This document shows, in pieces, positions 1 through 44,615 of a stretch of DNA of 44,615 nucleotides; within the stretch, counting starts at the first letter, position 1; each line of letters begins with the position of its first letter. Source of the DNA: a virus; IMG/VR virus record IMGVR_UViG_3300032086_001497, positions 1-44,615 of that record; one strand, written 5' to 3'. Position numbers and translations under genes: made by a program. The notes beneath the pieces are model-generated. The model was not told where the DNA came from. It was given only the letters and a program-made list of their open reading frames with translations, and made no database searches.

Positions 1-298
1 CAAGATTGGCATTGGCACCCGAGTGTGGTTGAACATTGCATAAGAAATCTTCATCAAAACATCTCTGAAGTTCTCGCATTGCAAGATACTCGATATCGTC
101 GTACCATTCACACCCGTTGTAGTATCGTTCGCCCGGATATCCTTCGGCATACTTGTTAGTCAGAATAGAACCAGACAACTCACGCACCTTTTCACTAGCA
201 AAATTCTCACTAGCAATCAGTTGTGCATAATCTTCTTGTCTTGCCGCCTCTTTCTTCATGTAATTAACAAGAGTCGGGTTCATGCCAAGTTTCTTCAT
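1..298 (-). CDS. glyA: Serine hydroxymethyltransferase, N-terminal part (runs off window)
   Basis: A PLP enzyme converting serine plus tetrahydrofolate to glycine plus 5,10-methylene-tetrahydrofolate, the one-carbon donor for dTMP or hydroxymethyl-pyrimidine synthesis. Translating the minus strand from the ATG at 298 gives an open frame to the window edge containing QLIASENFAS, then LTNKYAEGYPGERYY, GCEWYDDIE and NVQPHSGANANL. These are the classic SHMT N-terminal blocks (substrate and PLP-phosphate contacts). The start overlaps the stop of the peroxiredoxin gene as ATGA, which suggests translational coupling. The C-terminal part, including the PLP lysine, lies outside the window. Family assignment is very secure; the role in phage nucleotide metabolism is inference. 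Confidence 0.95.
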   Translation of the reverse strand, partial: MKKLGMNPTLVNYMKKEAARQEDYAQLIASENFASEKVRELSGSILTNKYAEGYPGERYYNGCEWYDDIEYLAMRELQRCFDEDFLCNVQPHSGANANL

Positions 299-843
299 GC
301 TACCTCTTTTACTGCACTTTGACAATATGCCAAAAGATTTTCTGGCGTAGAAACCTCATAAGGGTCATCATCAGCATTATCTCGTTGACTCGCTTCAGGG
401 AAAATTGCTTCCACCACACCATCATTTACAACCATCGCATATCGCCATGAACGTTGACCAAACCCGAGATTATCTTTACTCACTAGAGCTCCAACACCCT
501 GAGTAAATAAACCGGAACCATCTGGAATTACTTTGACGTTCTCTAATTTTTGGTCTTTAGCCCAAGCATTCATCACGAAGGAATCGTTTACCGACATACA
601 ATAGATTTCATCGATACCCGTCTTTTGGAATTCACCAAAGTTGTTTTCGTATCCAGGCAACTGATACGTAGAACATGTTGGTGTAAACGCTCCGGGCAAA
701 CTAAACAACAACACCCTCTTACCAGAGAAATAATCGGCAGTTGTTTTATCTTCCCATCGATATGGGTTAGGTCCTTCAATTGATTCGTCTCTTACACGAG
801 TACGAAAAGTTACATCGGGTAGAGATTGTCCTTTTTTAATCAT
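295..843 (-). CDS. Peroxiredoxin (thioredoxin fold, Prx5-like)
   Basis: Reduces hydrogen peroxide or organic peroxides through a peroxidatic cysteine. The 182-aa protein carries PGAFTPTC at residues 50-57, with C57 as the peroxidatic Cys and T54 as its usual partner. RSWRYAMVV at 131-139 supplies the conserved arginine. C82 and C174 are the only other cysteines; neither is clearly a resolving Cys, so it may use an external reductant (1-Cys or atypical 2-Cys). Length and motifs fit the Prx5 subgroup. An AAGGA ribosome site precedes the ATG, and the stop is coupled to the SHMT start. The likely role is protection against oxidative stress in the infected cell (inference). Confidence 0.93.
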   Translation of the reverse strand: MIKKGQSLPDVTFRTRVRDESIEGPNPYRWEDKTTADYFSGKRVLLFSLPGAFTPTCSTYQLPGYENNFGEFQKTGIDEIYCMSVNDSFVMNAWAKDQKLENVKVIPDGSGLFTQGVGALVSKDNLGFGQRSWRYAMVVNDGVVEAIFPEASQRDNADDDPYEVSTPENLLAYCQSAVKEVA

Positions 844-907
844 AGGTTTTTCCTTCTATAAAATGAAATAAATTCTGGCCATCGAAACATTCCTTCACGA
901 ATACGAC

Positions 908-934
908 AATAAAATAACCCGTCATAAGGCGGGT
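908..934 (-). terminator. Weak hairpin with T-rich tail
   Basis: On the minus strand a 5-bp stem (ACCCG/CGGGT) with an 8-nt loop is followed by TTATTTTATT. It lies between the small membrane-protein gene and the peroxiredoxin gene. The stem is short, so this is at best a weak terminator. The rest of the 844-951 gap holds the peroxiredoxin ribosome site and no convincing promoter. Confidence 0.3.
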
Positions 935-951
935 CTAACTTTACTGGTATA

Positions 952-1194
952 TCAAGTTCGGTCTGAACCATATCTATAATCCCTCTTGTCTATGAAACTT
1001 CTTAAAATATATTTTCTAATTACAGCGAGAACAAATAAAACTGCCGTAATAAAAAAGGTCATTTCTGCGGCAGTCATACCTAAACGCAAACCCAAACTTA
1101 TTAGAACAAAGTTGATAAAAAGATTTAAAGGGGTTGCAGCTATGGTATCGACTACAGCGAATTTTAGATTTGTTTTATCTAAACTCATCATCAT
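952..1194 (-). CDS. Small membrane protein, two predicted transmembrane helices
   Basis: Not recognised. An 80-aa product if started at the first of three tandem ATGs (1194; a TTG lies just upstream). Two hydrophobic stretches are visible, one around ATPLNLFINFVLISLGL and one around TFFITAVLFVLAVI, followed by a basic tail (RKY..RSFIDKRDYR) that should stay in the cytoplasm. It starts inside the last codons of the upstream gene, whose GATGATGATGAG run supplies the ATGs. An inner-membrane location is inferred from hydropathy; a holin-like role cannot be excluded, but nothing specific supports it. Confidence 0.6.
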   Translation of the reverse strand: MMMSLDKTNLKFAVVDTIAATPLNLFINFVLISLGLRLGMTAAEMTFFITAVLFVLAVIRKYILRSFIDKRDYRYGSDRT

Positions 1195-1384
1195 CAAATT
1201 CTAAATCCAAAGAAAAGGTCGTTGTATCTAGGTCATAACCTTCTGTTACATTATATGACATTTCTTTGGTCATTTCAAGGTCTCGAACAAATTCATCAAT
1301 GAACCTTCTCTTCGCTCTTGTATAAGAAGCGAGTTCATCAAGTTTCTTCTGACGATAATCACAGAGACTAATCACATTACTCAT
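1175..1384 (-). CDS. Hypothetical protein, 69 aa
   Basis: No family recognised. The product begins MSNVISLCDYRQKK, has a charged, probably helical middle (residues 15-40) and ends in an acidic tail (EFDDDEFR). An AAGGTA ribosome site precedes the ATG at 1384. Its 3' end overlaps the start of the membrane-protein gene in another frame, so the two are likely translated together. The short N-terminal ISLxDYR pattern occurs in many small phage and bacterial proteins and is not diagnostic. Confidence 0.6.
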   Translation of the reverse strand: MSNVISLCDYRQKKLDELASYTRAKRRFIDEFVRDLEMTKEMSYNVTEGYDLDTTTFSLDLEFDDDEFR

Positions 1385-1399
1385 AATATAAAATACCTT

Positions 1400-1588
1400 T
1401 TATTTTGAATGAGGGGGTTTCTTTACTTCGACAAACCACTCGTGTTTACGAGACTTAGGATTATACTTCTTCATCCTAAATTTTTCGGGGTGCTTACGTT
1501 TCTTGTAAACGGTGTAGTGGTAATCGTGCGATTCCCTTGTTTGTCCTTCGGGAATCAGATATACCACATCGAGGTCTTTTCTAGCCAT
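1400..1588 (-). CDS. bL33-like ribosomal protein
   Basis: A 62-aa basic protein whose residues about 24-57 follow large-subunit protein bL33. Against my recall of E. coli L33, YHYTVYKKRKHPEKF aligns with FYTTTKNKRTKPEKL, MKKYNPKSRKH with LKKFDPVVRQH, and FVEVKK with YKEAKIK. No zinc-binding cysteines are present, as in the C-minus form of Proteobacteria. The ATG at 1588 overlaps the upstream stop (TAATG). bL33 sits near the E site of the 50S subunit. Ribosomal proteins encoded by aquatic phages are known; this one would be expected to enter or tune host ribosomes (inference). A few unmatched residues at each end are consistent with divergence. Confidence 0.8.
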   Translation of the reverse strand: MARKDLDVVYLIPEGQTRESHDYHYTVYKKRKHPEKFRMKKYNPKSRKHEWFVEVKKPPHSK

Positions 1589-1749
1589 TACTTAGGGTCT
1601 CCAGCTGGGGCTCTTACCAAAGAAAAAAGATGATTCTGAACTTCATGCCATTCTTCACGTTTATACGTAATTAGTGTACCATCTGGTTCAATTAATTCAA
1701 AATCACCATCCCAATTACACTTCAATTCGATTGTCGTATTCGCCGACAT
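1588..1749 (-). CDS. Hypothetical protein, 53 aa
   Basis: A short open frame from ATG at 1749 to the TAA that overlaps the bL33-like start (TAATG). The product starts MSANTTIELKCNWDGDFEL and ends LVRAPAGDPK. It contains a small beta-like segment (IELKCNWDGDFELIEPDGTLITY) followed by a short helix (KREEWHEVQNHLFSLV). No family recognised. It fills the gap between the thermonuclease and bL33-like genes without spare space, which supports it being real. Confidence 0.6.
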   Translation of the reverse strand: MSANTTIELKCNWDGDFELIEPDGTLITYKREEWHEVQNHLFSLVRAPAGDPK

Positions 1750-1759
1750 TATATTAGAT

Positions 1760-2227
1760 TCAGACAAGGCCAGCTTTCTCCAGTGTCATATCAACGATGC
1801 CTTCTTCAATAAGTCGGCGACGATTAATCATATGTTGTGCTTGAACTTCTTCTTTACTACCACCAAAGTAAGGTACGCAATGGCCCTCATCAATCATGAC
1901 TTCGGTAACTGGACGCCATGAATCTTTGTTGAAATCGTAAACAGTAAAGTCACCTAAGATTCGACCGAACTTACCTTTCATATCTTCGCCGTTTTTCGCA
2001 ACTTGTGTTTTGAGAACACACTCTTTACCAAGTAACTCTTTTAGTCGTTTCTTTGCGGCAAGACCGAACGCCTTTTCAACTTTATCTCTTGTACGAGATT
2101 CTGGTGTATCGATTCCCATGATACGTACACGTTCATCTTTTAACCAGATTCCGAAACCCAAGTCAATGTCAACATCTACAGTGTCGCCATCAACAACTTT
2201 AACCAGTTTACATCTATACTCGTGCAT
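1760..2227 (-). CDS. Thermonuclease (staphylococcal nuclease family)
   Basis: A Ca2+-dependent nuclease of the SNase fold that would cleave DNA and RNA. The 155-aa protein has VVDGDTVDVDI at 11-21, RVRIMGIDTPE at 33-43 and GKFGRILGD at 85-93. R35, D40, E43 and R89 match the catalytic and metal-binding residues of S. aureus nuclease (R35, D40, E43, R87). No signal peptide is visible, so it probably acts in the cytoplasm, for example in host DNA degradation or nucleotide salvage (inference). Its ATG abuts the upstream stop (TAAATG). Nucleases of this type are common in marine T4-like phages. Confidence 0.93.
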   Translation of the reverse strand: MHEYRCKLVKVVDGDTVDVDIDLGFGIWLKDERVRIMGIDTPESRTRDKVEKAFGLAAKKRLKELLGKECVLKTQVAKNGEDMKGKFGRILGDFTVYDFNKDSWRPVTEVMIDEGHCVPYFGGSKEEVQAQHMINRRRLIEEGIVDMTLEKAGLV

Positions 2228-2593
2228 TTAATGTTCACCTCTATTGTTAGTTAATTTGTTCCAATCATCAGGAGTAACATTATCTATACTATGATGTCCA
2301 GGCGCAGGTTTGATAGCTTGTGTATATTCTTGGTCATGAATGAACAATTGAATCAGTGTATAATGTAAGACTTTCACCAAGTCTTTTCGCCATTCAGTTG
2401 GTGTCTCACCTTTCTTCCCATATCGTTTCAGATACTTTTTAGCATTACCAATACAAAATCCTGTACCGTGACCATCATCAATAATGTCCTCAGTCGCTTG
2501 AATCTTGCCGCCAGCATAATGTTGGTCGTATGTTTGATCGACATACGCTTTCAACTCTTCAATGAGTTTGTCTTCATTAAATTTGTAATTCAC
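2228..2593 (-). CDS. DUF3310-like phage protein
   Basis: A 121-aa protein matching the DUF3310 pattern: HYAGG at 25-29, GFCIGNAKKYLKRYGKKG at 45-62, then a helix with KDLVKVLHYTLIQL. The family is widespread in phages and often annotated as a nucleotide kinase-like or SaV-like protein, but its biochemical role is unsettled. The frame opens with GTG at 2593 (product MNYKFNEDKL), preceded by AGAAGAG and overlapping the nucleotidyltransferase gene by 17 bp. An ATG nearby is out of frame. The stop is adjacent to the thermonuclease start. Confidence 0.75.
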   Translation of the reverse strand: MNYKFNEDKLIEELKAYVDQTYDQHYAGGKIQATEDIIDDGHGTGFCIGNAKKYLKRYGKKGETPTEWRKDLVKVLHYTLIQLFIHDQEYTQAIKPAPGHHSIDNVTPDDWNKLTNNRGEH

Positions 2594-2996
2594 TAACTCT
2601 TCTCCTCAAATCACTTGTAGAAAACCTATGGTCTCTTTTATTAAAGTAAACTTCAATTCCTCTTGAAGCACATATATCACGGCCGGTGAAATTAGAGTCT
2701 TTATACTCTTCACCTATTATTCTAACATCTATGTTTACCATTTGCAAGATGTCTTCTAAATCAGTTTCACTTTGATATGGTATAATTTCATCCACATACT
2801 TAACACCAACCAGCTGTGTATATCTCTCCACCAAAGTTTGAACTGGTGAATTTTTTTCAGAACGGTCAAGTGAAGGGTCAACCTGTAAACCACAAATCAA
2901 ATAATCACATTGTTCTTTCGCTTCACGCAACATCGTAATATGACCAGCGTGAAGCAAGTCAAACGTACTGGCTGTAAACCCTACTACCTTTCCCAT
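2577..2996 (-). CDS. Cytidylyltransferase-like nucleotidyltransferase
   Basis: A 139-aa enzyme of the HxGH nucleotidyltransferase superfamily. TFDLLHAGH at 11-19 holds the HAGH signature that binds the triphosphate, and FSTSDLR at 125-131 is the counterpart of the ISTT/ISS..R motif. The size fits glycerol-3-phosphate cytidylyltransferase (TagD) and the RfaE C-terminal domain. The acceptor cannot be told from sequence: it might be a glycerol or sugar phosphate for surface polymers, or a cofactor precursor. It overlaps the hydrolase gene upstream by 13 bp and the DUF3310 gene downstream by 17 bp, so it is part of one operon. Confidence 0.85.
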   Translation of the reverse strand: MGKVVGFTASTFDLLHAGHITMLREAKEQCDYLICGLQVDPSLDRSEKNSPVQTLVERYTQLVGVKYVDEIIPYQSETDLEDILQMVNIDVRIIGEEYKDSNFTGRDICASRGIEVYFNKRDHRFSTSDLRRRVSELQI

Positions 2997-3625
2997 CGAT
3001 AAAACTCATGTTGTCCAATTGTACCCGTGTATTCCATACCACGGTCTTTAACCCACTTAGGTCTAACTTGTAGTGAATGATAATGGGTAGCACCCTCAGT
3101 TATTCCTCGCCAGTTACCTTTGTCGAAAACTTCTTCTGCCATCATATATGATTCTGCCCAAGCATCGGGGTCGCCAGGTTCGTCACTTACACCATCACAG
3201 AACCACGAGAACTGACACATGTGACGTTTAGGAACCATGTTACCTTTCCAGTTCTCAACCCAAACAGTTTGCTTTACAACTTCACATACCGTGTTAGGAT
3301 AGTATGAATCCTCAACACGATTCATTACAACATCCGCGACAGCAGACTGTCCAGCAAAACTGTCGCCGCGAGACTCATGATAAATATTGAGAGCAAGGCA
3401 GTAACGTTCGTCTCTAAGGTACTCCTCTTCAACTGTTGGTCCAGTTGCTGTGACAACAACTTCCTCTTCAGTAATAATCTCTGTCTCTTCGACAGTTGCG
3501 ACTTGTGATTGTTGAAAATTTTGTTTCGCATCAGAAACCACCCAATCAACGAAAAAGTACAAAACAAAAAACCAAAAAACTCCGAAACAAGCGAAGGCTA
3601 GTTTCCATGTTATCGATTTTTTCAT
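2984..3625 (-). CDS. Membrane-anchored cell-wall hydrolase, SleB/Hydrolase_2 family
   Basis: A probable endolysin of 213 aa. Residues 9-30 form one hydrophobic helix after MKKS, a signal-anchor or SAR-type N terminus. Residues 31-70 are a polar acidic linker rich in Glu and Val. The SleB-type catalytic domain starts near residue 75 with LALNIYHESRG; E84 is the expected catalytic glutamate. AVADVVMNRV and ATHYHSLQVRPKW are further family blocks. The anchor suggests Sec export to the periplasmic face, where it would cut peptidoglycan. Its ATG overlaps the stop of the small membrane-protein gene (TAATG), hinting at a lysis pair. Confidence 0.9.
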   Translation of the reverse strand: MKKSITWKLAFACFGVFWFFVLYFFVDWVVSDAKQNFQQSQVATVEETEIITEEEVVVTATGPTVEEEYLRDERYCLALNIYHESRGDSFAGQSAVADVVMNRVEDSYYPNTVCEVVKQTVWVENWKGNMVPKRHMCQFSWFCDGVSDEPGDPDAWAESYMMAEEVFDKGNWRGITEGATHYHSLQVRPKWVKDRGMEYTGTIGQHEFYRWER

Positions 3626-3858
3626 TAGACTATTTTCCTTTTCTTTCCTTCTATGTCTGTTGCTGTTATAGTATAAGAAGAAGTTTCATCAACGAATTCC
3701 GCAGTAAGTGTTTCTCCATCTCGACAAAAAGAGTTTGCCATGAATTGCCAATGACTTTCAAACGCTTTCTTAGCTCCAATCGTGCGACCCCACCAATGAG
3801 CCGCCGTCATCCACACTAAGAACATCAAAGTTAATTCTGTCGGTGATAAATTGACCAT
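3625..3858 (-). CDS. Small protein with one N-terminal membrane helix
   Basis: A 77-aa protein, family not recognised. Residues about 8-22 (TLMFLVWMTAAHWWG) are hydrophobic and aromatic. The C-terminal half is polar with beta-like strands and ends in KKRKIV. The stop overlaps the hydrolase start as TAATG, so the two are translationally coupled. That pairing makes a holin, spanin or lysis-regulator role conceivable, but one short helix and no family match leave it open. Confidence 0.6.
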   Translation of the reverse strand: MVNLSPTELTLMFLVWMTAAHWWGRTIGAKKAFESHWQFMANSFCRDGETLTAEFVDETSSYTITATDIEGKKRKIV

Positions 3859-3872
3859 TTACCCTCTCCTTA

Positions 3873-5255
3873 CTATTGAATACGTAAACCTTTCAACCGT
3901 TGACCAACATTTGAATTATCAAACACTGGACCATCATCAACCGTGTCATCTGTCAAATTTTGTTCAGACTGTTCTACATCATACAACTTCATTTTACTTC
4001 TGTCAACCCCTATCACAAATCTTTTGTTTTGATTAGGGTCATTGTATCGGTTTTTAAGTTGTTTCACCATAATCTGATTTAGACTTTCCATCTCTTCACT
4101 GGTAACAAGAGCGAACATTAAATCAGCAGTAGCAGGTAGACCAAAAGATTCAGAGGTATCCTCAAGGCCTGGGTCAGAGTTTGCATAACCGGAACGAGTC
4201 GTTTGTGTTGCAGATAAAATAGGTACATCAAATTCTACTGCAAGTCCACGAATCTCTTCAGCAATTGATTTGATATATGAGTAAGAATTAATTGCACCCC
4301 CCATGCCCTTCATTCTAGATGACGCACATATATTTAGATAATCTATGAATACAATCTCAGGTTTAAACGATTTCTTTAATCGAAGTTCGTTCATTAGGGC
4401 ACGAAAGTGACCCGTGTGAGCCTGACCAGTTGGGTACTCCTTGATAATCAATTTACCTTCGGTTTTTTCTCGTATCGCCGAAACCCTATCCAAGAACATT
4501 GGTTTTGATAAATGGTCAAGTTGGTCAATAGGAACATTCAACAGATTCGCATCAATTCTTTCTGCGATTCGTTCCTCCGCCATCTCCATCGTAATATACA
4601 AAACATTGCGTCCTAGAGAAAGGCAGTTGGCGGCGCAATGACACATAAAAAGACTTTTACCCACGCCTGTACCAGCCAGTGCGATGTTCAGAGTCTTATT
4701 GGGGAGTCCACCTTTAGTGATTTCATTAAAGTATTCCAAGTCGAACGGAATTCTCTCCTCCTGCTCATGATAAAAGTCGTATCGCTCTTCTACATTTTCT
4801 AGATAGTCATGTCCTACATTAGTGTCAAAGCAAACCGCCAGTGCCTTTTGTAACACATCAGGAATTGCATTTTTAGTCAACTTCTGATGTTTGCCATCAA
4901 TAATCTGAATCGATTCCATGATAGCATTATATACCGCTCGGTCTTGACACCATTTCTCGGTGGTCTCTAACAACCACTCTTCATCTTCATCTTTGGGTGT
5001 GAAGATATCAGGAAGGATATCAAGAGCGTGCGTATACATTTCTTCGTTCATCGTCGTAACTTCATCAAGTTCGATTTTGAACGCTTCGAGTGTGGGTAGC
5101 TTGTTGTACTTGGTTACAAACTTGGTAACTTGGTCGAACAACTCACGATATACACCCTCGAAATATTTTTTCTGAACGAAGGGTAAAACCTTCCGCATAA
5201 AATTTTCTTGGGTAAGAATGTTACGTAGAATAGTTTTTTCTAATTCTATATTCAT
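3873..5255 (-). CDS. 41: Replicative DNA helicase (DnaB/gp41 family)
   Basis: The hexameric 5'-3' helicase of the T4-like replisome, 460 aa (T4 gp41 is 475). The N-terminal domain (about 1-150) is helical. The RecA-type motor has Walker A AGTGVGKS at 194-201, a catalytic Glu in ITMEMAEERIAERID, Walker B IVFIDYL at 301-307, and SATQTTR near 348-354 as the sensor/H3 region. It couples to a primase and to gp43 at the fork. Its start overlaps the stop of the 98-aa gene (ATGA), placing it in one transcript with uvsX, the primase-like gene and gp43. Confidence 0.95.
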   Translation of the reverse strand: MNIELEKTILRNILTQENFMRKVLPFVQKKYFEGVYRELFDQVTKFVTKYNKLPTLEAFKIELDEVTTMNEEMYTHALDILPDIFTPKDEDEEWLLETTEKWCQDRAVYNAIMESIQIIDGKHQKLTKNAIPDVLQKALAVCFDTNVGHDYLENVEERYDFYHEQEERIPFDLEYFNEITKGGLPNKTLNIALAGTGVGKSLFMCHCAANCLSLGRNVLYITMEMAEERIAERIDANLLNVPIDQLDHLSKPMFLDRVSAIREKTEGKLIIKEYPTGQAHTGHFRALMNELRLKKSFKPEIVFIDYLNICASSRMKGMGGAINSYSYIKSIAEEIRGLAVEFDVPILSATQTTRSGYANSDPGLEDTSESFGLPATADLMFALVTSEEMESLNQIMVKQLKNRYNDPNQNKRFVIGVDRSKMKLYDVEQSEQNLTDDTVDDGPVFDNSNVGQRLKGLRIQ

Positions 5256-5548
5256 TTTGCCTCAAGGTCTTTAAATTTTACATATCCATTTTCAACACCA
5301 ACACGAAGAATATCTTGTAAAACTTCTGTAGCTTGATTTTCAAGCATCTGGTCGTTTTCTTCTACGTCTGGGTCTGGAGAGTAAATTATTTTATAATCAA
5401 ACGTTAATCGTTTTTGGTTGCCATCAAATTTAACAACACCGTAACGAATAACTGTTTCAGGATATTCACCAGTTAGAAATCTAACATCCCAACCATCTCC
5501 CATTTCAACTGGTGTTGGTATGAGTTGGTAGTCAATGTTTTCTTTCAT
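5252..5548 (-). CDS. Hypothetical protein between uvsX and gp41
   Basis: A 98-aa acidic protein, not recognised. It starts MKENIDYQLIPTPVEMG and appears to contain beta strands (WDVRFLTG, VIRYGVVKF, RLTFDYKIIY) followed by an acidic C-terminal helix (EENDQMLENQATEVLQDIL). Both ends form ATGA overlaps, with uvsX upstream and gp41 downstream. Tight coupling inside the replication operon suggests a role near the fork or in recombination, but that is positional inference. Confidence 0.75.
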   Translation of the reverse strand: MKENIDYQLIPTPVEMGDGWDVRFLTGEYPETVIRYGVVKFDGNQKRLTFDYKIIYSPDPDVEENDQMLENQATEVLQDILRVGVENGYVKFKDLEAK

Positions 5549-6570
5549 TCTTCTTCCAATTCAAGTTCTAGTGAAGTTCCATTATGACCTATTTTATACA
5601 TCTTTTCAACATATTCCGTAAATGATTGGTTCTGAAGAATGTCAAGCCAGAAACTACCATCAAGTTCTGATGCTCGATATTTTTTATCTTGTCCTTCTTT
5701 TTGATACCATCCGTTAGATGGTTTAGTAACATGACCGGAAGCCAAAGCAACATCGAGCAAACCACTGTACTTGTCAATACCACCTTCCCACGAAACTGAG
5801 ACAGGAATCTTAGACTTCTCTTTTACGTATCGAGACTTCTCTACGTTAATGATAAAATCATATCCGGTGATTTCAGTTCCAGTCTTGTTCTGTCGGCGTC
5901 CAAGAATCCAGATGTTATCAGCGGAGTAGTAAATACCTGTACCACCACCTACGATATCTTTCGGGAAGAGACCAATTTCTTTGTACGTATGATTGACTGC
6001 CAGCAAAGGGACATTCTTCATTGTCAAATAGGGTGTGGTCATACGAAACAAGCCTTTCAGTGCCTTAGCTCGTGACATATCGGCAACTGACTTTTCGTCT
6101 AGTGCATCTTCGAGTTCTTTCTTAGATGCAAGGTTACCGATTGAATCGATGACCACAATGACCTTATCACCGTTCTCAATGTTGTCAAGTTGATTGATAA
6201 GGTCAAACTTTAACTCTTCTACGTTTGTGATTGGAATGTGAAGGACACGTGATGTATCAATCTCAAACACATCAAAGTACGATTGGGGTGAACCAAACTC
6301 TGAATCATAGAACAACATCACAGCTTCAGGGTCCGCTTTTAAATATGCAGAGGCAATCTTCAAGGCGAAAGATGTCTTGAAGTGTTTGGACGGACCAGCA
6401 AGAACGGTCAGACCGGGCGCAAGACCACCATCAAGAGAACCCGACAAAGCTGCGTTCAGCATGGGAACATCTGTTCGTACCATTTCTTTTTTTGTGAAGA
6501 ACTCAGACTTGTCTAACACTTCAGTGTGTTTGAGTTTGCTGTTCTTCTTCAGTTTATTTAATAGTGACAT
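5545..6570 (-). CDS. uvsX: UvsX recombinase (RecA-like)
   Basis: Strand-exchange protein that assembles on single-stranded DNA with help from UvsY. The 341-aa protein has Walker A GPSKHFKT at 59-66, the UvsX variant of the P-loop. FYDSEFGSP supplies the conserved acidic residue, KVIVVIDSIGNL is Walker B, and AVNHTYKEIG matches the L2/sensor region. The C terminus is acidic, ending LELELEEE, as usual for RecA proteins. It lies six bases after the primase-like gene and is coupled to the 98-aa gene. UvsY and UvsW, its usual partners, are encoded at 20.9-22.9 kb. Confidence 0.96.
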   Translation of the reverse strand: MSLLNKLKKNSKLKHTEVLDKSEFFTKKEMVRTDVPMLNAALSGSLDGGLAPGLTVLAGPSKHFKTSFALKIASAYLKADPEAVMLFYDSEFGSPQSYFDVFEIDTSRVLHIPITNVEELKFDLINQLDNIENGDKVIVVIDSIGNLASKKELEDALDEKSVADMSRAKALKGLFRMTTPYLTMKNVPLLAVNHTYKEIGLFPKDIVGGGTGIYYSADNIWILGRRQNKTGTEITGYDFIINVEKSRYVKEKSKIPVSVSWEGGIDKYSGLLDVALASGHVTKPSNGWYQKEGQDKKYRASELDGSFWLDILQNQSFTEYVEKMYKIGHNGTSLELELEEE

Positions 6571-6576
6571 ATATTT

Positions 6577-7518
6577 TTAATTCCTATAAACGTATTCTAT
6601 TGCGCTGTTAGCTTCAACTTCCAATGGTCTATTATCATACCAGTTTCCAGTGTCTTTGTCAAATTCTCGACATAGGTCTGCAATCTGTTTTGGTGTGATG
6701 GGATATTCAGACTTAACGGCGTTACCAGCAATCGCCACCATAATCTGATACATTTTGTGATACCATCCTGTACCACTGAGTAACATATATTCTTGTCCTA
6801 GTTTCTTCGGAAAGAATGGACAGTCTTTATATGACACCCACGTGATTTCTGTGTTCTGTGCCTGTTCTTTTCGATACTTAATCACTTCATCTCGAAGTTT
6901 CTCAGGCAACTTATCTAGAAAGTTTTTACCCTTCGGGGCCTCAAAGGTCCACTTGTCCATCAGGGTCTTAGGATGAACGTGTTGACCCGCATTGATAAAG
7001 AAGAAATTAAATGCGTCCGGATATTGTGCCGGAACATAATACATTCGTGACAAATCTTTTGTTTGTTTGTCACCAATGTCTTGCAGTTCTTTATTCAGAG
7101 CGTACCAGAAATGTGGTATGTCATCAGCGTATACAATATCAACCAACGGAAACACCAATCGAAACTTAGGGTAGTTTGGTGTGCTGCTTGCGGTAGAGTA
7201 ACATACGAAATGATACTGACCGCAAATATCCTGTAGAGACGGAACTAAATCGACAGGAAGTACGCTATCAGAAGAAAAGAAATCGTCCACATCAACAGCA
7301 GCCCAACCACCCCAATAATCAACATTTTTATTAGACCTCGTAGTGTTGGGAAGATAATGAGCAGGAGTAATAAGAGGAGAAGAATTGTTTCCACCTTTCT
7401 GACCTTCTTTAACTGATAAACCTTTTAGTAATGATTCGAATTTTGCCCACGTGGTAAACTCCATAGTCCTATGGGTTTTGTTATCGAACTGATTTTGAAA
7501 CATTGTGAGTGAGTACAT
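6577..7518 (-). CDS. Probable archaeo-eukaryotic-type primase with PriCT-like C terminus
   Basis: Likely makes or extends primers at the fork, 313 aa. WGGWAAVDVDDF at 70-80 offers the paired acidic residues (D76, D78) of AEP motif I. YSTASSTP then YPKFRLVFPL at 108-125 fits the motif II strand with a conserved Arg. KDLSRMYYVPA at 154-164 matches the D-x-SR...P block of phage PrimPol-like proteins. Residues about 250-310 (MYQIMVAIAGNA, PITPKQIADLC, NRPLEVEANSAIEYV) resemble a PriCT domain. The start overlaps the gp43 stop (TAATG). T4 itself uses a DnaG-type gp61. The family call comes from motifs only and is moderate; catalysis is not shown. Confidence 0.65.
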   Translation of the reverse strand: MYSLTMFQNQFDNKTHRTMEFTTWAKFESLLKGLSVKEGQKGGNNSSPLITPAHYLPNTTRSNKNVDYWGGWAAVDVDDFFSSDSVLPVDLVPSLQDICGQYHFVCYSTASSTPNYPKFRLVFPLVDIVYADDIPHFWYALNKELQDIGDKQTKDLSRMYYVPAQYPDAFNFFFINAGQHVHPKTLMDKWTFEAPKGKNFLDKLPEKLRDEVIKYRKEQAQNTEITWVSYKDCPFFPKKLGQEYMLLSGTGWYHKMYQIMVAIAGNAVKSEYPITPKQIADLCREFDKDTGNWYDNRPLEVEANSAIEYVYRN

Positions 7519-9947
7519 TATCCAAAGAAATCCTCAAGTGTTGCCTTTGGTTCTGCTTCCCAACCCACAGCCGAAAGAATCGGTTCCAGTGGGTCAAGGA
7601 ATGTTTTAGCAAACATCTTATCATAATCAACGGATGATGTCAACCCCAGTTCTTTAGGAAATTGACCAGAGAAGGAAATAATGTTTTCTTTGATTTTGTT
7701 GGGGACTCGCAGATAAATGAATTTGATTTTCTCCCCGTCCTGAATCTTTTCGTATTTGTTCTGAAGACCCTCGAACCGAATGTAATGATTATATAGAAGC
7801 GCACCCCGAACGTGAATGGGTGTACCCTTACCATAGATAGTAGTCTTGTCTTCCCACTTACGCAACTCACTTACACCACGTGGAAAGGCCACATCTTCGG
7901 GTGGGAGTGATGAAAACTCTTGGCGAAACTTTCGAATAAATTCTTGAGTTTCTTCTTCGGTCCCAGTTACGATGATGGAGAACAAATCCTTGAAACGTTC
8001 ACGAACAATCTGGGGCGTCGATGACTTGACGGCCTCGATACCCATCATCTTGAGTTTGGGTTCCGCAAACCGAACACCCTCACTATCGTGTACGTTGAGA
8101 ATGTATCGTTTCTTTGCCATCCAGATACCACGGTCAGCAATCACCTCACGCTTCATCACCATACGATTGACATACGCATTGGTTTCTTTTGCGAGGTTGT
8201 CATACGCCTTCTCAATTACGTTTTCAAAATGTTCGCACACCTTGTCGAGAAAGTTAACGGGGTTCGCTGGGTTGTGTTGTTTCACCAACTGAGACATATT
8301 GATATAAACAGAGTCAGTATCAATCGCAATCACATAATCATCTTTTGTCCCTAGTAATTCCTGCATCTCATCGTTTACCGCCTTCTCAGCGCAACGTATC
8401 GCACGCTGGCCGGACAATGTGACACCCTCAGCAAGTCGATGGTCAAAGTAACGAAACCATTTGTTTGCGAGAGCACCATAGAGAGAGTTCATTAGAATCT
8501 TGATACCCGTCTGTTCAGTGTCAAGAGTATCAATCTTTATCGCAAGTTTCTTGGAAGGATTCTTTTCGTATTCTTGTTTCGCCTCCAACATCTCTTTCTT
8601 AATACCAACTCGACGGTCATAAAACTTACGAATAACTTTGGGTACAATACCTTCAAACTTATTAGAGTATCGTGTTCCGTTCGCAGCCTCACACACACCA
8701 TCGTCACTAAGAGTTTCGGGGGACATATTGTATTGAACAATAATGTTAGGATACAGAGAGTTCAGGTCAAACGAACAGACCCAATCGTGAGCACCCACTT
8801 CGGGGTCTTTCACAAAACCACCAGCAATTTTATTATTGACTTCTGCAACGGGTGGTTTGGGTGGAATGACCTTACCCTCAGCAATCAACTCGTTATAGAT
8901 GATTGCATCCCAGATAGCTGTGGTACCCAACGCATCACCAAGATTTGTTTTCGCGCCATATGCCATCGTCATCACCAGAGTGATGATACCCAACTTCTCT
9001 TCGAGTCGGTCAACCAGTTCAACGTCTTTTATGTTATAGTCGATAAACTTCTGAAAATCGTGTTTATATAATGAGTGCAGAGAACCATACTCATCATAAG
9101 AAAGTTTTCGTTCACCCAGTACGACATTTGCGATGTGGTCAAGTTTATAAGATTCTTGTTGTCCATATGTATTCCACGTGAATTTTTTAAACAGGTCGAA
9201 GTAGTCTAGCTGAACGATACCATCAAGGTCATACGAGATTTGTTCTCGACCACCCAGTGTCGGAATCATTCTTTTGCGTACCAACTTCCACGGCGACATT
9301 TCTAGATATTCGTTTGTGGTGAACAGATTCATCATTCGATTGACCAGATACGGTATATCAAACAACTTGGTGTTCCAACCCGTTACGATATCGGGACAGT
9401 TACCTTTCCACCAACCTAAGAAGGATTGCAGTAAGGATTCTTCGTCAACGCACTTAAAGTATTTAACATTCTTCTCAGACAGGGTTTCATCATAGTCATA
9501 CAATCCAAAAACATAATAGGTACTGTCCTGATTGTTTTTGACTGTGATAGAAATGACAGGATGTTTTGCCTCATCGGGAGCTGGGAATCCCTCGTCTGAT
9601 GCCACCTCGATATCAATTGTACAAACGTTTACCATATCCCTATCGAACTTAACTTCGTTCGGGAATTTGTTTGCGATAAACTGAGTGACGAAGTTTGTCT
9701 GACCATAGACGGCGAAGTTCGGTACATTCTTATACCGTTGTTCGAATTCACGTGCATCCTGCATCGAATCGAATTCAATCGGAGAAACTTTATGTCCGTC
9801 TAGGGTTTTGTATTTGTCGGTTGCTTTGGGGGATTGTACGAAGAGTACAGGTTTAAATTTTATTTTTTCTTGAACCCGCTGACCGTTTTTGAAACCACGA
9901 TAGAGAAGGTTGTTGCCGTATTTTGAGACTGATGTATAAAAATTCAT
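7518..9947 (-). CDS. 43: DNA polymerase, family B (gp43)
   Basis: Replicative polymerase with 3'-5' proofreading, 809 aa (T4 gp43 is 898). Exo I is TIDIE (D112, E114), Exo [15 protein letters not shown] at 188-200 (N192, D197) and Exo [11 protein letters not shown] at 304-311 (D308). Polymerase motif A is DLNSLYP at 394-400, motif [15 protein letters not shown] at 483-496 and motif C DTDS at 543-546. The N terminus ([13 protein letters not shown]) aligns with the start of T4 gp43, so the ATG at 9947 is well supported. No ribosome site precedes it, and a consensus promoter places the transcript start on the ATG. Confidence 0.98.
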
Positions 9948-9953
9948 AGACCC

Positions 9954-9982
9954 ATTATATGATAAAATTTATAGGAAGTCAA
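9954..9982 (-). promoter_or_regulatory. sigma70-type promoter of gp43
   Basis: TTGACT at 9977-9982 and a perfect TATAAT at 9954-9959 are separated by exactly 17 bp on the minus strand. Six bases after the -10 box comes the A of the gp43 ATG (9947), the normal position of +1. This would give a leaderless gp43 mRNA. Confidence 0.85.
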
Positions 9983-9989
9983 GGGTGGT

Positions 9990-10014
9990 GTGGCGTTTTT
10001 GGGAGGAACGCCAC
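9990..10014 (-). other. Stem-loop between small-protein genes and gp43
   Basis: A perfect 8-bp stem (GTGGCGTT/AACGCCAC) with a 9-nt loop lies just downstream of the two tiny membrane-protein genes and just upstream of the gp43 promoter. The minus-strand transcript has no T-run after it, so it is not a standard terminator. It may protect a 3' end or act with a factor. Nothing else was seen in 9983-10029. Confidence 0.5.
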
Positions 10015-10029
10015 GGAAACCCTACCACA

Positions 10030-10155
10030 TTAAATCATTGGCATATAAGTAGCGTTTACCATCAACTCAGGGTACATAATTGGACCCATAAATCCTAGTA
10101 TACAGCCACCTACAACAATTGCTGCTAACGTGTAATTCCTGATTTTGATAATCAT
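10030..10155 (-). CDS. Tiny membrane protein, 41 aa
   Basis: A short open frame starting ATG at 10155, overlapping the stop of the preceding 32-aa gene (ATGA). The product has a basic start (MIIKIRNY), one hydrophobic helix (TLAAIVVGGCILGFMGPI) and a short Met-rich end (MYPELMVNATYMPMI). No family recognised. It is the last of three chained genes (77, 32 and 41 aa), which supports it being translated. A single-helix inner-membrane protein is inferred. Confidence 0.5.
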   Translation of the reverse strand: MIIKIRNYTLAAIVVGGCILGFMGPIMYPELMVNATYMPMI

Positions 10156-10250
10156 GATATCACCGTCAACACAATCATTGCTGGCGCAACTAATAATGCA
10201 GTAGCAAGCATGTAAACCGCTTGCGCTTCTTCGCTACATAAAACTTTCAT
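10152..10250 (-). CDS. Tiny hydrophobic protein, 32 aa
   Basis: A short open frame from ATG at 10250, overlapping the upstream stop as TAATG. After MKVLCSEEAQ it is almost wholly hydrophobic (AVYMLATALLVAPAMIVLTV), enough for one membrane helix. The stop overlaps the next start (ATGA). It is too short for family assignment; the coupled start and stop on both sides are the main reason to accept it. Confidence 0.45.
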   Translation of the reverse strand: MKVLCSEEAQAVYMLATALLVAPAMIVLTVIS

Positions 10251-10483
10251 TACTCCTCCTTTGCAGATACCTTATAACCAGCGGCTTCCCATTGTTCAAT
10301 GGTTCGACACTTCATTTTTTTAACAGTAAGACCAGCAGGTCCACGAACTTCTACTCGTGCACAAAACTTACCATCTTCGGTTGCCTTGGCAACATAGTCT
10401 TGTTCGTCTGCTTGTACAGGTTGAGCAACAAGTGATGCTGCGAAAATAACACCGCTACATGCGGTCATGATTTCTTTTTTCAT
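10250..10483 (-). CDS. Small exported protein with signal peptide
   Basis: A 77-aa protein with a clear Sec signal: MKKE, hydrophobic TACSGVIFAASLVA, then QPVQA with likely cleavage after A25. The mature part is about 52 residues, soluble, with C41 and C59, which could form a disulfide in the periplasm. ARVEVRGPAGLTVKKMKCRT and the C-terminal EQWEAAGYKV resemble short host periplasmic proteins, but I recognise no family. A strong AAGGA site precedes the ATG. It follows hsp20 by 18 bases and is probably on the same early transcript. Possible roles in envelope modification or superinfection exclusion are speculation. Confidence 0.7.
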   Translation of the reverse strand: MKKEIMTACSGVIFAASLVAQPVQADEQDYVAKATEDGKFCARVEVRGPAGLTVKKMKCRTIEQWEAAGYKVSAKEE

Positions 10484-10501
10484 TTTAACGTCCTTATGAG
10501 A

Positions 10502-10930
10502 TTAGATTTTGATTTCGATCTTTCTCGGACGCTGTTCTTCGGGCAGTTCAACTCTCAATTTAATGACTAGTAAACCGTTGACGAATCCAGCTCCATCAAC
10601 GACAACATGGTCAGCGAGTCTAAATGTTTCCACGAATTTCTTGGTGGTAATCCCTTTATGAAGATACGTCTTACCTTCTTCTTCTTTTGGGTTACCCTTG
10701 ATGATTAGAACTCCAGGCTTTGCCTCAATTTCTAAATCAGCTCTTTCGTAACCACCCAGTGCAAGTTCGATGGCGTATTCCGTCTCACTATATTTTACAA
10801 TATTGTGACGGGGAAAACCCTTCTCATTTGCGCCAATGGCGGTTAGTCTTTCTACCTCGTCCCATACATGGTCGAAACCAATGAAACGAGAATGTGGGAA
10901 CGAAAACACTTTGCTTCGTGTATTAACCAT
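10502..10930 (-). CDS. Small heat-shock protein (Hsp20/alpha-crystallin)
   Basis: An ATP-independent chaperone that holds unfolding proteins, 142 aa. The N-terminal arm is about 1-40 (RFIGFDHVWDEVERL). The alpha-crystallin domain runs from about 44 to 135, with strands YAIELALGGY, DLEIEAKPGVLIIKGN, KKFVETFRLADHVVVDGAGFVNG and LLVIKLRVELPEE. GLLVIKL is the family's G-x-L-x-I/V-like motif. The C-terminal tail KIEIKI supplies the IxI anchoring motif. A consensus promoter lies 68 bases upstream and a GGAG ribosome site precedes the ATG, so it should be expressed early. Hsp20 genes are frequent in marine T4-like phages. Confidence 0.95.
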   Translation of the reverse strand: MVNTRSKVFSFPHSRFIGFDHVWDEVERLTAIGANEKGFPRHNIVKYSETEYAIELALGGYERADLEIEAKPGVLIIKGNPKEEEGKTYLHKGITTKKFVETFRLADHVVVDGAGFVNGLLVIKLRVELPEEQRPRKIEIKI

Positions 10931-10997
10931 AACGGTCTCCTTATCTTTAAGCGAGATTGTTGTCTAACTACCGGACCATTCCGCGTAGTCGTTAATA

Positions 10998-11026
10998 TAT
11001 ATAACACTTTTGTTTTTAAATGTCAA
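10998..11026 (-). promoter_or_regulatory. sigma70-type promoter of hsp20
   Basis: A perfect TTGACA at 11021-11026, a 17-bp spacer and TATATA at 10998-11003 on the minus strand. The expected start near 10991 gives a leader of about 60 nt for hsp20. The only other content of this 108-bp gap is the ribosome site. Confidence 0.85.
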
Positions 11027-11038
11027 CTATTTTCTTTT

Positions 11039-11725
11039 TTATCGATTATCAATTATCCAAAACCTTCTGAGGCCGTGTTCCCATCTTTTATCATTTTTAA
11101 CAACCCAATCGTATCTATGTCCTTTATTGGGGTTATTTGACATGGTAGCATTAAGGTCCTTGTCATCATAACGAGTCCACTTACACCCGTTTTTATTTAA
11201 TATTTTTTCAACAAAAGCTGGAGATGGTTTTGTTCCTTTACCATTAACCGCTTGGTCGTTGACAGCTTTAGGTTCTTGAACTTTAATTTCAAAATCTGGG
11301 TCTAAACTATCACAAACCTCCGTTTCTAAAAACATAACATTAGTATGTGTTAAAGCACATTCAAGGTCTTGTTGCCAATTATCTAAATGGTACAATACGC
11401 CCCAATGAATGATAAAATCAAACTTTTTTTCGAGGTTCCAAGGATTGTCTTGGTCTAACAACATTAGTTCTCTGTCTGGATTTATTTTCGAAAACCCCTC
11501 TCTATGAATTTCATTTCCGTCAGTGAAAGTAATATCACAACTAAACCTTTCAATAAGTTCTTTTCCTGTATGACCGTATCCACAACCAAGTTCAAGTCCG
11601 GTAGCCTCATGAAAAAAATTTTCACCCATGACAGAAACTATTTTTTTAATTCTAGATTCTCTCCACGGAATATATAAACCTTCGAATTGTGCGGTTTTTT
11701 TAAAATCACTGGGTTCGTTCGACAT
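11039..11725 (-). CDS. Class I SAM-dependent methyltransferase
   Basis: A 228-aa protein with motif I LELGCGYGHTG at 44-54, which binds S-adenosylmethionine. ITFTDGNE follows as motif II, and FDFIIHWGVLYHL is the motif IV-like strand before a helix. No DNA-methylase signature (DPPY/NPPY) is seen, so a small molecule or glycan is a more likely target than DNA. The C-terminal GLRRFWIID pattern occurs in methyltransferases near sugar or lipid gene clusters. It lies next to an NAD-dependent epimerase, which supports a surface-sugar role (inference). Confidence 0.85.
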   Translation of the reverse strand: MSNEPSDFKKTAQFEGLYIPWRESRIKKIVSVMGENFFHEATGLELGCGYGHTGKELIERFSCDITFTDGNEIHREGFSKINPDRELMLLDQDNPWNLEKKFDFIIHWGVLYHLDNWQQDLECALTHTNVMFLETEVCDSLDPDFEIKVQEPKAVNDQAVNGKGTKPSPAFVEKILNKNGCKWTRYDDKDLNATMSNNPNKGHRYDWVVKNDKRWEHGLRRFWIIDNR

Positions 11726-11728
11726 AAC

Positions 11729-11935
11729 TTAAATCTCCATATTTTCTTCAATTAACCACTCTTTTTCACCAGCGAATGTTGGTGCGTCGGTTAATGCTTC
11801 GTCAATAAATTTACGAAGACGATACAACTTTTGTTTCTGTGGCCAATTAACAAACCCAGTCATATTTGGATCGTTCATGTTATTAATCCACGTTCTCACA
11901 TCTTTTTCCACTTGTTCATAACTAGAAATAATCAT
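11729..11935 (-). CDS. Hypothetical protein, 68 aa
   Basis: Not recognised. It is probably all-helical: a first helix around SYEQVEKDVRTWINNM, a loop with Asn and Pro, then KQKLYRLRKFIDEAL. The ATG at 11935 overlaps the epimerase stop (TAATG), and three bases separate its stop from the methyltransferase start. It therefore sits as a coupled gene inside the presumed sugar-modification operon. Confidence 0.6.
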   Translation of the reverse strand: MIISSYEQVEKDVRTWINNMNDPNMTGFVNWPQKQKLYRLRKFIDEALTDAPTFAGEKEWLIEENMEI

Positions 11936-12663
11936 TATTTAATATCCTCTAATACATCATGTTCAGGTTCCCAACCATATTGGGACAAAATTGTGGGGTC
12001 AGCGCAAGTGTTTTCTCGTTCTCCCGTTACTTCACGAACAGGAAGGTTATTGTCTGGCCACAAATGGTCAGCAAGTTCTTTTACGGTATGGGGATTGCCA
12101 TTACCAACATCAATTGCTTTATGCCAACTCAATTTATCGAAGTTTTCGATACAAAGGTCAATCGCAGAACACACATCGTAAACGTGAGTCCAATCACGTG
12201 TGTGATTAGTGATATACTCTACATCTCTTCTCTTCAATTTATCGTATAACATATCAGGACGAGAATCTTCACCATATACCGTATGAAATCTTAGACCAAG
12301 TGTTCCATTAGGGGCAATCTCTTCGCAGACCTTTTTGGTTGTAGCATACGGAGATAACCACCACTCGTAGATACTTGAGGATGATGCCCAGATAATTGGT
12401 TTACCATAATACTCATTAAAGATTCGGCGTGTACCTTCGACGTTCATGGACCAGAACTCTTCAGGAATCTGATGAGAACGCCTTACGCCAGCATATGCTC
12501 CAAGATGTACAACGGCATCAACTGTTGGGTCATAAACATGATTACGAATATCGTCGTTAATATCTTCTTTAATGTCTAAACAAAGAAACTCATACTTTCC
12601 AATATATTGTTTAAAAAAGTTTCTACCTATAAAACCACTAGAACCAGTTAAAAGTATTTTCAT
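11935..12663 (-). CDS. NAD-dependent epimerase/dehydratase (extended SDR)
   Basis: Acts on a nucleotide-sugar, probably UDP- or dTDP-linked. The 242-aa protein has the Rossmann motif TGSSGFIG at 6-13, LGAYAGV at 54-60, the serine of the SSSSIYE strand (95-100) and the YATTK catalytic pair at 106-110 (Y106, K110). RFHTVYGEDSRPDM matches the substrate-binding segment of UDP-glucose 4-epimerase-like enzymes. It is shorter than the usual 310-340 aa, with a trimmed C-terminal half, though its catalytic residues are intact. The neighbouring methyltransferase suggests joint work on a surface glycan or on host lipopolysaccharide precursors. Confidence 0.9.
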   Translation of the reverse strand: MKILLTGSSGFIGRNFFKQYIGKYEFLCLDIKEDINDDIRNHVYDPTVDAVVHLGAYAGVRRSHQIPEEFWSMNVEGTRRIFNEYYGKPIIWASSSSIYEWWLSPYATTKKVCEEIAPNGTLGLRFHTVYGEDSRPDMLYDKLKRRDVEYITNHTRDWTHVYDVCSAIDLCIENFDKLSWHKAIDVGNGNPHTVKELADHLWPDNNLPVREVTGERENTCADPTILSQYGWEPEHDVLEDIK

Positions 12664-12678
12664 ATACTATGATGTAAT

Positions 12679-13083
12679 TCACTTATTACCGATATTGTAC
12701 TTAGGACACAGTTCCCACTGTTCTTTATCTCTATGGGAAATGATTTTAATTTGTCGCAACGGAGCACACAATTCCGCCTTCTTAGGATTATCTAATTTTA
12801 ATAAACCCCAATCAGATAACAATGTGGCAATTGTATTTCTTCGTGCGATATCGTTTTCTTCTAGATTAGACTTCTTACCATCAAGTAAGAACAGTTCTTT
12901 AAAGTGAACGATAAAATACCGGCCCTGTTTATGAAGAATGTGACAGGACTGATAAAGTTTTTGTTCTTTTCTTGAGGCAACGCCAATGCGGGTTAATGTT
13001 TCACGAATCTTTAAAAAGTCATCGGGTTCATTCAATATAATTTCTAACAGGTCGTTAGGATTCCATAAACTATTTTCTTCCAC
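12679..13083 (-). CDS. regA: RegA translational repressor
   Basis: Binds ribosome sites of early T4 mRNAs, including replication genes, and blocks their translation. Residues about 13-134 follow T4 RegA closely: DDFLKIRETLTRIGVAS, YQSCHILHKQGRYFIVHFKE, ARRNTIATLLSDWGLL, and the end WELCPKYNIGN. The frame opens with GTG at 13083, giving about 12 residues more than T4; a downstream TTG or CTG is an alternative start. It overlaps the gp62 end by 14 bp, keeping the classic clamp-loader-then-regA order. Confidence 0.96.
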   Translation of the reverse strand: MEENSLWNPNDLLEIILNEPDDFLKIRETLTRIGVASRKEQKLYQSCHILHKQGRYFIVHFKELFLLDGKKSNLEENDIARRNTIATLLSDWGLLKLDNPKKAELCAPLRQIKIISHRDKEQWELCPKYNIGNK

Positions 13084-13447
13084 CTTTATACACCTTATTT
13101 CTAATTATTTCAATTTGTTCAGGTGTTAAAAGAGATATAGCAGAACGAGCCTTTTCATTGCTGTATCCATAAAACTCTTTAACAACTTCCAAATCATCGA
13201 CACCGGAAGGTTTACCCCATTTAGTAAAGCGCTTCCTTTTTCTAACTATATTTAGTAAAAAATGAAATTGTAACTTTTTGTCGATATGATGATACTTGTT
13301 CATCTCATTCGAGAGCATTACAGTATCTTGGAAATAGGAAAGTTGACGATTTACAATAAACGGTAGATATTCTTTCTCCGCTTCATCATCAATCATAATA
13401 TCTTCTTTAGTATAGTTAATACTATTCACAAATTCAAATGGATTCAT
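13070..13447 (-). CDS. 62: Clamp-loader small subunit gp62
   Basis: Pairs with gp44 (one gp62 per four gp44) to load the gp45 clamp. The 125-aa protein is shorter than T4 gp62 (187 aa) but matches the marine T4-like form: MNPFEFVNSIN, PFIVNRQLSYFQDTVMLSNEMN, FHFLLNIVRKRKRFTKW, then VKEFYGYSNEKA and LTPEQIEII. The ATG overlaps the upstream membrane-protein stop (ATGA), and its 3' end overlaps regA. Identification rests on these blocks and on position. Confidence 0.9.
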   Translation of the reverse strand: MNPFEFVNSINYTKEDIMIDDEAEKEYLPFIVNRQLSYFQDTVMLSNEMNKYHHIDKKLQFHFLLNIVRKRKRFTKWGKPSGVDDLEVVKEFYGYSNEKARSAISLLTPEQIEIIRNKVYKGGRK

Positions 13448-14469
13448 TTTTTGTTCTTTTCATACATCTCATTAATTAAGTCAGCTTGTTCTTGTGTCAT
13501 CTTACGACTATCAAGTAGTTCGCCAGTCTTAGTGACATAACCCCTAGTAGTAGCGATTGCATCTTTCACCCACTTGGGCCTTTTTAGTTGTTTCGCATTA
13601 AATTTAGGTTTGGGTGGTGGTTCCGATACCGACACTTCCTGCACAGTTTCTTCTTGTATAGTTTCTACTGGCGTTTCTTTAATATCGTCTAAAACCAAAA
13701 CCTCTTTTGTTTTAACAGTCGTAGGTGTTTCCTCTCTTCTGGTCGCAATCGCTTTGGTACTTGCTATTAGTAATACCACAGCGAGTGGGTCAAAGACAAA
13801 CACCAACGAAAGAATAACACCTCTCACAGCCTTGTCATAGTAGTTCTGTGCTTCGTCGCCGTAGATTAATTCTGCGATATATTTAATCGCACCAATCTCT
13901 AACTCAAACGCAATATTTTCTCTCTTTAATTCTAACTCTTCTTCTTGTAGTTTGTCAATTGTTTGGGAGATTTCTTCTCGTGAAGCTTCTAATTGTGTGC
14001 GTTCTGTTTTCTGTTCTTCCCTTGCCTTTAAACCTCTGGTTATATACCCCCTTTCGATATACTCGTCAAGCGCAGCATCTAAAGAACCTAGTTGTTTGTC
14101 TATCGCATCTAAACGACGAGTTTCTGCTGACAATTTTCTTTGTACATTTTCTAGTTTAACATCATTATTAGATGTCTTGGTTTCCTGTTCTAAATGTGCC
14201 CTAGAAAGATAACCAAAAATACCCATACTGGTGATAAACATTAACACCACCACAGCGAGAGTTAGATACGATTTGATTGGAATACTGATTCGTTTCCACT
14301 CAAGATGTAACCATGCGGCCGTTACAAGTTTACCCACTTCGAGTGCACTGGCCATAATCACTACTGACCAGAACGCACCAGAAAATATCGTGGACAAACC
14401 TATAATCGAAAAGAATGCCGCAATCACCGCAAGCGTGATTGATGTTATAAACGCAAGGTAATTTGTCAA
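13444..14469 (-). CDS. Membrane protein with periplasmic or cytoplasmic coiled coil, between gp44 and gp62
   Basis: Not assigned to a family. The 341-aa protein has predicted membrane helices near 5-27, 32-53, 66-88 and 217-238. A long heptad-like charged segment lies at about 95-195 (KLSAETRRLDAIDKQLGSL and onward). The C-terminal tail is rich in Glu, Thr and Pro, then basic (PKPKFNAKQLKRPKWVKD). The architecture is reminiscent of DUF4407-type bacterial membrane proteins. The frame opens with TTG at 14469; the next Met is residue 39. It is coupled to gp62 (ATGA), an unusual place for a membrane protein. A link between replication and the envelope is possible but unproven. Confidence 0.75.
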   Translation of the reverse strand: MTNYLAFITSITLAVIAAFFSIIGLSTIFSGAFWSVVIMASALEVGKLVTAAWLHLEWKRISIPIKSYLTLAVVVLMFITSMGIFGYLSRAHLEQETKTSNNDVKLENVQRKLSAETRRLDAIDKQLGSLDAALDEYIERGYITRGLKAREEQKTERTQLEASREEISQTIDKLQEEELELKRENIAFELEIGAIKYIAELIYGDEAQNYYDKAVRGVILSLVFVFDPLAVVLLIASTKAIATRREETPTTVKTKEVLVLDDIKETPVETIQEETVQEVSVSEPPPKPKFNAKQLKRPKWVKDAIATTRGYVTKTGELLDSRKMTQEQADLINEMYEKNKK

Positions 14470-14491
14470 AATAGAAACTTACTTTGAAGGA

Positions 14492-15430
14492 CTATTTTAT
14501 ATTTATATTAGCCATAAGTTCTGTAAGACAGGCGACCATATTTAACTCGTGGTCGGCAACAAACGCATTCTTGTACTGATAGTCAGCCAGAATCAATACC
14601 AGATTAGGAATTGTACTGGTTTCTACGTTATCATACATTCTGTCATAGATACCACGAAAGATTGTGTTTGGGTCAACGTCCACATTATTCACAACCCATG
14701 TTCTCATTTTCTTAAAGTCTTTATCTTTAAGAGCCTTGAACAACAAGTCATAATCGTTGTTATCAGCAGCATTCAACACAACCGTTTCGAGTTGACCACC
14801 AATAGAATGTCTCTGACACTCATTGATAACACGACGCCAATCAGGAGCGTGTCTCATAATTAACTGTACTAATGTTTCAGTTTTATATTCAACAAGTTCT
14901 TTGTCTAGAATATTTTTCAAACGTGCAAGAAAGGTTCCACAGAGTTCCGCAAGTTCTTTCTTGGTGGTGTTGAATTCGTACACACCACATCGAGAATGTA
15001 GTGGTTCGATGATACGATTCTTGAAGTTACAAGTAAGAATGAAACGACAGTTATCAGCAAACTCTTCAATAAACCCACGCAACGCTGGTTGGGTAGATTG
15101 GGGATTTAGGTAATCAGCCTCGTCTAAGATGACCACCTTGTATCCACCTTGCAAAGAGATTGAAGATGCAAACTGTTTTATCTTTCCTCGCAATGTGTCA
15201 ATGTTGCCTTCTTCAGACCCGTTAATAACAATGTGGTCTAAGTCGAGTTCATTACACAATGCTTTTGCAACGGTAGTCTTACCCAGTCCCGCTGTTCCGG
15301 TGAACAACATATTAGGCAAGTCACCATTGGCAACTATTTTTTCAAAAACGTTTTTTAAGGATTGTGGAAGAACACAATCATCAATTGATTGAGGGCGATA
15401 TTTTTCCACCCATAGAAAGTCGGATGACAT
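14492..15430 (-). CDS. 44: Clamp-loader large subunit gp44 (AAA+ ATPase)
   Basis: ATP-driven loader of the gp45 sliding clamp, 312 aa (T4 gp44 is 319). LWVEKYRPQSIDD at 6-18 is the usual loader N terminus. Walker A is GTAGLGKT at 45-52, Walker B VVILDEAD at 99-106, and the arginine-finger motif SRC is at 146-148. It stands just after the tRNA-Gly gene. The final codons contain a TATAAATA octamer, but this is probably chance in AT-rich coding sequence. Confidence 0.97.
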   Translation of the reverse strand: MSSDFLWVEKYRPQSIDDCVLPQSLKNVFEKIVANGDLPNMLFTGTAGLGKTTVAKALCNELDLDHIVINGSEEGNIDTLRGKIKQFASSISLQGGYKVVILDEADYLNPQSTQPALRGFIEEFADNCRFILTCNFKNRIIEPLHSRCGVYEFNTTKKELAELCGTFLARLKNILDKELVEYKTETLVQLIMRHAPDWRRVINECQRHSIGGQLETVVLNAADNNDYDLLFKALKDKDFKKMRTWVVNNVDVDPNTIFRGIYDRMYDNVETSTIPNLVLILADYQYKNAFVADHELNMVACLTELMANINIK

Positions 15431-15466
15431 TTAACTTTTCTCCATAAAACATAATATAAAAAAGAT

Positions 15467-15542
15467 TGGAGCGGGATGCGAGGTTCGAACTCACGACCTC
15501 AACCTTGGCAAGGTTGCGCTCTACCAACTGAGCTAATCCCGC
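15467..15542 (-). tRNA. tRNA-Gly (anticodon GCC)
   Basis: A full cloverleaf can be folded on the minus strand. The acceptor arm is GCGGGAT/ATCCCGC, the D-arm AGCTCAGTTGGTAGAGC, and the anticodon stem CAACC/GGTTG holds loop TTGCCAA with anticodon GCC. The T-arm contains GTTCGAAC, the discriminator is T, and CCA is encoded. It reads GGC and GGT glycine codons. It is 76 nt long and lies between gp44 and the small gene beside gp45. Confidence 0.97.
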
Positions 15543-15569
15543 TAAAATCATCAGGAGTAAAAGAAAAAT

Positions 15570-15785
15570 TTATACTTCATCGGGGATAGGTTCTGGGCCT
15601 GGTCCCTGTTCTCCTTCGTTCTCAAGCAACTGAATCAGTGCAATGCTTTGGTCACGCAATTGACCAATCGTAGCCAATTCTTCACCACGAAAACCTCCAC
15701 GTGCAGCAACTGTGTCAATTACAGCAACTGTGCTGCGAGTAACTCTGTTCGCAAGATCAGTGATTTGTTCAATGTTATCTGACAT
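15570..15785 (-). CDS. Small protein A flanking gp45 (paralogue of 16485-16772)
   Basis: A 71-aa protein from ATG at 15785, preceded by a GGAG ribosome site; a longer frame exists but would overlap gp45. Residues about 20-55 (AVIDTVAARGGFRGEEL then IGQLRDQSIALIQLL) match the small protein on the other side of gp45 (NIIDIVSQRGAFKGEEL, VGRVRNRLVNFVQ). The pattern is two helices joined by an RG-x-F-[KR]-GEEL turn, with an acidic, Pro-rich C-terminal tail. Function is unknown. Position next to the clamp suggests a clamp- or transcription-linked accessory, as inference. Confidence 0.75.
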   Translation of the reverse strand: MSDNIEQITDLANRVTRSTVAVIDTVAARGGFRGEELATIGQLRDQSIALIQLLENEGEQGPGPEPIPDEV

Positions 15786-15789
15786 TATT

Positions 15790-16464
15790 TTATACTCCGT
15801 AAGTACTAGATTTTTCAAGCGCTACCCAATATTCAGTAGCAGTTTCAATATTCACAAAATGTGAAATTAATTTAGAAGAAATTCCAACCTCATAATCACC
15901 ATCAACCATTTTCAGATTGCTGATATTAAAAACGAAATTGAAACTCTCGTCTCCAAATGTTCCGTCCACATCAATAGAAAAAACATTAGATGTAGTATCT
16001 TTACTATCAATTACAGACAAACATACAACACCGCTTGAATTACTCACAGAAAGTTCTGTGTGTCCAAGCACAGAAGATGCACGTTTGATTTTTGATAGTG
16101 TCTGTCTATCTAGTGTGAATTTAACATCTGCATCAGGCATTATAATATCTTTTGATGGTTTTGTCAAGATGTCTAGGTCAGAGTAGTGATACTTTGTCCT
16201 AGACCGTCCTGAGTTGTCAATCACCAAAACATAGTTCTGTTCGAACTTCAGCCGTGGACTGTCCACTAGAGACAGCACACTGATAAATTCGTTTAGGTCA
16301 TAAATGCCAAAGGTCTCGGGAAAATCGATATCCAGTTTAGAAGAACTCAAAACATTCTTCGCTTCGGAAATAGTTTTTACCACGTTACCCTTTTCAATCA
16401 CAATGTTAGGATTGATTGTCGCATAGTTCTTAAGAACCGACATTGTTTTTTCAGAAAGTTCCAT
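15790..16464 (-). CDS. 45: Sliding clamp gp45
   Basis: Trimeric processivity clamp for gp43, and in T4 also the activator of late transcription with gp55 and gp33. The 224-aa protein matches T4 gp45 (228 aa): MELSEKTMSVLKNYATINPN at the start, IYDLNEFISVLSLVD near 54-68, FNFVFNISNLKMVDGDYEV near 174-192 and YWVALEKSSTYGV at the C terminus. Clamp loader, clamp, gp55 and late-promoter motifs are all in this window, so the T4-style coupling of replication to late transcription is likely kept. Confidence 0.96.
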   Translation of the reverse strand: MELSEKTMSVLKNYATINPNIVIEKGNVVKTISEAKNVLSSSKLDIDFPETFGIYDLNEFISVLSLVDSPRLKFEQNYVLVIDNSGRSRTKYHYSDLDILTKPSKDIIMPDADVKFTLDRQTLSKIKRASSVLGHTELSVSNSSGVVCLSVIDSKDTTSNVFSIDVDGTFGDESFNFVFNISNLKMVDGDYEVGISSKLISHFVNIETATEYWVALEKSSTYGV

Positions 16465-16484
16465 AATATAATTTCTCTAAAGTT

Positions 16485-16772
16485 TTACTCTTCAGTAGTT
16501 ACCTCTTCGACAACAACTTCTTCGGTTGCATCTGATGCACCTTCTTCCTCAGCTGCAGGTTGTTGTTGTGGTGATGCTGCTTGAACAAAGTTCACTAAAC
16601 GGTTGCGTACACGACCAACTGATTCTAATTCTTCGCCCTTGAAAGCACCACGTTGTGACACAATATCAATGATATTGATCATAGCAGTAAAGTCTTGCAG
16701 AGAAATTGAAACTTTAACAGTTTCACCTTCTGGTGCCTGATCTACTACATCTACATTTTCTACTTCACTCAT
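16485..16772 (-). CDS. Small protein B flanking gp45 (paralogue of 15570-15785)
   Basis: A 95-aa acidic protein. The core at about 20-65 (VSISLQDFTAMINIIDIVSQ, RGAFKGEELESVGRVRNRL) resembles protein A downstream of gp45. The N terminus (MSEVENVDVVDQAPEGETV) and C terminus (acidic, Gln- and Glu-rich, ending EEVTTEE) look disordered. It is the first gene after a consensus promoter and has an AGGAG ribosome site, so it should be strongly and early expressed. Function is unknown. Confidence 0.8.
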   Translation of the reverse strand: MSEVENVDVVDQAPEGETVKVSISLQDFTAMINIIDIVSQRGAFKGEELESVGRVRNRLVNFVQAASPQQQPAAEEEGASDATEEVVVEEVTTEE

Positions 16773-16811
16773 TTTTTACTCCTGTATTGAATTTTGAGTT
16801 GCAGTTAATAT

Positions 16812-16840
16812 ATAGTACCAAATTAAATAATAAATGTCAA
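16812..16840 (-). promoter_or_regulatory. sigma70-type promoter of the gp45 cluster
   Basis: TTGACA at 16835-16840, a 17-bp spacer and TACTAT at 16812-16817 on the minus strand. The -35 box overlaps the gp46 stop region. The expected start near 16805 leaves a leader of about 33 nt before the 95-aa gene, followed by gp45 and the second small paralogue. Confidence 0.8.
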
Positions 16841-18543
16841 ATAATTTTGCTGAAATTTTTAGATTTTGTAAACTCAATCTTTCTCTCAAACTTATTATCT
16901 AACAGTTCGCCTTTGTGAGAAATAATAAACACGTTCGTTTCATCATCAAGCGTGTCTAATATCTTCAACAAATTTTCTACACCATCAGCATCCAAACTTG
17001 AATCGAACGTTTCGTCTAGAATCAATAGGTTGGTTGCAACAGAGTTTTTCATTCTAGCCACCTGTCTCCAAGTGAAAAGTAATGCTAAGTCTATTCGTTG
17101 TTTCTCTCCCTCACTGAAAGACGAATAGGAAAAGACATCTCTGTGTCTTGAACGTATGGTCTCGTTGAACCCCTCATCCAAGTCAAAGTGAACATAGAAG
17201 TCTAGGACTTGTAGGTATTGGTTTGTGAGTTTATTAATAACGGGCAAGTATTGTTTGATGATTTTGGTTTTGATGCCGGAGTCTTTGAGCATTTCTGTGA
17301 TAACATTATTGTATTCCCGTTCCTCTGCGAGCTCCATTTTCCCCTGCACGAACGTCTCACGAGATCTTCGTAAATCTTCAAGCGTAGATTTTGCGGTTTG
17401 CAAACTATCCACGTGCATCCCCCCTGCGGATAGAGTATCTTGTAAACTTGCAATTCTGGCTTTGGTGGTTCTAATGTCACGCCTGTGCATTTCGACATCT
17501 TGAAACTCAGATGTTTCTTCACGCAAAAGGTTTTCATATTTTGTCATCTCATCGTATTGCGTTGATATTTGAAGTTCGAGTTTGAGTTTGGCGTCTTCGA
17601 TTTCTCCCTTTGCGTCGATGGTTTCATTGATTTTTTTACTTTTGGTATCAGCGGCGATTTCTTGATCGCAGGTGGGACATGTGTCGTTATCCTCATAGAA
17701 CGCTACATCCTTATCGAACTTCTTAATCTTAGAATCAAACTGAAAATCAAATTTCTCAAGTTTATCAATTTGTTTCTTGGTTGCAAACAGCAACTTCTCA
17801 ACTTCTCGTAACTTGGTATCAGTATACCCATCAACGAGTTTCTCCAGGCGGGCCAACTCTGCTTGCTGCTCAATTAGTTCATCTTCATATTTACTTTTGG
17901 CAGATTCAGAGATTTTTTCTAGTTCAAAGATATGATCTTCTTGTGTATCTATCTTAGAATTAACTAAGTCCAGATTGTGTGAGTTCTCAACAACCTTTTC
18001 CTTAAGTACAGCAATCTTTTCTTTTAGAATAGTATTCATTTTAGAAAAGACATTAATATCCAGTAAGTCTTCAATAACATCCCTTCGATGTTGGGCTGGC
18101 AGTTGCATGAAAGGAATAAACGACGAACTACCCAACACTACGATTTGATGAAAGGATTTATGATTAAGTTTCAGAATGTTCTGTTCCAAAACTTTTTGAT
18201 ATTCTTTGGCATGGGAATCTTGATTTATCATCGTTCCATCTTGCCATATCTCAAACTTTGCGGGTTTTATTCCACGAATGATTTTAAATTGTTGACCTAA
18301 TGCTTCAAACTCGACTTCAACTAGGCAGTCTTTGTTGTTTACAGAATTAACCAATTGAGGTTTATTCACATTACGATGTGCCTTACCGAACAGAACGAAC
18401 GATAAGGCATCCAACATCGTTGACTTACCCGAACCATTCTGACCAACAATAAGAGTAGACTTGACCAACTCTAGGTTGATTGTTGTCCATTGGTCTCCAG
18501 TGGAAAGAAAGTTTTTATATTTCAGTTGTCGAAATTTAATCAT
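16837..18543 (-). CDS. 46: Recombination endonuclease subunit gp46 (SMC/Rad50-like ATPase)
   Basis: ATPase partner of gp47 in resecting DNA ends for recombination-dependent replication and host DNA breakdown, 568 aa (T4 gp46 is 560). Walker A is VGQNGSGKS near 33-41. Two long coiled-coil arms flank a zinc hook CPTC (C289, C292). The ABC signature is SFSEGEKQRIDLAL and Walker B is LLILDETFDSSLD in the C-terminal lobe. Its start overlaps gp47 (ATGA). Confidence 0.96.
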   Translation of the reverse strand: MIKFRQLKYKNFLSTGDQWTTINLELVKSTLIVGQNGSGKSTMLDALSFVLFGKAHRNVNKPQLVNSVNNKDCLVEVEFEALGQQFKIIRGIKPAKFEIWQDGTMINQDSHAKEYQKVLEQNILKLNHKSFHQIVVLGSSSFIPFMQLPAQHRRDVIEDLLDINVFSKMNTILKEKIAVLKEKVVENSHNLDLVNSKIDTQEDHIFELEKISESAKSKYEDELIEQQAELARLEKLVDGYTDTKLREVEKLLFATKKQIDKLEKFDFQFDSKIKKFDKDVAFYEDNDTCPTCDQEIAADTKSKKINETIDAKGEIEDAKLKLELQISTQYDEMTKYENLLREETSEFQDVEMHRRDIRTTKARIASLQDTLSAGGMHVDSLQTAKSTLEDLRRSRETFVQGKMELAEEREYNNVITEMLKDSGIKTKIIKQYLPVINKLTNQYLQVLDFYVHFDLDEGFNETIRSRHRDVFSYSSFSEGEKQRIDLALLFTWRQVARMKNSVATNLLILDETFDSSLDADGVENLLKILDTLDDETNVFIISHKGELLDNKFERKIEFTKSKNFSKII

Positions 18544-19601
18544 ACGATTTCTAAGCTTTGCGCCTCAACCATTAACTCGTGTACTTTATTTTTGATACGG
18601 TCCTTGTCTAAGTCAGTGTCAACCGCATCTATGTAAGTATACAACAATTTATCTGTCGATTCAATAGAAATATTTTCGTCTTCAACTTGTGCTCCGGCAA
18701 AGTCCTGAAAGTTCTCAGCAATCTGTAATCCGTATATCTTCTTAGAATTAATACGGTCAATAAACTTTTCAAACTCAGCGGGTTTGGATTTATTAATCAC
18801 AATTACCTTTACGAATTTGTTATCGAGATGCGATACCTTAGTAAGGGCTTGTTTGGATGTTGTATCATCATACAAAATCTTTTCGAATATTGTAATCGGA
18901 TTTTCTACAGCAGTTAGTTCTCGTGTGTCGGTATCGAACACATGGAAATATTTTTTGTCGTTACAGTCAGACCAAAAGAATTCCATCTGTGAACCAAGGT
19001 AGTGAATGTTGTTATTCTGAGACTTTGTGTGAAAGTGACCGGACAATACCATGTCAAACTTTGAGAATAAACCAGCGTCCATGCCATCTGTGCAGGGAAT
19101 ACCCATCTGCATATCAAATCCATTTAACTCTAGATGTGCACCGCAGATATCAGCTTTACAAGTCGCAATGAAATCTCTTACACGTTTCTCGTTCTCGTTA
19201 TTAATCCAAGGGAGCAACGCAACTTTACATCCGTCATAGTCAACCACTTCGGGTTCTTCGATGATACGAACTTCCGACATATAATGACCAAGAAGTTCTT
19301 TCAAAGCATTTAATCGATTGGTATTCTTGAAGTAACAATCGTGATTGCCCGGAATAATATCCATATGAATACCATAGTCCCTGAGTTTGTCAAGGAATAT
19401 TCTTCGATTGTGATGTAACGCTTTAAAATTAATCGAAGTACGGTTTTCATAATAATCTCCAAGATGGAGAATCTTTTTGATATTATGTTCCTTTAGATAC
19501 GGAAAGAAAACATCGGTATAGAACCGTGATTGATATTCCATAAAAATTTCAGAAGAGTTTCGAATACCACAATGGGTATCATTCAGTATTGCGATTTTCA
19601 C
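18540..19601 (-). CDS. 47: Recombination nuclease subunit gp47 (Mre11-like)
   Basis: Metal-dependent phosphoesterase that works with gp46, 353 aa (T4 gp47 is 339). Motifs are NDTH at 7-10 (D8, H10), HLGDYYENR at 46-54 (D49), PGNHDCY at 84-90 (N86, H87), CGAHLEL and LSGHFHTKSQ. The frame opens with GTG at 19601, whose GTGA overlaps the stop of the small gene upstream. No ATG lies near, and the start matches T4 gp47 (MKIAILNDTH). Confidence 0.96.
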   Translation of the reverse strand: MKIAILNDTHCGIRNSSEIFMEYQSRFYTDVFFPYLKEHNIKKILHLGDYYENRTSINFKALHHNRRIFLDKLRDYGIHMDIIPGNHDCYFKNTNRLNALKELLGHYMSEVRIIEEPEVVDYDGCKVALLPWINNENEKRVRDFIATCKADICGAHLELNGFDMQMGIPCTDGMDAGLFSKFDMVLSGHFHTKSQNNNIHYLGSQMEFFWSDCNDKKYFHVFDTDTRELTAVENPITIFEKILYDDTTSKQALTKVSHLDNKFVKVIVINKSKPAEFEKFIDRINSKKIYGLQIAENFQDFAGAQVEDENISIESTDKLLYTYIDAVDTDLDKDRIKNKVHELMVEAQSLEIV

Positions 19602-19756
19602 CAGTTATGCACCACGTTTGCCATTATAAAAAAACACGTAAGAAAATTAACCCCCACAATAATAGTGCGTAGGAGTGCAACATAATTATCGTAAGGTTCC
19701 GTCTTATCATCAGAGAATCCACCAAGGGCGTACTTCCAAATAGTCCAGAGTTTCAT
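19598..19756 (-). CDS. Small membrane protein between gp55 and gp47
   Basis: A 52-aa frame from ATG at 19756 to a TGA overlapping the gp47 start codon. The product begins MKLWTIWKYALGGFSDDKTE, then has one hydrophobic helix (LLRTIIVGVNFLTCFFIMANVV) and ends HNW. From memory, a similar short protein sits beside gp47 in many marine T4-like phages (WTIWKxALGxFSD pattern), which supports it being real. Function is unknown; inner-membrane location is inferred. Confidence 0.75.
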   Translation of the reverse strand: MKLWTIWKYALGGFSDDKTEPYDNYVALLRTIIVGVNFLTCFFIMANVVHNW

Positions 19757-19759
19757 ATA

Positions 19760-20344
19760 TTATACCAAAAAATCTGAAAGATCGGAATCAGCGTGTCGGG
19801 TTCTCTTCTTTCGTTCTTTCTTTGAATACTCTTTTATAGCCTCATCACTTTCTTTCACTGCGTCAATACGTTCACGCAGGTCATCAATGAATGCCTGTGT
19901 TTGTTTTGCAGCTGGGTTGTTCTCAAATTCTTCTGCGACCAGTTGTTCCAAACCTGTTTCAGATAAGTATCGAAGTTTGATATCTTGTTGTTTCTTTTCT
20001 TTCTGAATCCTACGCAGGAATGCGTACCACGAAATCTGTGTAAAGTATGCGAACGCATTTGGTTTACCAGTACGTGTAGCGGTCTCTATGTTGTAGTTAT
20101 CAATCGCCTTGAGACAGTTCTCTACAGCGTCCATCACCATCTCTTCACGATAGGTGTAACGAACAAAGTTTGCCTTGTGTGATAAACCCTCAGCAATTTT
20201 TAGAAAACATCGGGCGATGTAATCTGGAATCATAGGCTTAGGTTTTCCACGTGCTACAAATTCATTTGCACTCTTTACATGGTCCACAACCGCTTGGGAA
20301 AACTGTGCGTTGTTTACGTAATGTGGTTTTTCTTCTTTCTTCAT
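19760..20344 (-). CDS. 55: Late-transcription sigma factor gp55
   Basis: Directs host RNA polymerase to TATAAATA late promoters. A 194-aa product from ATG at 20344 (MKKEEKPHYVNN); a longer non-ATG frame is less likely. T4 gp55 is 185 aa. PDYIARCFLKIAEGLSHKANF and YREEMVMDAVENCLKAI are the sigma region-2-like helices. NAFAYFTQISWYAFLRRIQKEKKQQ is the highly conserved -10 recognition block. The C-terminal end DLSDFLV is a clamp-binding type motif, as in T4 where gp55 contacts gp45. A promoter with an extended -10 lies about 30 bases upstream. Confidence 0.95.
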   Translation of the reverse strand: MKKEEKPHYVNNAQFSQAVVDHVKSANEFVARGKPKPMIPDYIARCFLKIAEGLSHKANFVRYTYREEMVMDAVENCLKAIDNYNIETATRTGKPNAFAYFTQISWYAFLRRIQKEKKQQDIKLRYLSETGLEQLVAEEFENNPAAKQTQAFIDDLRERIDAVKESDEAIKEYSKKERKKRTRHADSDLSDFLV

Positions 20345-20376
20345 ATAACAAATCTCATAAATCAAAACATAAATTA

Positions 20377-20405
20377 ATTATTACATAAAATTTTTTTCTT
20401 ATCAA
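20377..20405 (-). promoter_or_regulatory. sigma70-type promoter of gp55
   Basis: TTGATA at 20400-20405, a 17-bp spacer and AATAAT at 20377-20382, with TG one base before the -10 box (extended -10), on the minus strand. The start near 20370 gives a leader of about 26 nt before the gp55 ATG. Confidence 0.65.
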
Positions 20406-20458
20406 GCTTGACTTTTTAAAAAAAATATGTTACCCTAAAGCTTAACACGCCAGGGATA

Positions 20459-20492
20459 ATATACCTAATGATTAGGTGTATATACCTAATGA
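20459..20492. repeat. Paired 13-bp direct repeats with dyad symmetry upstream of gp55
   Basis: ATATACCTAATGA occurs at 20459-20471 and 20480-20492, spaced exactly 21 bp, about two helical turns. Within the first copy CCTAAT-G-ATTAGG (20464-20476) is a perfect inverted repeat. The array covers the last codons of the 149-aa gene and the start of the gap before gp55. An operator or an RNA hairpin site is possible. The rest of 20345-20485 holds the gp55 promoter and an A/T-rich run. Confidence 0.6.
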
Positions 20493-20935
20493 ATTAAGGG
20501 TGGAAATGGAATGATATTACTGGGTTTATCGGAATCTGAACTTCCTTCCATATCTTTTTTTGTTAGTTCTAAAAGGTAATCAGCAAGTTTTTGATATTTT
20601 CTTTTTCTCTCATAAGAGTATTCTTCACGTCGGTCATCACCAGACTCATTCATATCTTTAACAGCAACATCGTATTGGTATACCAAATATTCTGTAGGTT
20701 CAGCAGTTGAGATAATGTGGTCTGAATTAATTATAATTAAATCTTCAGTAAGTTCTTGATAATGCATCCAAGGCTTGAACATATATATTCTTTGTTCATT
20801 ACTGTGCATCCAAACAATTTCCATACAATTACGAACAACAATTTCAGAAAAATTTTCTTCAGCCCATTCAATTACATCACAAACAATTTCTTGTCCGTTT
20901 GTTAAAATAAATTGTTTTACATTTCTTTTTTTCAT
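20486..20935 (-). CDS. Hypothetical protein with possible Sm-like N-terminal domain
   Basis: A 149-aa protein. Residues about 7-80 alternate strands in an Sm/SH3-like order: QFILTNGQEIVCDVIEW, FSEIVVRNCMEIVW, RIYMFKPWMHYQ, DLIIINSDHIISTAEPT, then EYLVYQY. The C-terminal third is charged and helical and ends with a proline-rich PSNIIPFPPLIH. I infer the fold from this pattern alone. It lies between uvsW and gp55; its ATG overlaps the UvsW stop. If Sm-like, RNA binding would be a reasonable guess, without direct support. Confidence 0.55.
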   Translation of the reverse strand: MKKRNVKQFILTNGQEIVCDVIEWAEENFSEIVVRNCMEIVWMHSNEQRIYMFKPWMHYQELTEDLIIINSDHIISTAEPTEYLVYQYDVAVKDMNESGDDRREEYSYERKRKYQKLADYLLELTKKDMEGSSDSDKPSNIIPFPPLIH

Positions 20936-22407
20936 CAGATTTTTATTTCATGCATCTTATAAGGAAACTCTTCAGAATTATATATCTTAACTCTTTCAGC
21001 GCTGTGTCTCAAGGTGAAGTTTGGTTTTCCTCTGCTACGCAAGTCATCCGCAACATCGTATAGTTTAGTTGTTCTTCCGTCATCGGAGACTCGCAAACCT
21101 CTTCCAATCGATTGTAAGACTCGTATTTGTGATTTACTAGGACTAGCGAATATAATGTTATGGATATTACGAATGTTGATACCAGTACTGAAGGTTCCCA
21201 AGGATGCAAGAACAATTGAGTTAGTTTGTTTTTCAACAATTTTCCTAACGGCCTCTCTGTCGTTTGTTTTCGTTTCGCCTGACACGTAAAATAATCTTCG
21301 TCCATCATCTAATTTATTCTCAATCAACTCTCTTAGAACTTTACCATGTTTCTCTACTAAATTAAATAAAACTAGTGTGTTACCGTCAAGACTACAAGCA
21401 AGATTGCGAAGAAAACGGTTTCTAGCTTCACATGTAACTAAGAAATCAATTTCCTCTTGATAGGTAATGTTAGAAAGTTTTTCTCTAATTTCTTTATCGT
21501 ATTTAAGTAACAGTATATCTATATCTAACTTTGCTAGAGTTTTTTGTTCTTGAAGTTTTGCTGTAGTGGTCACTTTGTGTACAGGCCCAAATAAACCTTC
21601 AAGTACCATCTTGTTTGTTTGAGTACCGTCTAAAGTTCCAGTTGTGCCAAATCGATACTCAGCGTTAACTGCTTTGTTCATAATAGAGGAAAGAGATTTG
21701 GCTTTAAACCCGTGACACTCATCTCCAATCACCATACCGAACTTTTCGAACCAACGTGGACCTAGTTTATGAATTGACTGCCACGTACTAATCATTACAG
21801 ATTTTTCGGTGTCTTTATCTTTACCGGAATAAATGAGATGACAATTATTTTCGGCATCAAAGTTATAACTATTAAAGTCGGAATACATCTGTTCCACCAG
21901 ACTAGTAGTTGGAACAATCAACAAAACTTTTTTATCTTTATATCGGTCAAGATACCATCTAAGAAGAAGATAGATGATAAAAGATTTACCGGAACCTGTA
22001 GGAGACACCAGAACACTTCTTTTATTTTCTAATGCATGTATGAAGGCATCATACTGATAGTCACGAGGCATAAACGGCAGATTGATTTTTTCAATCCATC
22101 GCATAAGGTCCATATGGTTTAGTTTGTTTTTAGTGCCAGGCCATCCATAAGGCGTTTCTTCATATTTCAACGGTACGCCTTTTCGATAGACAAACTTTTC
22201 TATTTCTGATAGAAGACCGGCATTGATTTCGCCGTTCATACGATTCAACAGATGAATCTTACCATCCCACCTTCGTGATTTAAATGCGGGCATGTATTTT
22301 GCGCCTGGCACGTCAAAAGAAAAATAATCATACAACTCCTGAGCCAGTGAAGTTTCACACTCCACTAACTGTAACATCGCATGATTTTTTAACTTCAACT
22401 TAATCAC
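20935..22407 (-). CDS. uvsW: UvsW helicase (SF2, RecG-like role)
   Basis: ATP-dependent RNA-DNA/DNA helicase that unwinds R-loops and branched DNA, moving replication from origin- to recombination-dependent mode. I start it at GTG 22407, giving 490 aa, because the upstream uvsY stop sits at TAATGTG; a TTG frame upstream would overlap uvsY by 32 bp. Motif I is SPTGSGKS near 135-142, motif II DECH near 229-232, motif III GTTGTL and motif VI QSIGRGLR near the C terminus. The N-terminal region with WDGKIHL matches T4 UvsW. Confidence 0.95.
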   Translation of the reverse strand: MIKLKLKNHAMLQLVECETSLAQELYDYFSFDVPGAKYMPAFKSRRWDGKIHLLNRMNGEINAGLLSEIEKFVYRKGVPLKYEETPYGWPGTKNKLNHMDLMRWIEKINLPFMPRDYQYDAFIHALENKRSVLVSPTGSGKSFIIYLLLRWYLDRYKDKKVLLIVPTTSLVEQMYSDFNSYNFDAENNCHLIYSGKDKDTEKSVMISTWQSIHKLGPRWFEKFGMVIGDECHGFKAKSLSSIMNKAVNAEYRFGTTGTLDGTQTNKMVLEGLFGPVHKVTTTAKLQEQKTLAKLDIDILLLKYDKEIREKLSNITYQEEIDFLVTCEARNRFLRNLACSLDGNTLVLFNLVEKHGKVLRELIENKLDDGRRLFYVSGETKTNDREAVRKIVEKQTNSIVLASLGTFSTGINIRNIHNIIFASPSKSQIRVLQSIGRGLRVSDDGRTTKLYDVADDLRSRGKPNFTLRHSAERVKIYNSEEFPYKMHEIKI

Positions 22408-22408
22408 A

Positions 22409-22852
22409 TTAGAAACCAGCTTCAAACTTCTTATAGTCAATCATATTCTTAATGGTCTGATGTCGCCAGTTAAGATTGTTAATAATTTCAGATAGTGTAT
22501 CTATCACAGTTTTAATGTATTGAATTTTTGCTTCGGATTGTTGAAGTTCAGGGTCACTCTCATAGTAGTGTTCCATTTCACCTTTCAGAATCTTTAGACC
22601 ATTGAAGGGGTCTGGGTCCCAACCTTTTTCTTCTATTGACTTTTGGTCTAACTTTCCATTATAATATAACCACTTATCTTTCCGAAGGATCTTCTGTTTG
22701 AACTCCGCATCTTTCATCCTTAACTTAGCATCAGCTAGAATAGACAAATACTTAGAGTGTAGTGCGGGAGTGTTACGAGATGTTTCATCTAGGTGTGCTG
22801 AAGGAATTTTACTATCCTCTTCCCACATAGACAAGATATCTTTTAAATCCAT
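22409..22852 (-). CDS. uvsY: UvsY recombination mediator
   Basis: Loads UvsX on gp32-covered single-stranded DNA. The 147-aa protein (T4 UvsY is 137) shows the family layout: short N-terminal helix MDLKDILSMWEED, then LDETSRNTPALHSKYLSILA, a lysine-rich KQKILRKDKWLYYNGK, ILKGEMEHYYESDPEL, and a C-terminal IKNMIDYKKFEAGF that aligns with T4's IQDMRAFEAGK. An AGGAAG ribosome site and a promoter with extended -10 lie directly upstream. It is coupled to uvsW. Confidence 0.93.
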   Translation of the reverse strand: MDLKDILSMWEEDSKIPSAHLDETSRNTPALHSKYLSILADAKLRMKDAEFKQKILRKDKWLYYNGKLDQKSIEEKGWDPDPFNGLKILKGEMEHYYESDPELQQSEAKIQYIKTVIDTLSEIINNLNWRHQTIKNMIDYKKFEAGF

Positions 22853-22863
22853 TGTGTTGACTT

Positions 22864-22901
22864 CCTAGTAATTTTCTGGTATTATACCACACTTAACTAG
22901 G
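22864..22901. promoter_or_regulatory. Nested palindrome centred on the uvsY -10 box
   Basis: Outer arms CCTAGT (22864-22869) and ACTAGG (22896-22901) enclose an inner palindrome GGTATTATACC (22878-22888). Both have the same centre, near 22883, which is the -10 box of the uvsY promoter. This looks like a repressor or activator operator, or a sigma-appropriation site. Confidence 0.6.
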
Positions 22902-22909
22902 AGATTCAA
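22881..22909 (-). promoter_or_regulatory. sigma70-type promoter (extended -10) of uvsY-uvsW
   Basis: TTGAAT at 22904-22909, a 17-bp spacer and a perfect TATAAT at 22881-22886 preceded by TGG (extended -10), on the minus strand. The predicted start near 22874 gives a leader of about 22 nt with the AGGAAG ribosome site. Nothing else was seen in the 58-bp gap between uvsY and the next gene. Confidence 0.8.
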
Positions 22910-22910
22910 G

Positions 22911-23408
22911 TTATAGTAATTCGAAATAGGAGTACCTAAAACCAGCACTAAATGTTAGGGGTGAAATTTCTGTGTTTGTTGCAGCAAATTCGATACCTGT
23001 TACGTTGACAGGAAACGCATTGACATAACGAATTTGTTTCTTTGCATTGTTGTGACTAGAAAGAATGGTTACTGTAATATCAGCTTCAGAACCAATACCA
23101 GATAAAAGAGTTCCAGCTGAGGTTTTATATTCATCATTGACAATACGATTCAACCAAGCAAACATTTCTTCGTATGATTTCATATCTTCATCAACTAGGA
23201 AAGTGAACTGCACTTCATCAAACAATATTTTATCCCCAATGATGGGCACATTCCTTCTCTGGTATGGTGCCTCTACTTCCGAGACAGAGACGCTAGGGTG
23301 TGATACGGACTGTGCAAAGTACTGGATATTAGGATAGTTCTCCTTAGAGATAGAGACCGCAAATCCAGTAGGTTGAAGATAGTTAATGTTGCTTGTCAGT
23401 TCTGCCAC
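22911..23408 (-). CDS. Tail-tube-fold virion protein; position of gene 3 (tail completion)
   Basis: A 165-aa protein with the GTG start at 23408 preceded by AAGG. The middle, from TGFAVSISKENYPNIQYFAQ through PSVSVSEVEAP and IIGDKILFDEVQFTFLVDED to YEEMFAWLNRIV, has the order of strands seen in tail-tube-like proteins. It ends PLTFSAGFRYSYFELL. It differs from the gp19 tube protein at 40.2 kb, so it is a distinct tail protein. Marine T4-like phages carry gene 3 between gp23 and uvsY, and this fits that slot. A late promoter lies 28 bases upstream. Structural role is likely; the exact gene name is inferred. Confidence 0.65.
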   Translation of the reverse strand: MAELTSNINYLQPTGFAVSISKENYPNIQYFAQSVSHPSVSVSEVEAPYQRRNVPIIGDKILFDEVQFTFLVDEDMKSYEEMFAWLNRIVNDEYKTSAGTLLSGIGSEADITVTILSSHNNAKKQIRYVNAFPVNVTGIEFAATNTEISPLTFSAGFRYSYFELL

Positions 23409-23435
23409 GGTATGTAAACCTTTAATCGTTTCTTC

Positions 23436-23443
23436 TATTTATA
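23436..23443 (-). promoter_or_regulatory. T4-type late promoter
   Basis: An exact TATAAATA on the minus strand, 28 bases upstream of the GTG of the tail-tube-fold gene. It lies just beside a divergent host-type promoter on the plus strand. Confidence 0.8.
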
Positions 23444-23445
23444 CC

Positions 23446-23474
23446 TTGACACACTGGTAAAAATGCTATATACT
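23446..23474 (+). promoter_or_regulatory. sigma70-type promoter of the plus-strand cassette
   Basis: A perfect TTGACA at 23446-23451, a 17-bp spacer and TATACT at 23469-23474 on the plus strand. The start near 23481 gives a leader of about 20 nt for the DUF4338-like gene. This gap (23409-23501) also contains the divergent late motif. Confidence 0.85.
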
Positions 23475-23501
23475 ATTCCTATTGTTTGAGAATTTATTTT
23501 T

Positions 23502-24632
23502 ATGATTTTATCCAAATCCGATGCTTACTACGCAGCAAATGTGTTCGAAGAGTTCTTTAGTAACTTCGAACGTATTGATGATTATATGCGTACTGTTAAA
23601 ATGGAACGCATGGAATCTTTTCCACATTCACTTCCAGGCATGGGCCCTGAGAGTGACCTTTTCAGTAACTTCAATATTCACCCGAACGATATGAACATTG
23701 GATTTTATGAATGTTCACAAGAAAAATTTATGCGTTACATGGAGATTACTACCTCGGCTCCTGTAGAGGCAAGTATCCCAGGCAAACAAATGTTATGGAT
23801 AGTAACTGAAAAAAATACTGACACTATTATCGGTATGATTCGTTTCGGTTCACCAACAATAAACTCTCGTCCACGCAACGAATGGTTGGGCGGTCCTCTT
23901 GATACAATGAATCCTGATGTGATGAAACGATTTAACAAATCTGTTATTATGGGTTTCAACATTGTACCTACACAACCGTTTGGGTTCAACTATCTTGGTG
24001 GTAAATTACTGGCAGCGATTTGTTGTTCTCACACTGTACGTGAAGCACTGAATAAAAAATACGATGCGAACATTTGTATGTTCGAAACAACTTCTTTGTA
24101 TGGTTCTACCAAAGCTGCCTCGCAGTATGATGGTATGAAACCACTACTAAGGTTTAACGGTCTGACAGACTCAAACTTCGCGCCATTGATAAATGATGAT
24201 AATTTTCGTAAGTTAAACGAATGGTTTAGAAAACGAAATGATGGTGAATCCTTGGTACCTGCTGATGCATCCTCTCGCAAGTTAAAGACCCAGACCAAGA
24301 TGGTAGGTATCATCAAAGCCTCTCTCAAACAATATGATGAAACTGCCTATGCGAAGTTCTGTCAGACCTTCTCTGATGCCAAAGGATTGACTGAAAAGAA
24401 GCGTTCTTTTTATTCAACCTACGGGTATGACAATGTGCCACAGTATCTCAACATGGAGACAGACACATTGGTTAAGAAGGATAACTTTGATCGCTTTGAA
24501 CTTGAGTCAGTCATTGACTGGTGGCGTAACAAGGCGGGCAAACGTTATGAGTCTCTGAAGTCAGACGGTAGACTGCGTTCCGTTGTGGAGACTTGGAATA
24601 CTAACGCAGAAGGCATAGACATCATAAGATGA
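23502..24632 (+). CDS. DUF4338-like (DruA-related, GNAT-like) phage protein
   Basis: A 376-aa protein on the strand opposite to almost all other genes. Residues about 98-220 follow DUF4338: MLWIVTEKNTDTIIGMIRFG, PRNEWLGGPL, NKSVIMGFNIVPTQPF, FNYLGGKLLAAI, FETTSLYGS and SQYDGMKPLLRFNGLTDS. DUF4338 is the domain of DruA from the Druantia defence system, and the fold may be GNAT-like; both links are from memory. The C-terminal 150 residues are helical and basic. It has its own consensus promoter. Molecular activity is unknown. A role in DNA modification, or in countering or excluding rivals, is only a hypothesis. Confidence 0.6.
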   Translation: MILSKSDAYYAANVFEEFFSNFERIDDYMRTVKMERMESFPHSLPGMGPESDLFSNFNIHPNDMNIGFYECSQEKFMRYMEITTSAPVEASIPGKQMLWIVTEKNTDTIIGMIRFGSPTINSRPRNEWLGGPLDTMNPDVMKRFNKSVIMGFNIVPTQPFGFNYLGGKLLAAICCSHTVREALNKKYDANICMFETTSLYGSTKAASQYDGMKPLLRFNGLTDSNFAPLINDDNFRKLNEWFRKRNDGESLVPADASSRKLKTQTKMVGIIKASLKQYDETAYAKFCQTFSDAKGLTEKKRSFYSTYGYDNVPQYLNMETDTLVKKDNFDRFELESVIDWWRNKAGKRYESLKSDGRLRSVVETWNTNAEGIDIIR

Positions 24633-24646
24633 CTATATACTAATAT

Positions 24647-24665
24647 GAGATACATGTTGTATCTC
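24647..24665 (+). other. Hairpin between the two plus-strand genes
   Basis: A 7-bp perfect stem GAGATAC/GTATCTC with loop ATGTT. No T-run follows, so it is not a simple terminator; it may stabilise or separate the two messages. The next gene has a strong AAGGAG site after it. Confidence 0.45.
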
Positions 24666-24692
24666 TACTAAAAATAATACAAGGAGTATTAT

Positions 24693-25682
24693 ATGCGTAA
24701 GAGCACTAAACATAGTGAAGTCTCAGGTGAGCTCGCTAACCTAAAGGGTACAGTCCGTATCCAAGACATTATCGATGCGATTCTCCGTATCGAAAACTTC
24801 AAGACCAAGACCCTAGCTGGTATGATCTCAAATGCAGTTTATGACCCTAAAGAAGTGGGTGTGGTTGCAATCGATGAGATTTGGGTTGACATGACGTATC
24901 AACGTATTGTCCGTTTGAAGAAACTCATCAACAAACTTCAAAAGATGAACGGGTTTGATCCATACTCAGCTGGAGTAGTGGACATCGCAATCCGGCCGTC
25001 CGGAAAGAAGTTTTGTTGGGACGGTCTCCGCCGTATTATCATGGCGGGTCTGTGTGGTTTGACTCACATCAAGACTTCACAGTTGGTACACAAACAGTTT
25101 ATGACTGACCTAGATTGCCAAAAAGAAGAAGCGCGTTACTTCAAGTCACGTAACGCTGATCAGGAGTCTATGAAAGCAGAAGAAATTTTTAAGTCTGAGG
25201 TTGTCTTTGGTGATCCGGATGCTCTAAAACTTTTGAACGTTTTCAAAAACTGTGAACTTGACGTAGAGGGACTAAACCCAATTGGAAAGTCTTTGGGTGG
25301 TTTTGTTGAAGTCAAGACCAATTATTTCCGAAAGGACGGTATACCCGAAGAGTACTTCATTGAGTCTTCTCGTATCATTCAAAAAGTTTATGATAGAGAA
25401 CCAACCGTTTCCGGTTATTTACTTACAGGTCTTGCATATCTTTTAATGAAGAACGAAGATGTCGATCATTCTTACAGTATTGATGAGATTGTAGAAAGTT
25501 TGGTAAATTTCAAACGTACCAATCCAAAACAAACTAATCTTATTAAGGGACGTTTGGCTGGCAATGCACGTGCAAGTATTGCATACTTAATTACTAGACG
25601 AGCATTAAATGATAATAATGGGTTGTTAAACTCTATAGGTCTTGATGATGAGACTATGGAAATAATCGATCAAGCTGCATAA
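24693..25682 (+). CDS. ParB/sulfiredoxin-fold phage protein
   Basis: A 329-aa protein, second gene of the plus-strand cassette, with a strong AAGGAG site. Residues about 55-130 resemble the ParB/Srx fold: VVAIDEIWVDMTYQR, then a helix, VVDIAIRP, and WDGLRRIIMAGLCG at 109-122, the counterpart of the DGxHR motif that contacts phosphate or DNA. The rest is mainly helical. Such domains occur in phage DNA-processing and base-modification loci as NTPase or nuclease-like enzymes. No classical HTH of chromosomal ParB is apparent. The function is not known. It ends just before a bidirectional terminator. Confidence 0.65.
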   Translation: MRKSTKHSEVSGELANLKGTVRIQDIIDAILRIENFKTKTLAGMISNAVYDPKEVGVVAIDEIWVDMTYQRIVRLKKLINKLQKMNGFDPYSAGVVDIAIRPSGKKFCWDGLRRIIMAGLCGLTHIKTSQLVHKQFMTDLDCQKEEARYFKSRNADQESMKAEEIFKSEVVFGDPDALKLLNVFKNCELDVEGLNPIGKSLGGFVEVKTNYFRKDGIPEEYFIESSRIIQKVYDREPTVSGYLLTGLAYLLMKNEDVDHSYSIDEIVESLVNFKRTNPKQTNLIKGRLAGNARASIAYLITRRALNDNNGLLNSIGLDDETMEIIDQAA

Positions 25683-25710
25683 AAAAAGGGGCACCGAAGT
25701 GCCCCAAATT
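25681..25710. terminator. Bidirectional intrinsic terminator between ParB-like gene and gp23
   Basis: A 7-bp GC-rich stem GGGGCAC/GTGCCCC at 25688-25705 with a CGAA/TTCG tetraloop. On the minus strand it is followed at once by seven Ts, ending the gp23 message. On the plus strand AAATTTTT follows, ending the cassette message. The plus-strand stop codon lies within the A-run. Confidence 0.9.
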
Positions 25711-25732
25711 TTTATAACTATCGTTATTTTTA

Positions 25733-27097
25733 TTAGTCGAGGATGTTATCCACGCGGAAAATACGATAGTACTGGTTAGCACGTACTGTGTTAGCCAAGT
25801 CACTCTGAGGTGAACCTGTACCAGCATATGGGTTAGCGATCATGCCGTAACGAGTCTTGAACCCGATACGTGGTTGGAAGTCATTCTCACCAACCGCACG
25901 TACCATCTGGAGAGGAACGTATGGGCAGTAGAAAACGCCTGAGTCGTAAGGATTCGTACCCTTATAACCTACAGTCACGTAGTCTGTGTCAGCATATGGG
26001 TCGATGTAAACACGTGTACGACCATTCAATACACCAGCAAACGTGTTGCCTGTGTCATCTACTTGAAGGTTAGTAGAAAGAGCAGGTGAGTAATCAAGCA
26101 TACCAGCAGCAGCGAGAGCAGTAGCAACATCTGAAGAACAGATTACTACGTTACCCTTACCACGACGAGTGTCCTTAGCAATTACGTTACACTCACGCTC
26201 GATCTGTACCAACATACCCTTGAACTTCTCAACTGACCAACGACCATCAGCGTCCGTAGACAAGTCGAAGATACCCTTAGTAGTCATGTTAGATTGAAGA
26301 GCACCAATCTTAGCTTGAGAGTTGATAGTACGGATAACTTCACGGTTGATTTCCGCAAGAATTTCCGTAGACAGAATGTTAGCAAGTTCTGTCTCAGCGT
26401 CAAGACCATGAATAGCCTTGAGGTCTTGAGCGAGTTCAAGCGTATATTCTGCTTTCAAAGCACGTGATACCGCAGTAACCGTTGCCTTCTCGATGGTGAA
26501 ACCCATTTCATGGAAAGAGTTACCACCAGTAGTACCAAGAGCTTCAGCAGTAGCAGTTGACATACCACGGCCGATATCAACAGTAGTTGTTTCGTCAGCA
26601 ATAGAAGAGTCACCAGCGCCTGGGTTAGTATTAGTTACACCTTTAAGACCTGAAGGACCACGAGTGTCAGCCAAGTCAGTTGAAGAGTCACCAGAATATG
26701 GAGTTGGTGCTTCGTTGAACAGAGCTTCTGTATCAACAGCACCAGCACCAGCATTAGGTCCAGTCTTAAAACGTGACTTCATAGCGAAGATAAGACCAGT
26801 AGGACCAGTCATAGGCTGAACGCCACAAACGTCATATGCCATCAAGTTAGGCATAGCACGACGAACGAGGGCGATAAGGATGGGGTCCCAGTTTGCACCA
26901 CTTGAACCAGCAGCTTGGGTTACAGAAGTGTTTGTGTTTACTTCGTTAAGTTGAGCTTGTTCCATGAACGCCTTCTCTTGGTTTTCCAAGATAGCAGCAG
27001 TTACAGCACGACGATGAGAATCTTTGATCTCACCCGCTGACTCTTCATTCAGAACTGGAGCCCACTTCTCAACGAGTCTATCGTAAGAAATTTCCAT
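25733..27097 (-). CDS. 23: Major capsid protein gp23
   Basis: Forms the hexameric shell of the head, 454 aa (T4 gp23 is 521). Family blocks include VRRAMPNLMAYDVCGVQPMT near 82-101, TGLIFAMKSRF, MGFTIEKATVTAVSRALKAEY and YTLELAQDLKAIHGLDAE in the middle, and VGENDFQPRIGFKTRYGM with NPYAG near the C terminus. It is cleaved in T4 by the gp21 protease, encoded downstream in the same module. A strong AAGGAG site precedes the ATG. The gene ends before a strong terminator, as expected for the most abundant late product. Confidence 0.98.
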   Translation of the reverse strand: MEISYDRLVEKWAPVLNEESAGEIKDSHRRAVTAAILENQEKAFMEQAQLNEVNTNTSVTQAAGSSGANWDPILIALVRRAMPNLMAYDVCGVQPMTGPTGLIFAMKSRFKTGPNAGAGAVDTEALFNEAPTPYSGDSSTDLADTRGPSGLKGVTNTNPGAGDSSIADETTTVDIGRGMSTATAEALGTTGGNSFHEMGFTIEKATVTAVSRALKAEYTLELAQDLKAIHGLDAETELANILSTEILAEINREVIRTINSQAKIGALQSNMTTKGIFDLSTDADGRWSVEKFKGMLVQIERECNVIAKDTRRGKGNVVICSSDVATALAAAGMLDYSPALSTNLQVDDTGNTFAGVLNGRTRVYIDPYADTDYVTVGYKGTNPYDSGVFYCPYVPLQMVRAVGENDFQPRIGFKTRYGMIANPYAGTGSPQSDLANTVRANQYYRIFRVDNILD

Positions 27098-27115
27098 TTA
27101 AATACTCCTTAAATG

Positions 27116-28135
27116 TTACTTTTTAGTTCTTTTGATTGCATTGAGATACATATCCATAGTAGAATTAGATTCAACTGTGGCATCCGTATCCCAATCTTCT
27201 TCGATTACTTCTTCGGTTGAAGTTACTTCTTTCTTGAAGTAAGACTCTTTCACAGTTTTAACTTTTTCTGTGAATGACTCTTCGTCTTCAAAGTCGAGAG
27301 AAGAAACCAAAGAACGTAATTTTTCTACTTGCGTGTCTGCAAGGTCACGAGCGCTTTCACGGATAACCGTTTCACGCTGGTACTCTTCCAACTTCTCACG
27401 CATTTCTAATACTGAACCAGTTTGGTCGTTGAGTTTTTCTTCCAACTCTTCCACTGATGCAGCGAGTTCATCAACAAGGTCTACCTTAGACTCAGGTACT
27501 TCGATGTAAGACTCAACGAACAACTCTTTCAAGTTATTCATGAAACCTTCAGCAATCTCAGTACGGAGACCAGACTCGACAGCGAGTTTGTTCTCTTCCA
27601 TCCAAGTTTCAACCACATAGTTGAGGTAGTTATCAACCTTCTCAACGAGGTCTTCACGCGTTGCGTTCAGTTCTTCGTCAAGACGAGATTGATATTCATC
27701 TTCCAAACGTTCTACTTCTTCAGTAAGTTTGGAACGAATAGCAGTTTCGAAGATTACAGCAGTTTTCGCTTTGAATTCATCTGACAATGTTGCCTCTGAT
27801 TCAACCAATGCCTTGAGTTCATCAGTAACAGAAAATTCTGGCAACTCAACCGCTTCGCCTTCTTCTTCTGACATTTCAACTTCTTCCTGCATTTTTGCGT
27901 ACATAGCTTGAAGTTCATGCTTTTTCATAGCATGCATCTTGCCGTACATTGCGTTGATCATACCTGCTTTAGTCTTCGGAGCAGCGGCTTGCTTAGTAGC
28001 ATCGCCAGCCTTATCTACTGAATCTACTGAGTCTTTCTCAGCACCTTCAGGATCGTGACCTTTCGCTTCCTCGATTTGGTCCTCAGACGCCTCAGGAAGT
28101 TCAACATCATCAATCATGTTTTCTTGATCAGACAT
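27116..28135 (-). CDS. 22: Prohead core scaffold protein gp22
   Basis: Internal scaffold of the prohead, 339 aa, very acidic and mostly alpha-helical (T4 gp22 is 269). The N terminus is Asp- and Glu-rich. TKAGMINAMYGKMHAMKKHELQ near 56-77 is a marine-phage gp22 hallmark. The centre (about 100-290) shows long charged helices with coiled-coil character, and the C terminus ends MDMYLNAIKRTKK. It is removed by gp21 during maturation. Gene order gp21-gp22-gp23 supports it. Confidence 0.93.
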   Translation of the reverse strand: MSDQENMIDDVELPEASEDQIEEAKGHDPEGAEKDSVDSVDKAGDATKQAAAPKTKAGMINAMYGKMHAMKKHELQAMYAKMQEEVEMSEEEGEAVELPEFSVTDELKALVESEATLSDEFKAKTAVIFETAIRSKLTEEVERLEDEYQSRLDEELNATREDLVEKVDNYLNYVVETWMEENKLAVESGLRTEIAEGFMNNLKELFVESYIEVPESKVDLVDELAASVEELEEKLNDQTGSVLEMREKLEEYQRETVIRESARDLADTQVEKLRSLVSSLDFEDEESFTEKVKTVKESYFKKEVTSTEEVIEEDWDTDATVESNSTMDMYLNAIKRTKK

Positions 28136-28138
28136 GTT

Positions 28139-28804
28139 TTACTCCTTAAAGTTTGTTTTGAGTAACGAGAGGAAATTTTTAAACTCACGAACCTGAGTCT
28201 CGTAGAGATCAGTACGTGGAGCCTTTTTAATTTCTGTCTCCATTTTTTCAATTTCTTGAGGTTGAATGATACCATTGTTCCACACCCAATCAACACCTTC
28301 CATGATGCCGTTAACAAACGCACCAGGCGCTGAAGGGTCTTGAACAATATCTACTGTGTTAAGAAGAAAATCTTCTTTCACATACATTGTGCCATTCCTG
28401 TTCTCAAGACTACCCATACCACGAGTTGAAACACCTAGTTTGACTCCCCCATCGAGTAGACCTTTAACAATCTGACCATTAGGAGTATCAAGAATAGATG
28501 CTTTTCCTACCACATTATTACCTTCCCATTGAAGGTCTGTAATGAGGTGAGAAACTTTATCTAGGTTAACTGTTGGGCCTTCAGGATGATTCAATTCACC
28601 AACTGACCTTTTTTGTTTAACCTGTTCATTTACGTACTTATCTACCGCCTTTTCCATAATGGTTTTAGGATAGATACGTCCGTTTCGATTCTTTTGTTCT
28701 GCTTGTGCGAACACGCCTTCAATGACATATGACTTACCGCCACCTTCTTTCGCTTCAGTGATAACGGTTAAATCTTGTTCTACATATTCGGCAATAAGTT
28801 TCAT
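28139..28804 (-). CDS. 21: Prohead core protease gp21
   Basis: Serine protease that digests the scaffold and trims gp23, 221 aa (T4 gp21 is 212). Catalytic candidates are H73 in VGELNHPEG and S126 in KLGVSTRGMG; an acidic third residue may lie in FLLNTVDIVQDPSAPGA. KNRNGRIYPK at 38-47 is a further conserved block. Its product is probably autoprocessed. It is encoded just before gp22 in the late operon. Confidence 0.95.
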   Translation of the reverse strand: MKLIAEYVEQDLTVITEAKEGGGKSYVIEGVFAQAEQKNRNGRIYPKTIMEKAVDKYVNEQVKQKRSVGELNHPEGPTVNLDKVSHLITDLQWEGNNVVGKASILDTPNGQIVKGLLDGGVKLGVSTRGMGSLENRNGTMYVKEDFLLNTVDIVQDPSAPGAFVNGIMEGVDWVWNNGIIQPQEIEKMETEIKKAPRTDLYETQVREFKNFLSLLKTNFKE

Positions 28805-28807
28805 TGG

Positions 28808-29017
28808 TTACATTTCCTTTGCAAATGTGACACCCATCTTCTCAGCTTCTTTCTGAGAACGATAAGTGTCTAATTTTTCGCCGTCAATATAAACGGTGAA
28901 ACCCTTTGTATTTTTGTGCACCATAACGTGCACCTTACCTACCTTTTTATCGAACACATGTTCGCCAGGTGGCATTTTTTTCTTAGAGGCTTCTCTAATT
29001 TCTTTAAAATTTTTCAT
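28808..29017 (-). CDS. Small basic head-module protein, 69 aa
   Basis: Begins MKNFKEIREASKKKMPPGEHV, then FDKKVGKVHVMVHKNTKGFTVYIDG, and a C-terminal helix with EAEKMGVTFAKEM. The MKxFKEIREA start recurs in T4-like head and core genes. The position between a gp67-like gene and gp21 is where T4 has gp68, but similarity cannot be confirmed by eye. A late promoter ends only seven bases before its ATG. Confidence 0.6.
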   Translation of the reverse strand: MKNFKEIREASKKKMPPGEHVFDKKVGKVHVMVHKNTKGFTVYIDGEKLDTYRSQKEAEKMGVTFAKEM

Positions 29018-29023
29018 AATTAT

Positions 29024-29031
29024 TATTTATA
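29024..29031 (-). promoter_or_regulatory. T4-type late promoter
   Basis: An exact TATAAATA on the minus strand in the 19-bp gap before the 69-aa gene. With the T4 spacing the start would fall at about the ATG of that gene, so it may produce a near-leaderless message or chiefly serve gp21 and gp22 downstream. Confidence 0.6.
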
Positions 29032-29036
29032 AAAAA

Positions 29037-29378
29037 TTAATTTTCTGGTTCTTCTTCTGTTTCTAAATACTCTTCTTCATCTGTCTCAAGAGCATCTAGT
29101 TCTGTCTCGAACTCGTCATCACTAATATCGATATCGAGTTCACCATCTTCTTCTTCCGCCTCGGCAGTTTCCGGTTCGTTATTAAATACCGATTGTGCCA
29201 GAGAAACTTTACGCTGGTCTAATGCAGTACTTAAACGGTCACCAATCAGATCATTAAAAGATTTTTCTGCATCTAAGTGATTTTCTTTTTCGATAGCTGC
29301 CAACAAATCAGCAATACGATTGTTCGGTTCAATCGGGTCTGCTTCTACTTGTGCTACCATTACATCATCATCTGCCAT
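29037..29378 (-). CDS. Prohead core protein, gp67-like
   Basis: A 113-aa acidic protein with a helical middle (NNRIADLLAAIEKENHLDA then FNDLIGDRLSTALDQRKVSL) and a long Glu/Asp tail ending EEPEN. This matches the layout of gp67-type internal core proteins of marine T4-like phages: an F-N-x-L-I-x-D helix with ALDxxK, followed by QSVF. It would sit in the prohead core and be cleaved by gp21. The gene lies just before the 69-aa gene and gp21. Confidence 0.7.
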   Translation of the reverse strand: MADDDVMVAQVEADPIEPNNRIADLLAAIEKENHLDAEKSFNDLIGDRLSTALDQRKVSLAQSVFNNEPETAEAEEEDGELDIDISDDEFETELDALETDEEEYLETEEEPEN

Positions 29379-29389
29379 AATTCAAACTC

Positions 29390-30013
29390 CTATTTGAGTG
29401 CCAAAAATTCACCTTTCTTCAAGGTGTTATCAACTTTAGTATCTACTACTGTTAAATCACTATCTATGTCTTTCACTAACTGTCCATATGTACTTGCACC
29501 AGTGTTCGGTGTAGTCGATCTAGCCCAAACATACGCAGCAATATTTTCATAATCCGCTTGAGTAATAGCTGCACTTGCAACTAACTGGTCTACCAAGTTA
29601 GAACGTGTCAAGTTAACTGATACACCTTCTGCAAACAAGAATGGGTTACCACCCGCTTCTCTTGTATAAATGTTTCCGTTTACCGTAAGAATATACGGAT
29701 TCTTACTCGCAAATGGTTGTATTCTCCATCCATTCTCTAGGAAGAATGTCGAACCAACGTTCAACGTATCGTTCAACGGTTCACCACCGATAGCACTAAT
29801 TGCTTCTAGTTGCCAAGATGGTAATGGATATTCTGGTGAATTTAGTACCCATTCTTTCCATGCAGAATATATGTCAATCTTTACATCAAGTACTGTAACA
29901 CCTTCGTTTACATATATGATTTTTGCAAAAGCATCAAACGCAACCTTTTGATTAGGAAACAGATTAGGATCCCAATTCCAATTATTACCATATTGGTGAT
30001 GAATAAATGCCAT
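29390..30013 (-). CDS. Putative structural protein, 207 aa
   Basis: No named family recognised. TVLDVKIDIYSAWKEWVLN near 40-58, then GGEPLNDT and TFFLENGWRIQPF near 88-101, form a pattern often met in phage virion proteins of the fibre region. Residues 105-135 are beta-rich (YILTVNGNIY). The C terminus is helical (YGQLVKDIDSDLTVVDTKV). The ATG overlaps the stop of the 827-aa gene (TAATG), so they are made together. An adaptor or neck/fibre role is inferred. Confidence 0.6.
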   Translation of the reverse strand: MAFIHHQYGNNWNWDPNLFPNQKVAFDAFAKIIYVNEGVTVLDVKIDIYSAWKEWVLNSPEYPLPSWQLEAISAIGGEPLNDTLNVGSTFFLENGWRIQPFASKNPYILTVNGNIYTREAGGNPFLFAEGVSVNLTRSNLVDQLVASAAITQADYENIAAYVWARSTTPNTGASTYGQLVKDIDSDLTVVDTKVDNTLKKGEFLALK

Positions 30014-32496
30014 TACTGACTAAGTTCTTTCCACACAACATTGAATGTGATATAAGTTCGATCAGGTGCAGATGGTTGTGATCCGCCTGGCTGGAACCCA
30101 AGATCGTCTCCACCGATTGGATTGTACATAAACGTCCAAACAGGAGCAGATGGTGGTTCTGCTTCGAGCGCACCTTCGTCTGCCAAATTGTATGCTGGAT
30201 TACTCCAACCCGAAGAACTGTATGCATTCAAAGATGTCTTGTAATCTAACGGATATGCATTAACACCGTTCCTTCTAACAGAGCTCAACGTGGTACTCAA
30301 CAATGTTGCTCCGGAACTATTCTTAACTGTGAATGCAGTACCACCCGCAAGATCTGAGTCCAACAAGGCATTGTTTCTACCTTCAAGGAATATTTGACCC
30401 GCATCTGAATCATAGTCGAGAACCAGTGCACTTCCCGCACCAGCAACTTGTGCACTGTCTTGACCACTTGGCGAAAGATTGTTAATCCCCACTGGAATAG
30501 TAGAAGGCGTGAAATTAATAATTCGAGTATTACGGTCATCTTCGAGCAATGACACGCCACCCGCATCACTGTCGTACAACCAAGCATCGTTACTTGACAA
30601 GAAAGACAAATAGAAGTTTTTGTTCAGTAATGTTTCGGGGCCATTGGTATCTGTAATGTCCTTGAACGTAATTAATTGTTTGTCTTCGAAGTAGTGAACA
30701 TTCCCGCCTCGTTCTGGATCTTGACCAACCTGTATTTCAACACGTTGTACGCCACGACTATACCGATCTGTTTGACCAAAAATATCTTGCAGAGGTTGTT
30801 TGCGTCTTGAAAGTCCTACTTCTGTGTTAGGTCTTACTGCGCCCCATTGAATACCGTCAAACAATTTTTCTAAGTTGACATCAAGTACACCATTCCGAAT
30901 TGGTGCTCGTATAATTTCTGGGCCGTGACCAATGTGATGCCCTTTGGCATTGTATACAGAACGAATACCATCTACGCTGGTAACTGCATCACCATCTCTT
31001 TGTATCGTAGCGTAACTGGGTGTTTCCCATTTCTCTCCTCGAAGAATACACTTCAAGAACACACGCAACTCTCCATCTGGGAAAGTCCCGTCTTCGTTAA
31101 AACAATTGAGACGAATTTGTTCTGGTGCATACAGAGAGTGGTTATCTTGTCCGGCGGCAGGAAAACCAGCAGGGTATTCAGCAACGGGACGCATTGAGGT
31201 GAGGTAATAAACACCCTGCGTATATGGAACACCCGCAGTAGTTACTTTGTTATCAATCATGAATACTTCATCAATAGACCCCGGCTTTCCCAATTCTTGA
31301 ACGGGGTCAGTTCCCGCATCTGTCCAAACACCAGCACCTAACGCATAAAAATAATCAGCACTATCTTCTGTCGGCGCAGACGTTCTCTTAGTTGCCCAAC
31401 AAATAGGTCTTGCATTCAACCCGATAGCATTTGTTTGCCATCCGATGTCGGTTCGATTACTCATATCCATTTCATGACAGATGATTCGTTCACCGTTGAT
31501 GATAATACCCCAACGAATAGAACCCCCGCCTAAACTTTGATAATCGTAGAAATACTGGTTTGCCGTTGTGACATCAAGGGTTACGCCTGATCTGTTCCCG
31601 CCGCCACCACTACCGTCCAAACGATCACCATTCCAGTTTGACTGTGGTATGACTGTTTCGGTTTGAGTACCGTCAAAAGTTCTACGATGTACGACAGAGA
31701 GACCTGACCCAGTGAGACGGAACATAAACCCGTCAGTTGCATCAAATGGACCCCAGTTTCTCACACAGGTTGCTTTACCAGTATCAGGAATCATGGTTCC
31801 CATAATAACGAAGATACCAGAACCAAACGTTAACGGGTGATAAAGGTGTGAGGTGTTTGTTGCAAGGTCACCAGAAGCGCCATTGCCAAGATTACCTTCT
31901 AAACCAAGACGTATCCATTTCTTACCTGAGTCCCATACAGCAGTGCCAGAACCCAAGAGAGAGTTTGCAAATTGTGAGGGCATTGCATCAACGTCGAAAA
32001 CATAATTAGCAAGAACCCTTGAGTCAGCAATACGCAGCTGACCATATGCCGCAAGTTCTGGTTGTCCTTCTGAGAATCTAATGTTTGCCGCACCGAAACG
32101 GTCAATCTCTAATCCGTACTCTGGGTTGTCGTACCCCATAATGTGGGTAGTTGGTACGTATACGTCATATGCTTCTTTTACTTTACAAATGTTTGTACCA
32201 TCATAAGAAATGGTTTCACCAGCGGCAGGAACTGCATTTTCAAACTTTGCAGTTTTATTATAGTGAACCGCAAGAATACCAGTACCATCACCTTTATCAT
32301 AAACGCCGTGTACGTGCACGTCACCACCTTGAAAATTGGTAATGTCGTATCTTTCGCCGATTTTCCAAACGTGATCAGTATCTCCACCTTGTGCATCTAA
32401 TTTCTGCTCGAATTCGATCTCAGCAGTGTGTATCATGTACAGACGATCGCCAGTGCTCTCTGGTGGTATTCTTGTATATCGTTTTTCACCTGCCAT
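30013..32496 (-). CDS. Large virion or fibre-associated protein, 827 aa
   Basis: Not matched to a named family. The N terminus (MAGEKRYTRIPPESTGDRLY) resembles fibre-region proteins that attach to the baseplate or head. The middle is Gly- and aromatic-rich (GSGIFVIMGTMIPDTG, LNARPICWATKRT), as in beta-sandwich lectin-like domains. The later part has repeated DSDAG/YDSDAG segments (near 625, 680 and 700). The C-terminal sheet ends TYITFNVVWKELSQ. A late promoter lies 37 bases upstream. A receptor- or glycan-binding role is likely but inferred. Confidence 0.65.
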   Translation of the reverse strand: MAGEKRYTRIPPESTGDRLYMIHTAEIEFEQKLDAQGGDTDHVWKIGERYDITNFQGGDVHVHGVYDKGDGTGILAVHYNKTAKFENAVPAAGETISYDGTNICKVKEAYDVYVPTTHIMGYDNPEYGLEIDRFGAANIRFSEGQPELAAYGQLRIADSRVLANYVFDVDAMPSQFANSLLGSGTAVWDSGKKWIRLGLEGNLGNGASGDLATNTSHLYHPLTFGSGIFVIMGTMIPDTGKATCVRNWGPFDATDGFMFRLTGSGLSVVHRRTFDGTQTETVIPQSNWNGDRLDGSGGGGNRSGVTLDVTTANQYFYDYQSLGGGSIRWGIIINGERIICHEMDMSNRTDIGWQTNAIGLNARPICWATKRTSAPTEDSADYFYALGAGVWTDAGTDPVQELGKPGSIDEVFMIDNKVTTAGVPYTQGVYYLTSMRPVAEYPAGFPAAGQDNHSLYAPEQIRLNCFNEDGTFPDGELRVFLKCILRGEKWETPSYATIQRDGDAVTSVDGIRSVYNAKGHHIGHGPEIIRAPIRNGVLDVNLEKLFDGIQWGAVRPNTEVGLSRRKQPLQDIFGQTDRYSRGVQRVEIQVGQDPERGGNVHYFEDKQLITFKDITDTNGPETLLNKNFYLSFLSSNDAWLYDSDAGGVSLLEDDRNTRIINFTPSTIPVGINNLSPSGQDSAQVAGAGSALVLDYDSDAGQIFLEGRNNALLDSDLAGGTAFTVKNSSGATLLSTTLSSVRRNGVNAYPLDYKTSLNAYSSSGWSNPAYNLADEGALEAEPPSAPVWTFMYNPIGGDDLGFQPGGSQPSAPDRTYITFNVVWKELSQ

Positions 32497-32532
32497 TTAT
32501 TGCTCCAAAAAAATTCTTGCGTTAATACTCTT

Positions 32533-32540
32533 TATTTATA
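32533..32540 (-). promoter_or_regulatory. T4-type late promoter
   Basis: An exact TATAAATA on the minus strand in the 51-bp gap upstream of the 827-aa virion gene, 37 bases before its ATG. Confidence 0.8.
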
Positions 32541-32547
32541 AGTTTTT

Positions 32548-34605
32548 TTATGCTGGGTCTCGATAGTTTCTGTCACCGACCTGCGTCAGTGGTATGTTAC
32601 CTGTTTCAGCTGAATTGTTTAATGATAGAATAGGGTTTGACCCAGTTCTAAATGCCAAGATATCTATCACGTTTCCTACCGGAGTTGAAAACTGAAACCT
32701 TGCGTCTACTTTCTCTACTGTGACTGTTTTAGAATTTGCACCAGTAATTGCGGTTCCAAACGCAGAAGTAAACCCAGAAGAAAGCGTTTTTGTTATTATC
32801 GAAGTTGTAGTCGGTGCTGTTGGGTCTGCATCAACCTCAAACTCATCAAACAATTGTAATGATGGGTTGGTATCATCATCTCGAACTACGATTCGTATCT
32901 TGTCACCATCGGCTAATGCTCTAGGATTAGTTGCGTTTGTGTCCTGTAACACGCCAGGGAAATTACTAAACACAGCAGAACCTACTGCATCAATCGTAAC
33001 GAATGTACCACCAGTATTGATTTGATAATAGTTTGTATTGTCTCCAACAAATGTGTCTGCACTTATTCTCTCAGTTGACGAAACAGTTGTCACACTCGGG
33101 GCGGGTAATGAAGTTGCAGAGTATGGGGATGGATTGTCTAGTACACTAATCTCTGTGTTACCTAACAAACGAGTTAAAGAAACCGTAGCGGCTTCAACAA
33201 TCGAAACTGTCCCTGCTCCAAGATTTTGAATTGATGGTACGGTAGAATTGTTAACTATGTTGATTGTTAATGTTTGACTTGTTGCTACATTAACTTCTAT
33301 TGCTGCACTATCTGTTCCAGTCGTACCAACAAAATCTCCAGTAGTCCCCGCAGTATAACCCGAAAGTGTGTTATTTGAAAAGTTAATTGATTTGGTTTGT
33401 GCAACCGACCCAAGACGTATTGCGTGATTAGATCTATTGGGAGTTGAGGTAAAACTACAACCAGTTATTAGACTTATATCATTTCCTGAATCACTTACGT
33501 GCAATGCGTGAGCTGAATCGTGTGTTGTTTCAAAATCACAATTGGTAAAGGTCGCACCATTTTGTCTAACAACATCAGCTCTTCGAAAGGTTACATCCTG
33601 ATTCGTAGAATTAGAACCAAAGTTAAAGAAACCCATATCGGTAAATGAACAACCTTTAAAGTTCGTAGCTGCGTTATCGTTAACAATTAGATTTCCTCTC
33701 GCAGAATCAATTGTAGTACCATACGCACTTCCTTTGGAGAATACGATGTTTCCCCATATAATATTCGAATTTGCGTTACTAATTTCAATCAGATTAAATT
33801 CAGGATAACAATATCGAGTATCATCAATCAAGATACTCTGATTCGAATCTTCAAATAGAAGCGATGTCGCGGATGTGCCTAGTTCTAGTCTTCCTTTATA
33901 AAGGTATCCTGCCGCAGTTTCTTGAAATATTCCCCAACGGTTAGCTTCCAAGTCGTTTTGTGTAGCCATATCATCGAAGGTACCAGCGGGTGCTCCACCA
34001 GTAAATGTTATAGACGCTCTTCCCCAACGAACCGCATCTACTGCGTGACCCTGACCACGGTTCAAACCAATTCTAGGATTAGGTGTTGCGGTCAGTGCGG
34101 TATATGTTCCAGCGGTAGGCGTACCTTCTTGAATTGCCGCTTTAGTCGAAGCCGTTGAGGGGTCAATTGCGATATTAGTCCAACCACCATATGGATACGT
34201 ACCGTAATCTCTTCCACCTACTGCCCAATGATAAGAATTACCATCACCAGAACCTATACCTAAAAAATATCCAGCCTCAGTGCCAGGCGCGTTCAGGCTT
34301 GGAAACGCTTGACCAAGACCTTGGGTTTCATTAAATGGGTTAAGTGCATTGGGAAAAAGAAAGTACCACCAAAGGAGAAAAACGTCTGTCCCATCTGTGA
34401 AACCAGCGGGGTCAGTAACCGCTTGATACATTGCTCCACACGCACCAGATTTGTTCGCCCGAAGCGCTTGGGAACTACAATCGTTTCCTTGCAGGTATGC
34501 TTCTGCATCAACAATTGGCGTCGAACCACCAGTGTCTCGGGCTGGTTCGCCCCAAGCACCATCGGTGTAGATATCGTTTAAGTCTGTGGTGGGTGTGTTA
34601 GCCAT
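32548..34605 (-). CDS. Beta-helical tail-fibre-like protein, 685 aa
   Basis: Probable fibre or spike. Residues about 240-420 show short repeating turns with Asn, Cys and small residues (LIVNDNAATNFKGCSFTDMG, FTNCDFETTHDS, ITGCSFTSTPN), typical of right-handed parallel beta-helices. Later residues are Thr/Ser-rich beta strands. The C terminus ends VGDRNYRDPA, a tag shared with the 647-aa fibre gene. The N terminus (TTDLNDIYTDGAWGE) is probably the attachment part. It starts within the 3' end of the Cys-cluster gene (8-bp overlap). Confidence 0.7.
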   Translation of the reverse strand: MANTPTTDLNDIYTDGAWGEPARDTGGSTPIVDAEAYLQGNDCSSQALRANKSGACGAMYQAVTDPAGFTDGTDVFLLWWYFLFPNALNPFNETQGLGQAFPSLNAPGTEAGYFLGIGSGDGNSYHWAVGGRDYGTYPYGGWTNIAIDPSTASTKAAIQEGTPTAGTYTALTATPNPRIGLNRGQGHAVDAVRWGRASITFTGGAPAGTFDDMATQNDLEANRWGIFQETAAGYLYKGRLELGTSATSLLFEDSNQSILIDDTRYCYPEFNLIEISNANSNIIWGNIVFSKGSAYGTTIDSARGNLIVNDNAATNFKGCSFTDMGFFNFGSNSTNQDVTFRRADVVRQNGATFTNCDFETTHDSAHALHVSDSGNDISLITGCSFTSTPNRSNHAIRLGSVAQTKSINFSNNTLSGYTAGTTGDFVGTTGTDSAAIEVNVATSQTLTINIVNNSTVPSIQNLGAGTVSIVEAATVSLTRLLGNTEISVLDNPSPYSATSLPAPSVTTVSSTERISADTFVGDNTNYYQINTGGTFVTIDAVGSAVFSNFPGVLQDTNATNPRALADGDKIRIVVRDDDTNPSLQLFDEFEVDADPTAPTTTSIITKTLSSGFTSAFGTAITGANSKTVTVEKVDARFQFSTPVGNVIDILAFRTGSNPILSLNNSAETGNIPLTQVGDRNYRDPA

Positions 34606-35068
34606 TGTTCATCTTTACCAATTTTAGAAATTTTTTGAGAAGATCAAATTTTTCCACACCATCACGGGGATATAACATAGGTTGTAATGTGTCGTGTTTT
34701 CTTAAAACTACACTGTATCCTTGTTGATTAAAAACTTTTATTTGATTCATACCGTGTTCACTTATTGTGACTTCTGCTCTCACTGTTCCTATGAACATTT
34801 CTTCATCAATTTTTTCAAAAATAATTCCACACTTATCTGGTCGCATAAACAAAGGCGCCTTTTCGTGTTGTGCATAAGAACAGAAAAAATCTCTACATAT
34901 TTTCGGACGTTCTTCGTGCACTTTACAACCCACATTTTTCTCGCAATAACCGCACATTTCTCCTGCTGGAGAATCTATGACAATTGTTTCAATAATATTA
35001 CCTTGTGTTGCTTTTAATGATTTTACTTCAAGTAATTCGCAACATTCGGTGCATTCACCGCATTCCAT
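34598..35068 (-). CDS. Cysteine-cluster protein (YkgJ/zinc- or iron-chelating type)
   Basis: A 156-aa protein with ten cysteines. C3, C6, C9 and C10 form CxxCxxCC, then C39 and C42 (CGYC), C48, C58 and C63, following the YkgJ family pattern with an R-P-x-x-C motif (RPKIC). The C-terminal half is beta-rich without cysteines. The family binds Fe-S or zinc and its activity is not settled; some members are thought to act in protein modification. It sits directly before the beta-helical fibre gene and overlaps it. Modification of a virion protein is a possible but untested role. Confidence 0.75.
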   Translation of the reverse strand: MECGECTECCELLEVKSLKATQGNIIETIVIDSPAGEMCGYCEKNVGCKVHEERPKICRDFFCSYAQHEKAPLFMRPDKCGIIFEKIDEEMFIGTVRAEVTISEHGMNQIKVFNQQGYSVVLRKHDTLQPMLYPRDGVEKFDLLKKFLKLVKMNNG

Positions 35069-35075
35069 AATATGC

Positions 35076-35342
35076 TCAATCGTTTAAATGACTTTCAATT
35101 TCCCCTACAAGACCCTCGTCCATTTCTTTTTTAAATGATAACACATCATCCAAATTGAACCACCATGTTGGTTCAGTTGTTTCAACATTTTCATTAAATG
35201 AAATTGTACCATCTTCATTGTAGTTTAATTCTTCATCACCAACAAGTTGAATCGGAAGCCGTTTCTCATTGTTCGCAATATAAAGAACCTCATCGGCACT
35301 TCGATTAAGTATTTCACTGGCTTGTTCTAAAGATATTTTCAT
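35076..35342 (-). CDS. Small HTH-like protein, 88 aa
   Basis: The start is ATG at 35342 with a GAGGA site seven bases upstream (an upstream TTG is less likely). ISLEQASEILNRSADEVLYIA near 3-23 resembles the HTH of excisionase/MerR-type DNA-binding domains (SLEEAAEIL-like). It is followed by a beta hairpin (LPIQLVGDEELNYNEDGTI), then WWFNLDDVLSFKKEM. The helix-turn-helix reading is by pattern only. It sits among late fibre genes, just after a terminator, so it may need its own or read-through transcription. Confidence 0.55.
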   Translation of the reverse strand: MKISLEQASEILNRSADEVLYIANNEKRLPIQLVGDEELNYNEDGTISFNENVETTEPTWWFNLDDVLSFKKEMDEGLVGEIESHLND

Positions 35343-35352
35343 AATATTCCTC

Positions 35353-35384
35353 AAAAAAAAAATTAAGGGGCCCCGAAGGACCCC
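35353..35384 (-). terminator. Intrinsic terminator after the 647-aa fibre gene
   Basis: On the minus strand a GGGGTCC/GGGCCCC stem with one G-T pair and a TTCG loop (35367-35384) is followed by TTAA and a run of ten Ts. It separates the 647-aa fibre gene from the small HTH-like gene. Confidence 0.88.
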
Positions 35385-35398
35385 TCGTGTTCATTTTA

Positions 35399-37342
35399 TT
35401 ATGCTGGGTCAGAGTAGTTACGTTCTACAGCAGATACTACAGAGATACTATTTGTATTCTGTTCTGTAATCGTTGCAGTCTGTTCCACCCAAGTACCATT
35501 GTTCAATCCAATTGCACGAACGTTAACATCGAAAGGTTGTCCACCTTCTCTGTCTTTTTGTGAATTGTTATCAAACGCATAAGATACCACAAAACGGTTG
35601 TTTGTTAAACTACCAGATGCAAGGTCCGAAACGGCCGCCTGTGCAACATTATTTTCTGCTGTTGCACCAGCAGAGTCAAGTAACAATGCGCCCGGAGAGT
35701 TGATTGGGTGAGTGTAAATTGCATCGCCCGCTGTATTCAAAGTCTCATTAATTGGTGCAACCGTATCATCAAGTGTAATCGCCGCAAAGTTACTGGAATC
35801 GACTACAGAAGTTACTTTCCAAATAACGTTGTGATTAGCACCAGTACCACTAGCTTTATTTAAGCGGAAATATGCATTAGCATCAGTTAAGGGGTCTAGA
35901 CCCTCTGGGTTCTGAACAGTAGTGGTTGTCAATAAAGGTGTGAACGATACCGCACCATTTAAAGTAATGTTAGCACTGTCAAGATACGCATTAGTTGCTG
36001 ACGGACCTACGTCAGCAAGTTGAATCGACGTTCCGATTTCACCACCAACAGCGTAATCACGTGTGTGGTCATAGTATACAAACACTTTAGCGTTAGCACC
36101 ATCATCCAAAATATCTTGAGAGAAACCAATACTAATTGCAGTAGAGAACGGGAATGATTGCAACGACCCACCAGTATTGAACAACTGGGTGTTGTTGATA
36201 TCATCAGCATTAACATTAGTAATCGCAACACCAGTTCTGGTACCGTTTTGGTCGATATTAGTTACTGGTTTAGTTGTTAATGTATCACCAACAAAGGCCA
36301 ACAATTCATCTGCCAGTTTACCACTCTTAACTGTACCTGCAGCAAATTCAATATCAGAATCTTGACGCAAGTTATATTGAACCCAAGCATATAATTCTTG
36401 GTTAGTTAAAGGTGTTGTTCCATCAACGCCTGATGCAGATTTAATCTTAACACCAAAATTGAAAGGACCACCCAACAAGTCTTCTGAATAACCGAAAGTG
36501 TTAGATGCTTCATCTACCGCAAGATATTCAATGGTAGAACCGTCACCTGTAGTCGAGTACTTTTGACCATTTCCTTTTGCAGCTAAAATAGTTGCGTCAC
36601 TTACACCACCAGCACCAGTAATTTTAAGGTCGTTACCTTCAACCAACGGGAATCGTTGAGTGTTATAAGGAAGAGTTGTACCAGCTGACAAACCGATATC
36701 TACGGTGTCAGTTTGGTCGTATGTCTTACCTTCTTGACGAATGAACAAACGAAGAATATCTCCACGAAAATCAAGTTCTGCCGTTTGGTTTGCATCACTG
36801 TCTTTATAAGTCAGTACTGCTTGGTTAACTTCGCCGGGGAAGTTGTAGTCAAATGGACCAGCCTTTGATGTACCATTTGCAGAATCAAAAAATGCGTAAT
36901 AAACGAAATCTTGGTCACCAGCACCGTCTTGGTTCTGATCACCATCGATATTACCTAGAGAAATTGTACCAATATACTGACGTTTCAATGTGGTATCATC
37001 AGTACTAAATTCTCTCCATCCAGCAGTACGAATCAAAGAACGCGATGAATCGTCAGCAGGTGACCATCCGAAACGCCATTCGAACTGTTCTGGTGTAATA
37101 GCGACGAGTGGGAAAGGATAAGCAATCAACTGTTTACTGTTTGGGTCATCCTTCCATTCTTGTTTAAGAAAGCTGTAAAGTGCCTGAAGCGTCACCCCCG
37201 TTTCATCAAGAACGGGTCCCTTTGGCGCTGCACTGTTGTTACGAATCTTAATTGTTCGTAATGCAGTGTCGATGTGAATGTTCTTACCGGCGGAATCTCC
37301 ACCAGTATCAAACAACCCATCTGGATCTACAATTGTTGGCAT
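35399..37342 (-). CDS. Fibre-like virion protein, 647 aa
   Basis: A large acidic, beta-rich protein. The N terminus (MPTIVDPDGLF, then IHIDTALRTIKI) resembles proteins found near gp20 in marine T4-like phages. ALYSFLKQEWKDDPNSKQL near 54-72 and FPLVAITPEQFEWRFGW near 77-93 are distinctive. The centre has many Gly/Asp-rich strands. The C terminus ends SAVERNYSDPA, matching the end of the 685-aa fibre. A late promoter lies 62 bases upstream and a strong terminator follows. A fibre or whisker role is inferred from size and composition. Confidence 0.7.
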   Translation of the reverse strand: MPTIVDPDGLFDTGGDSAGKNIHIDTALRTIKIRNNSAAPKGPVLDETGVTLQALYSFLKQEWKDDPNSKQLIAYPFPLVAITPEQFEWRFGWSPADDSSRSLIRTAGWREFSTDDTTLKRQYIGTISLGNIDGDQNQDGAGDQDFVYYAFFDSANGTSKAGPFDYNFPGEVNQAVLTYKDSDANQTAELDFRGDILRLFIRQEGKTYDQTDTVDIGLSAGTTLPYNTQRFPLVEGNDLKITGAGGVSDATILAAKGNGQKYSTTGDGSTIEYLAVDEASNTFGYSEDLLGGPFNFGVKIKSASGVDGTTPLTNQELYAWVQYNLRQDSDIEFAAGTVKSGKLADELLAFVGDTLTTKPVTNIDQNGTRTGVAITNVNADDINNTQLFNTGGSLQSFPFSTAISIGFSQDILDDGANAKVFVYYDHTRDYAVGGEIGTSIQLADVGPSATNAYLDSANITLNGAVSFTPLLTTTTVQNPEGLDPLTDANAYFRLNKASGTGANHNVIWKVTSVVDSSNFAAITLDDTVAPINETLNTAGDAIYTHPINSPGALLLDSAGATAENNVAQAAVSDLASGSLTNNRFVVSYAFDNNSQKDREGGQPFDVNVRAIGLNNGTWVEQTATITEQNTNSISVVSAVERNYSDPA

Positions 37343-37403
37343 TTCTATATCTCCTACGTAGAATAATTTTTATTACATGTAATTTAAGGTTTGTGCACCC
37401 TGT

Positions 37404-37411
37404 TATTTATA
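37404..37411 (-). promoter_or_regulatory. T4-type late promoter
   Basis: An exact TATAAATA on the minus strand in the 70-bp gap after the collagen-like gene, 62 bases before the 647-aa fibre ATG. Confidence 0.8.
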
Positions 37412-37412
37412 A

Positions 37413-38498
37413 TTATGAATATGTAAACGTGATTCTATCATCCCATATTTTATCAAATTCAGCAGTTCCATCTGCCCATAAAATATTGTAGTCATTACCA
37501 ATTTCTTCGATACGTTTGATTCGCCATTTAGGTTGATCCGTATTAGTACCAGGCAATGCCTCACCTATGTAATAAAACGTCCCTTCCTGATCTATTAATT
37601 TGTTATACTGCACTTCTAATTCCGCTTTTAATCTGTCCAATACATTTACGAAAGAATCCGCAATAAATTTTTTCTTGGTGGGGTCGTAGATTAATATCGC
37701 ATCATCTACTACGCCCTTCAATGCAGCTTTATCAACATCTGCATTATCAACCAATTTGTAAGAACCACCACCTCCGATAGTGCTTAGAGATTGATTGATT
37801 CTATCAATCTGTTTCTGAATATTGTTATCAACTCTTGATGCATTTTCTGTCAGTCGTTGATTAAAATTCTTTAATGCTTCTTCGAACTCATTTCTGTAAT
37901 CAGGTGCAGGAGTTCCGGGCTCACCTTTCTCTCCACGTTCACCTTTTTCACCTTGAGGGCCAGTTAATCCTCTCTCGCCTCGTTCGCCTCGTTCACCCTT
38001 TGCTCCTGCAACTCCTTGAGGGCCAGCAGGTCCGATTGCTCCGACAGGACCGGCGGGACCGATTGGGCCAGGTTCTCCTTTCTCACCACGAGCTCCAGTA
38101 TCGCCTGTATCACCCTTCTCACCACGTTCTCCTTGGGGGCCAGTTAATCCCTGTAGGCCAGTGTCACCCTTTTCTCCTTGGAAACCTCTCTCGCCTTGTA
38201 ATCCTTGTTCGCCTCTCTCGCCCTTTTCTCCACGAAGTCCAGTATCTCCCTTGTCTCCCCTGAGACCTTGAGCTCCTCGATCTCCTTTTTCGCCACGGTC
38301 ACCTTTGATACCTTGGTCACCTTTATCTCCCTTAACTCCTTTATCGCCTTTTGGGCCCTGTGGACCTTCAAACCCTTGCGGTCCTTGAAGTCCTTGAAGG
38401 TCTTCGAAAACATTAAATATTTTGTCTTCTAACTTTTCAATTTCTTTCTGCGTGTGTACTATGGAGAACGCAGTAGAAATTTTATCAATCTTGTTCAT
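37413..38498 (-). CDS. Collagen-like trimeric protein
   Basis: A 361-aa protein. Residues 1-35 are a helical, probably coiled-coil starter ([20 protein letters not shown] then LEDKIFNV). Residues 36-197 are 54 uninterrupted Gly-X-Y triplets rich in GDK, GEK, GER and GPQ; the frequent K-G-D/E contacts can stabilise a triple helix without hydroxyproline. Residues 198-250 are again helical. The C-terminal region (250-361) is a small beta domain ending [10 protein letters not shown], likely a trimer cap or binding head. It overlaps the gp20 end by 14 bp. A thin rod, perhaps a head or tail fibre of about 45 nm, is inferred. Confidence 0.93.
37908..38393 (-). repeat. Gly-X-Y coding repeat region
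   Basis: 486 bp of imperfect 9-bp units encoding 54 triplets. The glycine codons sampled by eye are mostly GGT with some GGC and GGA. Such tracts can expand or contract by slippage or recombination. Confidence 0.85.
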
Positions 38499-40155
38499 TG
38501 ATTCGTGCCATATACCTTGTCATTTCTTCAAGTAATTCATCTTCTTGTGAAGGTATATATTTTTCTTTTTTCTCCTCAGATTCTTGAGGGGGTTCTTCAT
38601 CAGAACTAGGTTCTGCCTTGGGTTCAGGCTTTGGTTTTTCTTCATCGTCACCACCACCCATTCCAGGCAACTCAACATCACCGTCTTCACCTTCACTATC
38701 TATTTGTTTCTGCATGTCCTCAATATCTTCTTCAGACATTCTCAAAACATTTTTCCATATCCACTCTTTACTTACATAGTTACCCACGAATTGGTCTACT
38801 TCATTCAGAAGACCAAACCGTTCACGCATAATTTCTGTTTCTTTGAGCTCAGTGAAGTGATTGTCTTTAACGTAATCAACGATGATTTCGTTTCGCCATT
38901 CTTCCCAATCCTGTTCTGTGATAATACCTTTTAACAGAAGTTGTTTACGAAGAATGCCTAAGAATACCTGAGAAAACTTTCTACGAAGACGGTCAACAAA
39001 CTTTTGTAGTTTCACTTCGTCTCGTGAAATCTCAGTAGAACGACCAAGAGAGAACTGAGCTTCCTGTTCCAAACGATTGACAGGAACATTCAATGCACGA
39101 TATAATCTCTTTTGGAAATAAATGATATCATCAATCTGACCAAGGTTGTCACCGCCAGGCAGAGTAGAAATCTCTGTACCACGACCACCTTCTCGACGGG
39201 GTAACCAGAAGTCTTCAAGCATCGACATATGCTTGCGGTCATCTTTGAGTTCACCAGTGTTCGCATCGTATACCAGTTTGTTACGATACTTTGCCATAAT
39301 ATCTTTCATATACTGTTCAGACTTACCACGGGGCAAGTTACCCACGTCAATATAAAAGATACGTCTTTCTGGTGCACGTGCGAGACGATAGATGACTAGA
39401 GAGTCTTCCATCATTCTTAACTGATTGATTGGTTTTAGTGCCTTGTGTAGATGCGACACAACTTTCTTTTTTGTCTCATCAAGTAAACCAGATGTGACAT
39501 AACTAATAGAATCTGTAGAAAGTTTAACCGCTGATGATTGTTGTCCAGGCTTCTCTTCGTAAATATAAAACTCGTCTACTGACTCAACAATCTTTGCGCC
39601 CGTTGCAGGGTCTTTTTTGTATTTTACATTTTTAACTTTACGAATCTTTGCAGCATCGATGTGTCTAATTTCTTGAATACCTGCTTTGAGATTCGATTCG
39701 TTCACAAGTAGGTGATGATAGATTCTACCATCAACATACCACGAACGGAAAATATCGTGTCCATTGTCATTGAACTTCAACATAGACACAATATTTTTGA
39801 ATTCTTCTTGAATTTGTTCTTTAATCTTATCGGGGGCTTCTACATCTTCTAGTGATAGTTCAAGGTTAGATGTTAGTTCAGAAGCAGTAATCGATTCGTT
39901 GACAATTTCTTCAATCGCCATATCTACTTCTGGATGTGTTGCAACTCCACGATAACGTAAGATAAGTTGGTGATTGTCTTTAGAATTATCACCATCCATA
40001 TTGATATACTGACCATAGTGACCAGCAGCTGTAGTGACATACCCAGCACCATCGTCATCCGTAGGCGGAACAATGGAAGGAAGTTTTTCTTTCTTCTGTG
40101 CTTGTGTTCTGCGTAACTCAAAACCAAATAATTTAAAGATGCTATCGTCTGCCAT
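38485..40155 (-). CDS. 20: Portal protein gp20
   Basis: The dodecameric DNA-entry ring that starts head assembly and docks the gp16/gp17 motor. From the ATG at 40155 the protein has 556 aa ([17 protein letters not shown]4 gp20 is 524); a TTG frame 12 bases upstream is less likely. Family blocks are [82 protein letters not shown] and [23 protein letters not shown]. The C terminus is acidic and Pro-rich, as in marine relatives. It lies just after a terminator hairpin that ends the gp19 message. Confidence 0.97.
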
Positions 40156-40165
40156 ATCTGTGTCC

Positions 40166-40200
40166 AAAAAATAAAATAAAGGGACCTCCGGAGAGGTCCC
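40166..40200 (-). terminator. Intrinsic terminator after gp19
   Basis: An 8-bp stem GGGACCTC/GAGGTCCC with loop TCCG on the minus strand (40181-40200), followed by a T-rich tail (TTTATTTTATTTTTTGG). It sits only about 10 bases before the gp20 ATG, so gp20 expression depends on read-through or attenuation. Confidence 0.88.
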
Positions 40201-40217
40201 AATTATTTAGTAGAGAT

Positions 40218-40745
40218 TTAAGATGTTGTATTTGATTCCCAGTACTGGACTTGGAATTCTACCGTAAATCTTTCAATCTCGTTTTCCGTTGTGTATGAAA
40301 GGTCAATTGCCTGAACGTTTGTCGGGAAACAACCACGGAAGTTGTAACGCTTGAGTGTTTCTCCATCTTTATCCAACTGATCTACGAAGAGGTCAGCTTG
40401 ATAATCTACTGGATTAACCAAACCCGTGTTTGCCGAATGAGCGTTCATTCCATTCATCCAACGTTCCATTGAATCTCGAATTGTGAAATCAGTATCATTG
40501 ATAATGGTTACTGTCCAAGGTTCGAAAGTTCTATCACCAGCTATTTTCAACTGGCGACCACGGAACGGAACTGTTACCAATCCCATAGTTGAGGCAGGTA
40601 ACTGAGCAGCTTCGCAAAGAAATGATGTTAATTCAACATCACCTCCAGCATAAGCTGGGAAGTTGACAGTTGCTTGGAACAGATTCGGCCTAGCACCACC
40701 ACCTCTCAGCTTTGACTTAAAGTCATCGACTCCTAAAATTGCCAT
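40218..40745 (-). CDS. 19: Tail tube protein gp19
   Basis: Hexamers stack to form the inner tail tube, 175 aa (T4 gp19 is 163). It follows T4 gp19 closely: RPNLFQATVNFPAY, CEAAQLPASTMGLV, PFRGRQLKIAGDRTFEPWTV, TIINDTDFTIRDSMERW, FRGCFPTNVQAIDL and FTVEFQVQYWES at the C terminus. It lies directly after gp18 and before a terminator, consistent with high late expression. Confidence 0.97.
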   Translation of the reverse strand: MAILGVDDFKSKLRGGGARPNLFQATVNFPAYAGGDVELTSFLCEAAQLPASTMGLVTVPFRGRQLKIAGDRTFEPWTVTIINDTDFTIRDSMERWMNGMNAHSANTGLVNPVDYQADLFVDQLDKDGETLKRYNFRGCFPTNVQAIDLSYTTENEIERFTVEFQVQYWESNTTS

Positions 40746-40768
40746 TTAAATTCTCCTTATGGTTGTGC

Positions 40769-42550
40769 TTAAACCGTACCAACCACTTCACTGAAATCAA
40801 CTCCGGTGCGTACAGCAACAAAGTTAAGAGTGATGTAGTTAATAGAACGAGCAGGTTTGACAAAAACTGAACAAACAAACTCGTTACGGTCGATTACTGC
40901 AGCCGTATTGTTTGTTTCGTCACAAACCACTCGGAAATCTGTAATACCTCTTCGACCCTGAATTTCTCTCAGGAACGGTTCAACGATATTAACAAATTCT
41001 GCACGAGTGAATTCGTCATTGAATTCAAACATTACGTTTCTTGCAGCTCGTTCGATTGACCTTTCAATTGCGAGGAACAATCGTCGGACATTAATACGAT
41101 CGAAAGCTGATGGACGAGATTCTTTAGTCTTATCACCAAAAAGAATAATACCTTGTCCAGGCAAGTTTACAATCGGATTAATTCCAGCTTTGTACAATGT
41201 ATCTCTTTGTGCCTTACTAGCTGAATAAGCTAAGGAAGTAACTCCGAAATATTGACCCCTTCTTTGACCAGCAGGTGAGAACCAAGGTGCAGCGACAGCA
41301 TCAGTCGATGCCATCAAACCAGCAGTGCCAGGAGCAGCTGGGATAAACACATATTGGTCGTTATACTTGTCATATACCTTAAGGTAGTTGTTGTCTACAA
41401 TCAGGTAAGATGAAGCTGTGAAATTTGCAACACCACCAGTTGTGTTTGTTACCGCGTCAGCAGCAGTTAAACCAACAACATCTTCTCTAGCAGGTGAAGT
41501 AACAACAACACAGTCTTTACGCAAAGATGCGGCCGTACCTACAATGTCATTAACAACGGTAGTTTGGTCAGCAGTAGCGGACATACCACGAGCGATTAAG
41601 AAATCCACCTGAATGTTTTCTTTACTTTCGAACTCGTCAAATCCTTTCGCAACATCACCAGTATCAATTGTTGGACCATTAGAACCACCGCCCAACTTAA
41701 ACGTATGAATAGTTGGTGTAGCTGGTTCAAAGTCTGTTCCTGATGCGGTTGATGTGAAGTTATAATCTTCATCTGCTGCACCGTCATGTTTGTTTAGGGA
41801 TATTGCCCAAACATAACTTGAACGATTGTTAATAACATCAATAACGTGGTTATTAGAACCATCTACAGTCTTACCGTCCGTTGCAAAAGATAAGAACGGG
41901 AATGTTTCTAAAACAGCACCTACTGTACCAGTTAAAGTACCGTCTTCGTCTACTACGACAACGTGAACTTCATCGTCAGCACCATTAACGTCAGAGGCGT
42001 ACTGTGAAGTACCTGGCGCTGCATCGAAATAACTGGCGTATGCCCAACCATCAAACAAAGTTGTATCGTTTGACTTAGCAGGACACAGTTCTACTCTGAG
42101 ACTGTTACCAGCTTCGCCGGGATACTTTGCGATGAAAGTATGGTTTTTTGCTGGAGCTTTGAGACCAGCTATTGTGTTCTGAATATCAAAATCGTCGGCA
42201 TTCTTAACCAATGGTTTGCCAGATGACAAATCAATTATTTCATCTGAATCCCACGCATTTAACGCGCCGGTGTCAGCAGTATCATCTACTGTACGTGACA
42301 CATAAAGACTTGTTGAGTATTGCAAAAAGTTTGCGGCAGACAAAAAGTCTACTGCATTTGTGGTACTTGGAGACCCGAATGTCGAAACCAACGTTCCCTC
42401 GTTATCTACGAGAGTTGGTTGGTGTACGGGACCCCAAGAAAATTCTCCTACATAAGCACCCGTTGAAGTAGTGACTGAAGGGACAACACCCGTTAAGTCA
42501 ATTTCTTTAACTGTAATGCTGGGAGACGCTGATGGGGTAAAAAGAGCCAT
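40769..42550 (-). CDS. 18: Tail sheath protein gp18
   Basis: Contractile sheath subunit, 593 aa (T4 gp18 is 659). The N terminus SPSITVKEIDLTGVVPSVTTS and TSTGAYVGEFSWGPV are typical. SRPSAFDRINVRRLFLAIERS, IERAARNVMFEFNDEFTRAEF and LREIQGRRGITDFRVVCDE form the conserved C-terminal sheath domain, which contacts the tube, and SINYITLNFVAVRTGVDF ends it. A late promoter lies 63 bases upstream, together with an AGGAAA ribosome site. Confidence 0.97.
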   Translation of the reverse strand: MALFTPSASPSITVKEIDLTGVVPSVTTSTGAYVGEFSWGPVHQPTLVDNEGTLVSTFGSPSTTNAVDFLSAANFLQYSTSLYVSRTVDDTADTGALNAWDSDEIIDLSSGKPLVKNADDFDIQNTIAGLKAPAKNHTFIAKYPGEAGNSLRVELCPAKSNDTTLFDGWAYASYFDAAPGTSQYASDVNGADDEVHVVVVDEDGTLTGTVGAVLETFPFLSFATDGKTVDGSNNHVIDVINNRSSYVWAISLNKHDGAADEDYNFTSTASGTDFEPATPTIHTFKLGGGSNGPTIDTGDVAKGFDEFESKENIQVDFLIARGMSATADQTTVVNDIVGTAASLRKDCVVVTSPAREDVVGLTAADAVTNTTGGVANFTASSYLIVDNNYLKVYDKYNDQYVFIPAAPGTAGLMASTDAVAAPWFSPAGQRRGQYFGVTSLAYSASKAQRDTLYKAGINPIVNLPGQGIILFGDKTKESRPSAFDRINVRRLFLAIERSIERAARNVMFEFNDEFTRAEFVNIVEPFLREIQGRRGITDFRVVCDETNNTAAVIDRNEFVCSVFVKPARSINYITLNFVAVRTGVDFSEVVGTV

Positions 42551-42612
42551 AATCGTTTCCTTTTTTTATTAGCTAATAATAAGATTTACATAATACGGAT
42601 GTTCAATGTATT

Positions 42613-42620
42613 TATTTATA
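42613..42620 (-). promoter_or_regulatory. T4-type late promoter of gp18
   Basis: An exact TATAAATA on the minus strand, 63 bases upstream of the gp18 ATG and just past the gp17 stop codon. Confidence 0.8.
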
Positions 42621-42632
42621 TTTGCGGGGTTT

Positions 42633-44255
42633 TTAGAAAGGATCGTGAAAAAGTTGCCATCCTTGTCGTTCCATTTCTTCTCGTTGTTCAATATAATCAA
42701 TTTGAGATGAACCATCATCTATAAAACCAAATGGAACAACATCATCTTCTATCTCTTGCATTCTGTTTTCAAACATCATTTGTTTGAGATTAATATCAGT
42801 CATATCGGCGAACATTTGCGTTGTAACAAAGTAACCAAACATCACGAGGTTCATCATTAAATCATCGTGGTTACCGTCACTGGCCTGATAAGAAACTCCA
42901 TTAGCAACAAACGTGGAGATTTCTAGAATAGTGTTATCATCGTGAATCGCAAGTTTCTTTTCTTCTAGAATATCTTTAATAGCAGAACAACCTAGTCGTT
43001 TTGTTTTAAGGTTGATTTCAATACCAATTGAATTAGATTTTACAGCTGAAGAGAGATGAACGTTTTCGTATTCAAGGTCGTAGTATAAACCGTTACATAC
43101 CACAGAACCTTGGTCATTTGATTCAACAACCACATAAGCGTTGTTATAAACGGTTGCGTACTTATATATAATATTAGGGAAGAGTATTGGAGAGATAGAG
43201 TTGTTCCGATACACAGCCACTTGTTCAAATGGGCGTGTCGAAATGTCGATGACAGTGAACGTAGAGTAGTCCTGACCTCTTCCTTTCGAGACATCAACGG
43301 TCATGATGTACTCGTGCTTGCTAGCAGGTTCGTTATAAACTTTTAGAAGACCGCCCTCTAAAACCCGCTGGGGCGTTTTTGCTCGTAAAGACAAGAGCGT
43401 CTCAGCGTTTATTAGGGTATCACCTGTTCCAAAAAAGGTATTACCAAATTCTTGGTCAAATTGGAGTGCTGATGTATTGGCAATTGTTTGTGCTTTCCAT
43501 TCTTCATCTCTGCCCGGAACATCCCACCAGTCTACACGAAACGATTTAAATTCATTTATACCTTGTTCAGCGCCTTCCCATATTTTATGGAAGATGTTTC
43601 CGATACCGTTTGCGGTTGAGGTGATGATGACTTTGGTGTCTCGTCCAGCGGAGACAACAGGATACGTTGAAGTGTAAAACTCAGTTGCTCGCTCAACAAA
43701 AGCAAACTCATCGAGATAGAGCAAATTAACAGACATACCCCGAATAGAAGACCCGCTAGTGGCAGCAGCAATAATCCTAGAATTATTAGAAAACTCGATT
43801 GAACCTTTATTAAGAGTTTTACAGCCAGGTTGTAAGAAGAATGGAAGATTCTCCAACATGAGAGTAACACGGGCGAGCATCTCTCGGGCAGTTGCTCCTT
43901 TATTCGCCAGTACAGCGATTGTTTTTTCGGGATGGAAAATGGCGTACCAAAGAAGGTAGGCAACCGACGATATTGACTTACCAGACTGTCTACAAGCAAG
44001 AACGACATTAAACCGATTATTATTAAAATGTTCGAACATCCGTCTTTGATAATCGTAAAGATTAAACGGAACCAATCCACTATCCAGAGAAATAATTTTA
44101 ACATAGTGTTCGGCAAAATACGAAGGGTCATCCATGCATTTTTTATATTCACGTACTTGGTCCTTAGTCCATTCCTGAACTATACCATCACGTTTTACAT
44201 TGATATTGCCAAGATACGTTTCGTTATTCATTCTCAGTAACGAGTTTTGCATCAT
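42633..44255 (-). CDS. 17: Terminase large subunit gp17
   Basis: Packaging ATPase and headful nuclease, 540 aa from ATG 44255 (T4 gp17 is 610). Walker A is ACRQSGKS at 87-94, Walker B LLYLDEFAF with the catalytic E, and TSTANG is the coupling motif. The C-terminal nuclease has MTVDVSKGRGQDYS, VVESNDQGSVV and DDLMMNLVMFGYF, holding the metal-binding acids. AAGGTG upstream supports the ATG at 44255; ATG 44231, overlapping the gp16 stop by 8 bp, is an alternative start. Confidence 0.97.
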   Translation of the reverse strand: MMQNSLLRMNNETYLGNINVKRDGIVQEWTKDQVREYKKCMDDPSYFAEHYVKIISLDSGLVPFNLYDYQRRMFEHFNNNRFNVVLACRQSGKSISSVAYLLWYAIFHPEKTIAVLANKGATAREMLARVTLMLENLPFFLQPGCKTLNKGSIEFSNNSRIIAAATSGSSIRGMSVNLLYLDEFAFVERATEFYTSTYPVVSAGRDTKVIITSTANGIGNIFHKIWEGAEQGINEFKSFRVDWWDVPGRDEEWKAQTIANTSALQFDQEFGNTFFGTGDTLINAETLLSLRAKTPQRVLEGGLLKVYNEPASKHEYIMTVDVSKGRGQDYSTFTVIDISTRPFEQVAVYRNNSISPILFPNIIYKYATVYNNAYVVVESNDQGSVVCNGLYYDLEYENVHLSSAVKSNSIGIEINLKTKRLGCSAIKDILEEKKLAIHDDNTILEISTFVANGVSYQASDGNHDDLMMNLVMFGYFVTTQMFADMTDINLKQMMFENRMQEIEDDVVPFGFIDDGSSQIDYIEQREEMERQGWQLFHDPF

Positions 44256-44586
44256 CACTAATCACCTTTTCTTCATTCTGTAGCAAGCGTTGCAAATCAG
44301 TAGTGCTTCCTAAAAACACATTATTGTTCGTGATTTGTTTTTGTTCAGGTATTTCTTCTTTCATCACGTCTTTATGTTTCTTGTTCAGTTCCATCAACTT
44401 GTCTGTGACATCAGCGATGTTTTTAATCATACCGGACAAAACTTCAAAAGCTCGTGGGTGTTCTGATTCACGTGCTACTTGTATCATCAACTCAAGGGAT
44501 TCTTTACCACCTTCAATCAATTCGAGATACGTATCACGTGAAGTATCGTAATCGTCTTGTATATTCTTTGTATTGTTATCTTTCAT
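44224..44586 (-). CDS. 16: Terminase small subunit gp16
   Basis: DNA-recognition and ATPase-stimulating subunit, 120 aa (T4 gp16 is 164). DYDTSRDTYLELIEGGKESLE and VARESEHPRAFEVLSGMIKN near 37-56 form the central oligomerising helices, as in T4's SESPRAYEVVAGMMK. NNNVFLGSTTDLQRLLQN near the C terminus matches T4's NNALFVGSTTELQKLL. It overlaps gp17, the expected order. The bases upstream (44587-44615) hold part of the intergenic region only. Confidence 0.95.
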   Translation of the reverse strand: MKDNNTKNIQDDYDTSRDTYLELIEGGKESLELMIQVARESEHPRAFEVLSGMIKNIADVTDKLMELNKKHKDVMKEEIPEQKQITNNNVFLGSTTDLQRLLQNEEKVISDDAKLVTENE

Positions 44587-44615
44587 TATGTTACACTATC
44601 CAATGCACTAAAATA

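What the first reader, a model, noticed from the sequence alone, without database searches (positions are those of the whole stretch)
23446..25710. Self-contained plus-strand cassette: DUF4338-like plus ParB/Srx-like genes with own promoter and terminator
These are the only two genes on the plus strand in 44.6 kb. They sit between gp23 and the gene-3 slot, a conserved junction in marine T4-like phages. A perfect TTGACA-N17-TATACT promoter starts them and a bidirectional terminator ends them. DUF4338 is the DruA domain of the Druantia defence system, and ParB/Srx folds recur in phage DNA-processing and base-modification loci. Hypothesis: an early-expressed two-protein DNA modification, anti-defence or superinfection-exclusion system. 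SHMT in the same window would fit a need for one-carbon units, but no pyrimidine hydroxymethylase is visible here.
Basis: partly seen in the sequence, partly recalled or inferred. Interest (0 to 1): 0.78.

Follow-up and report, generated by a model that had tools for sequence, protein, structure and literature searches.

The report
Phage DruA gene with swappable nuclease partners
A marine T4-like phage carries a small gene pair with its own start and stop signals, in which a constant gene related to the bacterial anti-phage protein DruA sits beside a partner that related phages swap for quite different proteins, several of them DNA-cutting, which looks like a weapon cassette used against other DNA.

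Summary
The cassette is real: promoter 23446-23474, DruA-like gene 23502-24632, ParB/Srx-like gene 24693-25682, bidirectional terminator 25688-25705, between a gp3/gp19-like tail gene and gp23. The first protein models as a GNAT acyltransferase (pLDDT 88); the top row of a structural second look is phage Mu Mom, tied with other GNATs. The second models as a ParB/Srx fold. In relatives the DruA-like gene stays while the gene after it is exchanged: ParB/Srx-like proteins, GmrSD-HNH proteins and remote relatives, a PD-(D/E)xK-like group, or an EcoRI-family endonuclease. DNA homology breaks within 78 bp of the DruA stop codon in 12 of 12 pairs examined. Loci with the EcoRI-type partner lack RAATTY sites (0 observed, 176.5 expected, 11 of 11 related loci), so there self-protection looks like site loss, not DruA modification; a plain restriction-modification reading is not supported. 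Best reading: an early-expressed phage DNA-conflict cassette with an interchangeable DNA-directed effector; the DruA-like protein's own job is inferred. A seeming DruA-GACGTC link was tested and rejected.

The parts
23446..23474 (+). sigma-70-type promoter TTGACA-N17-TATACT
   Evidence: 11 of 12 consensus positions; a site of at least 10 of 12 at 50-57 bp before the DruA ATG in 31 of 34 loci, window included
23502..24632 (+). DruA-like (DUF4338) protein, 376 aa, GNAT-type fold; the constant gene of the cassette
   Evidence: PF14236 E=3e-11, PHROG 19197 full length E=1e-162; PADLOC DruA E=8e-7; AlphaFold2 pLDDT 88.4, structural rows mostly GNAT enzymes, Mu Mom first by VIA-align
24681..24686 (+). 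ribosome-binding-like AAGGAG before the second gene
   Evidence: sequence
24693..25682 (+). ParB/Srx-fold protein, 329 aa; the variable partner in this phage
   Evidence: no Pfam match; phrog_2558 E=5e-12; model residues 53-168 match ParB, Noc, KorB, sulfiredoxin, SbnI
25688..25705 (.). bidirectional intrinsic terminator
   Evidence: GGGGCAC-loop-GTGCCCC, listed on both strands
22911..23408 (-). left flank: T4 gp19/tail-tube-like gene (gene-3 slot)
   Evidence: PF06841 E=7e-7, PHROG 45 E=6e-35
25733..27097 (-). right flank: major capsid protein gp23
   Evidence: PF07068 E=5e-147

Best explanation
It is a mobile DNA-conflict cassette of marine T4-like phages. A constant DruA-like gene is followed by one exchangeable, DNA-directed effector gene; the pair has its own host-type promoter and its own terminator. 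Shown here: the fold classes of the two window proteins, the conserved promoter, exchange of the partner at the DruA stop codon, presence and absence of cargo at the gp23 junction, and total lack of RAATTY in loci whose partner is an EcoRI-family nuclease. Inferred: the effector (in this window the ParB/Srx protein) attacks DNA that is not the phage's own (host chromosome or a competing phage) early in infection; carriers escape their own effector by losing its target sites, at least for the EcoRI type; the DruA-like protein transfers an acyl group, perhaps to DNA as Mom does, to help, target or limit the effector. The substrate of the DruA-like protein is not known.
For: DruA-first scan, 80 loci: 50 are followed by a gene of one of six sequence groups (in L011 and L012 after one small gene), 18 by other genes, 12 end at the contig edge (hand count). 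What the groups are: window type, ParB/Srx by fold; GmrSD_N plus HNH, both over cut-off, in L036 and L072, with remote relatives (about 23% identity) that show only sub-threshold HNH hits at the same C-terminal place (6 of 6 scanned); a PD-(D/E)xK-like group read by eye with weak PADLOC support (E=0.008); the rest ParB/Srx-like by motif, weakly supported. EcoRI type: PF02963 E=7e-17 and 2e-18, phmmer to EcoRI structures E=1e-11; DruA upstream on the same strand in 15 of 15 loci, in some cut by the contig edge or with a small gene between. Partner-first scans: DruA upstream in 18 of 19 loci of the HNH-like group (the other is a contig edge) and 26 of 31 of one ParB/Srx-like group (3 edges, 2 true absences). 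DruA tree of 50 rows, 10 labels: 27 label changes, least possible 9, shuffled mean 36; the 8 ParB rows need 8 changes; 23 changes if related groups are merged. Homology stops between -78 and +78 bp of the DruA stop in 12 of 12 pairs that I picked and resumes past the partner in 10. EcoRI carriers: RAATTY 0 of 176.5 expected in 11 of 11 loci, 2801 of 4187.6 in 150 non-carrier loci; RAATTY ranks first among those of 640 palindromic motifs that are low in all three carrier loci used; GAATTC 0 in each of five carrier contigs, 9-58 in each of 11 others. Bacterial DruA: a NurA-domain nuclease gene lies next in 4 of the 5 best-scoring loci.
Against: No activity is shown for either window protein. The carriers of the EcoRI-type partner are related (85-91% DNA identity in three pairs), so the site loss may be one or few events. 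Their sister loci without EcoRI also have low RAATTY (43 of 104 expected; as low as 0.21 in L135), and L213, with no EcoRI-family match in its 20 kb contig, has none in 7.9 kb, so a RAATTY-cutting host is not excluded. No convincing partner-specific avoided motif was found for the other partner groups. At the polymerase slot in some phages, and in the cyanophage and HTVC008M records looked at, the DruA-like gene stands without a partner, so it must do something alone. The ParB model is of modest confidence (pLDDT 67). Several partner groups have no significant family match at all.
Confidence: 0.48

Rival explanations
1. Restriction-modification pair: the DruA-like protein acylates phage DNA, as Mom acylates adenine, and so protects it from the partner nuclease, which destroys unmodified host or rival DNA.
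For: Highest structural row is Mu Mom. Mom fused to nuclease domains in jumbo phages is proposed to work this way (PMC7824862, passages seen). Mom-like genes lie next to or one gene from ParB-like genes in phages Appa and Martha (not in 3 others looked at). No N6_N4 methylase in 10 of 11 contigs searched, some of them fragments.
Against: Loci with the EcoRI-type partner have no RAATTY sites left to protect. DruA phages avoid many palindromes, so their DNA does not look broadly shielded. No profile-level link of DruA-like to Mom (hhalign probability 0.16). Mom's Z is tied with other GNATs. One DruA contig (G007) does have an N6_N4 methylase, as does L014.
Confidence: 0.18
2. Selfish mobile endonuclease cassette (homing-like): the nuclease spreads the module between phages and the DruA-like gene is an anchor or passenger.
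For: Of 57 gp23-first loci that show the tail gene, the junction has 76-202 bp in 35, 350-1475 bp (mostly other cargo) in 20 and DruA in 2; one cargo has a NUMOD3 motif (L177); clean breakpoints; HNH motifs in some partners and an HTH protein with an HNH-like motif by eye in the EcoRI cassette.
Against: The ParB/Srx, EcoRI and GmrSD types are not homing families that I know of (recalled); the partner is exchanged while DruA stays; loss of every RAATTY site fits a frequent cutter, not a rare-site homing enzyme.
Confidence: 0.17
3. The DruA-like protein acylates a host protein (such as RNA polymerase or a defence protein) for takeover, and its nuclease neighbours are unrelated cargo of an insertion hotspot.
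For: Phages use GNATs on proteins (PMC7824862, passages seen); the gene stands alone in replication gene clusters of the records looked at.
Against: Partners searched without reference to DruA still have DruA upstream in nearly all cases with upstream sequence, and in bacteria DruA is followed by a NurA-domain gene in 4 of 5 best loci.
Confidence: 0.15

Closest known systems
DruA of type I Druantia (PF14236/DUF4338)
   Same: The DruA domain matches over residues 74-198; DruA-like proteins of Synechococcus phages were already noted by structure (PMC12774648, passages seen).
   Different: No DruB-DruE genes seen beside it; sits in lytic-type phages with exchangeable single partners.
Phage Mu Mom and Mom-nuclease fusions of jumbo phages
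   Same: GNAT fold; Mom is the first row of the structural second look; pairing a GNAT with a nuclease in a phage is the same idea (PMC7824862, passages seen).
   Different: Not a Mom family member by Pfam or profile comparison; separate genes; partner exchanged; self-protection by site loss in the EcoRI case.
EcoRI-type type II restriction enzymes
   Same: A partner in related phages is an EcoRI-family nuclease with the PDGG, EAK and GNAIER stretches aligned, and RAATTY is absent from carrier loci.
   Different: No methyltransferase seen beside it; the window itself has the ParB/Srx partner instead.
ParB/Srx superfamily and GmrSD_N (DUF262) restriction proteins
   Same: Fold of the window's partner; GmrSD_N plus HNH in relatives L036 and L072.
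   Different: The window protein matches no Pfam family; its C-terminal part is unassigned.

Membership tests
DruA (PF14236) | Pfam DruA domain above its cut-off | tested here: met
   43.4 bits against cut-off 27
Druantia type I system | DruB-DruE genes next to druA | tested here: not met
   neighbours are tail-tube-like, ParB/Srx-like and gp23 genes; the gene list of type I is recalled
GNAT acyltransferases | GNAT fold | tested here: met
   model pLDDT 88; most of the 50 Foldseek rows shown are named acetyltransferases, best E 2.7e-3, prob 0.95, none under 0.001; 133 of 997 chains at VIA Z 8 or more
GNAT acyltransferases | acyl-CoA dependent transfer activity | not testable with these tools
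   needs biochemistry
Mom (PF25680) | match to the Mom family model | tested here: not met
   DruA-like protein hits only PF14236 at E up to 1; Mu Mom itself hits PF25680; hhalign probability 0.16
Mom (PF25680) | Mom-like three-dimensional structure | tested here: inconclusive
   8bv8 rank 1 of 997, Z 9.6, 188 residues, but within 1 Z of other GNATs
ParB/Srx superfamily | ParB/Srx fold | tested here: met
   first 31 VIA rows are titled ParB, Noc, KorB, PadC, sulfiredoxin, SbnI, free serine kinase or Atu1540 (that all share the fold is partly recalled), Z up to 6.2 over residues 53-168; model pLDDT 67
ParB/Srx superfamily | nuclease or NTPase activity | not testable with these tools
   needs biochemistry
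Type II restriction-modification (EcoRI variant of the cassette) | restriction endonuclease of a known family | tested here: met
   PF02963 E=7e-17; not in this window
Type II restriction-modification (EcoRI variant of the cassette) | cognate methyltransferase beside it | tested here: not met
   cassette ORFs in L174 and L190; no PF01555 in those two fragmentary contigs; other methylase families were not searched
Type II restriction-modification (EcoRI variant of the cassette) | own sites kept and protected by modification | tested here: not met
   RAATTY 0 observed of 176.5 expected
Homing endonuclease cassette | intron or intein location, or biased inheritance | not tested
   location is intergenic; inheritance needs crosses

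The most novel reading that the evidence does not exclude
DruA-family GNAT proteins are the constant half of a widespread class of two-gene systems, in phages and in bacteria (DruA-NurA), in which one acyltransferase licenses, targets or controls whatever nuclease lies next to it. In phages the nuclease is exchanged like a cartridge, and the phage genome then purges the new nuclease's sites. This would give DruA of Druantia its missing biochemical role.
Probability: 0.2. Interest if true: 0.85.

Novelty: new variant of a known kind. Interest (0 to 1): 0.7.

Why it matters
If true, lytic-type marine phages carry a constant gene with cartridge-like nucleases for fighting host or rival DNA, and self-immunity comes from changing the genome's own word content rather than from a methylase. 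It makes the unknown function of DruA testable with small phage proteins, and it shows that site loss in a genome can reveal the target of a nuclease carried in the cassette.

Tried and rejected
GACGTC: 1 observed against 341.7 expected in 161 DruA loci, and 31 against 96.1 in 77 loci without DruA, looked like a DruA signature, and whole records mostly agreed (0 in nine of the ten IMG/VR contigs and phage records with the close DruA family except 2 in G007; 2-27 in five contigs without it, 0 in two). The cyanophage control rejected it: 7 of 8 cyanophages that are not among the DruA hits also have none (P-SSM2 has 4), and S-B68, which has DruA, has 26. It looks like a feature of the phage family.

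GATC avoidance as a ParB-partner signature: rejected, since it ranges from 0 to above 1 within the same partner type. Avoided motifs for the other partner groups: leads such as ACCGGT, GGWCC and RGATCY are shared with other groups or rest on few loci; not claimed.

Profile comparison among partner groups: no link in most pairs; g0-g14 gave E=3e-4. DruA-Mom profiles: no link. PDB sequence search for both window proteins: nothing useful. Mom family search in 185 genomes: nothing rang, also not in controls, so no conclusion. The genome-contig scan found 11 DruA-like loci in metagenome bins that may be phage contigs; not used as bacterial evidence, but some served in the alignment for the model and one (L102) as the centre of the bacterial sample. 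A label error: in the tree L032 was put with the GmrSD-HNH rows although it is nearer the other HNH-like rows; moving it leaves 27 changes.

Literature searched: DUF4338, 3 papers; DruA+Druantia+structure, 4; Mom/GNAT; phage restriction and exclusion; Druantia+cyanophage, 2; DruA+NurA, none. Only listings were seen except passages of three papers. The exchangeable-partner cassette was not found in print in these searches.
Full report
Observation. The window holds two plus-strand genes at the stated place, with promoter, ribosome-binding site and bidirectional terminator, between a tail-tube-like gene and gp23, with uvsY next. Promoter-like matches as such are not remarkable here (11 found, 10.3 expected), but a site of at least 10 of 12 matches at the same 50-57 bp before the DruA start occurs in 31 of 34 loci that I picked, window included; the exceptions are L156 and two polymerase-slot loci without partner, L061 and L065.

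The proteins. The first is a DruA (DUF4338) homologue: Pfam E=3e-11, PADLOC DruA E=8e-7. With an alignment of 41 sequences AlphaFold2 gives pLDDT 88. Of the 50 Foldseek rows shown most are named acetyltransferases; none is below E=0.001 (best 2.7e-3, prob 0.95). That DUF4338 is a GNAT domain is stated in PMC10853773 (passages seen). No sequence-profile link to Mom was found. The second protein has no Pfam family. Its model is modest (pLDDT 67), but the first 31 structural rows, over residues 53-168, are ParB, Noc, KorB, PadC, sulfiredoxin, SbnI, serine kinase and Atu1540, in line with Foldseek.

Relatives. DruA-like genes were found in 31 phage records, mostly cyanophages and partly duplicate entries, and in 105 stretches of IMG/VR, of which the best 80 were kept. 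They sit in several places: the gp23 junction, beside DNA polymerase, and among clamp-loader genes of cyanophages. Of 12 contigs searched whole, ten have exactly one copy and two partner-only contigs (L133, L134) have none.

Exchangeable partners. Of the 80 DruA-first loci, 50 are followed on the same strand by a gene of one of six sequence groups (in L011 and L012 after one small gene), 18 by other genes, and 12 end at a contig edge (hand count). The groups are: the window's ParB/Srx type; further proteins that I read as ParB/Srx-like by a G-x-H-R-like motif with only weak model support (ParB_N E=0.06 for L031; phrog_15918 shared by the window protein, E=0.016, and the g17 group, E=7e-13; two groups, g0 and g14, linked at E=3e-4); the g1 group, in which L036 and L072 have GmrSD_N and HNH over cut-off, L051 GmrSD_N just below it, and six remote relatives only sub-threshold HNH hits at their C terminus; and a PD-(D/E)xK-like group read by eye. 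A seventh kind turned up when the junction was scanned from gp23: an EcoRI-family endonuclease, with a small HTH protein (HNH-like by eye) before it in 9 of 15 loci and ThyX after it in 12 of 15. Scanning from the partners, DruA lies upstream in 10 of 10 ParB-type contigs with upstream sequence, 18 of 19 HNH-like g1 loci (one contig edge), 26 of 31 of one ParB/Srx-like group (three contig edges, two true absences, L133 and L134) and 15 of 15 EcoRI loci, four of these with DruA cut by the contig edge. On a tree of 50 DruA proteins (93 before near-copies with the same label were dropped) ten partner labels, set by me, need 27 changes, where 9 is the least and 36 the shuffled mean; 23 changes remain if related groups are merged. 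Partners are thus exchanged often, though not at random. In 12 of 12 pairs that I picked from this tree, DNA homology ends between 78 bp before and 78 bp after the DruA stop and, in 10, resumes beyond the partner. At the gp23 junction, of 57 gp23-first loci that show the tail gene, 35 have only 76-202 bp, 20 have 350-1475 bp and 2 have DruA; the remaining 23 of the 80 loci did not show the tail gene after gp23 (L174 among them does have DruA). In L190 the DruA ORF is short (324 aa).

What the partners do: the EcoRI test. The EcoRI-type partner matches PF02963 (E=7e-17) and EcoRI structures (E=1e-11), with the PDGG, EAK and GNAIER stretches aligned. If it is active, carriers must cope with its site. 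GAATTC is absent from five carrier contigs (63.9, 37.2, 26.9, 14.7 and 11.4 kb), while each of 11 other contigs has 9-58. A test of 640 palindromic motifs on three carrier loci put RAATTY first among motifs low in all three. RAATTY is absent while YAATTR words are near expectation (0 of 114 against 74 of 97; mixed words 85 of 212). In loci of 7 kb or more, 11 of 11 carriers have none (176.5 expected) and 1 of 150 non-carriers has none (L213); many of these loci overlap or are related, so the sums are not independent. Sister loci without EcoRI are intermediate (43 of 104), which fits a recent exchange of the partner but also a clade-wide host pressure. The reading is that the phage nuclease works on DNA in the cell and the phage survives it by having no sites. 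This speaks against the simple view that DruA modification protects against the partner.

A false lead. GACGTC is missing from nearly all DruA loci, and whole records mostly agreed, but cyanophages without DruA lack it too and one with DruA has 26.

Bacteria. Among 274 genomes of one class, 16 have DruA matches. In the five best-scoring loci a gene of 395-424 aa lies next on the same strand; in four it matches the NurA nuclease domain, in one nothing. Of the weaker loci scanned, L263 and L264 have a transposase-domain gene next. The first set again puts a nuclease next to DruA.

Interpretation. The best-supported reading is a phage DNA-conflict cassette with a constant GNAT-fold gene and an exchangeable DNA-directed effector. 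The role of the effector is supported by family membership for some kinds and, in one kind, by site loss; for the window's own ParB/Srx partner it is inference by position. The role of the DruA-like protein is open: DNA acylation as by Mom is the leading chemical guess; protection of phage DNA is only one of its possible uses and is disfavoured in the EcoRI variant. Precedent for GNAT plus nuclease in phages is the Mom-nuclease fusion proposed for jumbo phages (PMC7824862, passages seen). DruA-like proteins in Synechococcus phages are in print (PMC12774648, passages seen); the exchangeable partners were not found in print in the searches listed under Tried and rejected.

Noticed in passing
W01-W19 records and DruA loci: GACGTC is absent from 17 of 19 Kyanoviridae-type records tested, with or without DruA; S-B68 has 26 and P-SSM2 has 4.
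   Followed up: partly
gp23 to tail-gene junction, L168-L247: The junction is an insertion hotspot: 20 of 57 loci have 350-1475 bp there, with varied ORFs (a NUMOD3 protein in L177, a weak phosphate-transporter-like one in L169, small others).
   Followed up: partly
L299 (phage Appa), L301 (phage Martha): Mom-like genes lie beside or one gene from ParB-like genes in two actinophages, a parallel to DruA plus ParB/Srx; not seen in three other Mom records.
   Followed up: no
L255, L257, L258, L259: Bacterial DruA genes followed by a NurA-domain nuclease gene.
   Followed up: partly
L133 and L134, about 3323-4972: A ParB/Srx-like partner without DruA, next to a 179 aa gene similar by eye to the gene after the ParB gene in L005, possibly a nuclease; no Pfam match.
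   Followed up: partly
L014, 9694-10434: A DruA-like gene followed, three genes on, by an N6_N4 DNA methylase (E=1.6e-38).
   Followed up: no
L284-L295: A ThyX gene follows the EcoRI-type gene in 12 of 15 loci.
   Followed up: no
L213: No RAATTY in 7.9 kb (18.8 expected) though no EcoRI-family match was found in its 20 kb contig.
   Followed up: partly
L202, 4497-7055: Here DruA is followed by a 326 aa glycosyltransferase-like (by eye) gene and a 501 aa gene with a DGGHR motif; neither has a Pfam match.
   Followed up: no
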